Origin: Rugalucina vietnamica
Lineage: Eukaryota > Mollusca > Bivalvia > Lucinida > Lucinidae
Assembly (NCBI GenBank): GCA_964017185.1
Contig: OZ024882.1
Location: forward strand, 43,321,431 to 43,385,430
Reading direction: 5' to 3'
Length of the DNA stretch: 64,000 nucleotides
Part shown: one piece after another, positions 1-64,000 of the stretch
How the letters are laid out: every line of letters starts with the position of its first letter
Numbering within the stretch: position 1 is the first letter of the stretch
The notes under the pieces: generated by a model
Seen by the model: only the letters and a program-made list of their open reading frames with translations
Databases searched by the model: none
What the model was told of the DNA's origin: nothing
Position numbers and translations under genes: made by a program

Positions 1-119
1 GATTTTCTGGCAATGATGCAGGCCTGATCTTCTTTTTTACATGTTTAGCATTATTTCATTAAGAACTAAATTTTAGTCATCAAGTTGAATCAGATTTTTT
101 TTTCTTTTTCCAGGCTTAT

Positions 120-406
120 ATGAATGAAAAAATGAATGAATGGATAGATCTAAATGAATGAATGAATGAATGAATGAATGAATGAATGAATGAATGAATG
201 AATGAATGAATGAACAGGCCAATGAATGAAATTAGTTTGAATGAAATTTTATCTAGGAATGAAAATGAACGTAGGAATGAATAGATGAATAAATGAATGA
301 AATAAATTACTGTGAATGAATGAATGAATGAATGAATGAATGAATGAATGAATGAATGAATGAATGAATGAATGAAATTACTTTAAATGAATGAATGAAT
401 GAATGA
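120..406. repeat. (TGAA)n microsatellite, two blocks
   Basis: Long GAAT/TGAA runs at about 150-213 and 313-376, with a shorter run at 388-406 that ends a few bases inside the intron after the exon 12 donor. The rest of this stretch holds imperfect GAATGAAT. Confidence 0.95.
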
Positions 407-413
407 ACAATAC

Positions 414-506
414 CTGGGCATCCTGCATAGTTTGGCCCCGGGGCGAACATCACTCCATCCTGACAGCACCCGAACTGGCTCTCCGAACAGTCTCGGATGT
501 TTGAAT
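414..506 (-). CDS. AGRN: Agrin exon 12: GCCQDG cysteine module
   Basis: Acceptor TATGTCAG, phase 1 in; donor GTATTG, phase 1 out. The reading is DSNIRDCSESQFGCCQDGVM, then APGPNYAGCP. It aligns with the HCAQTPYGCCQD...AGCP stretch of vertebrate agrin that precedes the laminin-EGF domains, which should lie to the left of this window. The donor is followed within a few bases by a (TTCA)n microsatellite (about 313-406). Confidence 0.85.
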
Positions 507-584
507 CTGACATATGCTCTATATGCTCTGATAAAACAAACCATGCAATTTCACCACGAGCTAAGTACAAGCACAAATCTAACA

Positions 585-855
585 CATCACGAAAACGTGT
601 AATGTATACCCCTTGAATCCCACTTTTATGTAGCAAAACTGGGGTATGCAGGGGTATACCTATTTTTCTTATTTTTGCTCCAAAACATAGATTGTGGGTA
701 CTCGTTAGAACCGCCTCGCCGAGGCGGTTCTAACGTTTATCAACAATCTATGTTTTGAGCAAAAATAAAAAAAATATCAAAAAATTTCCATTGAAAAATT
801 TCATTTTTACAACTTTAAAAATCTATGTATATTGTATGGGCCAGTTTTCGTAATG
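585..855 (+). mobile_element. Family A palindromic MITE
   Basis: Ends CATCACGAAAAC and GTTTTCGTAATG; internal TATACCCC block; central palindrome around GCCTCGCCGAGGC at about 712-727. It lies about 80 bp upstream of the exon 12 acceptor. Confidence 0.85.
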
Positions 856-1036
856 ATAACAAGTTAAGTCCAAGATGTGTTCCATGTCCGACCTTCCTTG
901 GACATATAAAGGTCCAAATTGCACGGAATCATTATTTTAGAAATTTTCAACTTCTATATGTATATTTCACTGTAATTTGTTGGAAAAAGCCAATGTTTCA
1001 TGTTTTCACACGGCACCTGATAACAGTCACGTGTCA

Positions 1037-1513
1037 AGGCCCCAAGGTTATAAAATTTTTTCATGCTCAGCTGAGACTAAAATTTTTCCTGCCCATAAAT
1101 GTTAAAATGCCAACAATCGTTTGTTGGCATTTTAACATTTGAGCCGCCCCATGGGAAAAACAACAATCTGCATAGGCGAAAACAAAGGCGTAGATCAGTA
1201 ACCGCGAAGCTGATCAGCGCCTTTGTTTTCGCTACACGGATAGGGCAATTCCTCTTCTACTTAAATCCGAAATTTCCAGTCTCTATCCATCTTCTGTGCT
1301 TGTACAGCCCGGTTTGTGTCGGACCTGTTCGGAAACAACATTGTTGGTTTTCCCACTAGGCAGTTCATTTATAAGCAGGATAAATTACAGACAATAGCAA
1401 TCTTACCCTGAAATTTCATCCAATTTTGGTTTAAATATTTCAGTAATTATGAGCAGTTTAAATTTCATGCTCAGCTGAGTTGAGCATGAAAAAAGTTTAA
1501 TAACCTCGAGGCC
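1037..1513 (+). mobile_element. Family E palindromic MITE, interrupted by family B
   Basis: Ends GGTTATAAAA and TTTAATAACC, with CATGCTCAGCTGAG on both sides and a TGTTAAAATGCCAACAA hairpin in the middle. A family B element (1140-1367) sits inside it. A nearly uninterrupted copy is at 22086-22313. Confidence 0.75.
1140..1367 (+). mobile_element. Family B palindromic MITE nested in family E
   Basis: Starts TGAGCCGCCCCATGGG and ends CCCACTAGGCAGTTCA; the core GGCGTAGATCAG..GCTGATCAGCGCC has lost part of one arm. Confidence 0.85.
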
Positions 1514-1555
1514 AGAAGTATCATTTTCATTCTATGAAGCGTCCATACAGATACA

Positions 1556-1762
1556 TGAGCCCCCTCGTGGGAAAACCAACAATGTGGTTTCCATACAGAT
1601 GCGACACAAACCGGCCTGTACAAGCACAGAAAAGAGCTAGAAGCTTGACATTTCAGATTTAAGTAGAAGAGGAATTGTACTTTCCTAGTAGCGAAAACAA
1701 AGGCTGATCTGCGTCTTTGTTTTCGCCTATGAAGATTGTTGGTTTTCCCACGAGGTGGCTCA
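1556..1762 (-). mobile_element. Family B palindromic MITE
   Basis: Ends TGAGCCCCCTCGTGGG and CCCACGAGGTGGCTCA; the central palindrome is shortened to GGCTGATCTGCGTC. Confidence 0.85.
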
Positions 1763-2003
1763 CATCTTACATAGATGGTAAAACCATTCTAAAACACCAC
1801 AAATATTTAGGACGGAAAACAGTCCAATACAATAGGATGGTAAATCTATCCTTTATCATCCTAATGTCTCATTTTACGATTCCGATGGAAATCCATCCTG
1901 GACTTAACCGATAACTCAAACATAGCAAATAATTTATTGAAAAATGAATGTGCAAGTAAAGTTGCTAAAATATTTACTCTATGGATGCTTAGATGCCTGA
2001 CTT

Positions 2004-2628
2004 CATCACGAAAACATATCCATGAAAAGTATACCCCCTTGAACCCCACTTTTATAAAGTGAAACTGGGGTACAGGGATTTTTTCTGCAATTTTGGGAAG
2101 GGGCCCTAGGGCCTTTCTGATTGGGAAAATTAGCGACATAACCCAGAATTTGGGAATTTTTCAAAACATTCAAAGATTATGATATTTTCCAATTTGACAT
2201 AGTTAATTAAGTTTAATCATTTTAAATCATTAAATAATATCTTAAAATCAAAGTTTAACATCATTTCAAACAGCAGAGTTTGGTTTTCACAATGTTTAGG
2301 AACTGTTGAGTGTTATTTTCAGCTGTGATTGGGAATTTTTTCCTTCAAATTGGGAAAAAAGTCACCTAATTTGCATTGGGAATGGGGCCTTATTTCGGCC
2401 CCTGAGACACTCAAAAAAAATCCCTGGGGTATCAGGGGTATACCTATTTTTAATAATTTTTGCTCCGAAACATAGATTGTGGGTACTCGTTAGAACCACC
2501 TCGGCGAGGCGGTTCTAACTTGTACCCACAATCTAAAATTTGAGCAAAAATAAGAAAAGTATCAGAAAATTTCCAATTTTTACAACTTATGAAAATTCTG
2601 TATGTTGCATGGGCGTGATTTCGTAATG
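2004..2628 (+). mobile_element. Family A MITE carrying a nested element
   Basis: Ends CATCACGAAAAC and ATTTCGTAATG; the palindromic core lies at about 2470-2545. It is split by the insertion at 2073-2426. Confidence 0.75.
2073..2426. mobile_element. Small TIR element nested in a family A MITE
   Basis: Inverted ends CAGGGATTTTTT / AAAAAATCCCTG with GGGTA on both sides as a likely 5-bp target duplication (GGGGTA if one base is shifted). It contains repeated TTGGGAA motifs and no coding potential. Confidence 0.65.
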
Positions 2629-2703
2629 TGATTATAAATCTCAGTTCATAAGTGATCTGAGCAGGAGGGTGTAATACACACTCTACACCTCAAACCTAAA
2701 AGC

Positions 2704-3345
2704 TAAGCATTTTCAGCACAACTATACTCAGTCGGTGCTATTACATTTCCGCATTTTTAAAAAAATTTCATTTGCGCACAGTTTTCATTTGCACGCAGAA
2801 ATGCATATCATTTGCGCACAGTTTTAGTGTTACATTTGCGCGTATGTTTTTGCACTTCTTCCTTGGCCAGCTGCTGGTATTTTATCAGCACTGTTACCCC
2901 TGTCCACTGACTTTGAAGTGGAAGAGTTCGAATAGGTTTACACAGTCACTAAAACTATTAAAATAAAATTAATTTAATTTTAGTATAAGATATGTACGTT
3001 TTGCAGCACATTGTTTTGTTCATTGGGCATCATCAGGCACTGTCTTTATATTTTCTCGAATTTTAATTGCCTTGAATGCCATCTGTCTGACGAACTAGTT
3101 TGGACTGGAAATGAGGGCTTTGCTTGTATAGGTTTGGACTGGAAATGAGGGCTTTGCTTGTCTATACAGTCTTGTGGGTGCAAACATATCATTTACCTGT
3201 CAAGAGAAAATCTGATGTGCACAAATGTAACATTTACCTGGGAAAATTGTGTGCGCAAATGAATATGTTTACCTGGGAAAAAATTGTGTGCGCAAATGAA
3301 CCACATTCTTTCAAAACTGTGCGCAAATGTGCTGCCACCACTCAG
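2704..3345. mobile_element. Candidate TIR element with TTTGCGCAC repeats
   Basis: Several copies of CATTTGCGCACAGTTTT near the left end and the inverted TGTGCGCAAATG near the right end, with GGTGCT / AGCACC-like outer ends. No transposase. The boundaries are approximate. Confidence 0.45.
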
Positions 3346-3768
3346 TCCTGCTATGATCATTAAAAGAAACAAATTGCTTGGCCTACAATGATCAGCAAAG
3401 GAGCAACTTATTAGATGGCTTTTTTCACATAGCTGAATGTAAAATGTTCATGCAACAAGTAAAAGACTTGGGATGTAGCTTAGAAGAAAATTTAGGAACC
3501 ATACTCATGCCCAATGAATATGCGCCACTGACAGAAAGTGTAAAATTTTGAAATATGACTACAAATTTCAGTTGTGTAGTTTCTTTATTATTCTGCCAAA
3601 ATTTTGACATGTTAACAAAATTTGCCCACGAGCCAGAGGCAGTAAAGGTTTTGATACTCCAATATCTAACAAATCTGAAAAGTGGTGTGTTTTCATTGGA
3701 CATGAGTATACATGCACTATTTCCTTGAGACTCATCTCTATGAAACTATGAAAAATGACAAATTTACT

Positions 3769-4047
3769 CATCAGGAAAACATGTCCATGCAATGAATACC
3801 CCCTTATACCCCACTGTTATATAGCAAAACTGGGGTATGCAGGAGTATACCTATTTTTCTTATTTTAGCTCCAAAACATAAATTGTGGGTACTCATCAGA
3901 ACCGCCTCAGCGAGGCGCTTCTAACTTGTACCCACAATCTATGTTTTGAGCAAAAATAAGAAAAATATCAAAATTTTTTTTCTGAAAATTTTCACTTTTT
4001 ACTTCTTTAAAAATCTCTGTATATTACACAGGCATGTTTTCGTGATG
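3769..4047 (+). mobile_element. Family A MITE abutting the agrin exon 11 donor
   Basis: Ends CATCAGGAAAAC and GTTTTCGTGATG, full palindromic core. Its right end touches the intron side of the exon 11 splice donor (GTACA then the TIR). Confidence 0.9.
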
Positions 4048-4052
4048 TGTAC

Positions 4053-4190
4053 CTTCCTGACAGCATTTCCCAAACGGTATATGACAGTAACTGTTCTTTG
4101 GACAATCTGACCCTTTGGTACACTGGTATTCTTTGGAATTTCGGGAGTTGATCACAGGGGGTTGCCCATTACACAGAATTTCGTCCATAT
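4053..4190 (-). CDS. AGRN: Agrin exon 11: lustrin-like cysteine module
   Basis: Acceptor TTACTTCAG, phase 1 in; phase 1 out at GTACAC. The reading is DMDEILCNGQPPV, then EYQCTKGSDCPKNSYC and FGKCCQE. The spacing C-x-G-x-P ... C ... CP..YC ... CC fits the lustrin-type cysteine repeat known from shell matrix and papilin-like proteins. Vertebrate agrin has no module here, between the last FS and the GCCQD module. A family A MITE begins about six bases into the intron, so it supplies part of the donor surroundings. Two decayed copies lie upstream. Assignment to the same transcript rests on phase and position. Confidence 0.75.
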
Positions 4191-4255
4191 CTGAAGTAAA
4201 AGGTGTGAAAATACATATTTGGAGAGAAAAGTGTGAAAATGTTTAAGATCAATAT

Positions 4256-4372
4256 TGTTTTTCAGTGACAGTCTCTTGGGCAGTCTGAGCCCTTTATACA
4301 TAGGTAGTCTTTTGAGATTCGGTGGTTGTTCATTAGGGGTTGCCCATCACTTCCTATCTTGCCCATATCTGG
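4256..4372 (-). pseudogene. Decayed copy of agrin exon 11
   Basis: The acceptor TATCCAG is kept and sequence similarity covers the first two-thirds of exon 11 (GQPLMN, then KGSDCP). The first cysteine is lost and the reading stops early, after DCH. No donor is seen. It lies about 180 bp upstream of exon 11 and shares the flanking intron, so it is a tandem duplicate. Confidence 0.7.
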
Positions 4373-4419
4373 ATAGAAAGGTGTGAACATACATAATTGA
4401 AGAGGTGTGAAAATACATA

Positions 4420-5624
4420 CACTTCAGACCCGTTATAACGCGCTGGTCGGGGTCCACAAGTGGCATGCGCGTTATAGGTGAGGCGCGTAATGCAAATCTA
4501 CTAAGTCGGACCAGGCTGATCGCAGTTTCTGTAGTGTATTGGTGGGTGGGGAACCTATACGACGTGTTTATTGGCTTAACCGAAATTGGCGGTTTATCGC
4601 GGTGTCCTTGTAAAATGGAATAAAAAAAGTGAAACTTTGTGTGTTCCCACATTTTAATCAGTTAAAAACGATCTACAACGATAAAATTCGTTTATTTACA
4701 ACGTATGAGCAAATGTGAAAACAGCATCCATGACGTCGCGCTTATGTTGCTGTTGTAGAGTAGAGTTCCGCCTTTGACTTACTGGCGCACCCGGATATTT
4801 AACGCGGACACGTGTGAATTTGCCGATTCCGTATTAACAATTATTTTAATTCGTCGTTCTTAATCGAGAAAGTACAAATGCGTTTTCTGATCGGATATAA
4901 TTATACAAGAAATAGGTGTCCCAATGCTTAGACAATCTTTGGTTTGTGTCGCCGTCGAAATTGAGCAACGCTGTGTAACAGGTGTCATAAATAGCCTACA
5001 GCAACCTGTGTTTACGGTCTCGTTACGGTCTATCGATAATCCCCTAGCGCGTTTGGCTTATTTTCACAACTTTTATGACTAATCTTAAGAAAACAATGTG
5101 TCATCCACGCTTCGCGAGCGGTGGATTGTGTCAGTCTAAAAATTACTGAAATGACAATTATCACTCGTGAATATACACGCAGTCGACACGGTTCGTAAAC
5201 ACATTATGTTTTCTATAAGCAAACCTGTTCTTTCAGTTTTAAAAATGCAAAAGATAATTAACATTAATTGTTTCCAATGTACAATATAGAGAAACTGTTA
5301 GAAATAGCACCTTGGCAAACGTCTGACAACGGCCTTTTTTTCTCTCTTTCTCGAGTACCATAAAGAGAAACTGTGAGAAAACTGAACCTTGGCGAATTCC
5401 TTGCAAACGATCTTTTTAACAGTGAATTCATCCGCACATAAACGCCTTTAACTGCAATACAATAAAGGAATATATATCTGGGTAAAACGGCACCTTCGCG
5501 TCGCCGCGTTTTTTTTGTTTTTTTTTTTTCAAAAGTAGGTGGGCGAAATTTTGGGGTCCAAGGTGCCCTCGCGTTTTTTCCAACATCGCGTTAATTCAAG
5601 GCGCGGTATAGCGGGTCTGTCCTG
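4420..5624. mobile_element. 1.2-kb non-autonomous TIR element, Tc1/mariner (Tigger)-like
   Basis: Inverted ends contain CAGACCCGTTATAACGCGC on the left and GCGCGGTATAGCGGGTCTG on the right, flanked by TA on each side. CGTTATAACG-type ends recall Tigger/pogo elements. No transposase ORF was seen. It sits between two decayed copies of agrin exon 11. Confidence 0.6.
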
Positions 5625-5647
5625 TAATAGAAGAGAAAGGTTTTAAA

Positions 5648-5735
5648 ATGTTTTCAATCAACATAATATGGCTGACAAAGAGTTCTGTTGGCTAATCATG
5701 GGAGGTTGTCCATCACGTAATATTTCATCCATTTA
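5648..5735 (-). pseudogene. Second decayed copy of agrin exon 11
   Basis: A shorter and more diverged copy of the start of exon 11, with GATGAAAT and GGACAACCTCC matching. Its phase is disrupted. Removing the 1.2-kb transposon at 4420-5624 would put it about one repeat unit (170-180 bp) from the first decayed copy, so the three exon copies once formed a simple tandem array. Confidence 0.6.
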
Positions 5736-5839
5736 TGAAAAGGTGTGAAAAATATCAATCAAACTATTGTGTAATAATTGTACATATTTCATTCACAGAA
5801 ATGTGTTTTAAAAATTTGATATGGGGTGAACTCCGAGTG

Positions 5840-6119
5840 CATCAGGAAAACATGTCCGTGAAATGTATACCCCCCTTGAACCCAACTTTTATATAGGAAA
5901 ACTGGGGTATGGAGGGGTATACCTATTTTTCTTATTTTTGCTCCAAAACATAGATTGTGGGTACTCGTTACAACCGCCTCGTCGAGGCGATTCTAATGTG
6001 TACCCACACTCTATGTTTTGAGCAAAAATAAGAAAAATATTGAAAAATTTCTACTGAAAATTTTCATTTTTTACAACTTTAAAAATCTCTGTATACTGCA
6101 TGGGCATGTTTTCGTAATG
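5840..6119 (+). mobile_element. Family A MITE
   Basis: Ends CATCAGGAAAAC and GTTTTCGTAATG; core GCCTCGTCGAGGCG. It ends about 25 bp beyond the donor of exon 10. Confidence 0.9.
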
Positions 6120-6144
6120 GAATATAAAAGATACAGCCACCCAC

Positions 6145-6257
6145 CATCACAGCTACCCTGAGACTGCACAGATATATATCTTTGCTGTTCACAACTCGCC
6201 ATCTGGAGTTCACATTGATTACCATAAGTCGTTCCATCTGACCCACATACTGGAGAC
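6145..6257 (-). CDS. AGRN: Agrin exon 10: Kazal half of FS module 7 (the copy with a usable donor)
   Basis: Acceptor TTCTCAG, then (R)[28 protein letters not shown] and GSCD. It enters in phase 2 and leaves in phase 1 at donor GTGGGT. It is the last of six copies of this exon in the direction of transcription. The other five (about 6471-7235) lack a good donor, so this one is preferred. Phase 1 out matches exon 11. Confidence 0.8.
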
Positions 6258-6287
6258 CTGAGAAGCAAAAATCATAACATAACATAA

Positions 6288-6469
6288 CATTAACAATCTC
6301 AGCTACTATATGTGAGACAAGCCATGTTCTGCTTGCGGGTGTGTCAGGTGGTTTTTCCCCGGGTACTCCGGTTTTCGCCCCACCTACCAATTGATTCGTC
6401 TCGATATGAGTGAAAAAGCTTGAAAGGGACGTAAAACTGAATCAAAGAAAAAAAAAAAAAAAAAAAAAA
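6288..6469 (+). mobile_element. 5'-truncated tRNA-derived SINE
   Basis: Matches the body of the SINE at 10440-10690 (CTTGCGGGTGTG, CAGGTGGTTTTTC, GAAAGGGACGTAAAACTGA) and ends in a run of about 22 A. The tRNA-like head is missing. It lies between two copies of the exon 10 array. Confidence 0.85.
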
Positions 6470-6470
6470 C

Positions 6471-7235
6471 AATCACAGCTACCCTGAGTCTGTACAGATA
6501 TATATCTCTGTTGTTCACAACTAGCCATCTGTAGTTCACATTGATTGCCATAAGTTGTTCCATCTGACCCACATACTGGAGACCTGAGAAGCAAAGATCA
6601 TAATCATTATACACTTACATAACATAACATAACATAACATAACATAACATAACAACATAACGTAACATAGCATAACATTCATAATCACAGCTACCCAGTG
6701 TCTGTACAGATATATATCTCTGTTGTTCACAAATAGCCATCGATAGTTCACATTGATTGCCATAAGTCATTCCATCTGACCCACATACTGGAGACCTGAG
6801 AGGCAAAAATCATAACATAACATAACATAACATAACAACATAACTTAACATAGCATAACATTAATAATCACAGCTACCCAGTGTCTGTACAGATATATAT
6901 CTCTGTTGTTCACAAATAGCCATCTGTAGTTCACATTGATTGCCATAAGTCGTTCCATCTGACCCACATACTGGAGACCTGAGAAGCCAAAATAATAACA
7001 TAACATAACATTAACAATCACAGCTACCCTGAGTCTGTACAGATATATATCTCTGTTGTTCACAAATAGCCATCTGTAGTTCACATTGATTGCCATAAGT
7101 CGTTCCATCTGACCAACATACTGGTGACCTGAGAGGCAAAAATCATAATCACTAATCATCACAGCTCTACTGAGTCTGTTCACAGATAGCCATTTGTAGT
7201 TCACACTGACTTGATATTTTTTTGTGAATTTGATG
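6471..7235 (-). pseudogene. Tandem extra copies of agrin exon 10 (five, one partial)
   Basis: Copies lie at about 6471-6583, 6683-6795, 6866-6978, 7016-7128 and a partial one at about 7150-7235. The four fuller copies keep a CAG acceptor and an open Kazal half, reading [15 protein letters not shown]. One has Gly to Trp in VCG, and one has Met for Thr. Where exon 10 has GTGGGT, these copies have GATTGTT, GATTATT or GATTATG, so no strong donor is seen. AACAT microsatellite separates several copies. They look like recent tandem copies of one exon. Rare or mutually exclusive splicing is possible but not supported by the donors. Confidence 0.7.
6610..6860. repeat. (AACAT)n microsatellite blocks
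   Basis: Runs of TAACATAACAT at about 6617-6682 and 6812-6862, with short runs near 6280 and 7000, between the exon 10 copies. Confidence 0.9.
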
Positions 7236-7355
7236 CCTCGCAAATTCAAAGTTGTGGCTAATTAATGACTCAGATATAGAAAAATTTGCAACATAAAAGT
7301 CACGGAAAAATTTCTGAATTTACAGCATTTTTTATTTTTTTGATTGATACATTAC

Positions 7356-7458
7356 CTAATAGCATCACAGCTGAAGCTACATCGACATTTCCCGTTTTCA
7401 CACATTCCTCCGAACCTACACGACATCTCATCACAGTCCTCACCATCTCCTGAACCTT
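7356..7458 (-). CDS. AGRN: Agrin exon 9: linker and N-terminal half of FS module 7
   Basis: Acceptor CACTATAG, phase 1 in; donor GTAATG, phase 2 out. The reading is EGSGDGEDCDEMSCRFGGMC, then CRCSFSCDAIR. It aligns with the SGSGEDGDCEQELC stretch of vertebrate agrin, one of the strongest identity marks in the window. The phase 2 end needs one base from the next exon, and exon 10 supplies G to complete Arg. Confidence 0.87.
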
Positions 7459-7517
7459 CTATAGTGATAGGTAATAACAGTTAGGACATGTTATGTGTTC
7501 AGAACTAATTTTCTAAA

Positions 7518-7596
7518 CCCAGCAGGCACATGACGTCAAAATGACGTCAGATCGACGTCATTGACGTCAATTTGACGTCGTCATGTGCCCGCTGGG
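7518..7596. mobile_element. Miniature palindrome with CRE motifs
   Basis: Inverted ends CCCAGCAGGCACATGACGTC / GACGTCGTCATGTGCCCGCTGGG around repeated TGACGTCA-like motifs, 79 bp. Same family as 14728-14835. Confidence 0.8.
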
Positions 7597-7889
7597 AAAA
7601 TTCTTCAGTTCAAAACAAAACAACAAATTGTAAGTCACAGCTAGAGAAATTATTTAGCTTAACTCTCTTTAACCTTTTATAGTGATCGGCAATAACTATT
7701 AGACATGTTATGTAATCAGAAATATGTTTTGATTAGTGACAGTTCATAACAGAAGTTACCAATTGTTACAAGTTACATGCATTTATTTATTCTGGTTATT
7801 TTCTTTCTTTATTTGTTGCTTTGTATTTCAGAGTAGATACCCATAGTACTAGGATTGAGTCACCCAACCCATAGTTTTAGGATTGAGTC

Positions 7890-8205
7890 TGTCGGTAGGT
7901 ATTTTTTTTTTTTTTTTTTGACAGAACTGACAGATATTATTTTTGTATGACTTTTAAAGAGGATAGGTTTAAACTTCTGTTCAGAAACATATAGGCAGCT
8001 ACTCTTCTACTGTAGGACTGCACAATATTGCATTCAGACAAATATATATTCAACAAATAAGTAATTCAGAGACTGAAATTGAAGACATTAAAAGAAAAAG
8101 AAAAAAATGTTCTTTGTGAATGTCTATAAAATTGTTTGGGTAGGGGCAATTTTGGTGGGTCAGTCGGGTGACGGCAAACAGAGAATTTTTTTAAGGTCAG
8201 CCTTA
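7890..8205. mobile_element. Decayed relative of the Harbinger-like MITE at 60168
   Basis: GGGGCAATTTTGGTGGGTCAG and GTCGGGTGACGGCAAACAGA match the right half of the element at 60168-60525. The left half is weak. Confidence 0.4.
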
Positions 8206-8471
8206 TGTGTAGATAATTGTTAGCATTTACAACATTTAAGATATAGTTGACTTGAAGTTGACAACATTTAACAATATGCCTTCCATGACAGAACTAAGTT
8301 GTAATAATTCTGCTTGTAGTTTAAAATTTCAGATGTTTAAAATTAATTTTGAAACTTTGTTAGTTTGTTTTGTTGATTAACATCACAGTCAACAATTTTT
8401 CAGTCATGTGAAGGTCCGAATTGCAGCTTACAGCATTTTGACCATTACAATGTACCTTAGGGAGTAAATGT

Positions 8472-8535
8472 GTTATGTTTACGGTTGTTTACGGTTGTTA
8501 ACGGTTGTTTACAGTTGTTTACGGTTGTTTAGGGT
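8472..8535. repeat. 10-bp minisatellite (ACGGTTGTTT)n
   Basis: About six imperfect units of TTTACGGTTG. Confidence 0.9.
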
Positions 8536-8589
8536 TGGTTTGAACAGCCTACCTCTCCATCTGGAGTCCAACACACTAACCAATAGACT

Positions 8590-8935
8590 ATCTCCTTTTA
8601 CCCATATTTGACGAATGGATTTTCCCATCAGTATCATTTGGGCGAGTCCACTTCAGTTCTTAGGGGCATCAGATGTGATTTTCAGAATTTATTCAATTTT
8701 TGGATGAAAATTCTCTAAGCAAACAGAATAGCCCCAGATGGGACGCCGCGTTCTGCGGCGTCACATCTGGGGCCATTCTGTTTGCCTATGTCCCACAAAA
8801 GGGACGCCAGGCTTAAATAACAGAATGGCCCCAGATGTGACGCCGCAGAACGCGGCGTCCCATCTGGGGCCATTCTGTTTGCCTATGTCCCACAAAAGGG
8901 ACGCCAGGCTTAAATATTTGAGTTAAACTTGGATA
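8590..8935. mobile_element. Family D element with a duplicated, flipped hairpin
   Basis: Two neighbouring copies (about 8724-8817 and 8818-8917) of a CCCCAGATG..CATCTGGGG hairpin, followed each time by TTTGCCTATGTCCCACAAAA. The stem reads GGGACGCCGCGTTCTGCGGC in the first and its exact reverse complement in the second. Relatives at 28660, 54893 and 61322. Confidence 0.75.
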
Positions 8936-9627
8936 ATAGACAAGGAGAGATCTGATACACATGCCCTTGATTATAAAGGCTTTCTATTTCCAAAATTCCA
9001 TGGTTAAACAAGATTCAAAATCAGATAGCAGAAAGCAAATATCTCTTAATTTCAACAAACTTAATTTACTAAAGAAGTTCTACAAAATCTGAATAAACCC
9101 TTTGAGCCATGTAATGAGATAACTGGCTTTTGGCCAAACAAAGACAATGATCAGCACCTTTGAAGGTTTCCCTATACAGATCATGCAATCCACATTCCTT
9201 TTTAAACCATAAATTTCAAACATTAAATTTCTTCTGTGACTGTACAGGACGGTTTGTGCCGTGCCTGGTCAGAAACTCTGACAGACATGTTTTCCCAGAC
9301 ACGGCTCCTTTGAGAGCAATTTGGCATTTTCAAATTGGCATTTCCAAATATTTCTGTCATGAAAGGCACAGTGGGCGTATTAAAATTTGATTAAAATCAA
9401 CAACATTTAGAAAGCAGTTACACAAATCACAGAAATTGTGTGCAGAGAATACAACAACAATGTTTTGTATTCAAAGATATGTAACTTTTTCAGCTTGCTA
9501 ATTGTATGAAGTCAGATGAAAATGGACAAGCACCAAATAACAAACAAATCCTTAAGCTCAGCCTGTTAGCCTTTGCTTTGGTTTGAGCAAAGTTAATTCT
9601 AGTTCAGTTAAATTGCAGTATTTTTTT

Positions 9628-9722
9628 CTTCTTGGCCCTATTGATTCCAGTGGATCCTCCGCACACTCGCCAGAGTGCAGGGTATCTATATTTTATTCTG
9701 CTTACAGCCATTCCATCTCCCT
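9628..9722 (-). pseudogene. Ghost copy of the 3' part of agrin exon 8
   Basis: About 95 bases match the end of exon 8 (GGCTG..AGCAGAATAAA, GGCGAGTGTG, GAGGATCCACTGGA). The donor GTAAAA has become AAAAAA. A family B MITE starts right beside it (9731), and the upstream part of the exon is absent. It is a local duplicate that no longer splices. Confidence 0.7.
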
Positions 9723-9730
9723 GTACTAAA

Positions 9731-9966
9731 TGAGCCGCCCCATGGGAAAACCAAGAATCTGCATAGGCGAAAACAAAGGCGCAGATCAGCTTTGCGGTAA
9801 CAGCGAAGCTGATCAGCGCCTTTGTTTTCGCTACTCGGATAGTACGATTCCTCCTCTACTTAACTCCAAAATTTCAAGCTTCTAGCCTGCTTCTGTAGCT
9901 GTACAGGCCGGTTTGTGTCAGACCTGTTCGTAAACCACATTGTTGGTTTTCCCACGTGGCAGCTCA
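9731..9966 (+). mobile_element. Family B MITE
   Basis: Ends TGAGCCGCCCCATGGG and CCCACGTGGCAGCTCA; core GGCGCAGATCAGC..GCTGATCAGCGCC. It lies beside the exon 8 ghost copy. Confidence 0.9.
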
Positions 9967-10078
9967 AATTACTTCTGTCCAACCACTCTGCGTAATCAAA
10001 ATATGTAAGCTCAACTTAATAGTCTTAAATTTGGTTTGATTAAATTCCTATCCAACTTAGTTGTGCAATATTTTTTAC

Positions 10079-10306
10079 CTCCCGAACCTATAGACTCCAG
10101 TGGATCCTCCTCACACTCGCCCGTGTGCTGGGTATCTATATCTTTATTCTGTTGGCAGCCATGTTTCTCCATCTCACACTGGTTGTGGTAGGTTCTACCG
10201 TCCGTCCCACAGACAGGTTCGTAGTCGTGGGGACAAAGGACCGGGCAGACACATTCTCCGTTCCTGCACTTGGCTCCATGCTTACATACAACAGAGTTGC
10301 ACTTTA
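10079..10306 (-). CDS. AGRN: Agrin exon 8: FS module 6 plus acidic tail
   Basis: A whole FS module in one phase 1-1 exon. Motifs are VKCNSVVCKHGAKC, CVCPVLC, YEPVCGTDGRTYHNQCEMEK and TGECEEDP, followed by a Ser/Gly linker (ESIGSGG) that runs into exon 9. Vertebrate agrin has a comparable SGSG-rich acidic linker here, a likely glycosaminoglycan attachment region (inference). The true acceptor TCCATTTCAG directly follows A-rich SINE tail sequence, in which several further copies of the acceptor are found upstream. The donor is GTAAAA. Confidence 0.88.
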
Positions 10307-10309
10307 CTG

Positions 10310-10353
10310 AAATGGATAGAATTTTTTTTTTTTTTTTTTTTTTTTACTGAAAT

Positions 10354-10388
<35 letters not shown>

Positions 10389-10455
10389 GAAATGGATAGA
10401 TTTTTTTTTATTTTTTTTTTTTTTTTAACTGAAATAGATAGATTTTTTTTTTTTT
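10310..10455 (-). repeat. A-rich SINE tail with repeated exon 8 acceptor
   Basis: Four T-runs on the plus strand, separated by ACTGAAATGGATAGA-like segments. On the minus strand this is poly-A alternating with TCTATCCATTTCAGT, the sequence of the exon 8 acceptor itself. Units are 30-60 bp. Confidence 0.85.
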
Positions 10456-10690
10456 ATTTCAGTTTTACGTCCCTTTCAAGATTATTTCAGCTCATATGAG
10501 ACGGGCCAATCAGTAGGTGGGCGAAAACGGGAGAACCCCAGAGAAAAACCACCTGGCACACCCGCAAGCAGAACTTGGCTTGTCTCACTTGCTGTCAGAG
10601 CGGGGCTCGAACCCACACCAGACACAGCGGTGAGATGATCGAGTGATTAAGAAACAGCACTCTTAACCACTCGGCGACAGGGGCAGCTAG
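10440..10690 (-). mobile_element. Full-length tRNA-derived SINE
   Basis: On the minus strand: a tRNA-Ser/Leu-like head (box A CGCCGAGTGGTTAAGAG, box B GGGTTCGAGCCC), a conserved body (GCTTGCGGGTGTGCCAGG, CGTTTTCGCCCACC), then GAAAGGGACGTAAAACTGAA and poly-A. I do not assign a family name. It is inserted just upstream of agrin exon 8. Confidence 0.85.
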
Positions 10691-10828
10691 GTTAGAAAAT
10701 GAAACATTATGAGCAAGATTAAAAGAAAGCTTTTGATTCTTTGAAAATAATTAGGTGTAGTATGGCTCACTTCAGGGAGATTTTTTTTTCTCATAAAAAA
10801 ATGGTGTACTTTAGATAAATTTTAGATC

Positions 10829-11103
10829 CATCAGGACAACATGTCCGTGAAATGTATACCCCCTTGAACCCCACTTTTATACAGGAAAACTGGGGTATGC
10901 AGGGGTACCTATTTTTTCTTATTTTCGCTCCAAACACAGATTGTGGGTACTCGTTAAAACCGCCTCTGTGATAACGAGTACCCACTATCTATGTTTTGAG
11001 CAAAAATAAGAAAAATATTGAAAAATTTCTACTGAAAATTTTCATTTTTTATAACTTTAAAAATCTCTATATACATGTACTGCATGGGCAAGTTTTCGTA
11101 ACG
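10829..11103 (+). mobile_element. Family A MITE with a collapsed core
   Basis: Ends CATCAGGACAAC and GTTTTCGTAACG; the central palindrome has lost most of the GCCTCG arm. Confidence 0.85.
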
Positions 11104-11214
11104 ATTTTACTGCTCATTTACTGGAGTCTCCCTGATGATCAGGGAGTCATCACATAAATGTGTCAAAATTTTTTGGTAATCAAATACATGTACTCAATTA
11201 AAATATCCTTTACT

Positions 11215-11312
11215 ACATGAACCATACATGTATGAATGTATGTCATAATGTAGATATGTTTATGCTGTTTACATGAGGTTACAGGTAGTTCAAACGCGCC
11301 TTCAAACGTTAC
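11215..11312 (-). pseudogene. Ghost copy of agrin exon 7
   Basis: The minus strand reads FELPVTSCKQHKHIYI against FECELRVASCKQHKDILI-like coding of exon 7. The cysteine pattern is broken and no donor is visible. Its 5' side is cut by the family A MITE at 11313. Confidence 0.65.
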
Positions 11313-11590
11313 CATCAGGAAAACATGTCCGTGCAATGTATACCCCCTTGAACCCCACTTTTATATAGTAAAACTGGGGTTTGCAGTGGTATACCTATTT
11401 TTCTTATTTTTGCTCCAAAACATAGATTGTGGGTACTCATTAGAACCGCCTCGGCAAGGCGGTTCTAACGTGTACCCACAATCTATGTTTTGAGCAAAAA
11501 TAAAAAAAATTCAAAAATTTTCAGCTGAAAATTTTCAATTTTTAAAGCTCAAAAAATCCCTATTTATTGCATGGGCAAGTTTTCGTAATG
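11313..11590 (+). mobile_element. Family A MITE cutting the exon 7 ghost
   Basis: Ends CATCAGGAAAAC and GTTTTCGTAATG; core GCCTCGGCAAGGCGG. GTTAC occurs on both sides. Confidence 0.9.
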
Positions 11591-11632
11591 GTTACCATAA
11601 TAAAAGCTTATTATTATAAACGGTAATTTTAC

Positions 11633-11747
11633 CACACGATCCAAATGTCGAGATAAGGATATCTTTGTGCTGTTTACACGAGGCCACACGTAGTTCACAT
11701 TCGCTTTCATATGTTTCACCATCTGTGCCGCATACTGGGTCATCAGT
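11633..11747 (-). CDS. AGRN: Agrin exon 7: Kazal half of FS module 5
   Basis: Phase 0 in (acceptor GGTTTTAG), phase 1 out (donor GTAAAA). The exon codes TDDPVCGTDGETYESECELR, then ASCKQHKDI and a closing GSCG. It pairs with exon 6. A decayed copy of its middle lies just downstream at about 11215-11312, cut by a family A MITE. Confidence 0.88.
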
Positions 11748-11837
11748 CTAAAACCAGAAGACCATGGTCCTGTAAATGCTCACATGACATCCGAGATATA
11801 TACCAATAAAGTTGTTTGACTATACAGGTCATATACA

Positions 11838-12800
11838 TTATATAGCCCAAGGACAACCCCTGGGTTAAATTTCTTTTTCAGATTCGTAAATATTCTGTTC
11901 ACTTGCCCACTCCCTGACAGTTTTTCCCTTCAGTGTCATTTTAACAGTTTTCTGCATATGTGACCAATATTGACCTTGCCGTAAAATCTGTCAAGGTCAT
12001 CACAGGATCATGATTTATGTAAACTTTGTAGAGCTCCTTTGCCTGATGCTTCATGCCAAATTTTAAAATCATAGGCCTTCTGGTTCTGAAGAAGAAGATT
12101 TTTAAAGGTTTTTGCTATTTATAGCCATGGCGGCCATCTTGGTCATGTGACCTTGACCATTCATACAAACTCTCATTGCCCCTTCCTAACGATGCTCCAC
12201 ATAAAGTTTGGCTTTGATTGGCCAAGCGGTTTCAGAGAAGATGTTTGAATATTATGGTCATATACATGTATATAGCCCCGGGGCAGAGGCAGACAACCCC
12301 CTGGGGACAAACGTTTTTCATAAACATAAATATTCTGTCCATCTGCCCGTTTCCTGCAGGTTTTGCCCTTCAAATCACATTTTAACAATTTTCCCCATTC
12401 AAATGCATGGGTGACCTATGTTGACCTTGCCGTAAAATAGGTCAAGGTCACCCAATGGTCATGATTTATATAAACTTTGTAGAGCTTCATTGGTTGATGC
12501 TTCATGCCAAGTTTCAAAATCATAGGCCTTCTGGTTCTCTAGAAGAAGATTTTTAAAGGTTTTTGCTTTTTATAGCCATGGCAGCCATCTTGGTCATGTG
12601 ACCTGCACCATTTATACAAACTTTCGTTCCCCCTTCCTAAGGATGCTCCACATGAAGTTTGGCTTTGATTGGCCAAGGGGTTTCAGAGAAGAAGATATTT
12701 GAATATTATGTTTATATACATGTATATAGCCCCAGGGCGGGGGCAGACAACCCCCTGGGGATTTTCATAAATATTCTGTCCATTTGCCCATTTCTTGCAA
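11838..12800. repeat. ~440-bp tandem repeat, about 2.2 copies
   Basis: Each unit holds a ACAACCCC(C)TGGG block, TAAATATTCTGTCCA, TTGACCTTGCCGTAAAAT, AGGTCAAGGTCA and a CATGGCGGCCATCTTGGTCA block. Units start near 11838, 12270 and 12724. No gene; it fills the intron between exons 7 and 6. Confidence 0.8.
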
Positions 12801-12824
12801 GTTTTGCATTCATCTCTCACAAAT

Positions 12825-13047
12825 ACATACATGTGATACCTCCCTCATCATCAGGGAGACTCCAGGAAATGAGCCGTAAAATTGGACAAATTTCTTCTAA
12901 AATGAGCCACATTTTAACAAAAATTCAAAATCTCCCTGAAATGAATCAGAAATTTTCCTATATAATCTATACATTTTTCAAAAATCTCCCTGAAATGAAA
13001 GAAAAATCTCCCTGATTCCTGTTTCAAACTCATCACATGTATGCAAA
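12825..13047. mobile_element. Family C TIR element
   Basis: Inverted ends ACATACATGTGAT / ATCACATGTATG; the body is rich in CTCCCTGAAATGA. A nearly identical copy is at 48864-49086. Confidence 0.75.
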
Positions 13048-13067
13048 TAAGAAAGACCATCATTATT

Positions 13068-13303
13068 TGAGCCACCTCATGGGAAAACCAACAATGTGGT
13101 TTCCGAACAGGCCCGACACAAATCAGGCTGTAGAGTCACAGAAGCAGGCTAGAAGCTTCAAATTTCGGATTTAAGAAGTAGAAGAAGTGTACTATCTGTG
13201 TAGCGAAAACAAAGGCGCTGATCAGCTTCGTGGTTACCGCGAAGCTGATCTGCGTCTTTGTTTTCGCATATGCAGATTGTTGGTTTTCTCACAAGATGGC
13301 ACA
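13068..13303 (-). mobile_element. Family B MITE
   Basis: Starts TGAGCCACCTCATGGG; core GGCGCTGATCAGCTTCG..CGAAGCTGATCTGCG; the end TCACAAGATGGCACA is degenerate. Confidence 0.85.
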
Positions 13304-13337
13304 TTTCATGAATATTAAAGGTTCATGTGTGTAGGTA

Positions 13338-13422
13338 AGTCAGGTCAGATTAACTGCTACTGTAACATGTAATCAGTACTACCTGTTGTCATGCGGTGTG
13401 GATGGGGCTCGTTAGCCTTGGA
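13338..13422 (+). mobile_element. 5' head fragment of the LINE family at 30808
   Basis: About 85 bases match 30808-30895 nearly base for base (CTGCTACTGTAACATGTAAT, CCTGTTGTCATGCGG, GGGGCTCGTTAGCCTTGGA). The match ends inside the first minisatellite unit. LINE fragments usually keep the 3' end, so a 5'-only piece is odd. Confidence 0.75.
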
Positions 13423-13943
13423 CGACAACATACCTTTTCACAATGGTCGTTAGCCTTGGACGACAACATACCTTTTCACAATGGTCGTTAGCCTTGGACG
13501 ACAACATACCTTTTCACAATGGTCGTTAGCCTTGGACGACAACATACCTTTTCACAATGGTCATTAGCCTTGGACGACAACATACCTTTTCACAATGGTT
13601 GTTAGCCTTGGACGACAACATACCTTTTCACAATGGTCGTTAGCCTTGGACGACAACATACCTTTTCACAATGGTCGTTAGCCTTGGACGACAACATACC
13701 TTTTCACAATGGTCGTTAGCCTAATGGACGACAACATACCTTTTCACAATGGTCGTTAGCCTTGGACGACAACATACCTTTTCACAATGGTCGTTAGCCT
13801 TGGACGACAACATACCTTTTCACAATGGTCGTTAGCCTTGGACGACAACATACCTTTTCACAATGGTCGTTAGCCTTGGACGACAACATACCTTTTCACA
13901 ATGGTCGTTAGCCTTGGACGACAACATACCTTTTCACAATGGT
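13411..13943. repeat. 38-bp minisatellite carrying the agrin exon 6 splice donor, 14 copies
   Basis: Unit GTTAGCCTTGGACGACAACA followed by TACCTTTTCACAATGGTC, 14 head-to-tail copies with very few changes (one copy is 2 bp longer). Read on the minus strand, each unit contains GTGAAAAG|GTATGT, the last exon 6 bases and its donor. Confidence 0.95.
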
Positions 13944-14033
13944 CAGGACACACACATCTGGACGCTATGCCGTCAGACATACACACAGAGTAGAACTTGC
14001 ATACTGTGTTGTTCTTTTCACAACCCGCCAACA
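13930..14033 (-). CDS. AGRN: Agrin exon 6: N-terminal half of FS module 5
   Basis: Acceptor TTTAACAG, phase 1 in; donor GTATGT, phase 0 out. The reading is MLAGCEKNNTVC, then CMSDGIASRCVCPDHCEK. The last 11 exon bases and the donor are the first unit of a 38-bp minisatellite (13411-13943) that repeats this donor about 14 times. Only the first donor keeps the frame. Reading on into the array reaches a stop in the second unit, so use of a later donor would truncate the protein. The phase 0 end matches exon 7. Confidence 0.85.
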
Positions 14034-14112
14034 CTGTTAAACAACAAACAAAGTTTTCATTTTTACTTCAAGTTCCTCCTCACTCAATGTTTACCGGTAA
14101 TTTTACAATACA

Positions 14113-14216
14113 AGTAAATAAATTGAATTTATGTATTAGATAATAAATTGAATTTATGTATTAGATAATAAATTGAATTTATGTATTAGATAATAAATTG
14201 AATTTATGTATTAGAT
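14113..14216. repeat. 25-bp tandem repeat, 4 copies
   Basis: Unit AATAAATTGAATTTATGTAT plus TAGAT, four near-identical copies. Confidence 0.95.
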
Positions 14217-14574
14217 GTCCAACATTATCACTTTATGCCAACTTGAAGGTGACCATGCTTGATATCAAATTTTATAAAATTTCTGCATTTTTAAACACAA
14301 ATTAGATATAAATTTTTGGCAGTTTTGCAAATAAAAATTCACATATCATTTTGATGAATACATTTAACACTTTGGTAAAACGGTGGCTAAAACAGTCACT
14401 CATATTATGTCTTGAGAAACTCGCAATTTTCTCTGGTCCTTAAAAATGGCCTGAATTAATTTTCACACGAAATTACAAGAGGACACGCAGATTTTTCTGT
14501 TCTGGTGATTTGTTTTTTCAGACAAATTTGGTCCTGAATTTTTTTAAGTATACTCTCAGTCTCAATATACTTAC

Positions 14575-14677
14575 TACACAAACCCCTGTGCTCTACTTTG
14601 ACTCTCTTGTTATTCTCACAGTTCTCTTTACGCAGCATACACTCATTCTCATAGGAGATACCATTCTCACCACAAAC
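14575..14677 (-). CDS. AGRN: Agrin exon 5: Kazal half of FS module 4
   Basis: Phase 0 in (acceptor GGATTACAG), phase 1 out (donor GTAAGT). The exon codes VCGENGISYENECMLRKENC followed by a closing RGLC, the C-terminal Kazal half that completes exon 4. A 108-bp CRE-bearing palindromic element lies about 50 bp upstream of the acceptor, at 14728-14835. Confidence 0.88.
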
Positions 14678-14727
14678 CTGTAATCCAATTATCACACAAT
14701 AAAGTAAGGTCACTGATATGGGTTCAA

Positions 14728-14835
14728 CCCAGCGGGCACATGACGTCAGAATGACGTCAGATCGACGCCGATGCGATGTCATGACATCGCATCGGCGTCG
14801 ATCTGACGTCATTCTTACGTCATGTGCCTGCTGGG
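14728..14835. mobile_element. Miniature palindrome with CRE motifs
   Basis: A 108-bp near-perfect palindrome, ends CCCAGCGGGCACATGACGTC and its inverse. It contains TGACGTCA-type half and full sites and centres on GATGTCATGACATC. Confidence 0.85.
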
Positions 14836-14859
14836 AAGCTCCAAACTGGGCACATGTGT

Positions 14860-16300
14860 TATTATTCAAATTTTGATTGCAAGATTTGGCACAGGTCTTA
14901 AGACTTAAATGCTGTTCATTTTTGTGTCATCTTCTTTGTTCTTCTATGTGACTTGAATGTATTAAATGTGACTGAGAGACCACCTTTAAGGAATGAGCTC
15001 TGTAGTGGTTGACTCTGTGTTCTTGTAAAAACAAAGCATATTGCAATTTTCAATTGAAATATGGCAAATAAGCGCTCTAAATATAATGTTGCTTCTGTTT
15101 TGCCAAATTCAATTCAGCAATTATTGGACAAATTGAAGGTTTTTAAAAATAACAAATTAAGAACTGAAATAGTGGAAAGTATGTGGAAATGGAAATAATT
15201 TAAGCTTTTGACAGTTATTTATTATTTAATCGGAATTCAAGATGTGTTTGCAAAAGAATATACAATATCAATGTTTCCCCATGGTTGGGCATGTGGGACC
15301 GGCCTTATTAACCCGGGGGTTATTAACCCGGGGGTTGTTGTTGAGTTTGGTTCTAAAACGGCTGTTGTCTGATAATAACCATGGTTCACCCTTAGTACCA
15401 ATGCACAAATATATTCATTCTATTTATAGGAATTTTCAACCAACAGCCAAATTAAGGGCTGCTGTAGATTTAAATAAGTCTTTTATGCTGCTTTGCCTAT
15501 CACTGGAAACAATGAAAGGATGTTTTGCATATTCACCACCGGAAACTATGATAAGACACTTGGTTACTTTGTTTATGCCGATTTTAAGATTTTTGTGCTT
15601 GCCTGGGTTATACCGGGTTGCTAAAACTGGAAGCGGGAAAGGATGACTGGTACCCGGGTACCTGCAGTATACCCTAGTAAGGAAATATGAGAAGCCAGAT
15701 AACTGACACTTTTCATTTCTGTCCAATAATAGCCTCAGTCCGATAATATCCTGATCGACGTTATGTCTCCCAATGACAACTCTCCATTTTGCCACGTGTC
15801 ATGTGATGTTGTATCAATTTTCCCTGAGAGAATCATAGGTCAGATAGGCCTTATCATTGATACTCCCTTTGTTACATTTGTTCCGATCGTTACATGAGAA
15901 AAGATGCACCAAATTTTTTGGACATTTTCGTTATGTTTTGTTACAGTGATTTACAGACGCACCAAAATCCATTGTTACACTCTTTACATATAGTGCTGGA
16001 CTCAAGAGATGCCTGTATTATCATTGAAACTCCCTTTGTTACATTTGTTCCGATCGTTACACGGGAAAAAATGTCCCAAATTTTTTTAACTTTTTCAAGA
16101 AGTTTCATTATGTTACATTCCATCAAATCATTCCTCTGAATATGTGATATCTGTAACTATATGATTAGTCTATTTAAGATGTGTGGGTCTGTAAGTAGTT
16201 TGGTTTATATCCTTCGTTACGTTTGTTACTCCGTTACGGGCATAACTAAATGCGTCTGCTGGAAAACTGTGTACTTTTTATGCAATATATGTCACAGGTA
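14860..16300. other. Intron sequence without a recognised gene
   Basis: Holds a doubled TTATTAACCCGGGGGT at about 15307-15339. A 70-bp segment (CTCCCTTTGTTACATTTGTT, CCGATCGTTACA) at about 15852-15920 is repeated at about 16028-16095. Open frames here show no recognisable domain. Confidence 0.6.
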
Positions 16301-16319
16301 TACAGGGTTAAGTACTAAC

Positions 16320-16432
16320 CGGATCATAATAAATGTCTTTACAAAGTGGGCAAACACATCTTGCTACACCATTCTGTACTACACAATCTTCATCATAGCT
16401 ACAGGGGTTAATGTGACAGCCATCTTGGGGTT
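16320..16432 (-). CDS. AGRN: Agrin exon 4: N-terminal half of FS module 4
   Basis: This exon is too short for an ORF search, but its signals are clear: acceptor TCTTACAG, phase 1 in, phase 0 out at GTTAGT after Pro. The reading is EPQDGCHINPCSYDEDCVV, then RCVCPLC and YYDP. This is the EGF-like half of an FS module, cut just before the VCG of the Kazal half. The next exon begins exactly with VCG in phase 0, which supports both boundaries. The cut inside the FS module differs from exons 1-3, where each module is one exon. Confidence 0.85.
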
Positions 16433-16547
16433 CTGTAAGAGACATACATTTTAACATATTATAAAGTAATAGTCAACAGTCAAAAATGTGGATTCTGTGA
16501 CACTTTATTAGTTGTATAGATGCAGAGCTACTAGTAGACAGTCGAGA

Positions 16548-16830
16548 CATCAGGATAACATGTCCACGAAATGTATACCCGCTTAAACCCCACTTTTATA
16601 TAGAAAAACTGGGGTCTGGGGTATACCTAATTTTCTTATTTTTGATCCAAAACATACATTGTGGGTACTTGTTTGAACTGCCTCGTCCAGGCCGTTCCAA
16701 CGTGTACCCACAATGTATGTTTTGAATGAAAATGTTAAAAAAAATCAAAATTTTTCAAAAAAAAAAAAAATAATCAATTTTTGCTTTCAAAAAAAATCTC
16801 TTTATATTGCATTGGCAAGTTTTCAGAATG
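16548..16830 (+). mobile_element. Family A MITE, diverged
   Basis: Ends CATCAGGATAAC and GTTTTCAGAATG; core GCCTCGTCCAGGCCG, arms CATACATTGTGGGTAC / GTACCCACAATGTATG. Confidence 0.8.
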
Positions 16831-16867
16831 AAAAGCCTCCAAAAGATACAGACAACCACTGAAGTGC

Positions 16868-16955
16868 ATTTGTTGGCATTTTAACATTTATGAGCAGGAT
16901 AAATTCCAATCTTACAACTGAGTTGAGTATGAAAGAGTTTTATTAGCTTGTAGTT
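16868..16955. mobile_element. Partial family E element
   Basis: TGTTGGCATTTTAACATTTA, ATGAGCAGGATAAATT and TGAGTTGAGTATGAA match the right half of family E. Confidence 0.6.
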
Positions 16956-17663
16956 GGGCTTGAACCACTGCAGAAGCTGAGGTTGAGGTTATGGCCATGT
17001 AAAATCGATTTAAGCCCGCCAGTAATTTTATATTACTGATCGTTCGAAGGCGATACTTCTGTGGTGATTCTTTCGTTTAATGTCTTGGCGTTTAAAATTT
17101 TTGTGCTGTTGGTGCCTTATGTATGTTTTCATATTTTTAGTTAAGTTCAGGTAACTGAGTGGCCACCTATTGGGAAAATAGCTGCCCATTCGGCTTACGA
17201 TATGTTTTCATGGTATAAGTACCTGAATGTTATTTCTTTTTTTTTTCCAATCTCGGTTTTTGGAGTGGGAATCTTTTTCTGATTGTGTCTTTTCCTGATC
17301 TTTGCCTACGGTACTTGTACCTTTTTTTGACACTCTAGACTAATGACTCACAGTTTCAAGGTCATGAGTGCATGGATAACATTGCTTCTAAAAAGGTGTC
17401 TAATTTGTCTAATTCTTGTTTTGGGCAATATGTATACAACCATGGCTAGGAGAAACATCTAATTTTTTAAGAATGAGGGTTTGTAATATCTTTGAAAATC
17501 AGCTGTTCGCACACATTTGATCTGCGCCTGAGGTTTTATGGCAAAATCAGCTTCTGAATCAGAATTTCGCATGACACAGTTCAATTAGCAAACCTAACAT
17601 TGATTTTTACAATCGTAATTATCAGAAGACATGCAAGCAATCACTGCACATAATTGGCATTAT
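16956..17663. other. Intron, nothing recognised
   Basis: Unique-looking sequence; I see no gene, repeat array or inverted ends. Confidence 0.5.
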
Positions 17664-17901
17664 TTGAGCCTCGACGCGAGAAAACCAGTCTTCGGGGTTT
17701 CCGACCAGGTCCGACATAAATCGGCCTGTACAGTTACAGAAGCAGGCTAGAAGCTTGAAATTTCGGATATAAGAAGAAGAGGAAATATACTATCCGTGTA
17801 GCGAAAACAAAGGCGCTGATCAGCTTCGCGGTTACCGCGAAGCTGATCTGCGGCTTTGTTTTCGCATAGGCAAAAATCCGGTTTTCTCACGATGCGGCTC
17901 A
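17664..17901 (-). mobile_element. Family B MITE at the head of an array
   Basis: Ends TGAGCCTCGACGCGAG and CTCACGATGCGGCTCA; perfect core GGCGCTGATCAGCTTCGCGG and its inverse. Confidence 0.9.
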
Positions 17902-17954
17902 TTTCATTATTCAGAGATTCTTTAATTGGCCGTTCCTCGGTACAGAAAATACAT

Positions 17955-18186
17955 TTGAGCCGCATCATGAGAAAACCAACATTTTGCATATGCGAAAACA
18001 AAGGCGCAGATCAGCAGTAACTGCGAAGCTGATCAGCGCCTTTGTTTTCGCTATATGGGTAGTACAATTCTTCTACTACTTATATCCAAAGTTTAAAGCT
18101 TCTAGCGTTCTTCTGTGACAGTACAGACTGGTTGATGTCGGACCTGTTCTGAAACCACATTGTTGCTTTTACCATGAGGCGGCTCA
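17955..18186 (+). mobile_element. Family B MITE (array unit 1)
   Basis: Starts TGAGCCGCATCATGAG, ends CCATGAGGCGGCTCA; the core lacks a few bases of one arm. Confidence 0.85.
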
Positions 18187-18370
18187 TTTCTTTATTCAAG
18201 GATTCTTTAATTGGCTGTTCTTCGGTACAAAAAATATGGTACAACTCTTATACAACTGACAATGGAGTAGCAGCATCAGAGAACCCGTCTTTGTGGTTTC
18301 ATGCTGGGTTTCAACATTTCGGTTTTCATGAATTCCTTAATTGGCCGTTCCTAGGTACAGAAAATACATC

Positions 18371-18606
18371 TGAGCCCCATCAGGAGAAAACCAGCATTTT
18401 GCATATGCGAAAACAAAGGCGCAGATCAGCTTCGCAGTAAATGCGAAGCTGATCAGCGCCTTTGTTTTCGCTACATGGGTAGTACAATTCTTCTACTACT
18501 TATATCCAAAGTTTAAAGCTTCTATCGTTCTTCTGTGACAGTACAGACTGGTTGATGTCAGACCTGTTCTGAAACCACATTGTTGCTTTTCCCATGAGAC
18601 GGCTCA
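18371..18606 (+). mobile_element. Family B MITE (array unit 2)
   Basis: Starts TGAGCCCCATCAGGAG, ends CCATGAGACGGCTCA; core GCAGATCAGCTTCGCAGTAA. Confidence 0.85.
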
Positions 18607-18790
18607 TTTCATTATTCAAGGATTCTTTAATTGGCTGTTCTTCGGTACAAAAAATACGGTACAACTCTTATACAACTGACAATGGAGCATCATCATCAGA
18701 GAACCCGTCTTTGTGGTTTCATGCTGGGTTTCAACATTTATTTTTTCAAGCATTCCTTAATTGGCCGTTCCTAGGTACAGAAAATACATC

Positions 18791-19025
18791 CGAGTCACAT
18801 CATGAGAAAACCAACAATTTGCATATGTGAAAACAAAAAGCGCAGATCAGCTTCGCAGTAAATGCGAAGCTGATCAGCACCTTTGTTTTCGCTATATATG
18901 TAGTATATACAATTCTTCTACTACTTATATCCAAAGTTTCAAGCTTCTAGCGTTCTTCGTTCTGTGACAGTGCAGACTGGGTTGTGTCGGAAACCACATT
19001 GTTGCTTTTCCCATGAGGCGGCTCA
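18791..19025 (+). mobile_element. Family B MITE (array unit 3)
   Basis: Starts CGAGTCACATCATGAG, ends CCATGAGGCGGCTCA; core as in unit 2. Confidence 0.85.
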
Positions 19026-19303
19026 TTTCATTTTTCAAGGATTCTTTAATTGGCTGTTCTTCGGTACAAAAATACGGTACAACTCTTATACAACTGACAA
19101 TGGAGCAGCAGCATCAGAAAACCCGTGTTTTGTGGCTTCATGCTGGGTTTCAACATTTCGGTTTTCATGAATTCCCTCAATACAGAAAATACATTTCTTG
19201 GACATCCTGACAATGGAGCAGCATCATGACAAAAATTATTCTGGGAAATTGTTCTATTCAGTGAATTTTAATTAGCCATTCCTTGGTACATCTCAAAGAC
19301 ATC

Positions 19304-19534
19304 TGAGCCGCACCATGGGAAAACCAACAATCTGCATAGGCGAAAACAAAGACGCAGATCAGCTTCGCGGTAAACTCGAAGCTGATCAGCGCCTTTGTTT
19401 TTGCTACTCAGATAGTACAATTCCTCCTCAACTCCAAAATTTCAAGCTTCTAGCCATCTTCTGTGGTTGTACAGCCTGATATGTGTCAGACCGGTTCGGA
19501 AACCACATTGTTGGTTTTCCCACGAGGCGGCTCA
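19304..19534 (+). mobile_element. Family B MITE closing the array
   Basis: Starts TGAGCCGCACCATGGG, ends CCCACGAGGCGGCTCA. Confidence 0.9.
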
Positions 19535-19539
19535 TCTAT

Positions 19540-20085
19540 AGCTGATAAAGTGAATGCAATGCAGTGGATGCAGGGGGTTGGGATGGTACAACATAAAACT
19601 TTAGACCAATATAGAGCAACAGGCATAGTATCAACTACATACATGAACATGTTCAAAAGATCTACACTTTTAAAAACTTTAACCAAAAAATTAAAGACAT
19701 AAAATTTTGAAGTCCATGACCTTGACCTCAAGGCCACTCAGGTGGGTCATGATTTTACAGCATAAAACTTCAGACCAATATCTACCAACATGCAGGGTGT
19801 CAACTTGATCCATCATCATATTCAAGAGATATAGACATATAAAAACTTTAACCAAAAACTTCAACATAAAATTTCAAAGTCCATGACCTTGAGGTGGGTC
19901 ATGATGGTACAGCATAAAACTACAGACCAATAACTAATAACATGCAAAGTATCAACTAGATCCATCTACGTAAATGTTCTAGAGATAATAGACTTTATAA
20001 AAAAACTTTAACCAAAAACTTTAACATTTGAGCAGTGCCAACACCAACACCTAAGCTGACACCTGGGTGATTGCAATAGAGCTCT
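19540..20085. repeat. ~150-bp tandem repeat, three diverged copies
   Basis: Repeated TACAGCATAAAACTTCAGAC, AAAAACTTTAACCAAAAACT and GTCCATGACCTTGA. The array ends in a CTCTTCCTGTACTTTTTGTA hairpin. Confidence 0.75.
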
Positions 20086-20850
20086 CTTCCTGTACTTTTT
20101 GTACAGGCGAGCTAAAAAGCCATTGATGTTGTACCCTATTTAGTTAGACATCCCGCTATTGAAGGTCGATGCCACAAGTAGATTAGACAGAAAAACAGAT
20201 TTAATTCCCCGGAATTTCCTCTAATCTCATCTATGTAGTCTAGGTCACAGAAAAGCTTACATTATGTCAGCCTCTATGAACCCTGATCAAAGCCTGAAGT
20301 CTGTATCTTTGAGGTGCTTATAAAGTTACAGTTAGGCTGTATCATAATGTTAAATAATGCTGTCTATTGAATGATCTTCTCATCTCAAAAGCAAAATCAG
20401 AGATTTAAATTTCCACAAAAAATACCAAATAAGGGTTTTCGGAAGCAGGATGAGTCTGATCGCATTATTTTCAATTACGCTGACATACTATTGATTTGGA
20501 AACAGGCTTGTTCACGCAGCCTTTCAGGAAAACCAGCTTTCAAGAGAGTGCGGGCCATAGAATCTGGTATTTACAACACCTTCTGTGAGATTGACTCAGA
20601 AATCATTTCATGCAGACACTAACTTTCAATGTTTGTTCTGTTGCTTGTAGAGCCAGGAACAAGGGCAAGATGCTTGCAAATCAGCTTCAACATGTACATG
20701 TAGTTTGCATTTGACATGAGTCTATTTTTCTCATGGCATAATGGTCATTGGTTAAGGATGCTTTATCTTAGGATTGATGCATTCCCCAATGGCGTCAAAG
20801 CTTTTAACTTCACTTAACATTTCTAGTAATGGCTCTCTATCATGTCCATC
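20086..20850. other. Intron, nothing recognised
   Basis: No gene or structured repeat seen. An 83-codon open frame at 20371-20622 has no recognisable domain. Confidence 0.5.
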
Positions 20851-20854
20851 AGTA

Positions 20855-21071
20855 TCATGAGAAAACCAACAATCTGCATATGCAAAAACAAAGACGCAGA
20901 TCAGCTTCGCGGTAACCGCGAAGCTGATCAGCGCCTTTGTTTTCGCTACACGGATAGTACACTTCCTCTTCTTCTTAAATCCGAAATTTCAAGCTTCTAG
21001 CTTGCTTCTGTGACTGTACAGGCTGGTTTATGTCGGACCCGAATTTTTGGTTTTCTCACGCACAGGCTCAC
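20855..21071 (+). mobile_element. Family B MITE, degenerate ends
   Basis: ATGAGAAAACCAACAATCTG, perfect core GCAGATCAGCTTCGCGGTAA and inverse; right end CTCACGCACAGGCTCA. Confidence 0.8.
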
Positions 21072-21533
21072 CATACATGTGATACATAGAAGCCAAATAG
21101 GGAGATTTGCCTTTCCAAATAGGGAGAATGATTAAACAAAGAAGGAAATTCTTAAAATTTTGTAGGGATATCTGAAATTCCAAATAGGGAGATGTATCAG
21201 ACATATAGGGAAATTCTGAAAACTCAACTAGGGAGATTTGCTAAAGAAAAGGGAAATCCCTCCAAAATAGGGAGATTTCACCTTACATGTGATACATCTT
21301 AAAGAAGCCAAATAGGGAGATTTGCTTTTTGAAATAGGGAGATAATGATTAAACAAAGAAGGAAATTCTTGATTTCAAATAGGGAGACCTGAAATTTGAA
21401 ATAGGGAGATGCATAAATTATATTGGGAAATTTTGAAATTCCAAATAGGGAGATTTGCTCAAAAAATAGGGAGATCCCTCCGAAATAGGGAGATATCACA
21501 TGTATGCACATGTATGGTATCATTTAATTTTGA
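21072..21533. mobile_element. Family C-like element with internal duplication
   Basis: Starts CCATACATGTGATACAT and ends ATCACATGTATG..CATGTATGG. The body is two tandem copies of AAATAGGGAGA-rich sequence (about 21085-21285 and 21300-21495), the complement of the CTCCCT motif of 12825-13047. Confidence 0.65.
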
Positions 21534-22085
21534 AGAGCACGAGGCGTGATTCTGTTCTTTTTTTTTTCATTTTCTTTATTTATTTCCTCTAACATGGAAT
21601 AGATTCCAATACATTTTGAAAAAAAAAAATTACAAGTTTCCCATTTTATGGATTTTTGATCAATTTTTGATGAAGGCTTGTATTGCTACTGCTAGATATT
21701 CCAATGATAAATATTTTAAAGCACAAAAGTTAAAATCTTCTAGTCATTTATTCCCAGGCAATGAACACATGATTCGCAGATATTGATTTACTCTCATCCA
21801 TTTCTATCCCCTGGGACAGAAATTCACACTTTAATAGTGTATTAAAATGCTTTTAAAATATCAATTCTTCATCCTAATGGAATTCTTAAAGTTGCAAAGG
21901 TATAAAAATGTTAAGATTGATTGCAAGAACTCATAAAGCTTTCATTTTTTAAATGATTTTTTTTATGTTGCTTTAATAGTCAAGTCTCGCTTTTCAATTA
22001 AGAAAATTTGCTATTAATGCATTGTGTGAGAACAAGCTGCAGAGCCCAGGGTGGAGTTACACCAAGCATTCTAATGCAAAGACTT

Positions 22086-22313
22086 GGTCCCGAGGTTATA
22101 AAACTTTTTTCAAGCTCAGATCAGCTGAGCATGAAATTTAAACTGCTCACAGATGTTAAAATAAAACTGCAGGTACCAAACTCAAAATCTAGTAATTTAT
22201 ACTGCTCATAAATGTTAAAATGCCAACAATTGTTGGCATTTTAACAGTTATGAGCAGGATAAATTTCAGTCTCAGCTGAGTTGAGCATGAAAAATATTTT
22301 ATAACCTCAGGTC
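22086..22313. mobile_element. Family E palindromic MITE
   Basis: Ends CCCGAGGTTATAAAAC and TTTTATAACCTC; AGCTCAGATCAGCTGAGCATG and inverse; central GCCAACAATTGTTGGC. Confidence 0.85.
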
Positions 22314-22424
22314 TTGGTTTACATGTGTCATCTATGTGAAAATATCTGGGCTTGCAGTGTCCAAGGCCCAATACTCTAGGGTTGACACTCTTCCAATGGG
22401 CCATCATACACCAATATAACAAAT

Positions 22425-22655
22425 GTGCCACATCATGAGAAAATGTGGTCCCCGAACACGTCTGACACAAACCAAGCTGTACAAGCGCATAAGATGGTTA
22501 CAGGTTGGAAATTCTTTATTTAGAAAGTAGAGGAATTGTACTATAATCCATGTTGCGAAAACAAAGGCACTGATCAGCTTTGCAGTTACTGCGAAGCTGA
22601 TCTGCACCTTTGTTTTCGCATATGCAAAATGTTGATTTTCTCATGAAGCAGCTCA
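22425..22655 (-). mobile_element. Family B MITE, diverged
   Basis: Core GGCACTGATCAGCTTTGCAG..CGAAGCTGATCTGCACC; right end CATGAAGCAGCTCA. Confidence 0.8.
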
Positions 22656-22891
22656 AACATTTTTGGCTTTTCTTTCAAAAGATAAATTTTGGGAAGCTTT
22701 AAGCTAAGTGCTACCATGAAGATGGTCAATTCTTTCATTTCACTGTATAATGATTCTGTCTGTTCTTATCCCGCCATATTCTCCCAAAACATGGAAAATA
22801 GATAATATGACATCATAACTTAAACCCCCATGGCAAATTAAGCAAAACAATACAGCATCTTTGAGACACTATAATGTTGTTATATATGCTA

Positions 22892-23115
22892 TGAGCCCCT
22901 TCATGAATAAAAAAACAACAGATTTTTGCCTATGCGAAAACAAAGACGCAGATCAGCTGTGCAGTAACTGCACAGCTGATCAGCGCCTTTGTCTTCGCTA
23001 CATGGATAGTACAGTTCCTGTTCTTCCTAAATCTGAAATTTCAAGCTTCTAGCCTACTTCTGTGACTGTACAGTATACTTTGTGGCGGACATGGTAGGAA
23101 ACCCGTTGGGGCTCA
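22892..23115 (+). mobile_element. Family B MITE with matching changes in both core arms
   Basis: Core GATCAGCTGTGCAGTAACTG followed by CACAGCTGATC. Both arms differ from the usual CTTCGCGG and still pair. Confidence 0.85.
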
Positions 23116-23276
23116 TATAATGTTGTTATATGCTCTAATGGTTATTGATCTCATAAGAAACCTATCTTTATAATGCTTTTGTCAATAATATTCTCTTAGA
23201 ACATTTGGAAAGGATAGAATGGTAAAACAATAAGAGTTAATGTCCACGACTTTTATGCCAGGATTTTTGCACCATG

Positions 23277-23541
23277 CATCAGTAAAAACATGTCCGTGTA
23301 ATATATACCCCCTTATACCCCACTTTTATATAGCAAAACTGGGGTTTGCAGGGGTATACCTATTTTTCTTATTTTTGCTCCAAAACATAGATTGTGGGTA
23401 CCCGTTAGTACTGCCTCGCAGAGGCGGTTCTAACGTGTACCCACAATCTATGTTTGGAGCAAAAATAAGAAAAATATCAAAATTTTCAAATTTTAAAGTT
23501 CAAAAAATCTCTGTATATTGCATGGGCAAGTTTGCGTAATG
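23277..23541 (+). mobile_element. Family A MITE
   Basis: Ends CATCAGTAAAAACATG and GTTTGCGTAATG; core GCCTCGCAGAGGCGG. Confidence 0.9.
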
Positions 23542-24095
23542 ATGACTCGATACCCGCAGAATGTCTAACTCCTCAGTGAAAGGTTCAGAGTGGGAGACCT
23601 ACTATGATGTGTCTATTGGGACAAAATTAATAGTATTGGTAAATAGGACCAAGAAATCCGTGGCTCTGTCCTGATATGACTTAAATCTGGAATGTTGACG
23701 ATTGTAGTGAAAGTAAATCTCAAGTCAAGCTTGAATGCTAAAATGGTATAGTCATACTTTGCACAGTTGAAGTTCTCAAGTGTACATCATAATAAGCTCA
23801 TGAGCAACCAGAGTGTTACGGGGAAACATCTTTATCTTTTGGAGGTTTTTCTTTTGTCCTGTTAAGTTAAAGTTCACCCAAGCCAACTTTGACTACTTCC
23901 AACTTTTTGTACATCACTTCCAAGTTTATCTTTTCAGCACCAGTTTATAATACAGAGACAACCCATGTTGTAGAGAACAACCAATGCAGATTAAATAAAT
24001 CAGCCACAATGCCTATAAATACCAGTCTAGGAACAACTTATGATGAGTCATTTTGATACATAGTAAGTTGTTCCAAGACAGGTATTTCCATCAAA

Positions 24096-24694
24096 GGGTG
24101 GCACTAAACACCACAAACCACCACAAACCTGAGCACAAACCTCCACAAACCACCACAAAAGACACCACAAACCACCTAAAGCTACACCACAAACCACCTA
24201 AGAGCCCAAATTAATAATTGATTCACTTGCTCTGAGAAATTTTGTTCAGGATAAATGAACAAAGTAATAAGAAAATTACGAACACATGTAAGTCTGTCAC
24301 TTAAGCAGATAACTAAATATAACAATAATTAAGGATAAAGTTTGAATATAATTATGCTTTCATAGAATAAATCATATGAAATAAAAATGATAGAATGCAG
24401 ATTTTAAATGAACTATCTGAATAAAAGATGTTTTAGTCTGAAATATGTGCTCTGTCCTGACACTATTTGTCTTCTGTATTGGTGACATTGATTGTGTGTT
24501 CATATAATTCACATTGTTTATTTTTTTATTTTTTTTTTTCAATATAATGACCATAAATATAATTATCCTTTGATACAATAGAGCTATGAAGTGGTTTCTG
24601 CTTTGTTTTGAGGGCTTTGTGTTTTGTGGTGGTTTGTGGAGGTTTGTGGTGGTTTGTGGTGTTTTGTGGTGGTTTGTGGTGTTTAGTTCCACCC
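24096..24694. mobile_element. 599-bp TIR element with 8-bp target duplication (hAT-like)
   Basis: Inverted ends GGGTGGCACTAAACACCAC / GTGGTGTTTAGTTCCACCC, subterminal arrays of ACCACAAACC in opposite orientation, and CCATCAAA directly on both sides (24088-24095, 24695-24702). No transposase. Confidence 0.8.
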
Positions 24695-24702
24695 CCATCA
24701 AA

Positions 24703-25583
24703 CAATCTTATATTGATTTCATTCGCACTGGTTTTTCTATGTCACATTGGTTGTCTCTGGATAAGCGTGTAATTACACTCGCAACTTAACATATTTATCT
24801 TTCTGGTCACCTGGTCACGGAAAAGCTTTCTTTTAACCATATGTTGAGGTCACATAAAGCAAAAAAAAGAATGTTTTTGTTTGTTTGTTTTTGTTTTTTT
24901 TTTATAAAAAGTCGAAAAATGAACAGCTTAATGCAAATTCTATATTACCTGTATGAGTTGGGACATGGGAAAGTAGTTTTCTGGCTGTCCCAAACATTTC
25001 AATACAATAAATAATTTTAGTTTTGGGTATCCTAATACATATAAGGAAGGCAAAAAGTCAGGACTTTTTTTCTTGGAAGTTTCTTTTCAGCATATTAAAA
25101 AACAATTCACACTACAAGACCTATTTACAGCATTTAACAAACACATATTCATTAGACTGACTATATAAGCAACTACAAAAGCTATAGGAAATAGGACAGA
25201 AGGATCAGATTATAAAAGGTTTAATACTAATAAAGATGATTTATACATGTATTATCTACAGCTTGAAATTGTGCCTTTAAAAGCTAAAAATTACACATGC
25301 TATGTACATTTTAGTTGCAGAAAGCTAGGTTTTTGGCGGAGCTTCAGAAAAGCTACCTAAATGCTTTCTTTTACTTGCCTGATTTTGCAGAGCTAATATA
25401 TATAGTTTTATGAACGCATTCTCTTATCAAACCTGCATAAAAACTGCGCTGAAACTGTTCTTGCACTTTTTAAGTCAACGCTGCGCATAAGCTGCTTTAA
25501 AAAGTGACCTAATCTTATACCTTATATTTCCAGTTAAATGCCTTTAAGTATGAGATGCTTTCTTCAAAGCAGCAGTGTTAAAA
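24703..25583. other. Intron, nothing recognised
   Basis: AT-rich unique sequence with homopolymer T runs; no gene or paired ends seen. Confidence 0.5.
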
Positions 25584-25864
25584 CATCAGGAAAACATGTC
25601 CGTGTAAAGTATACCCCCTCAAACCCCACTTTTATTGGTAAAACTGGGGTATGCAGGGGTATACCTATTTTTTATTATTTTTGCTCCAAAACATATATTG
25701 TGGGTACTCGTTAGAACCGCCTCAGCGAGGCGGTTCTTACGTGTACCCACAATCTATGTTTTGAGCAAAACTAAGAAAAATATCGAAAATTTTCTACTGA
25801 AAATTTTCATTTTTTTTACAACTTTAGGAATCACTGTATATTGCATGGGCAAGTTTTCGTAATG
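25584..25864 (+). mobile_element. Family A MITE
   Basis: Ends CATCAGGAAAAC and GTTTTCGTAATG; core GCCTCAGCGAGGCGG. Confidence 0.9.
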
Positions 25865-26405
25865 AATGAAAGCAAGTATGAAAGATTATAGAAACAGACT
25901 AAAAGTTAAGCTACATAAGAAAATCGAGACTACAGATACGGAGCTAACAGGGGATGGTTTTAAAGCTGATGTTCACAATTTCACAAAGAGACTTAAACAC
26001 AAAAGCAAGGCTACGATCAAAGGGCAGCTAGAATATAAGGGATTTTTTCCTATCAACTCCACAGAGGACATTTTTCTGAATCCTTCTGTCCTTACCCTGA
26101 TCATTTATCTGTTGGCAATATACTGCGTAAAAATTCAGCCTTCATTTAAGATGAGTTTTGATATGTTTTTCTTCAAAAGTTTCTTAAATTATGGATTGCA
26201 ACAAAACAAACAATAAAATCTCTTTTTTAAAAAACTGCAATTTGAATTGCCCTATATACTGTACCACAAAATTGTTCCTATGCTAAAAAGTAGTGTACCA
26301 TTTCTTTGCTTCATATTGAATAAACTCAGATCTGTACATGTATTTATATGCAGTATATTACAACTTGAAGTGCTGGTGAAAATATGTGAATATATTGTGA
26401 ACATA

Positions 26406-26684
26406 CATCAAGAAAACATGTCCGTGACATGTATACCCCCTTGAACCCCACTTTTATATAAAAAAAACTGGGGTATGCAGGGGTATACCTATTTTTCTTA
26501 TTTTTGCTCCAAAACATAGATTGTGGGTACTCGTTAGAACCGCCTCGCCGAGGCGGTTCTAACGTGTACCCACAATCTATGTTTTGAGCAAAAATAAGAA
26601 AATTATCAAAATTTTTCCAGTGAAATTTTTCATTTTTACAGCCAAAAAATTTTCTGTATATTGCATGGGCAAGTTTTCATAATG
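26406..26684 (+). mobile_element. Family A MITE next to agrin exon 3
   Basis: Ends CATCAAGAAAAC and GTTTTCATAATG; perfect core. AACATA is present on both sides. Confidence 0.9.
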
Positions 26685-26718
26685 AACATATTCAACAATG
26701 ACAGCAATTGATGCATAC

Positions 26719-26934
26719 CGCACGCTCCAGTATATGCCTGTGTGACTAAGGTGCCATTTAGACAATTTTGCCGCTTCAGTTGGCAGGGATTTTCATAAGT
26801 CACGCCATCGCTACCACAGACCGGTTCCATCATCCTTTGACAGGGCATTGGGCAGACACACCTGGCCACACCCATGTGATCTATACTACATTCCCGATTG
26901 GGTGAACATTTTAGACTGGTGCATGGATTGTCCT
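26719..26934 (-). CDS. AGRN: Agrin exon 3: FS module 3
   Basis: A whole FS module in a phase 1-1 exon, with acceptor TTTCTACAG and donor GTATGC. The split first codon gives Glu, so the module begins EDNPCTSLKC. Motifs seen are CVCPMPCQ, EPVCGSDGVTYENPCQLK and the closing TGAC. It lies 12 kb downstream of exon 2. The intervening intron contains an antisense full-length LINE (30808-35006). A family A MITE ends about 35 bp beyond the donor, at 26684, but leaves the splice site untouched. Confidence 0.9.
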
Positions 26935-27686
26935 CTGTAGAAAGAGAGTCTAAGAGTATGAAAGATAGATAAGCAGTCTGCAAACAGCAAAACACTACAA
27001 CACACTCGGGGAAAAAGTGGGGAAAATAAAAAATATTATAGTAAAATCGGAAATTTTCTTGTGACTTATTTCCCAAATTTTGGGACGGCAACATTTTTTT
27101 ATGTATTGTAATCTTTAAAAATTCATCTTCTTAAGCTTTACAATGGACATGTACAATTTATGATTTACCTAAATTTTAATATCAAAATACATAAACTTAA
27201 ATTAAAATAATTTTTTCCAAGTACATGTAAGTGGCAATCAATTATTCCACCGCTGAATAAGACAAAATAAAAATGATTTGATATTTCCCATTTTTTCCCT
27301 GTGTAGAGGGTGAATACAACAAATGTGATACATGGGTGAGATAAAGTGATAGTCAGAAGCATTGCGATATCATTTCAGCTGCCTTATAAGGAAACTTGTC
27401 TATGAAGTATCAAACTAGGATTGCTACAACATGGGCTGCACAGCAGACAAAGTGGTTTGAGCTTCAATAGGGTTTAAGAAAGCAGAGAGAGCAGCAAAAA
27501 GCAAAGACCATTATCAGCTGTACAGCTACTTCTTCCAGCCCTTTTTGAGGCAAATGCACGAAGAAAATCTTCTCATGAGACGGTTATCTACATTTATCTA
27601 TCTCAATTGATTTTCTAAAAAGTTTTAAGATCTTCATGCTAGCTCTACACTATAATACATTTTCATGAGAGCAGTAGTTATATATA
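26935..27686. other. Intron upstream of exon 3, nothing recognised
   Basis: AT-rich; no paired repeats or coding signal beyond the polypyrimidine tract of exon 3. Confidence 0.5.
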
Positions 27687-28507
27687 TGAGCCACCTCGTG
27701 GGAAAACCAACAATGTGGTCTCCGAACAGGTCCGACACAAATCAGGCTGTACAGTCACAGAAGCATGCTGGAAGCTTGAAATTTCGGATTTAAGAAGAAG
27801 AGGAATTGTACTATCCGAGTAGCGAAAACAAAGGCGCTGATCAGCTTCGCGGTTACCGCGAAGCTGATCTGCGTCTTTGTTTTCGCCTATTCTTACGAAT
27901 ATGAAAGTTCGTAACTAAGAGATGATGCATAGCTTGAAAAAATCCCACGTCCCAGATGGGATTCGAACCCGGACCGCCGGAGTAGAAATCCAATGCTCTA
28001 ACCACTGAGCCAAAGAGTCGACTCCCTGACGCAGTATGTCAGAGATTGTACTTATATGATACATTGTATCGAATATCAAATAGCTGTGCTATTTATAGAA
28101 GCTACGCATCATAGACCTCGAATGAATGAGTGGTGCGATGGGACATAACACACCCCCATTTCGAGAAAGTAATCATTTATGATTACGCGAATGTCATTTT
28201 AATGACTGTACATGACTCAAATGGTCCATCTCCGACGAGCCCCCATCTTACGAATATGAAAGTTCGTAACTAAGAGATGATGCATAGCTTGAAAAAATCC
28301 CACGTCCCAGATGGGATTCGAACCCGGACCGCCGGAGTAGAAATCCAATGCTCTAACCACTGAGCCAAAGAGTCGACTCCCTGACGCAGTATGTCAGAAA
28401 TTGTACTTATATGATACATTGTATCGAATATCGAATAGCTGTGCTATTTATAGAAGCTACGCATCATAGACCTCGAATGATTGTTGGTTTTCCCATGAGG
28501 TGGCTCA
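27687..28507 (-). mobile_element. Family B MITE split by a tRNA-like insertion
   Basis: The MITE runs 27687-27890 and resumes at 28482-28507 (GTTGGTTTTCCCATGAGGTG, GCTCA). The insertion lies between TTTTCGCCTAT and GATTGTTGG. Confidence 0.85.
27891..28481 (-). mobile_element. Tandem pair of tRNA-Arg-like elements inside a MITE
   Basis: Two 235-bp copies (27891-28125 and 28246-28481), nearly identical and separated by 120 bp. Each has inverted ends around GATGATGCATAGCTT / AAGCTACGCATCAT. On the minus strand each has a tRNA-like core: box A GGCTCAGTGGTTAGAGC, loop TTTCTAC (anticodon UCU), box B GGTTCGAATCC. The acceptor arms do not pair, so I do not call functional tRNAs. Confidence 0.75.
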
Positions 28508-28654
28508 TATTAAGCACAAATAGAGGATGCTTCTGAATAACCTGTGTTAATTTATGAGGACTCAAAGGGAAGAACATATAATTGACAATTGGGGCTAATT
28601 TTGAATAATTCAGCATATTGTGAGCCAAATCATAAATGAAAATGGTATTAACTC

Positions 28655-28860
28655 GTATAAGCCAGGCATCCTTTTGGTGGGACATAGGCAAACAATATTG
28701 CCCCAGATCTGGGGTTATATTGTTTGCTTAGAGAAATGTCATCGAAAAAATCGATAAAAAATTAAAATCACACCTATATAAAGCCCCTAAAAACGAAAGT
28801 AGACTCGCCCAAATGATAATGATAGGAAAGTCCATTTGTCAAATATGGGTTAAAATGCCT
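28655..28860. mobile_element. Family D element
   Basis: TTAAC..AAGCCAGGCATCC, GGGACATAGGCAAACAATAT and short hairpin CCCCAGATCTGGGG; right part CTCGCCCAAATGATAATGAT and CATTTGTCAAATATGGGTTA. Confidence 0.7.
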
Positions 28861-29002
28861 TGCATGTAACATATTTGTGTTGGTAATGGCTTTCCAAAAC
28901 CAGGATGAAAGTCATTAAAAACACCATCAAAGAAATTAACAACAAAAAAAAATCTAATTCTGATGAACATGATGAAAGCAAAGATAATTTGATATTGACA
29001 AA

Positions 29003-29226
29003 TGAGCCACATAATGAGAAAACCAACATATTGCATACGAGAAAACAAAAGACGCAAATCAGCTTCTCTGTAACCGCAAAGCTGATCGGCACTACAGGTA
29101 TAGTACTATTCTTCTACTTTCTAAATCCGAAAATTCCAGCCTCTAGCTATCTTCTATACTTGTACAGCTTGGTTTGTGTCGGACCTGTTTGGAAACCATA
29201 TTGTTGGTTTTCTCATGATGCGGCAC
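29003..29226 (+). mobile_element. Family B MITE, diverged
   Basis: Starts TGAGCCACATAATGAG, ends CTCATGATGCGGCACA; the core is partly decayed. Confidence 0.8.
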
Positions 29227-29446
29227 AAATATTTGATGCTCAGAAGAATAGAAGAATCATAAAATCACTATAATGAAGCAAAGTGAACAGAGAATGAATA
29301 TACACTACAATTTTGGGAACAGGGAAAAATAAGGTGCACAATCAAGCATTCATAATATTAACACATGGTAAAAGTTCAGAAAATATTAATTACGGTAAGT
29401 CACCTTTTAATAGGAAAGACAAAGTTACAAAGATTTATCCCAGAAA

Positions 29447-30039
29447 TACTGTAAACCAACTTTTTTTGCGGCTATTTATTTTCACGATTTTAGCAACCGG
29501 GACATTTTCACGACGATTTATTTTTTGCGGATTTAAAAAATTGAAAAAATAATTTTTGCGATCTTTCATGCTCTGGCCCATATGAAGTATGTATTTTAGT
29601 GTATATCGTCCTAATTATTGATTGGTTTTGACCGCCTCAAATGAGACTGATCATCAAAGCTTGGGAGTGAATCTCCTAACAAAAGAAGACAATTAAAAAT
29701 GGCTGGGCTCGAACACAAACAATTGTCAAACATGCCGATGATTGCAATTGTTGACATTGCTTTTTTAATAAAACTGACAATAAAATGTGAAAAGAAACTA
29801 GTTTTTAAATGTTTTTGTAAGTGTTAACTGCGGAATTATTATTATTAACATTTTATTAAATTTTTATAGACTTAAATTGTATGTGCTGCATGTGATATAG
29901 GTCTATGAACTGTTTTATAGTACCCAAAATAGTTATTAATATGTGTCAACATTTTCGCGGCAATTTAATTTTGCGATTTTTTCAGCATCTTGAAAATTGT
30001 GAAAATAAATTGCTTGCGAAAAAAAGTTGGTTTACAGTA
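29447..30039. mobile_element. 593-bp TIR element, Tc1/mariner-like
   Basis: Inverted ends TACTGTAAACCAACTTTTTT / AAAAAAGTTGGTTTACAGTA with TA at both outer edges; subterminal TTTTGCGG / TTTCGCGG motifs. No transposase. Confidence 0.8.
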
Positions 30040-30349
30040 TACATACAGTAATTCCAGTTTTTTAGTTTGAAATTCATGAAAACTTTCTTCTGAATTTGAC
30101 AGTATTATTAACTTTAATCCGCATTTCAAATTTATGTTGTAATTTATTGAGTTTTAGTACAAAAATATTCACCTGGTGTTGGGTGAACTCTATTAGTATA
30201 TAATTATAGTTCGTTGCAATTCTAAATATATCTTCGGAACTCTACGTGATTGCTCATACATCATCGTGACTCTTCGTGATTGTTAGCAAGGTAAATGTAT
30301 CGGTATATAAAATTGCTATACTAAGAAATTGTTCCGGACTGCATAGCTC

Positions 30350-30432
30350 AAATGATAGAGCATGTAGATTAAGATGATATATTACTTTTCATTTTACAGA
30401 CAGCGGTTCAAGTCCCACGATTGATCGCATTT
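30350..30432 (+). other. tRNA-like sequence
   Basis: A box A-like TAGCTCAAATGATAGAGC and a box B-like GGTTCAAGTCC are 35 bases further apart than normal. The sequence is followed by a run of 12 T that could end Pol III transcription. The arms do not pair well, so a pseudogene or SINE head is likely. Confidence 0.45.
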
Positions 30433-30727
30433 TTTTTTTTTAATTATAATTTCTTATGTACCCTATTCATTCTCTATCGTATTTAATAATTTAATTTTTT
30501 GGTCAATTTTGTGTTTGTTTTTTCTCTATTTTATACATATATATATACATAATTATATATTTCATACTCTAATTAATTTCAAATTTCAAATACAATAAAT
30601 TTCATTCGTCGTCGTTGCTGCTGTCGTAACAAAGCAAGAATATCATGTTCTCCGTGCGATTGCTTTTGATAAAACGTGATGTGCATTTTAATAAAATAAA
30701 AAGAAAAATATATTTTTCATCTTTTTT

Positions 30728-30795
30728 TCATGGAATTCGAACCAGGGATCCCCATGTAACAAATCCGGTGTCCTAACCACTGAGCTATGGTGCTT
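30728..30795 (-). other. tRNA-like sequence beside the LINE insertion
   Basis: Minus strand: GCACCATAGCTCAGTGGTTA, loop with TGT, then CTGGTTCGAATTCC. The 3' acceptor arm does not pair. The LINE target duplication starts right at its 5' edge. Confidence 0.45.
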
Positions 30796-30807
30796 ATAAT
30801 ACACGAT
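30796..30807. repeat. LINE target-site duplication, left
   Basis: ATAATACACGAT, repeated exactly at 35007-35018. Confidence 0.9.
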
Positions 30808-31695
30808 TCAGGTCAGGTCAGTTTAACTGCTACTGTAACATGTAATCAGTACTACCTGTTGTCATGCGGTGCAGATGGGGCTCGTTAGCCTTGGAGGGCA
30901 ACTCATCTAGGAGTTAAGCTAGTTCTCTACACAAAATCTAGCTGGGCAGGGGGAACTCATTAGTCTTGGTTGACAGCCCTCCTAGGAGTTTACAGGTCTC
31001 TAAACAAAACCTAAGAAAGGGTAGATGGAGCTCTTCAGCTGTGGCCAGCAATTCATCTAGGAGGAGGAAACTCCAAAATCAAACCTGTGTGTCTGGATAT
31101 GCCTAGTCCAGATATGCAAAGACTGTTTCGGTAGATGGAGCGGAAGAAATCATCTGATTCAACGGTTCAGAAAGCGATACAGCAACATGTTGTGGAACAT
31201 GCAGAGCGTGACAAGGCACTAAAGATGTTACGGTCATCCACTGCATCCAAACCCAACTCCAGACGTCTTGACCTGTGTCTTGCCTCTGGGCGCAGCTGGG
31301 CGAGGACTAGAGAATGAGGTTGACGTTGCGCACCTCTTCCTCACTATAATCCAATTTCATAGCGCATGTCATCTTATTTCTCAACACACAAGCACTTGCA
31401 TACACAACAATTTCATCACACTTGCACCCACATACCTACAAAGTCCTGTGGCGATGGGCGAGTGGCGAAGCAGCAGGTGTAGGACACACTGGGAGCTGTA
31501 GTTGCAGACCTGCACACAGGCGGCTCAGTTCTAATGGTCGTTTTCTGTGAGGAGAAGCAGTAAGAAGAATTCGGCAGTCGGCTGAGTGACTGAGCAGACC
31601 TATTTAGGACCGCACTGCTCACCCCCGTAGCATGGGGAAGGGGCTAGAAAAGGTGCCCTAAACAATTGCCTGCTTCAAACCCCCTGGCTGGTTAA
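30808..31695 (+). other. LINE 5' region
   Basis: Contains near-repeats of GCTCGTTAGCCTTGG / CTCATTAGTCTTGG each followed by CTCATCTAGGAGTT-like text, probably internal promoter or untranslated sequence. A 60-codon frame (31135-31317) is lysine-rich at its start, without recognisable ORF1 domains. Confidence 0.6.
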
Positions 31696-34600
31696 CCACG
31701 ATCAGCGGGGATCCCCTTAAGCGGTCGAAATACAAAGAAAAAAGCTAGAGTAATCCCCTTACGGATTGGCGCATGGAATGTGCGCACTTTAATGGATAGT
31801 GCTGGGTCAGATAGACCACAGCGTAGAATGGCCCTTGTGGGCAGAGAACTTGGGAGGTATGATATACAGATAGCTGCATTGAGTGAGACTCGGTTCGCAG
31901 ATGTTGGGGAGATCAAAGAAGTTGGTGCTGGATACACCTTCTTCTGTAGTGGACGCAAAAGTGAAGAGAGGCGTGAAGCAGGAATTGGCTTTGCCATCAA
32001 AACAGAACTTGTTGGTAAGCTGTCAGGATTGCCAAAAGGCATTAATGACCGTCTAATGACATTGAGACTTCCTCTGTCAGGCAATAAACATGCAACTATT
32101 GTCAGTGCTTATGCACCCACAATGACCAATCCAGATGAGGTCAAGGACAAGTTCTATGATGACCTAGACAATGTTATTTCTGCAACACCCCACACAGACA
32201 AGCTTATCCTTCTTGGCGACTTTAATGCCAGAGTGGGTACAGACCACCAGACCTGGGAAGGAGTTATAGGTCCAGAAGGGGTTGGAAAGTGCAACAGCAA
32301 TGGTCTCTTGCTTCTCAGGAAGTGTGCTGAACATGATCTTCTAATCACCAACACAGTCTTCCGTCTACCTAATAGGAACAAAACATCCTGGATGCATCCC
32401 CGTTCCAAACACTGGCATCTCATAGACTATGTCATCGTGCGGAGAACAGACAGGCAGGATGTTAAAGTGACAAAGACTATGTGTGGTGCAGACTGCTGGA
32501 CAGATCATAGACTGGTTGTCAGCAAACTCAACCTAAGAATACAGCCTGCGAGGCGACCTCAAGGCAAGAAAGCTCCTAAGAGACTGGATGTCTCAAAGCT
32601 GAATAAAGACAGCATGAGACAAGATTTCTTAACAGACATTTGCAACCAACTGGATGCAATGAATCTCAGTTCAGAGGACCCCGAAGAAAACTGGACAGTT
32701 TTCCATAAAACAGTTCTTTCTTCAGCTGCAAGCACCTTAGGCCATCCATCTCGCAAACATCAAGACTGGTTTGATGAGAATGATGATGAAATTCAGAGGC
32801 TTCTTGAAGAAAAGCACCGTTTGCTCAAGGCACATCAAGATGATACTAGCTCAGTATCAAAGAAAGCAGCCTACAGCAACATTTGTAAGACAGTCCAGAC
32901 CAAGCTTAGGGACATGCAAGATTCCTGGCTGAGGAAGAAAACAGAAGAAATTCAGTCTTTTGCGGATAGAAAGGACATGAAGAAATTTCATGATGCACTG
33001 AAAACCATTTATGGTCCAAAGAGTTCTGGAGCCACCACATTGCTCAGTGCAGATGGAAACACTCTTCTCACAGATAAAGAAGCTATCTTGGAAAGGTGGG
33101 CAGAACACTTCAATAGTGTGCTTAATCGACCATCAAGCATCAATCAGGATGCAATCGACAGACTTCCACAGATAGAGTGCAATGTTCTGTTAGATGAATT
33201 TCCTACCGTTACGGAAACAAGAAAAGCAGTTCAACAACTATCATCTGGCAAAGCCCCAGGTGCAGATGCAATTCCTGCCGACGTTTACAAGGCTGGGGGG
33301 CTACCCATGGCAGAGAAACTGACAGAGTTGTTTCACTGTATGTGGAGGAAGGAGGCTATCCCACAAGAATTTAAGGATGCATCCATAATCCACCTATACA
33401 AGCGGAAAGGAAATCCTCAAGTCTGTGACAATCACAGAGGTATCTCCCTCCTATCAATTGCTGGGAAGATACTTGCGAAAATTCTGTTGAATCGTCTGAA
33501 TGCTCATCTTGATCAGACGGGACTTATCCCTGAAAGTCAATGTGGATTCAGAAAAGACAGAGGGACAATAGACATGATCTTCACAGCAAGACAGCTTCAG
33601 AAGAAATGCCAAGAACAGAATGTAGATCTATACATGAAGTTTGTTGACCTCACCAAAGCTTTTGACACTGTTAGTCGTGATGGACTCTGGAAAATCATGG
33701 CCAAGTTTGGCTGTCCACCCAGATTCATAGCTATGGTGCGGCAGTTTCATGATGGCATGCAGGCACGTGTGCAGAATGATGGAGAGTTCTCTGAACCATT
33801 TGAAGTAACAAATGGGGTCAAACAAGGCTGTGTTCTGGCACCAACACTGTTCAGCATGATGTTTTCTGCCATGCTTATGGATGCTTTTCAGGACAGTGAC
33901 ACTGGTTTTCCAATCAGGTACTGTTTTGATGGCAACATATTCAACCTCAGAAGGTTGCAAGCCAAAACTAAGGTCCAGACTGATGTGCTAGATGAGCTCC
34001 TCCATGCAGATGATATGGATAAGAATGCCAACACAGAGGCAAAAATGCAAAGAGCCATGGATCAAGTCTCACAGTCATGTGATAACTATGATCTCACAAT
34101 CAGCACAAAAAAGACAGAGGTTGTACACCAACCAGCCCCCGGAAAACCATATAATGAACCAACCATCACTGTGAATGGGCAAAAACTGAAAGTTGTTGAC
34201 AAGTTCACCTACCTGGGAAGCACTCTCTCCAGAGCAGTGCATATTGATGATGAGATCACTGCCAGAATTGCAAAAGCTAGTGTGGCATTCGGAAGACTCC
34301 GTGCAAATGTCTGGGAGCGAAATGGAATCAAGCTTGACACCAAGCTGAAAGTCTACAAGGCTGTGGTACTGCCAACCCTCTTGTATGCATGTGAGACCTG
34401 GACAGTATACCAACGCCATGCAAAGAGACTTAACCATTTCCACTTAAGCTGTTTGAGAAAGTTGTTAAAAATCAAGTGGCAGGACAAGATTCCAGACACA
34501 GAGGTCCTGAGGAAAGCAGGGATGCAAAGCATGCATACAGTCTTAAAGCTAGCACAGCTAAGATGGACTGGCCATGTTATGAGAATGCCTGATGCGCGAC

Positions 34601-34971
34601 TTCCAAAGAAAGTTTTCTATGGAGAACTACAGGAGGGAAAGCGCTCTCAAGGTGGCCAGAAGAAACGCTACAAAGACACCCTCAAAGCCTCTCTGAAGGA
34701 TTTCGAAATACCAATGGGGTCCTGGGAACAGACTGCACAGGAGCGATCAAAGTGGCGAGGTCTCATCAACAAAGGAGCAGCTCTCTATGAAAAGAAGAGA
34801 ATCTGTGAAACTGAAAGAAAGCGAAGAGAGCGCAAAGCCAAAACAAATGTGCCACCAGCAGACTCTATGACATTGACGTGCTCTACTTGCAACCGACAGT
34901 TTAGAGCCAGAATTGGCCTAGTCAGCCATCAAAGAACTCACCAACACACATCAGCACTATTCAAGAAATAA
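31696..34971 (+). CDS. LINE ORF: APE endonuclease, reverse transcriptase and C2H2 finger
   Basis: The frame is open from 31696 to TAA 34969-34971. Counting from codon 31780, the endonuclease has SETRF (about 35-39), GDFNAR (146-151), IDYVIV (215-220) and TDHRLV (241-246). The reverse transcriptase has VDLTKAFDTV, GVKQGCVLAP and the catalytic LLHADD. The C-terminus has a CSTC..H..H zinc finger. The N-terminal endonuclease motif GAWNVRTL lies upstream of the first in-frame ATG (31792), so translation must start at a non-AUG codon (GTG 31780 is too late) or by another route such as reinitiation. There are no internal stops. RNase H motifs were not seen. Confidence 0.9.
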   Translation, partial: PRSAGIPLSGRNTKKKARVIPLRIGAWNVRTLMDSAGSDRPQRRMALVGRELGRYDIQIAALSETRFADVGEIKEVGAGYTFFCSGRKSEERREAGIGFAIKTELVGKLSGLPKGINDRLMTLRLPLSGNKHATIVSAYAPTMTNPDEVKDKFYDDLDNVISATPHTDKLILLGDFNARVGTDHQTWEGVIGPEGVGKCNSNGLLLLRKCAEHDLLITNTVFRLPNRNKTSWMHPRSKHWHLIDYVIVRRTDRQDVKVTKTMCGADCWTDHRLVVSKLNLRIQPARRPQGKKAPKRLDVSKLNKDSMRQDFLTDICNQLDAMNLSSEDPEENWTVFHKTVLSSAASTLGHPSRKHQDWFDENDDEIQRLLEEKHRLLKAHQDDTSSVSKKAAYSNICKTVQTKLRDMQDSWLRKKTEEIQSFADRKDMKKFHDALKTIYGPKSSGATTLLSADGNTLLTDKEAILERWAEHFNSVLNRPSSINQDAIDRLPQIECNVLLDEFPTVTETRKAVQQLSSGKAPGADAIPADVYKAGGLPMAEKLTELFHCMWRKEAIPQEFKDASIIHLYKRKGNPQVCDNHRGISLLSIAGKILAKILLNRLNAHLDQTGLIPESQCGFRKDRGTIDMIFTARQLQKKCQEQNVDLYMKFVDLTKAFDTVSRDGLWKIMAKFGCPPRFIAMVRQFHDGMQARVQNDGEFSEPFEVTNGVKQGCVLAPTLFSMMFSAMLMDAFQDSDTGFPIRYCFDGNIFNLRRLQAKTKVQTDVLDELLHADDMDKNANTEAKMQRAMDQVSQSCDNYDLTISTKKTEVVHQPAPGKPYNEPTITVNGQKLKVVDKFTYLGSTLSRAVHIDDEITARIAKASVAFGRLRANVWERNGIKLDTKLKVYKAVVLPTLLYACETWTVYQRHAKRLNHFHLSCLRKLLKIKWQDKIPDTEVLRKAGMQSMHTVLKLAQLRWTGHVMRMPDARLPKKVFYGELQEGKRSQGGQKKRYKDTLKASLKDFEIPMGSWEQTAQERSKWRGLINKGAALYEKKRICETERKRRERKAKTNVPPADSMTLTCSTCNRQFRARIGLVSHQRTHQHTSALFKK

Positions 34972-35006
34972 TGATGGTCTTTCTCATTAGTGAGAGACGA
35001 ACTATC

Positions 35007-35018
35007 ATAATACACGAT
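35007..35018. repeat. LINE target-site duplication, right
   Basis: ATAATACACGAT, identical to 30796-30807. Confidence 0.9.
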
Positions 35019-35454
35019 GTAGCAAACTGCTTATATATTGGGTACACATTCTTCGCGTACTTTATCGAGTCTTACCGACGGTGCACGAATCAATTACGAT
35101 AATATCGATAATTTATTATACAGCGTCATAGCGACTTAATTTATGCAATGCATAAAGGTCAACGTCGGGTGAATATTTTTGGACTATAATAAATAAAAAT
35201 TATGGTTTAACATAATGTTGTGAACAATTTAACTATAATCATAACATGCACCAACAGAAAAAGATGGGATGATTTTTTTCTTCTATGCATGACCAAACAA
35301 TAAAATTAAGCACGAATATGGCTTATTTCATAAGCTCCTGCTTTTGTAAATTCAATGATGAACAATATTTTACCTGAAGGGAAATGTAGCTTTGGATTCC
35401 ATGAAATAATTAAAGACTGCTCAGTGATGAGAAGGATCTAAGGTGGCAATTAGA

Positions 35455-35655
35455 AAAAACTGTGAGTTGAAAGTGGTGAGCTGTGAGTTGAAATCTGTGA
35501 GATGCAATTTGTGAGTTGAAAACTATGAGTTGCGAGTTGAAAACTGTGTTGCAAGTTGTGAATTGAAAACTGTAAGTTGCGAGTTGAAAAATGTGAGTTG
35601 CGAGTTGAAAAACTGTGAGTTGCATGTTTAAAACTGTGAGCTGCAAGTTGAATCA
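35455..35655. repeat. Minisatellite of GAGTTG(A)AAACTGT units
   Basis: About a dozen imperfect 14-22 bp units of GTGAGTTGCGAGTTGAAAA. The open frames here are repeat artefacts. Confidence 0.9.
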
Positions 35656-35764
35656 ATAATTCATTTTAAGATCTAAGAAGAAATAATCTGAACAAAAAAT
35701 GGAACTAGAGGATTAAAACTCCAGTTTTTTTAAAGCAACACTAGGACACACTAGAACAAAGAGT

Positions 35765-36044
35765 CATCAGGAAAACATATCCATGAAAAGTTTACCCCCT
35801 TAAACCCTACTTTTATAAAGAATAACTGGGGTTTGCAGGGGTATACCTAATTTTGTTATTTTTGATCCAAAACATACATTGTGCATACTCGTTAGAACCG
35901 CCTCGGCGAGGCGGTTCTAATGTGTACCCACAATGTATGTTTTGAGCAAAAGTATTGAAAATATCAAAAAATTTTCTTGTGAAATTTTCAATTTTTACAG
36001 CTGAAAAAAATCTCTGTCTGTTGCATGCGCATGTTTTCGTAATG
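35765..36044 (+). mobile_element. Family A MITE
   Basis: Ends CATCAGGAAAAC and GTTTTCGTAATG; core GCCTCGGCGAGGCGG, outer arms CATACATTGTG. Confidence 0.9.
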
Positions 36045-36895
36045 TATCATGCTCTCTCATGACTGTTTCAATAAAAAATCAATTGCCAAAGTTGTTACTC
36101 ATATATAAATTTGGGGTTTGATTGTGAGTATCAAAATATACAAAGAGCAATGGGGGGGGGGGGAGGAAGAGAGCTGAAAATAAAGCTACTTCATTCAAGA
36201 CCACATTATGATTTTCTGACATACAATGCACCGCATGTCTAATATTGCTCCAAATGGACATGTTCACAAATGAGAAATGAAATACGCACAACAACCATTC
36301 AACAACATGCATACACACAATTACCATGTAGAAACATATCTCGTATCTGATCAGCATGATTGCCAGCTGAAATATGGATAAATATGAAAAAATACAACAC
36401 AGTACTCGGAGGCTATGTATAGTAGTTTTAAGCATGCTTGCAGGCATGCAAGTCTATTCGCATAATGATATCTCAAATTTTTCAAAACTGACCTAGTTAT
36501 TTCATCCCATTTTGATCTGATATATCAAAAAAATTGTTCCATTTAAATGTTCCACAGGAAAAAAAAAACATGTATTTTTTATCTTTTTTTTTTTTTTCAA
36601 ATTAAATGTGCCTTCAATTTTGATGCTACACTCCTTGCAATCTCTGTTGTCACTTCAAAGGTCACTCTTGATTCTGTGTTTTCCGTTTACTCAATATGTA
36701 CATGCGACAATGCAGGTCATATAACAGACTTTGTGTAAATTTTGCTGGGATCATTTTAACTGCTACCTTTATTGTGCAAAGGAGAGTCTTATTACTAGTT
36801 ACCTTTCCAATAGCACAGACTAAAACAAGTTCTAATGATTTATAACCTTGGACTTTAAAAGTGATTACCTTCAAGTTTTACTGCACATGGCAGAC
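36045..36895. other. Intron, nothing recognised
   Basis: AT-rich, with a G10 run near 36152 and a short GCATGCTTGCAGGCATGC palindrome at about 36432. No gene seen. Confidence 0.5.
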
Positions 36896-36898
36896 TAA

Positions 36899-37662
36899 AG
36901 TCCAATTCGCATGCGCCAAAAATACACACGTGTAAATATACTCCGGTGTGCAAATTTTACTCGGGGTAAGTAAATGGCGCATGCGAACGCAAATACACAC
37001 CGGAGTATATTTACATATGGGTAAATTTACTCCTGGGTCTGACCAGATGCAAATTTTATTTTTACAAATACACACGTGTAAATTTACTATTATGTCCCAT
37101 GCGAACGCAAAGTAAAATTTACCCATGAGTATTTTTATTTCAAGTCAATATTCTGCTTTTAGATAACGAATTTTCACATTTTTTGTTCCTAACTGATTAT
37201 ATGACAGTTGCTGAAAGCCTGAAACTGTGGACATTGTTGCTAAATAAGAGTTTATTGCCATTCATAACATTTTAGATCATATGGAGTGCAAACAGCCACA
37301 CTATTTCTTCATCATTCTTGGTTAGGATTCTTGGGGCATTTTAACAGTAATTCCTTGTAAAAGGATGAAAAAAGGGAACTGTATAACTGCTAAGGTTATG
37401 CCTGACCATTACATGATTCCCCTCTGCTGCCAAAGTCTACATGAACACCTTGAAGCAGCCTCTTCTTGTTTTGCAAATACAGAAAACTTAAATGAACAGG
37501 TTTTAATCCAGAAATGATAAATTTACCTACAAAAATACTCCTGCGATAAAACCCATGCGAACGCAATTTAAATTTACTCTCAGGTTGATTTGCACACCGG
37601 AGTATAAATACACACCGGAGTATATTTACACGTGTGTATTTTTTGCGCATGCGAATTGGACT
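36899..37662. mobile_element. 764-bp TIR element with TAA target duplication (Harbinger-like)
   Basis: Inverted ends AGTCCAATTCGCATGCGC / GCGCATGCGAATTGGACT extend to about 50 bp. Several internal copies of ACACACCGGAGTATATTTAC occur in both orientations, with TAA directly on each side. Non-autonomous. Confidence 0.8.
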
Positions 37663-38216
37663 TAAGGTACAGGCTAGCATCATGTTTCTGTCTCTCAAAT
37701 AAATTGTCAAAATGCGGATTTTGTTGGAAGATCTTGAAATATTTATGGTAATTAACACCACATACAGTTTTTTTTTTATCATAAGTACCACTATAATACA
37801 GAATAATAAATTATAACAGTGCAAGAACTAAAGCTGGAAAAGTGCATGGGATTTTGATAAAAGATGAAGCTTAAAATATCTGGTAGATCCTTTCAAAACC
37901 CCCCACCATTTAAGTAAAATAAAATGGTGCCATATAATACTGGAGTAGCAGCGAGACAGCTGAGCATTTGAATACTTTTTGAATGATAAATATTAACATG
38001 CTAAGTATATAGACATGAAATATAATTTAAAAAGTTAAAAGCATGCAGAAGATTATAAGCTACTTAAATATTACTACAATATTTAATTATATATTTTTTT
38101 AAAAAAAAAAAAAACATGTATAATTTAATGATATTGAAGGTATAATGTCAATACATTTCTCAAAGAATAAAGACTGGATATGAAACTTTATATTGTTTGA
38201 CTTGGATTATAATATA

Positions 38217-38452
38217 TGAGCAGCCTCATGAGAAAACCAACAATCTGCATATGGGAAAACAAAGACGCAGATCAGCTTAGCGGTAACCGCGAAGCTGATC
38301 AGCGCCTTTGTTTTCGCTACACGGATAGTACATTTTCTCCTCTTCTTAAATCCAAAATTTCAAGCTTCTAGCCTGCTCCTGTGACTGTACATCCCGATTT
38401 GTGTCGGACCTGGTCGGAAACCACATTGTTGGTTTTCTCACGAGATGACTCA
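38217..38452 (+). mobile_element. Family B MITE
   Basis: Starts TGAGCAGCCTCATGAG, ends CTCACGAGATGACTCA; intact core. Confidence 0.9.
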
Positions 38453-38499
38453 TATAGTGAATGAGATGTTTCCATTTTTTAGTTTGGGTTATTATAATG

Positions 38500-38725
38500 T
38501 AGAAGAGCAGAAAGAGGGGGTATCTGATGACAAGTGAAAATCATAATTTAAAACCCTGTGTTGTGGGTGCTCATTAGAATACCCTTGGCGAGGCAATTTT
38601 AATAAGCAGGCATAACATAGAGCTTTTTTTCTATGCAAGACGGGTCCAGTTTCTGGAACCAAAAATTTCCCCATTTGGCTGAAAAAATTCCCAACTGACA
38701 TAAAAAATTCCCAATTAGCAGAAAA
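38500..38725. mobile_element. Remnant of family A joined to a GGGAATTTTTT-type element
   Basis: GTTGTGGGTGCTCATTAGAA and GGCGAGGCAATT recall the family A core; AAAAATTCCCAACTGACA recalls the element at 2073-2426. Confidence 0.4.
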
Positions 38726-38958
38726 CCTCAATTCTTTAGTTAATCTTTCAAAATTTGGCTAAAATTCAAACTATTTTTTCCGCCAAATAAACAGAAAAAT
38801 TGTGATTTTTGTTTTTTCAATTTCATTGGTACCAAACATTTTCAAAAACGGTGAGACAAATTTAAAGCCCTGTAACATTAGGTTTTATGAAGAACTATCA
38901 ATTATCAACAGATACACTCTTTTCTGTTCTTCTGAAAACATTTTTACAATTTCCTCAC

Positions 38959-39171
38959 CTTGACATTCTGCAGTGTGCATCACCGTAATCTCCCTGTCCT
39001 CCTGACACGCTTTCTGTCGCAGCATGCACTCATTGCTGTACGTTGTGCCGTCACTGCCGCAGACTGGTGCCACTGTCTGATCACATGACGCTTCACACTG
39101 ACATTTTGGTTCACGTTCCGCATCGAGTTTGCACACCTGCTGTCCTTCGCATTTGATTCCATCGCATGGAT
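38959..39171 (-). CDS. AGRN: Agrin exon 2: FS module 2
   Basis: A whole FS module in one phase 1-1 exon. The acceptor is TATTTCAG, and the donor is GTGAGG after a split codon. Key residues are PCDGIKCEG, CQCEASC and [21 protein letters not shown], giving the ten-cysteine EGF/Kazal pattern. The first codon is completed by the last base of exon 1 to give Asn, as in C-N-P-C. The exon sits about 5.5 kb downstream of exon 1, with MITEs of families A, B, G and a 1.5-kb TIR element in that intron. Function is inferred from family: FS modules of agrin bind growth factors, inhibit proteases weakly and carry glycan attachment regions. Confidence 0.9.
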
Positions 39172-39286
39172 CTGAAATATATTGATTGATTTGATTATTT
39201 ATGTCCTGGTTAAATAATATCTTAAAAGTCATGTTTGGACTGAGCCACTTCTTCGGCCTTACACTGACATTTCGGTTCCCATTCTG

Positions 39287-39558
39287 CATCAGGAAAACAT
39301 GTCCCTGTAATGTATACCCCCTTAAACCCCACTTTTATATTGTAAAACTGGGGTATGCAGGGGTATACCTATTTTTCTTATTTTTGCCCCAAAACATAGA
39401 TTGTGGGTACTCGTTAGAGGCGAGGTGGTTCTAATGTGTACCCACAATCTATGTTTTGAGCAAATATAAGAAAAATATCAAAATTTTTCTACTGAAATTT
39501 TTCAATTTTTACAACTTAAAAAATCTCTGTATATTACATGGGCGTGTTTTCGTAATTG
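39287..39558 (+). mobile_element. Family A MITE upstream of agrin exon 2
   Basis: Ends CATCAGGAAAAC and GTTTTCGTAATTG; core shortened to GAGGCGAGGTGG. It begins about 115 bp from exon 2, next to a short text resembling exon 2 (ACACTGACATTTCGGTTCCC at about 39260). Confidence 0.85.
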
Positions 39559-39651
39559 CATCCAGCTTACACAACTATTGACTGAAAAATAGAATTATAA
39601 GAACAAATCAAGTCCCAGTCAATTACAGTATTGGCCACACTATATACACAC

Positions 39652-39864
39652 TACTGTAAATTCGGAAATTTTCGCGAGACTTTTATTTCGCGAATTTACG
39701 ATTTCTGAATTATTAGCGAGTTCTTGAATTCGCGAGCGAGTACTCGTGTAGTCTATAAAGCTTATAGTAATTCTTTATTAGCGAGAACTTTATTTTCGCG
39801 AAGCAACGACTTCGCGAATATTAGCGAAAATTAAGTTCTCGCGAAAATTTCCAGATTTACAGTA
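39652..39864. mobile_element. 213-bp palindromic TIR MITE, Tc1/mariner-like
   Basis: Inverted ends TACTGTAAATTCGGAAATTT / AAATTTCCAGATTTACAGTA with repeated TTCGCGAA motifs and TA at both edges. Confidence 0.85.
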
Positions 39865-39979
39865 TATAATGCACCAAAATTTCTTACATATATATTGATG
39901 CAACATCGCAAGACACATGACTAAATAAGGTGGGATGATTTCAAGTTGGATTGATTGGGCAACAATCTTCATCAAGGCC

Positions 39980-40112
39980 ATCAGGATAAGTTACATGTCA
40001 GTTTTGTGTAAACCCCCTTAAACCCCACTTTTATATAGCAAACTGGGGTATGCAGGGGTATACCTATTTTTCATATTTTTGCTCCAAAACATAGATTGTG
40101 GGTACTTGTGTA
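39980..40112 (+). mobile_element. Half of a family A MITE
   Basis: CATCAGGATAAG through CATAGATTGTGGGTACTTG; it stops before the palindrome centre. Confidence 0.8.
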
Positions 40113-40580
40113 CAAAGATACTTGTGTACAAAGACACATTGTAGCCAGAATAAATTTTCATGCTTATTTTTTAGCTTGAATGTTTGCCATATCAAAATCA
40201 ATGCCATATCAAAATCAATTTGCTCAGATATTTTCTTTATGTTAGGAGATGGTGGGTGGGGGCTTCCATTTCAAGTAAAAGGTAAGCAGGGCTTAAAATT
40301 TGATGGATTAGTTTTCAAAGAATTAATTCTAATGGTTATCAGGCCAAATTCTGATTTAATTGTGATTAAGTTTTCATCTAAAGGGACTTAATGGGATTGC
40401 CTCCTGAATGTGAACTAACACAATTTATTCAGAACTTAAACATTTGACATGTTCCATGGGATAACTGGTTTTCCAGTTCTAAGCCCAACATAGTACATTA
40501 AGGAACACTTGTTACTTGATTTTCCAAGGATAAAAATGTGTCTATAGGACCTGGTAGTCAGTTATGCATTAAAAAATAAA

Positions 40581-40789
40581 TGAGCCGCCGCGTGGGAAAA
40601 CCAACAATCTGCATAGGCGAAAACAAAGACGCAGATCAGCTTCGCGGTAACCGCCACATGGATAATACAATTCCTCTTCTACTTAAATCCCAAATTTCAA
40701 GCTTCTATCTCTTTTCTGTGCTTGTACAGGCCGGTTTGTGTCAGACCTGTTCGGAAACCACATTGTTGGTTTTCCCACGAGACGGCTCA
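40581..40789 (+). mobile_element. Family B MITE lacking one core arm
   Basis: Starts TGAGCCGCCGCGTGGG, ends CCCACGAGACGGCTCA; the core stops at CTTCGCGGTAACCGC, then joins CACATGGATAATAC. Confidence 0.85.
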
Positions 40790-41074
40790 AATGTGCTAAT
40801 CTGAGACTTTGGGATGTGCCATACTGATTTTTCATGCATATTTAGTTATCATATTTGGGTTTCGATCAAATGCAATATATCCTTTCTGAAAGAATTGTCG
40901 CTCCATACAATTTCAAGGAGAAATCATTATCCCCTATAGAAATCTTACTCTCAAAGTTTTCTTTCACATCTACAGTCCCAGTCATTAATCTTCTAAGTTC
41001 CAAGAAATACCCTGAAAACCAGTTAAAGGGAAAATTTGATGATCGTTGAAAGATAATTTTGTTGATTCTCCATA

Positions 41075-41155
41075 AAAACCTATGTTGTGGGTACTCATTT
41101 GAATCGCCTAGGCAAGGCGATTCAAATGAGTACCCACTACATAGGTTTTTATGAA
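41075..41155. repeat. Isolated palindrome related to the family A core
   Basis: AAACCTATGTTGTGGGTACT..GAATCGCC TAGG CAAGGCGATTC and inverse, about 80 bp. Both arms carry the same differences from family A. Confidence 0.8.
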
Positions 41156-41446
41156 GAAATAAGCAAACTGATCCCTAAACTGTCATAAAATACGCCATTC
41201 ACTCGGTCTTCCAAGTTCTAAGACATAACCTAATCAATCTTAATCTTGAGAATAATTAAATCAAACGGCTTGATCCGCCTCTTGTAGAAGCTTCCATTAG
41301 ATGGCAATGCAGAATCAATAGGAATTTACAGCCTTTACGTGACCAAGATCTAATAGAAAAATCAAATATTTATTCCTGTTTTGAGGCCTCAGACTGCGAT
41401 GTCATGAAATGCTTTTAATGAGAAGTTGGGGAAGAAATTTCCCCTT

Positions 41447-41725
41447 CATTATGAAAACATGCCCATGCAATATACAGAGATTTTTGTATACTTAAAAAAT
41501 TGAAAATTTCATCGGAAAATTTTTGATATTTTTCTTATTTTTGCTCAAAACATAGATGATAGGTACACGTTAGAACCGCCTCGCCGAGGCGGTTCTAACG
41601 AGTACCCACAATCTATGTTTTGGAGCAAAAATAAGAAAAATAGGTATACCCCTGTATACCCCAGTTTTACTATGTAACAGTGGGGTTCAAGGGGGTATTC
41701 ATTGCACGGACATGTTTTCTTGATG
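41447..41725 (-). mobile_element. Family A MITE, reverse orientation
   Basis: Ends CATTATGAAAAC and GTTTTCTTGATG; core GCCTCGCCGAGGCGG. Confidence 0.9.
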
Positions 41726-41942
41726 TCACTGAGCTTGACAATAAAACATCTTAAATTATGCACAAGTTTTTAGCAACTAGAACCCTTATGTGGAATACTG
41801 TGGAAATTGACTTCTGTCTCAGCAAAGCAATCAAGTCTATTACCCTACATGTACTTCCATGGAAGTATGCTGTATATGTCAAGTGTGCAAAATGCTGCTT
41901 TTTCTATTGTCCCAACAATAAAGTATATGTAACATACATGTT

Positions 41943-42223
41943 CATCAGGAAAACATGTCCGTACAGTATTTACCCCCTTGAACCCCACTTTTATATAGCA
42001 AAACTGGGGTACGCCGGGGTATACCTATTTTTCTTATTAATTTGCTCCAAAACATAGATTGTGGGTACTCGTTAGAACCGCCTCGCCGAGGCGGTTCTAA
42101 CATGTACCCACAATCTATGTTTTGAGCAAAAATAAGAAAAATATCAAAAATTTTCTGATGGAATTTTCAATTTTTACAGGTGAAAAAAATCTCTGTATAT
42201 TGCATGGGCAAGTTTTCGTAATG
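41943..42223 (+). mobile_element. Family A MITE
   Basis: Ends CATCAGGAAAAC and GTTTTCGTAATG; perfect core. Confidence 0.9.
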
Positions 42224-42419
42224 TTAAATGCCATGCTTGTTGCTTGTTTGTTTAAACCTAAGAGACAAATATTTAAGTCATATGTCAAAATTGTCTTGAG
42301 TAACAACAAAGCTCAGCCGCAGCACATTTCCAACCCCAACCTCTCCCAGAGTCATGATGTTCATGCTCCATCTACATCACATTGTATCAAACACCTGACT
42401 CATGATCAATACTAATAAT

Positions 42420-42661
42420 TGAGCCATCTTGTGGGAAAACCAACAATGTGGTTTTTGACCAGGTCCGACACAAATCAGGCTGTACAATCACAGAAGATGA
42501 CTAGAGACTGGAAATTTTGGATTAAATTTTAGAAAGTAGAGGAATTGTACTATCCGAGTAGCGAAAACAAAGACACTGATCAGCTTCGCGGTTACCGCGA
42601 AGCTGATCTGCGTCTTTGTTTTTGCATATGCAGATTGTTGGTTTTCCCATGAGGCGGCTCA
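42420..42661 (-). mobile_element. Family B MITE
   Basis: Starts TGAGCCATCTTGTGGG, ends CCCATGAGGCGGCTCA; intact core GACACTGATCAGCTTCGCGG. Confidence 0.9.
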
Positions 42662-42879
42662 ATTATGTATTAAAACTCTTGAATTTGCTTCCTAGTTTCA
42701 AGGGGAGCGTGGTGAGCTTAGATATAGCGGTAGCTATATAACTCAAGAGCGTGAAGTCCTAGTTTTGATACCAACCTCCGCCATGTAGTGTGCATCAGTA
42801 TGACACTTTAAGCTCTCAATAGCAAGAAAGATTAGTGGCTGTCCTGCCATGACTGTAAATTTGCGGACTGGGACATTAA

Positions 42880-44422
42880 CACGGCTACCAAACAGTTAAA
42901 TGCGTAACCGCGGTTAAGAATTAAAAGAAATCCGATTCACGTCCTTCCGGTTTTGTGTGTGAGGTGCAGTAAAAGGTAAACAAACTTTCGCAGCTCGCGT
43001 TTCCAAGTAATTTATTCTCACCTGGAGAAAGTTATTAAAATTTTCTCCGTGCAATTTTGTTAGTTATAAACTGATCTTATCGTACCTCAAAGCATTTCCA
43101 GATTTGTCTCCTTATAATCATTATTTTTATTCCCTCCTCCAAAATGCTTGTTGAGATTGCATTGTACATGAAGAAATTGTGGGTCAGTCATAGGGATATT
43201 TTTAGATCCCCGCTAATTGCGTCATTATAAACGGACGGCAAGGCAGCGAACAGATGATTTTAACATTGTATAAGTTCTGTGAACACTTTCCTTGCCATTG
43301 ACCACGGCATTCTATGTATATGTGGCTAAAATCTGTGTCAAAATTTTGGTCACGCATTTAATCATTAGAATGATAGCAAAATAATCGACATTAAAAGCAC
43401 CTACCTGTATTTTAGTTTCTCTCTCGAATTCTATGTTTAACAATTAAATTATCACAGTGTCTCGTTGTCTTTGTATCGTTTTTACCTCTACAAATCAAGT
43501 TTTATTGAAGGGGTTTTGACTCATACAGTGGTGTGCAAGGAAAAACAAACGAGAATCTGCATATACAAAAGCCTTAAATATACCTTGGTTTTCCTTTTGC
43601 TCATGATTTTAATGAGTGATAATGTTTAAAATAATTAACCCAGTTAATACATATAGACAACCCCTCTCAAGGAAAATGAAAAAAAAAATCCAAAATTGGT
43701 TTATTTGAGAATACTTGGTATATATCAAAATACAAACATTTTTGCAACAAACATGCAATACAAAACACTGTAATTCACATATATGGTATTCCTGTTTATG
43801 ATAAAACTTAGACTTTAAAACGTTGTGAATACTGTAATTTGCTCTCTTTTTTTCATTTGCTCTCATCTAAAATGCTGTACAGAGAATGTTTAATATCATA
43901 AAACAGGCAGAGGTTTTCAAACATATCTTGAAATAAATCCTTCTTATTTTAATGATTAAATGCTTAACCATTTTTTTCTTCCCTTCGAAAAATAAATGTT
44001 GAACCCTAAGAAAAGTACTGTGGCAGACATCAGTTGTAATTTATTGAATATATAACTACAAATTTGTCGCGGAACAATCACAAAAACATGATATTTAACA
44101 GCAAATTGCCCAATTTTTAGTTGTATTTTGCCGTTATTGACCATGTTGAAACACATGTTTCGTAGGAGGGAACAAATAACCCCCAAAAACATCAAGTAAT
44201 GTTGCAAACTGTTTTGGTGCTGTCTAACAATGATAAATAAGTGACAAAATAGCATTCTTAGATTTTTGATACCGTTCTGTACTACAAAATAATTATCGAT
44301 CAATCCGAGTAGTGTATGTTTTGTTTACATTTTGTTGCGCCTCACACGCAAAACCGGAAGGACGTGAATCAGATGTCTATTCTTAACCGGCGGTTACGCA
44401 TTTAACTGTTTGGTAGCCATGA
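42880..44422. mobile_element. 1.54-kb element with ~100-bp inverted ends
   Basis: Left GGCTACCAAACAGTTAAATG..CACGTCCTTCCGGTTTTG and right CAAAACCGGAAGGACGTGAA..CATTTAACTGTTTGGTAGCC. TTAA lies at 42876-42879 and 44423-44426, a possible TTAA target as in piggyBac or Kolobok. The inside is AT-rich with no transposase. Confidence 0.75.
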
Positions 44423-44711
44423 TTAAGACATAACCAAACCAATACAAGTGATCCTTTCAAACCATCCCCAGGCGTACTATTCTGGGGCAACCTATTCTCC
44501 AATTTCAGGGCCGAGGGGTGGACCCAAGATATCTTCACGGGTGAGGGATTCACCGATTCAGATTTACAGAGTTAGTTTGCTTTCTTAATCTTCCAAAACT
44601 TATCTTGGAATTGCCCATGAAATGGAAATAATTTGGTCTAAGAGTAGGTGCGGTTTGAGTGAACATCCCAAGAACCCTCTCTAAATCCATCATTGCCATA
44701 TTTTTACTTAC

Positions 44712-45300
44712 TGCATTTTCCATAATATTTAACTTTAATCTCCTTCATCGTTTTACATGACGCCATTCGTAGCTCACACCAATTATTGTAATCTAGACCA
44801 TCATTTCCGCAAACTGGTGTACTCCCCACGCTATCTCCATACGTGTTACATTCCACGGGACACTGGCAGCGATAGGAGGTCCCATCACTGGAGGACACAC
44901 ACATAGCACCTAGGTGACATTTTATACCCTCACAGGGGTCTTTTTTACCCGGCGGGAAAACATAGCAACCATTAATGGGAACCAAAACTTGAGCTATTGT
45001 GATTGTCAGCAGTACATTGCTGAAGAACTGTATCACTACTTTGCTATTCGATCTGGTTTTGAATTGACAAGTAATTTGGCAACGTTTTGCTTGAATTTTA
45101 TGTCGCATATAGTGATCACAGTTGCACAAATCACTATTTCCGCTTTGTTTCAGAATTTTCCTAGAATCCAATGTCAAAGAAGACAGCTCTTCAATGTTCT
45201 TATCTTTTTGCATCCTAAGACATGTCCTCAACTGTTTAAATCTTTCGACAGCCATTTTCATCCATTTACTTTTTCTCACAGATTTTTGTCTCTCTTCCAT
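44712..45300 (-). CDS. AGRN: Agrin exon 1: cytoplasmic tail, membrane anchor and FS module 1
   Basis: The exon starts at ATG 45300 in a good context (A at -3, G at +4), with an in-frame TAA about eight codons upstream. Residues 1-87 are strongly basic. Residues about 88-109 (core VLLTITIAQVLV) are hydrophobic and fit a type II signal anchor; there is no cleavable signal peptide. Residues 121-198 form an EGF-like plus Kazal FS module (DPCEGIKC, then VCGNDG and CELRMASC). The exon ends in phase 1 at a consensus donor (GTAAGT). This layout recalls the short transmembrane isoform of vertebrate agrin rather than the secreted NtA form. A non-coding upstream exon, or an alternative secreted start outside this stretch, cannot be excluded. 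A family A MITE begins only about 130 bp upstream of the ATG. Confidence 0.85.
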
Positions 45301-45431
45301 TTTTATTAGACTGTGTTACAGTAGATTCTATCAAATGAGATCTATGTGTTGGAACATAAATGCTGGTCACAGTGATAAATGCAATATCAAAAAACAAATG
45401 CAATGCTGAAATCTCTTTCAATTAGTTAAGA

Positions 45432-45682
45432 CATTACGAAAACTTGCCCATGCAATATACAGAGAATTTTTTCAGCTGTAAAAATTGAAAATTCTGTTGG
45501 AAAAATTTGGATATTTTTATTATTTTAGCTCAAAACATACATTGTGGGTACAAGTTAGAACCGCCTCGCCGAGAAGGTATGTTTTGGATTAAAAATAAGA
45601 AAAATAGGTATACCCCCTCAAACCCCAGTTTTTCTATATAAAAGTGGGGTTCAAGGGGATAAATTCGCATGTTTTCGTGATG
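45432..45682 (-). mobile_element. Family A MITE just upstream of the agrin start
   Basis: Ends CATTACGAAAAC and GTTTTCGTGATG; one arm of the core is deleted. It lies 132 bp upstream of the agrin ATG, so it is within or next to the promoter or 5' UTR. Confidence 0.85.
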
Positions 45683-45909
45683 TGAAAAAGCCACAGACAC
45701 TGCAAAAATAGAAACACATTAGCAAATTGCCATTTTAGAGCATATTTCAGAAATCATTCATTGCAAAACTAAACCAATACAAACATTAATGCTTTTATAT
45801 TCTTGAAAAACAGTGAAGAAAAAAGAAAATGACAAACACTTTCGTATCATAACAAAAGCCAGTTTCAAGATTCAACAGCTTAAGTGAACATAGGATTAAA
45901 GATACATCA

Positions 45910-46139
45910 CATTTCAGCCGTAAAACTTGAAAATTTCATTGGAAAATTTTTGATATTTTTCTTATTTTTGCTCAAAACATAGATTGTGAGTACACGTTAG
46001 AGGCAGTTCTTACGAGTACCCTCAATCTATGTTTTGGAGCAAACATAAGAAAAATAAGCCATACCCCTACATACTCCAGTTTTTTCTATATAAAAGCGGG
46101 GTTAAAAGGGATAGATACTGCACTGACGTTTTCCTGATG
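45910..46139 (-). mobile_element. Family A MITE, left end missing
   Basis: CAGCCGTAAAACTTGAAAAT through CGTTTTCCTGATG; shortened core. Confidence 0.8.
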
Positions 46140-46648
46140 TGCATTCTTAGGAGAACATGTGAAATAGTCATTCAAACACTAGTAACAGATTTTCCAGAAT
46201 TTAAATTATATTCCATAAAAGCTAACAGACTAAATGCTTTTTATATGCTTCTATCCAGAAAGTCGCAACACATAACTGTCAGAATAATTCCAAATTATTC
46301 CATTCACTCTAGAAATTATAGTCTGCTGGCTATGAAGCCATACATAGTCAGATAGCGAGAAAATTCCAATACAGATTCTTAAGCTGGGATAGCAATGTGA
46401 CAGGAATTGTATATAGAGTCAGACAATGGGAAATCCTATAAAACAGCATCCTATGAAAAAGAATTTCTGGTTATCAGGCAGATAGATTGGAAAAGTTTAA
46501 CCTCAAAAAGAGCCGTCAATCAATCTATGGAGAGTTGGAAAAAATACCAAGGTTAGGATATTCTCAATGACAGATACATTAAATTTTAGCAAACAACAAT
46601 AAAAACACAATTGCTTTCTGTAATTATAATTAGAGAATTGAACTGTCA

Positions 46649-46923
46649 CATTATGAAAACTTGTCCTTGCAATACACAGAGACTTTTTGAGCTCCAAAAT
46701 TGAAAATTTTCAGCTGAAAATTTTTGATATTTTTCTTCTTTGCTCAAAACATAGATTGTGGGTGCACTTTAGAACCGCCTCACCGAGGCAGTTCTAACGA
46801 GTACCCATAATCTATGTTTTGGAGCAAATTAAGAAAAAAAGGTATACCCCTGCATACCCCAGTTTTACCATATAAAAGTGGGGGTTGAGGGGGTATACTT
46901 TGCACGGACATGTTTTCCTGATG
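46649..46923 (-). mobile_element. Family A MITE unique to copy 1
   Basis: Ends CATTATGAAAAC and GTTTTCCTGATG. Copy 2 reads straight through at about 56292 (CTGTCAACATCAAA), so this insertion followed the duplication or was lost cleanly. Confidence 0.9.
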
Positions 46924-47823
46924 AACATCAAATTCCAATAAAAATGTTCCATCTGATGACAGTTGGCAAGATATGCTGTAATTTGTTTTGCAGCACAAGG
47001 AAAGCTCTGAAGTCTACACAGTTCTTAAAATTGAGCCCCCCCCCCCCCCACCCCCAGGGGTGTCTTTGCTCGCTGCTCCCTAAAAGAAAAATGATCTTTC
47101 TCCCCAGCTCCCTAAAATGTTTTTCCTCAGCCCCTTGCTCCCTAGCTGCTCCCTAAAACCCCTAAAAGTTATGCTTTCTCCCCAAATCCCTGAAAATAAA
47201 TTACCCTACTCCCCAAATCCCTGAAAATAAATAGCCCTTCTCCCTGAATCCCCAAAACCCCTGGGAGGGACTCAAAATTGTTGGTTTCTTGTTGCTGTTG
47301 AATTGGCATTTACAGCCCTACAAGCAATTCAAGTCACATGTGATAATTTCACCTTATCTTTTTCTGGCCAATTGTTTAGGAGGTGATTTTTTATGGATTC
47401 TTAGTTGAACCTATTGTCAGTACAGCCATCCGAGACCGACAGATAGAACTCCATCAAACTAATCTACACTCAATCCTCTTGAAGCAATATAAAACGTCTT
47501 TGTCTGATGTCTAAATAGTTCTTTAGAAGGATCAGGGGAAAGTTCAATAAGTTCAAAGACTTTCTGATGAGTCGGGACATTTCTGATTTCAAAAGAAGTT
47601 TTGAAGAATCCTTTTGAAAGAACTATCTTTTTCTTTGTCTACTTTTATAGCATTTTCAGTTGCCCATGATTACAGATTTACAGTAGGCACTCCTCCATGC
47701 AGATGCAATAGAAAGAGGAGCAAAGCAGTATAAAGAAGAGTCAAATTTAGATGCTTTTCGACAGTAACTCCAGATCAAATGAAATAAAAAGAGTCAATAA
47801 GCAATACACCTATTAAATACCAG

Positions 47824-48582
47824 TGATGTAGATAATTATTTTTCGCAATGCGTACTGTACGCATCAGAATAAATGTACAGTGCGTACCGACAATATTACT
47901 GTGTACGCGTTTTCTGAAGGTTCATATTCTAACCTCTCATTCAGAATCAAACTTATAGATATGCACACGTATGGATAAGACCATTTATTTAAGTATGAAA
48001 ATTCAAGTAAACGGGTTGATAATCCTAAAATTACATGTTATTCTGTCATTAAGGCTTGTTAAACCATACTTTTGTATCCAGTATAGATAATAAGAGAGCA
48101 AAAATGAGGAAAAACATAACTGGCATGGCTGTAGAACATGGAATACATCAAGTTTTGAATTAAAAAAATATGACCAGAAATCGATGCAAAAATGCCTATT
48201 CAATAAACCAAAGTGACACACTACTAATAAATTCATGAATAAACCTTTGGTTAACAGACACTGAACGGAATACATGTTTATGGTATAACTACTGAAGATA
48301 CATAATATATTGCATGGTATGTAATATGAAACGATCAGAAGCTGCATTCATATTGTAACTACTTTTCGATTGTTGACAGAGCAGCCTCATAATACTAGTT
48401 AACAAATTGTCATTTTGTGACAATTTTAAAGGTATTTTTATCTGTGTACGCATTAAATCGTAAACTGTTTGCGTACCGCTGATTTTTACTGCGTACATGG
48501 TACGCACAGGTCTGATATTTCTATGCGTACAGGGTGAAAAATCGTGCGTACATACGCAGTACGCATCGTTATCTATTTCGCT
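47824..48582. mobile_element. ~760-bp TIR element with TACGCA motifs
   Basis: Ends GATAATTATTTTTCG..GCGTACTGTACGCA and TGCGTACATACGCAGTACGC..CGTTATC in inverse; many GCGTAC motifs near both ends. Non-autonomous and unique to copy 1. Confidence 0.6.
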
Positions 48583-48619
48583 GAATACCACCCGCAGGGT
48601 GACTGTTTACGACATAAAT

Positions 48620-49850
48620 TATTTTGGCAATATAATCTCTTCATGCAAATGTCCAATGGGTGTACATCATGTAGGTACGATATCAAATTGTTCCATCAAA
48701 AACTGAGGTAGGAGTTGATCTGCTCGTGAAAGACTACCTGTAAAAAAAAAAAAATAAGAAAATTGCCTAAGTTCTCATAGCTGTCATTTTGTCAAAATTT
48801 CTTCATGCAAATGTCCAGTGAATGTACATCATGTAGGCACCATATCAAATTGTTCCATCAAAGACATACATGTGATACCTCCCTCATCATCAGGGAGACT
48901 CCAGGAAATGAGCCGTAAAATTGGACAAATTTCTTCTAAAATGAGCCACTTTTTAACAAAAATTCAAAATCTCCCTGAAATGAATCAGAAATTTTCCTAT
49001 TTATTCTATACATTTTTCAAAAATCTCCCTGAAATGAAAGAAAAATCTCCCTGATTCCTCTTTCAAACTCATCACATGTATGCAAAGACTGTGGTAGAAG
49101 TTGATCGGCCCGTGAAAGCCCTTACCTGTAAAAAACTAAGAAAAATTGACTAAGTTCTCATAGCTGTCATTTTGTCAAAAATTATTTTTTCACAATAAAA
49201 TTTCATCATGCAAATGTCCAAGGGTTGTACATCATGTAGCCATGATATCAAATTGTTCCATCAAAAACTGTGGTAGGAGTTGATCACCCCGTGAAAGCCC
49301 TTACCAGTAAAAAAAACTAAGAAAAATTGTCTAAGTTCTCATAGCTGTATTTTGTCAAAAATTATTTTTTCACAATAAAATTTCTTCATGCAAATGTCCA
49401 ATGGGTGTACATCATATAGGCATGATATCAAATTGTTCCATCAAAAACTGTGGTACGAGTTGACTGGCCCATGAAAGCCCTTACCTGTAAAAAAAAACTA
49501 TGAAAATTGCCTAAGTTCTCATAGCTGCCTTTTTGTCAAAAATTATTTTTTCGCAATGAAATTTCTTCATGCAAATGTCCAATGGGTGTACATCATGTAG
49601 GCATGATATCAAATTGTTCCATCAAAAACTGTGGTAGGAGTTGATCGGTCCGTGAAAGCCATTACCTGTAAAAAAACTAAGAAAATTGCCTAAGTTCTCA
49701 TAGCTGTAATTTTGTCAAAAATTATTTTTTCGCAAAAACATTTCTTCATGCAAATGTCCAATGGGTCTACATCATTAAGGCATAATATCAAAAAGTTCTA
49801 ACAAAAACTGTGGTAGGAGTTGATCGGCCCGTAAATGCACTATATTCACT
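48620..49850. repeat. ~185-bp tandem repeat, about six copies
   Basis: Units carry TTCATGCAAATGTCCAATGG, GTACATCATGTAGGCA, GATATCAAATTGTTCCATCA and CTAAGTTCTCATAGCTGT. The family C element at 48864 interrupts the second unit. Confidence 0.85.
48864..49086. mobile_element. Family C TIR element
   Basis: ACATACATGTGATACCTCCC to CTCATCACATGTATGCAAA; nearly identical to 12825-13047. Confidence 0.85.
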
Positions 49851-50120
49851 GTATACAAAGCCATCAAGAACTATAAAGGGAAGTAACTCAAAAGGGACTG
49901 GCCCCTAGCCCTTAATTTTTGCATGTACATATTTGCTCCATAGATATGCAGATGCCTGCAAAGTTTCATTAAATTCCATCAATGGGTCTTCAAGATATTA
50001 AAGAAACAAAACGTTACGGACGGACGGACGAACGGATGGACGGACAACGTGAAAACAGTATACCCCCTTAAAACACTTCGTTTTGGCGGGGGGGGGGGGG
50101 GGGGGGGGGGGGGGGGTATA
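49850..50120. other. Array flank and poly-G tract
   Basis: AAGGGAAGTAACTCAAAAGG, then (CGGA)n-like GGACGGACGGACG and a run of about 30 G at 50088-50116. No gene. Confidence 0.7.
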
Positions 50121-50141
50121 ACTAGCTTCCAGATAAATAAA

Positions 50142-50374
50142 TGAGCCATCGCGCGGGAAAACCAACAATGTGGTTTCCGAACAGGTCCGACACAAAACAG
50201 CCTGCACAAGCACAGAAAAGAGCTAGAACCTTGAAATTTCGGATTTAAGTAGAAGAGGAATTGTACTATCCGAGTAGCGAAAACAAAGGTGCTGATCAGC
50301 TTCGTGGTTACCGCGAAGCTGATCTGCGGCATTGTTTTTGCCTATGCTTGTTGGTTTTCCCATGGGGAGGCTCA
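50142..50374 (-). mobile_element. Family B MITE (shared with copy 2)
   Basis: Starts TGAGCCATCGCGCGGG, ends CCATGGGGAGGCTCA. Its counterpart is 58590-58825. Confidence 0.9.
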
Positions 50375-50498
50375 AATGGTACATTGTGACTTTTATTACA
50401 GAAGAATATTCAAGATTCATTCTTTAAATGCAATTTAGGGCCATCAAACTTCAAAATCACATAAGAGATTGTGTTTTTATGTTAAAGGTTGTACAGCT

Positions 50499-51270
50499 TA
50501 CTGTTTGAATTTTTCTGAATTCCAGAAAAATCAACTATTATTGCAGATATTTCCTAAAATCGATAAAAGAATGAAGTTCCCAAAAGTAATGTTCAGTGTG
50601 AATGTCATTGTAAGCTTTGTTTAATATTAAAAGAAGGGCGTTTCAGTTTTTGCTACGTAGCATTAATTATTCTATATTTAGCATAACTTCCTCTATATTT
50701 GGCGATCACTGTTCTATTTTTGTATTCGCGTGACTCCGGGTTGGTCGGTCGGTTATGAAAAGCTTTGGCCGTGCCGTGCCTGTCGTGCCCTTGCCTAACG
50801 GACAAGAAATTTTGTGATATGGAACATTTTGACAATGTGTTATGTGTATCAACAAATAAAAATTATATCTTTTTTTCTATGCATAGGTTGAGCTATGTTG
50901 ATGTTCAAACTTTAAAAGTGTAAACGAAACAGTTACTATTATACTGGCCCGGCAAACCGGGTGTGGCAAACTCGTCATGGTCACAGCTTTCACACCTGAC
51001 CGTTAATTTTTCTGAAGTCTCGATATCAAATCATCACGTGACCGAGCTAATTATTGATTCCCATTTCTGATTGACGAAACATTGTTAACAAGCGTAAAAA
51101 AATGGTTTCTTTGTCTAACTGACAGAAGAAAATTCAATGAACTTTGCAAAATATACTACAGTATTTCTTTATAAAAAAAACCAACAACAAAAAAAAAAAA
51201 AAAAAAAAACATATTTTTTTTTTCCAATTTTCTTTTCAAAGGAGTAAGACATACAACCTTTAAACAGTAA
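50499..51270. mobile_element. ~770-bp segment unique to copy 1 with short inverted ends
   Basis: CTTACTGTTTGAA at the left and TTTAAACAGTAAG at the right. The segment is absent from copy 2 near 58935. No coding signal. It could be an insertion here or a deletion there. Confidence 0.5.
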
Positions 51271-51802
51271 GTTGAAAAGATATCAAAAAAAAAAAAAAGA
51301 AAAAAAATGAGGCTCCTCAAGCAGTCTATTGCTTTACTAGATCATAGTAGACTGCTTCTAACTTTTTATCCCAGACAGTTCTTTTCCTTTCATGGTAATA
51401 AATGGAAGCCAGTCTACACAACCTATAATTTCCCAGACTCTCATTCATTCTACATTTCAAGCCAAGTTGTGAAGAAACCATTCTGTTGTCGTGCAGAAAC
51501 ATGAACAAATACCAACCTACCTAGCTTATCCTTTAAAATAGATGTCTCAAACTTTGAATTTAACAAGTAAAGATAGTCCCCTTCCTAGTAAACAGGATGA
51601 AAGGAGCTCCTGTACAGAATAAGTGCAAAAACTGCTTGACCTGAATATTTATTGTAACCACCAACAAAATGTCTATTTTCTCAGAATGTCATTCGTTTCC
51701 AGCCAAATATCGTTGTCGAGGGAATAAATGGAAATTACGGCTTAGGATTGCTACTTCCTAAATCGAGAAGTGTGATTTATGTGTTAAGAGACTGGTGTTA
51801 TA

Positions 51803-52039
51803 TGAGCCGCATCGTGAGAAAACCGGATTTTTGCCTAGGCGAAAACAAAGGCGCAGATCAGCTTCGCGGTAACCGCGAAGCTGATCAGCGCCTTTGTTTT
51901 CGCTACACGGATAGTATATTTCCTCTTCTTCTTATATCCGAAATTTCAAGCTTCTAGCCTGCTTCTGAGACTGTACAGCCCGGTTTGTGTCGGACCTGGT
52001 CGGAAATCCCGAAGACCGGTTTTCTCGCGTCGCGGCTCA
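51803..52039 (+). mobile_element. Family B MITE (shared with copy 2)
   Basis: Starts TGAGCCGCATCGTGAG, ends CTCGCGTCGCGGCTCA; perfect core. Counterpart 59470-59706, almost identical. Confidence 0.9.
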
Positions 52040-53020
52040 TATCTTATCCTTGGGCTCTGCACACAATCATCGCTTCTTCAAAGTTTTTCTGTTTCAACAC
52101 AACTTAAATGGCAATGAAAATTGAACAAAACAATTGAGACTATTGAGCTATCAGTTTGAAGTTAATATTTTAAGGCTGCAGAGACTTGTCTTTGTTATTA
52201 GCTGAGCTATTACACCCAGTTGCAAATTAAAGTAAGCCTAATACAAGGATAGCTTTTAAAAAAAGCTAGTATCGCCCGTTTGTTGACATTATCTAGACCA
52301 CCAAAATGATGTCAATTTAGATCTGCAATCTAGAAGTTGTGTTGAAACAGAAAAACATTGAAGATTGTAATTCTGCTTAACAAATCTGTCAGGATATACA
52401 TGTAGGTCAACTGTCTAATTTTTTATAGCTCGTTCACCCCATATGTGTGGAAAGGTATCATGGGACACCAACGGATATAAGTTGTTAAATTCAAAAAGGA
52501 GACGAAACGACCTGAAAAACGACTGCGTACACACACAATTGCTAAATCAAGTCCACCCACCCAGCAAAGGGTGAGATGTTCCGAATACCGAACCAGTTTT
52601 AAGACCAAAGATATGATTGGTTGATATTGATCTAGCCAATCCCTTCCCGACTTTTAATAGTCAGTTCCTGTCGGCAAAACGTTGCTGGTTACCCGCTGTG
52701 TCGAACGAAATGTATAATATTTTGAGAACCATTCACATTTTCCTATTTGGATTCCATCGGTTTTCTTCGCTGTTTCTTTAGGAAAATCCTACCGTATATG
52801 TCACCCGTTGTGACGGGCGACAACAACATCACAAAAGTACACAATTTTACAGTTAAACAATACACTTGCATTTTCTGAATCATGCAGTGATGTCATAGAC
52901 ATCATTCTAATATATCTATGCGCATTGCTGTTTGAAGCAAACATTGTCAAAAAGACTGAAGCCATTTCTCAAGCAACAAAACCCATGTCCAAATCATGAA
53001 AGTTGAAATCTGTCCACGTA

Positions 53021-53298
53021 CATCAGGAAAACATGTCCGTGCAATAAATACCCCCTTAAACCCACCTTTATATAGTGAAAATGGGGTTTGCAGGTGTATA
53101 CCTATTTTTCTTATTTTTGCTCCAAAACATAGATTGTGGGTACTTGTTAGAACCGCCTCGGCGAGGCGGTTCTAACGTGTACCCACAATCTATGTTTTGA
53201 GCAAAAATAAGAAAAATATCAAAATTTTTCAGCAGAAAATTTTCCATTTTTAAAGCTCAAAAAATCTCTATTTATTGAATGGGCAAGTTTTCGTAATG
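53021..53298 (+). mobile_element. Family A MITE (shared with copy 2)
   Basis: Ends CATCAGGAAAAC and GTTTTCGTAATG. Counterpart 60639-60918. Confidence 0.9.
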
Positions 53299-53559
53299 AA
53301 TTGGTCATGTGGTGTGACCTCCCTGTTTTCTGTAGATTTGTACAAATTGGCCATTAATTCTCAGGAAACTAGAATGAGTTTTCCGAGGAAAACATATGTC
53401 CCCCCTCTCTCACTCAGCCCCAACCCACTTTTAATTTTGTAAATTTTTATATATAGCCCTGAAAAATATATACCAACAGACATTTTCAATTCAAACCAAT
53501 ATATTAAAATATCACATATTTCAGCTGTAAAAAGAAATGGACCACCTCGGCCCCAACCC

Positions 53560-54375
53560 TAAATTTTTACAAAAATGCAATTTTGAACATAAATCAAGGG
53601 CCATAACTGTAAGGTCGTTTCACAAAATTTACCCATCTACAATCCCAAACCAATCCTTGCCTGTATCAACTAATATGCAAAGTTTGAACAAAATGGGTCT
53701 AAAACTACTCAAGTTAGAGAGCGGAAATGAAAAAAATGCAATTTTTAACCTCAATCAAGGGCCATAACTCTGAGGTCGTTTCACAAAATTTATCCATCTA
53801 CAATCCCAAACCACTCCTTGTCGGTATCAACTCATATGCAAAGTTTGAAGAAAATCGGTCAAAAACTACTCAAGTTAGAGAGCGGAAACTAACAAAATGC
53901 AATTTTTAACCTCAATCAAGGGCCATAACTCCAAGATCCTTTGACGAAATTTACCCATCTACAATCTCAAACCACTCCTTGCCGGTATCAACTCATATGC
54001 AAAGTTTGAAGAAAATCTGTCAAAAACTACTCAAGTTAGAGAGCGGAAAGGAACAAAATGCAATTTTTAACCTCAATCAAGGGCCATAACTCCAAGATCG
54101 TTAGACGAAATTTACCCATCTACAATCTCAAACCACTCCTTGCCTGTATCAACTCATATGCAAAGTTTGAAGAAAATCTGTCAAAAACTACTCAAGTTAG
54201 AGAGCGGAAACGAACAAAATACAATTTTTAACCTCGATCAAGGGCCATTACTCTAAGGTCATTTGACAAAATTTACCCATCTACAATCCCAAACCACTCC
54301 TTGTCGGTATCAACTCATATGCAAAGTTTGAAGAAAATCGGTCAAAAACTACTCAAGTTAGAGAGCGGAAACGAA
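53560..54375. repeat. ~168-bp tandem repeat, five copies, unique to copy 1
   Basis: Units carry CAATTTTTAACCTCAATCAA, GGGCCATAACTC, AATTTACCCATCTACAATC and AAAACTACTCAAGTTAGAGA. It is followed by an AGGTCAAGGTCA stretch. Open frames here are repeat artefacts. Confidence 0.9.
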
Positions 54376-54892
54376 TGGAGACACCTGGATTTTCAAACAG
54401 TTTATTGACCTTTGTGACCTTGAAAATTAGGTCAAGGTCACCGAAATCTAATCACTCCATTCGGCTGTCCCAATGAAGTTTCTGTGCCAGTTTGGTCTAA
54501 ATCCATCCAGTGGTTCAGGAGATATCATGCAGACAAAAAGCTATGCCGACGCCGGAGGGGGGACATAATTCAGTTTTTACGTTGTTTTTTTCAACAAGAT
54601 TTTCAATTAAATAGCTGTGAAAATGCAAAAAATAATGAACATCCTTGCTTATTTCAATGCATTTACATTTGCAGAATCTCTCTAAAGCACTGTTAAGCCT
54701 AGTGGACTCTGGTAAAATCAATTTCCTTTAAAGGCCCGGCAAATGTTAATGCATTAAAAAGTATGCTCCCTACATTATAACATGATAGCAATGATCAGCT
54801 GCATAAATACCATGCAGCTGATTTGCACAAGGCTTTTTTGAAATATATGTGAAAGACAGATGTTTTCATGAAACAGCTCAAATTAACTCACT

Positions 54893-55112
54893 TAAGCCTG
54901 GTGACCATTTTATGGGACATATAGGCAAACAGTGTAGCCCCAGATGTGACGCCACAGAACACAGCGTCCCATCTAGCGTTATTCTGTTTGCTTAGAGGAC
55001 ATTCATATAAAAATGGAATAAAAAATTGAATTCACTCCTGCCCTAAAAATGTAAATGGACTCACCCAAACGATAATGATGGGTGAATCCATTTGTTGTTA
55101 ATGGGTTAATGT
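54893..55112. mobile_element. Family D element, copy 1
   Basis: TTAACTCACTTAAGCC..AGGCAAACAGTGTAGCCCCA..GATAATGATGGGTGAATCC..AATGGGTTAA. Counterpart 61318-61548. Confidence 0.75.
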
Positions 55113-55296
55113 TGATAGGTTCTGAAACTTCTTCAGAATCTACATTTTTTATAAATATATTTTCCCAATTGATTATTTATTCCTTGATAAAATGGAACCA
55201 TAAAGAAAGCTTTTCCCAAGAGAGTCCTGTTATTGATTTATCACAATATACAAGCCAACATACCAGAAATCTAGAGATAGTCTTCAGAATTTCAGA

Positions 55297-55468
55297 CTAG
55301 GTCTGACACAAACCGGCCTGTACAACCATAGGAGAAAGCTAGAAGCTTGAAATTTCAAATTTAAGAAGAATCCCAGAATCAAAAACAAATGTGCTGATAA
55401 GCTGTGCAGTGACGATCTGTGCCTCTGTTTTTGCATAAGCAAAAATCTGGTTTTCTCATGGCATTGAT
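55297..55468 (-). mobile_element. Decayed family B MITE, copy 1
   Basis: GGTCTGACACAAACCGGCCT..GTTTTCTCATGGCATTGATC; the core is damaged. Counterpart 61755-61928 keeps a paired core. Confidence 0.75.
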
Positions 55469-55577
55469 CACAATTATATAAAGATGGGCTTTATGGTGAA
55501 ATTGGTTAAAAGCTTCACAATTTACCATAATGCCCACAGACACACTTCAATAATACCAATGCCTCATGAGTTAAAAA

Positions 55578-55796
55578 TGAGCCACTGCATCAGAAAACCA
55601 ACAATCTGCATATATGCGAAAACAAAGACGCAGGTCAGCTCCGCGATGCTGATTTCGCTACTTTTATAGTACAATTTCTCTACTTTCCAAATCCAAAATT
55701 TCAAGCTTCTAGCCTGCATCTTCTGTGATGATTCAGACCAGTAAGTTTCGGACCTATTCAAAGCCCAAATTGTTGGTTTTCTCAAGCGACGGCTCA
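55578..55796 (+). mobile_element. Family B MITE, copy 1
   Basis: Starts TGAGCCACTGCATCAG, ends CTCAAGCGACGGCTCA; one core arm is lost. Counterpart 62051-62275. Confidence 0.85.
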
Positions 55797-56769
55797 AATA
55801 TTGTATACAGCCCAGGGTGACTATGTCTTCTAGTAATAATCCTATTCGATTATTCCATAAAAGCTAACAGACTAAATGCTTTTTATATGCTTCTATCCAG
55901 AAAGTTGCAACACATAACTGTCAGAATAATTCCAAATTATTCCATTCACTCTAGAAATTATAGTCTGCTGGCTATGAAGCCATACATAGTCAGATAGCGA
56001 GAAAATTCCAATACAGATTCTTAAGCCGGGATAGCAATGTGACAGGAATTGTATATAGAGTCAGACAATGGGAAATCCTATAAAACAGCATCCTATGAAA
56101 AAGAATTTCTGGTTACCAGGCAGATACTGATTGGAAAAGTTTAACCTCAAAAAGAGCTGTCAATCAATTTATGGAGAGTTGGAAAAAATACCAAGGTTAG
56201 GATATTCTCAATGACAGATACATTAAATTTTAGCAAACAACAATAAAAACGTAATTGCTTTCTGTAATTATAATTAGAGAATTGAACTGTCAACATCAAA
56301 TTCCAATAAAAATGTTCCATTTGATGACAGTTGGCAAGATTATGCTGTAATTTGTTTTGAAGCACAAGGAAGGCTCTGAAGTCTACACCATTCTTAAAAT
56401 TGAGGCCCCCCCCCCCACCCCCAGGGGTGTCTTTGCTCCCTGCTCCCTAAAACAAATGACCTTTCTCCCCAGCTCCCTAAAATGTTTTTCCTCAGCCCCC
56501 TGCTCCATAAAACCCCAAAAAGTTATGCTTTCTCCCCAAATCCCTGAAAATAAATTACCCTACTCCCAAAATCCCTGAAAATAAATAGCCCTTCTCCCTG
56601 AATCCCCAAAACCCCTGAAGGGCCTCAAAATTGTTGGTTTTTTGTTGCTGTTGAATTGACATTTACAGCCCTACAAACAATTCAAGTCACATGTGATAAT
56701 TTCACCTTATCTTTTTCTGGCCAATTGTTTAGGAGGTGATTTTTTAAGGCTATTGTCAGTACAGCCATC

Positions 56770-58019
56770 CATCAGGAAAACATGTCCGAGAAAAGAACCC
56801 CATTTTATATAGCAAGACTGGGGTATGCAGGGGTATACCTATTTTTCTTATTTTTGCTCCAAAACATACATTGTGGGTACTGGTTAGAACCGCCTCGCCG
56901 AGACAGTTCTAACGTGTACCCACAATCTATGTTTGGAGCAAAAATAAGAAAAATATCAAATTTTTTTTCCACAGAATATTTTCATTTTTTACAACTAAAA
57001 AAATCTCTGTATATTATACTGCTCTCCCATATACCGAATTTCTCTTGCGAATGCCCTTCCGAATGCAATTTTGAGCAAATTCGCATTAATCGCTAGAAAT
57101 TCGGAAGCATTCGGTAGCATTTGTAAGCATTCGGAAGCATTCGGTGAAAATTTCGAGTCGTTGCGAAAATTAGGAACATGCTCCTAAAATTCGCAAGGAA
57201 ATCATATTCTTAACATATTCGTAAAGAATTCGTAAACAATTCGGATTGATTGCAAGACATTTGTAACACTCGCAAGCCATTTGCAAGGAATCGGTAGCAT
57301 TAAATTCTATTGAGTTTTGATGTCCGTATAGAATCGCTAGTGAATCGCAACATTTTCACATTCAAGACTCAGTTTTTAGCATAATTTATTTATTCTGGCC
57401 CTATCCTTCAAGTAAAGGCCATAATTTATGGTGGTTAGCCTTATGCTATCCATCAATGCATGATAGACAAACTAAAGTCCCGTGAAATTTTTGTTTGCCC
57501 AGTAAAATTGTCTTTTTATGTGTACATCACAATTTGAGAGAAACAAGAAAGTGGTGTGTGTTTCAAAAGAAGACTTGGATCAGTTAAATGACATATTTTT
57601 TTCATGCCCCTTGGCATTGTAGGTGATTTCATATTACATTGATATTTTTGGCCACAATGTTTGCGAATGAGTAAAAAATGAAAATAATTCGGCGAGCATT
57701 TGCTACACATTCGCTTCATTTGTAAGGTATTTGCAAGGCGTTCGTATTATTTGTAACGGCCTTTGTAAGCGTTCGGAACATTCGTAAGAGATTTGCAAGA
57801 ATTCGGTAGTAAGGATGGCAATCAATCGCAACATTCTTAAGACATTTGTAAGGATCCGCAAGCATTCTTAACGCTTTCGCAAAGACGTCGTTTTGTACAA
57901 GCCCCGCCCGCCCATTCGCATCATATTTGGTAATTTCAGCGCGAATTTGAAATTTTAGCATTCGCAAGGGATATTCGGTATATGGGAGAGCAGCATTACA
58001 TGGGCAAGTTTTCGTAATG
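56770..58019 (+). mobile_element. Family A MITE unique to copy 2, split by a TIR element
   Basis: Ends CATCAGGAAAAC and GTTTTCGTAATG. Copy 1 is empty at about 47432 (GCCATCCGAGACC). Confidence 0.9.
57017..57995. mobile_element. 979-bp TIR element nested in a family A MITE (Harbinger-like)
   Basis: Inverted ends TACTGCTCTCCCATATACCG / CGGTATATGGGAGAGCAGCA with TTA on both sides. Many short subterminal repeats of ATTCGTAAG / CATTCGGAAGC. No transposase. Confidence 0.8.
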
Positions 58020-58082
58020 AGACCAACAGACAGAACTCCATCAAACTAATCTACACTCAATCCTATTGAAGCAATATATAAT

Positions 58083-58304
58083 TGAGCCGCCTCATGGGAA
58101 AACCAACAATCTGTATAGGTGAAAACAAAGACGCAGATCAGCTTCGCGGTAACCGCGAAGCTGATCAGCGCCTTTGTTTTCACTACTAGGTTAGTACAAT
58201 TCCTCTTCTACTTAAATCTGAAGCTGTTTTCTGTGCTTGTGCAGGCCGATTTGTGTTGGACCTGTTCGGAAACCACATTGTTTGTTTTCCCACGAGGCGG
58301 CTCA
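58083..58304 (+). mobile_element. Family B MITE unique to copy 2
   Basis: Starts TGAGCCGCCTCATGGG, ends CCCACGAGGCGGCTCA; perfect core. The copy 1 site at about 47490 (GCAATATAAAAC) is empty, and AT-rich TATA text is repeated around the insertion. Confidence 0.9.
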
Positions 58305-58589
58305 TATATAAAACTTTTTTGTCTGATGTCTAAATAGTTCTTTAAAAGGATTGGGGGAAAGTTCAATAAGTTTACAGACTTTCTGATGAGTCGGGACATT
58401 TCTGATTTCAAAAGAATCCTTTTGATGAAAGAACTATTTTTTTCTATGTCTACTTTTTTAGCATTTTCAGTTGCCCATGATTACAGACTTACAGTAGGCA
58501 CTCCTCCATGGGGATGCAACAGAAAGAGGAGCAAAGAAGAGTCAAATTTAGATGGTACTCCAGATCAAACTAGGTTCCAGATAAATCAA

Positions 58590-58825
58590 TGAGCCGCCTC
58601 GAGGGAAAACCAACAATGTGGTTTCCGAACAGGTCCCACACAAAATGACCTGTACAAGCACAGAAAAGAGCTAGAACCTTGAAATTTCGGATTTAAGAAG
58701 AAGAGGAATTGTACTATCCGAGTAGCGAAAACAAAGGCGCTGATCAGCTTTGCGGTTACCGCGAAGCTGATCTGCGCCTTTGTTTTCGCCTATGCAGATT
58801 GTTGGTTTTCCCATGGGGCGGCTCA
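58590..58825 (-). mobile_element. Family B MITE (shared)
   Basis: Starts TGAGCCGCCTCGAGGG, ends CCATGGGGCGGCTCA. Counterpart of 50142-50374. Confidence 0.9.
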
Positions 58826-59469
58826 AATGGTACATTTTGACTTTTACAGAAGAATATTCAAGATTCTTTAAATGCAATTTATGGCCATCAAACTACAAAA
58901 TCACATATTTAGAGACAGTGTTTCTATGTTAAATTTGTACGTTTGAAAATATCAAAAAGAAAAAATTGAGGCTCCTCAAGCAGTCTATTGCTTTACTAGA
59001 TCATAGTAGACTGCTTCTAACTTTTATCCCAGACAGTTCTTTTCCTTTCATGGTAATAAATGGAAGCCAGTCTACACAACCTATAATTTCCCAGACTCTC
59101 ATTCATTCTACATTTCAAGCCAAGTTGTGAAGAAACCATTCTGTTGTCGTGCAGAAACATGAACAAATACCAACCTACCTAGCTTATCTTTTAAAATAGA
59201 TGTCTCAAACTTTCAATTTAACAATTAAGTATAGTCTCCTTCCTAGAAAGCAGGATGAAAAGAGCTCCTGTACAGAATAAGTGCAATAACTGCTTGACCT
59301 GAATATTTATTGTAACCACCAACAACATGAACAAAAAGTCTATTTTCTCAGAATGTCATTCGTTTCCAGCCAAATATCGCTGTCGAGGGAATAAATGGAA
59401 ATTACGGCTTAGGATTGCTACTTCCTAAATCGAGAAGTGTGATTTATGTGTTAAGAGACTGGTGTTATA

Positions 59470-59706
59470 TGAGCCGCATCGTGAGAAAACCGGATTTTTG
59501 CCTAGGCGAAAACAAAGGCGCAGATCAGCTTCGCGGTAACCGCGAAGCTGATCAGCGCCTTTGTTTTCGCTACACGGATAGTATATTTCCTCTTCTTCTT
59601 ATATCCGAAATTTCAAGCTTCTAGCCTGCTTCTGAGACTGTACAGCCCGGTTTGTGTCGGACCTGGTCGGAAATCCCGAAGACCGGTTTTCTCGCGTCGC
59701 GGCTCA
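59470..59706 (+). mobile_element. Family B MITE (shared)
   Basis: Counterpart of 51803-52039 with almost no differences. Confidence 0.9.
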
Positions 59707-59874
59707 TATCTTATCCTTGGGCTCTGCACACAATCATCGCTTCTTCAAAGTTTTTCTGTTTCAACACAACTTAAATGGCAATGAAAATCGAAGAAAACAA
59801 TTGAGACTTTTAGCTATCAGTTTGAAGTTAATATTTTAAGGCTGCAGAGAGTTGTCTCTGTTGAGCTATTACAC

Positions 59875-60044
59875 CATGTGCGGATCCAGAAATTTTCATG
59901 AGAGGGGGTCCAACGAAAATGGTAATTTTTTGTCACAGACGAGGGGGGGGGGGGGGTCCAACCCGAAATAACCTTTTTTAGGTAAAATTTTCAAATTCCA
60001 GGGGGGGTCCGGACCCCCGGTCCCCCCCTCTGGATCCGCGCATG
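59875..60044. mobile_element. 170-bp hAT-like MITE with 8-bp target duplication
   Basis: Inverted ends CATGTGCGGATCCAGA / TCTGGATCCGCGCATG, GGGGGGTCC-rich inside, TATTACAC on both sides. Copy 1 has the single TATTACAC (about 52210), a clean empty site. Confidence 0.9.
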
Positions 60045-60167
60045 TATTACACCCAGTTGCAGATTAAAGTAAGCCTAATATAACATCACAAAAGTACACA
60101 ATGATACAGTTAAATAACACACTTGCATTTTCTGAATCATGCAGTGATGTCATAGACATCAATCTAA

Positions 60168-60525
60168 GGCCAACATTAGAAATATTTTTGTTTCCCCTTA
60201 CCCGACCCTGTTTCTCAGGTGTGGGTCGGTCGGTAAATTATTTTTTTTTTTAGTTTCTCAGATTTTATACAGATTAAACTTTAAATTGTATTAAAGTTAT
60301 AAATTGTTCTAATATATAACTTATACTTGATTGCATATATAATGTTAACCTAGAAGATATATTTTATTTATGGAAACATTCTTCTAAAACATAAAATTAG
60401 AAATTCTGTGTGACAAAAAAAAAAAAAAAAAATTACATGAAAAATTGAAATAAAATTTTTTGGGTCGGGGCAATTTTTTAGGGTCGGTCGGGAAAGGGGA
60501 AACAAATAAATTTTTATTTTTGGCC
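60168..60525. mobile_element. 358-bp Harbinger-like MITE with TAA target duplication
   Basis: Ends GGCCAACATTAG and ATTTTTGGCC; GGGTCGGTCGG repeats near both ends; TAA on each side. Copy 1 is empty at about 52909 (TTCTAATATATC). Confidence 0.9.
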
Positions 60526-60638
60526 TAATATATCTATGCGCATTGCTGTTTGAAGCAAACATTGTCAAAAAGACTGAAGCCATTTCTCAAGCAACAAAAC
60601 CCATGTTCAAATCATGAAAGTTGAAATCTGTCCTCGTA

Positions 60639-60918
60639 CATCAGGAAAACATGTCCGTGCAATAAATACCCCCATAAACCCCACCTTTATATAGTGAAAA
60701 TGGGGTTTGCAAGTGTATACCTATTTTTCTTATTTTTGCTCCAAAACATAGATTGTGGGTACTCGTTAGAACCACCTCGGCGAGGCGGTTCTAACGTGTA
60801 CCCACAATCTATGTTTTGAGCAAAAATAAGAAAAATATCAAAATTTTTCAGCTGAAAATTTTCCTTTTTTAAAGCTCAAAAAATCTCTGTTTATTGAATG
60901 GGCAAGTTTTCGTAATGA
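60639..60918 (+). mobile_element. Family A MITE (shared)
   Basis: Counterpart of 53021-53298; core CACCTCGGCGAGGCGG. Confidence 0.9.
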
Positions 60919-61317
60919 ATTGGTCATGTGGTGTGACCTCACTGTTTTCTGTAGATCTGTACAAATTGGACATTAATTCTCGAGAAATTCTATGGTTTTA
61001 GTTCAGTTTTTACGTTGTTTTTTCAACAAGATTTTCAATTAAATAGCTGTGAAAATGCAAAAAATAATGAACATCCTTGCTTATTTCAATGCATTTACAT
61101 TTGCAGAATCTCTCTAAAGCACTGTGAAGCCTAGTGGACTCGGGTAAAATCAATTTCCTTTAAAGGCCCGGCAAATGTTAATGCATTAAAAAAGTATGCT
61201 CCCTACATTATAACATGATAGCAATGATCAGCTGCATGCATTAATACCATGCAGCTGATTTGCACAAGGCTTTTTTGAAATATATTTGAAAGACAGATGT
61301 TTTCATGAAACAGCTCA

Positions 61318-61548
61318 AATTAACTCACTTAAGCCTCGTGACCATATTATGGGACATATAGGCAAACAGTGTAGCCCCAGATGTGATGCCACAGAACACA
61401 GCGTCCCATCTAAAGTTATTCTGTTTGCTTAGAGGACATTCATATAAAAATGGAATAAAAAAATTGAATTCGCTCCTGCCCTAAAAATGTAAATGGACTC
61501 ACCCAAATGATAATGATGGGTGAATCCATTTGTTGTTAATGGGTTAAT
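61318..61548. mobile_element. Family D element, copy 2
   Basis: Counterpart of 54893-55112 with minor changes. Confidence 0.75.
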
Positions 61549-61754
61549 GTTGACAGGTTCTGAAATGTTCCACCATATCCTTCTTCAGAATCTAGATTTT
61601 TTATAAATTTATTTTCCCAGTTGATTATTTATTCCTTGATAAAATGGAACCATAAAGAAAGCTTTTCCCAAGAGAGTCCTGTTATTGATTTATCACAATA
61701 TACAAGCCAAAATACCAGAAATCTAGAGATAGTCTTCAGAATTTCAGACTAGGT

Positions 61755-61928
61755 CTGACACAAACCAGCCTGTACAAAATAGGAGAAAGGTAGAAGCTTA
61801 AAATTTCGAATTTAAGAAGAATCCCAGAATCAAAAACAAATGTGCTGATAAGCTGTGCAGTTACTGCACAGCTGATCTGTGGCTCTGTTTTCGCATAAGC
61901 GAAAATCTAGTTTTCTCATGGCATTGAT
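61755..61928 (-). mobile_element. Family B MITE remnant, copy 2
   Basis: Core GATAAGCTGTGCAGTTACTG followed by CACAGCTGATC is still paired, unlike 55297-55468. Both arms differ from the family norm. Confidence 0.75.
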
Positions 61929-62050
61929 CACAATTATAAAGATGGGCTTTATGGTGAAATTGGTTAAAAGCTTCACAATTTACCATAATGCCCACAGACG
62001 CACACTTTAACTGTCAACTTCAATAATACCAATGCCTCATGAGTTAAAAA

Positions 62051-62275
62051 TGAGCCACTGCATCAGAAAACCAACAATCTGCATATATGCGAAAACAAAG
62101 ACGCAGATCAGCTTCGCGGTAACCGCGATGCTGATTTCGCTACTTGTATGGTACAATTCCTCTACTTTCTAAATCCAAAATTTCAAGCTTCTAGCCATCT
62201 TCTGTGATGATTCAGACCAGTAAGTTTCGGACCTATTCAAAGCCCAAATTGTTGGTTTTCTCAAGTGACGGCTCA
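62051..62275 (+). mobile_element. Family B MITE, copy 2
   Basis: Starts TGAGCCACTGCATCAG, ends CTCAAGTGACGGCTCA. Counterpart of 55578-55796. Confidence 0.85.
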
Positions 62276-62330
62276 AATATTGTATGCAGCCCAGGGTGAC
62301 TATGTTTTCTAGTAATAATCCTATTCGATA

Positions 62331-63421
62331 ATCAAAAAACGCCAAGGCTTTAAATGCTGAGACTTTGAAATACACAAGCATGCAAAAACTTAAAAGATCA
62401 GGGCCCAGTTGTTCAAAATTAACGACATCGTTAGTTAATGATTTGTTAAAATTTCAAACATAAATATTACAAATACACTGTTATTTTTTGTTGATAAAAT
62501 GTGCGAATCCTTTGCAAAGGATTCACACATTTTCAACAAAAAATGACAGTGTATTTGCTTATAATGTAGTCGGCATTTACTTAACGAGTGGAGGTCTTAA
62601 AGATGACGTTAAGCTAACCAATTTTGAACAACTGGCCTCAGCAATTTTACATCAAATTGAGTTCTATATCAAATTTATTTCTTTCCAATGTTGGTTTCAT
62701 TTCTCAATAAAAACACCAGCTAGGGTTCTCAAACCTGACAACTTGCACACATTAAAGGAGAACCCTACATGAAAATCAACAGTTTCATTCATGGGTCAAG
62801 AGAGACAACTTAGTTATAGGACAACATAAAAGCCTCTCAAGAGTGCCTCTGTCAGATTTTTTCCTGTAAATGCTTTTTGTAGACCTGGCGCAGACATTGT
62901 GCTAATTAATTTAGTGTATGGTCTAGATATAACCAGAACAGATAATCTTTTTCATAAGTAAAAAAAAACTGCCAATAGAATTCCGTTCTGATCAGGGTTC
63001 ACTTTTACATAGCAGGACATATCTCTGTTCTAAATGTGTCTCTTTCACTATAATTTAGGATGTATATTATTGAACTAATAAACAACTGAAACTCCTCCGT
63101 GTTAAAACTCCCTCAAATCCAGGTATTATCTCCCCTTCATTGAATAGGACAAGATCTTGGCTATTGCTACTCAGATACAAGAAAGGTATTCGTTTTGAGT
63201 CACAGCATGCAGTGCTTCTTTCCACATTCTTGAGTATAGGGACCAGGCCTCATAGTTGGGAAAAATATGCACAAAATGCCTAAAGAAAAATCACACATTT
63301 ATTAAGTTTCGTATGTCAATTCCCAAAGACGTAAAATATATTGATAAAGTATCCCTATATGCAACAACATTGTGCAGCTTTGTGTCTTCTTTATCATGTT
63401 TATGTTATATTAATTATTAAA
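62331..63421. other. Unique sequence, no gene recognised
   Basis: Contains a short inverted repeat (TGTGCGAATCCTTTGCAAAG GATTCACACA region at 62500-62530, with CAGTGTATTTG / CAAATACACTG outside it). Otherwise nothing is seen. Confidence 0.5.
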
Positions 63422-63536
63422 TGAGCCGCCTCATGGGAAAACCAACAATCTGCATAGGCGAAAACAAAGACGCAGATCAGCTTCGCGGTAACCGCGAAGC
63501 TGATCAGCGCCTTTGTTTTCGCTACTCGGATAGTAC
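63422..63536 (+). mobile_element. Left half of a family B MITE
   Basis: Starts TGAGCCGCCTCATGGG with a perfect core, then stops at GGATAGTAC, where an LTR-like sequence begins. Confidence 0.9.
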
Positions 63537-64000
63537 TGTAACAAAATTAGTTCGGTAAATCGTAGTACCTAAATTTTGATAAAAGCTTTACTTGTTTTTA
63601 AACCGAAAGTAGATTTGATCAGCGTTCATCAATTTAAAACAGTTGTAATTTCTTGCTAGGTTAGTATTTTTACATGAATTCTATACGGAAATGATCATCT
63701 TTGATTGCTTGTTCTATGCCTAGTCTCTATTAACTGGAAATTTACTGAATTGACGGAAAATTAGTGTATTTGGGCATCGATCTGAAAATAGCAGGTAGAC
63801 GCTTATTAAAATGATAACGTCACGAGGTGCTTATTAACCAGGTATAACGAAGTAGCCTCTTGACGCCCCGATGACAGAATGGACTAGTCTTGAAATCGAA
63901 TCGCCCAAAGATTGTGACGTCACCCCTGGGGTATAAAAGGACCGTTTTGCTCGCAGATCGGATATTCTGGCTCTAGACTTTGGAGAGTGCACATCGAAGA
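63537..64000 (+). mobile_element. Start of a probable LTR retrotransposon (5' LTR, runs off window)
   Basis: The sequence begins TGTAACAAAATTAG exactly where the family B MITE breaks. It contains a promoter-like block (CRE TGACGTCA at 63915-63922, TATAAAAGG at 63932-63940). Ty3/gypsy-type is a guess. Only 464 bases are visible, so wholeness and age cannot be judged. A host promoter is the alternative reading. Confidence 0.5.
63915..63940 (+). promoter_or_regulatory. CRE and TATA box
   Basis: A full palindromic CRE (TGACGTCA) lies 9 bases upstream of a strong TATA box (TATAAAAGG). Initiation would be expected about 25-30 bases downstream, near 63965. Confidence 0.65.

Follow-up and report, generated by a model that had tools for sequence, protein, structure and literature searches.

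In the agrin gene of the lucinid bivalve Rugalucina vietnamica, the splice donor of exon 6 lies in the first unit of a 14-unit minisatellite, and the same donor sequence recurs thirteen times in the intron behind it. Most probably the array is a commonplace minisatellite that overlaps a splice donor by accident, with the first donor doing most of the splicing and any leakage to later ones being non-productive; it belongs plainly to a known class, the donor-spanning minisatellites. The window, meaning the whole 64,000-nucleotide stretch analysed, is C14:43321431-43385430, where C14 is contig OZ024882.1 of assembly GCA_964017185.1, and the agrin exons are on its minus strand. Positions without the C14 prefix count from the first letter of the window. 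The features at issue are:

14575..14677, minus strand: exon 5, the Kazal half of the preceding follistatin module, with donor A/GTAAGT (splice-site reading; Kazal match at C14:43336006-43336131)
13930..14033, minus strand: exon 6, the first half of a follistatin module (..LAGCEKNNTVCKFYSVCMSDGIASRCVCPDHCEK), 104 nt, ending in phase 0 (translation, splice-site reading, PDB match)
13411..13944, minus strand: minisatellite of 14 units (TRF and unit-by-unit table)
13907..13944, minus strand: unit 1, made up of the 15 terminal bases of exon 6 and the 23 intron bases next to them, with the presumed true donor (unit table, donor-by-donor joins)
13411..13906, minus strand: units 2-14, with thirteen donor copies from 13891 to 13433 (unit table, donor-by-donor joins)
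13409..13410, minus strand: GA after unit 14, identical to the first two bases of the unit (flanking sequence)
11633..11747, minus strand: exon 7, the Kazal half of exon 6's follistatin module, 115 nt, phase 0 to 1 (donor-by-donor joins, Pfam Kazal_2 on the joined product)
10079..10306, minus strand: exon 8, the next follistatin module, its acceptor at the edge of an array of about four copies (TRF, Pfam)

Judged from the order of domains on one strand together with the best PDB match, the gene is agrin, as a preliminary description of this DNA had held. Tandem follistatin/Kazal exons run along the minus strand of C14, with one further Kazal exon 5' of the window; just 3' of the follistatin exons are laminin-EGF exons (C14:43316771 and 43314049), and laminin-G exons lie at C14:43307251 and 43297509, the match at the latter having one TGA inside. 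All of these are on the minus strand and would form a single transcript. The joined product of exons 6 and 7 has Agrin 8s9p as its best PDB match (8 stretches, E 3.7e-60), and Pfam Kazal_2 scored above cut-off in all five products submitted, at 6e-12 for the joined exon 6+7 product. The module had been numbered 5, which fits a count within the window; it is the sixth if the Kazal exon just 5' is included.

The array itself is real, as first described: TRF reports a single one at 13409-13944 (period 38, 14.1 copies, 98% match, score 1040), and unit-by-unit reading of the minus strand finds an exact AAAAG/GTATGT donor in 14 of 14 units. The unit consists of GACCATTGTGAAAAG (exon part) followed by GTATGTTGTCGTCCAAGGCTAAC (intron part); 15 bases are thus shared with exon 6, not the 11 originally given. 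An initial placement at 13411..14033 takes in exon 6 and the array together, the array proper being 13944-13411 and exon 6 being 14033-13930. The first intron base is at 13929, 13891, 13853, 13815, 13777, 13739 and 13699 for donors 1-7, and at 13661, 13623, 13585, 13547, 13509, 13471 and 13433 for donors 8-14. Thirteen donor copies do follow the first, as had been proposed, but not all at 38-bp steps: 12 of the 13 intervals measure 38 bp, and the remaining one measures 40 bp owing to a 2-bp insertion in unit 6 (CCAAGG to CCATTAGG), the only unit of 40 bp among thirteen of 38 bp. Unit 10 has two substitutions, and the other 12 units are identical. Divergence after unit 1 therefore comes to one 2-bp insertion and two substitutions across 13 units, suggesting recent homogenisation. 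The 23 intronic bases of the unit match 13 times in the window at no more than 3 mismatches (unit 6 is missed owing to its insertion) and not once in 100 shuffles; chance origin of the repeat itself is excluded. A similarity search finds the array at one place in the 1.09-Gb assembly of 47 contigs. The GA flanking unit 14 could mark a 2-bp microhomology, a plausible site for the first duplication event.

Which of the 14 donors is used? Donor 1 is presumed to be, on the evidence of the protein it would encode. Exon 6 ends in ...RCVCPDHCEK, in phase 0, and exon 7 begins TDDPVCGTDG; joining donor 1 to 11747 gives a follistatin module that aligns to agrin in the PDB (domain 6) with no gap at the junction, the alignment's 2-residue gap lying away from it. 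The same join leaves five residues between C and PVCG, as in exons 2, 3 and 8; exon 1 has ten, so that three of the four single-exon modules compared (exons 1, 2, 3 and 8) agree with donor 1. With the true donor placed by protein homology, the unit table bears out the claim that the repeat unit crosses the true exon-intron border of exon 6.

Every later donor would disrupt agrin if used, as the preliminary description had predicted: in joins to 11747, donors 2-14 all give premature stops. Donor 2 adds 38 nt and shifts the frame, with the stop at the first codon of exon 8 and further exons downstream; donors 3-14 take in the TAA of unit 2 in the computed joins to exon 7. The stop in the second unit that had been described thus applies to donors 3-14, and not to donor 2. 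From donor 4 onward the unit-2 stop lies at least 54 nt before the exon 6-7 junction, and with donor 3 the stop is 131 nt before the exon 7-8 junction. By the usual vertebrate rule relating a stop to the junctions that follow it, mRNAs from donors 3-14 would be expected to undergo nonsense-mediated decay.

Nothing in the donor itself favours the first copy. In sequence and in predicted U1 pairing it matches all other copies, and the predicted energy of the repeated donor (-6.8 kcal/mol) falls inside the range of the exon 5, 7 and 8 donors (-7.5, -5.3 and -6.9). No advantage in predicted accessibility was found for donor 1: under each of three settings, none of the other 13 donors scores below it (0.014, 0.009 and 0.005, with other donors reaching up to 0.06). 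Given equal strength and no structural advantage, either the exon context must pick donor 1, or donor 1 is less dominant than supposed. Published work on competing donors cuts both ways here. An intron-proximal donor can be favoured over a distal one, as reported for DOK7 (PMC5585400), and such a preference would disfavour donor 1, because it is the most intron-distal of the 14; the same source reports that SRSF1 activates intron-proximal donors and hnRNP A1 intron-distal ones (PMC5585400).

Several other repeats occur in and near the gene. The exon 8 acceptor (tctatccatttcag/TAAAG) belongs to the last of about 4 copies of a 40-bp array that extends into the intron (10303-10459, minus strand), mirroring the donor array of exon 6. 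At about 7130-6146 (minus strand) a Kazal half-module exon is present as five tandem copies that differ little from one another, each after tctcag/G, with acceptors at 7128, 6978, 6795, 6583 and 6257 and, by eye, a clear donor (GATG/GTGGGT) in the last copy only; the copies may represent mutually exclusive exons or duplicates in decay. Close upstream of exon 6, TRF finds four exact copies of an intronic 25-bp unit (14117-14216, minus strand). A dispersed element with a palindromic core, which by eye looks like a small inverted-repeat mobile element, occurs at about 13180-13310 in intron 6, at about 17917-19175 within a 420-bp tandem array, and at two places in a further Kazal locus (L007, about 1660-1890 and 2430-2660). 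Also by eye, intron 6 holds two diverged copies of a repeat of roughly 400-500 bp (about 12770-11860, minus strand), and a long near-perfect palindrome lies at about 14726-14834 (minus strand), some 50 bp upstream of exon 5.

Is the position of the array at an exon border itself remarkable? Arrays of about three or more copies and period at least 10 make up 5.7% of the 134 kb around the gene and 6.5% of the window. Two of 17 exon edges (the exon 6 donor and the exon 8 acceptor) fall inside such arrays, against 0.97 expected; the 17 are the edges of exons 1-9 without the exon 1 acceptor, with splice sites read by eye. When the array masks were shifted, two or more edges were covered in 32% of cases (P 0.32) and one or more in 49% (0.49). 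Smaller edge sets gave 2 of 10 (P 0.16; the exon 5 edges are 10 bp off, and exons 4 and 9 approximate) and 2 of 8 (P 0.15), and none of eight domain exons, three of them exons 1-3, had an array beside it within a 60-bp margin. The five-copy Kazal cluster (about 7.1-6.1 kb) was excluded from all edge counts. TRF places three of its five acceptors in arrays of about 2 copies, so that the observed count would be higher with the cluster included. The border position of the array is thus not clearly above chance in a repeat-rich region.

Across 61 fetched loci, a 24-mer near a domain edge recurs at least 3 times in the locus in 8, a base rate that uses domain edges rather than true exon edges and in which 13 of the 61 are agrin loci. 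Six of the eight are in this agrin gene and reduce to three features: the exon 6 array, the exon 8 array and the Kazal cluster, seen four times. Neither of the remaining two, among 48 non-agrin loci, offers a fair comparison, L007 being a GA microsatellite and L024 falling within a 1083-aa frame. Edge repeats look more frequent in the agrin gene than in the 48 non-agrin loci, and local proneness to tandem duplication around it is possible.

Across 13 units of the array, the 143 donor-core bases are free of changes, and the 351 remaining bases carry 3 events (Fisher P = 0.56). No extra conservation of the donors is detectable within these 13 units, a small sample that gives no evidence either way. 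Neither donor conservation nor the chance test of edges in arrays lent support to the preliminary description's suggestion that array length could tune splicing fidelity or act as an allele-length-dependent switch.

Taking the array as an ordinary minisatellite, an initial tandem duplication would have copied a 38-bp stretch (15 bases from the end of exon 6, 23 from the start of the intron), and expansion and homogenisation would then have brought the array to 14 units. Selection would keep the exon-side copy, and the other 13, being intronic, would be largely free to vary in number. Most mRNA for agrin would come from donor 1. Now and then a later donor, in the likeliest case donor 2, would be used and give frameshifted or stop-bearing, non-productive mRNA, on which nonsense-mediated decay would be likely to act. 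Agrin would probably be little affected overall; neutrality is not assured, because the human ABCA7 and CBS arrays associate with changes in expression, splicing or activity.

Another possibility, an unlikely one, is that the array modifies splicing according to its length, with unit number varying between alleles and altering agrin output through later-donor leakage or skipping of the next exon. The anatomy is as in ABCA7 and CBS, where longer arrays are reported to go with more exon skipping or with lower expression or activity; near-identical units are typical of unstable arrays, and nothing intrinsic to donor 1 favours it over its copies. Against this, unit retention in ABCA7 is reported to be rare and independent of length, and the donors, in a small sample, bear no sign of selection. 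Somewhat less likely again is the specific proposal that the array is length-polymorphic and a heritable modifier, its unit number setting the amount of full-length agrin through decoy donors or exon 7 skipping; such skipping would shift the frame, because exon 7 is 115 nt. By the ABCA7 precedent, the decoy-donor form of the idea would be the weaker one, since length dependence there fell on next-exon skipping rather than on unit retention.

It is very improbable that the array is an assembly artefact and that the real locus has another, perhaps far smaller, number of units. Short near-identical repeats are indeed error-prone in assembly; but units 6 and 10 bear distinct variants, which argues for real separate copies, the array sits at one assembly place within a 53-Mb contig, and 536 bp is short for long reads, if, as the 47 contigs suggest, the assembly is long-read based. 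There is next to no likelihood that the units serve as 21-nt in-frame microexons, with an acceptor-like TGTTGTCGTCCAAG before GCTAACGACCATTGTGAAAAG and the donor, inserting ANDHCEK: the computed join preserves the reading frame, and the CTAAC in the unit, which resembles a branch point, counts in favour, but the pyrimidine run is poor by eye and the insert would bring an extra cysteine into a disulfide-bonded module. Recursive splicing at AAAAG/GT was rejected, there being by eye no pyrimidine tract ahead of the AG. So was an origin of the intron by tandem duplication of AG/GT, a reported route of intron gain (PMC2891723): the intron sits at a module position, and only the beginning of the intron is occupied by the array.

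Fourteen consecutive donors with the same sequence, of which the first alone keeps the frame without a stop, form a natural test of 5' splice site choice by the spliceosome; if length matters, the array would be a non-human case beside ABCA7 and CBS. Among the papers listed in searches of the open-licence literature on agrin in molluscs and bivalves, and on agrin with alternative splicing, follistatin and invertebrates, titles and abstract openings make no mention of such an array.

By analogy with the human arrays, length-dependent splicing of agrin is possible. The ABCA7 intron-18 VNTR, as reported, has a 25-bp unit in 12 or more copies; skipping of the next exon was length-dependent (p = 3.24e-13), and retention of one unit was not, at about 2 +/- 1% on one reading of a "respectively" in the source (PMC5954066). 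In ABCA7 and agrin alike a tandem array begins at an exon's donor, has the GT within the unit and grows into the intron, and in both the unit length is no multiple of 3 and use of the second donor means a frameshift. The ABCA7 unit, in contrast, starts at the GT without exon bases, whereas the agrin unit has 15; and length polymorphism and length-dependent skipping were measured in ABCA7, whereas the agrin array is known here from the sequence of one assembly. The 68-bp duplication CBS 844ins68, at the border of intron 7 and exon 8, is a further case of a duplicated splice border that is tolerated, reportedly because one of its two sites is strongly preferred (PMC2630376); unlike the agrin array, it is one polymorphic duplication and no array, and lies at an intron's end rather than its start. 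Nearest in anatomy is the CBS 31-bp VNTR, c.1444_1467+7(16_21), at the border of exon 13 and intron 13, with 16-21 copies (PMC2630376, PMC5188458, PMC1395315). Gene, unit and species differ, and the CBS array is polymorphic and reported to lower activity with copy number, a review among these sources associating more 31-bp units with lower activity and higher homocysteine; but its unit, read from its name as 24 exon and 7 intron bases, likewise repeats both the exon end and the donor.
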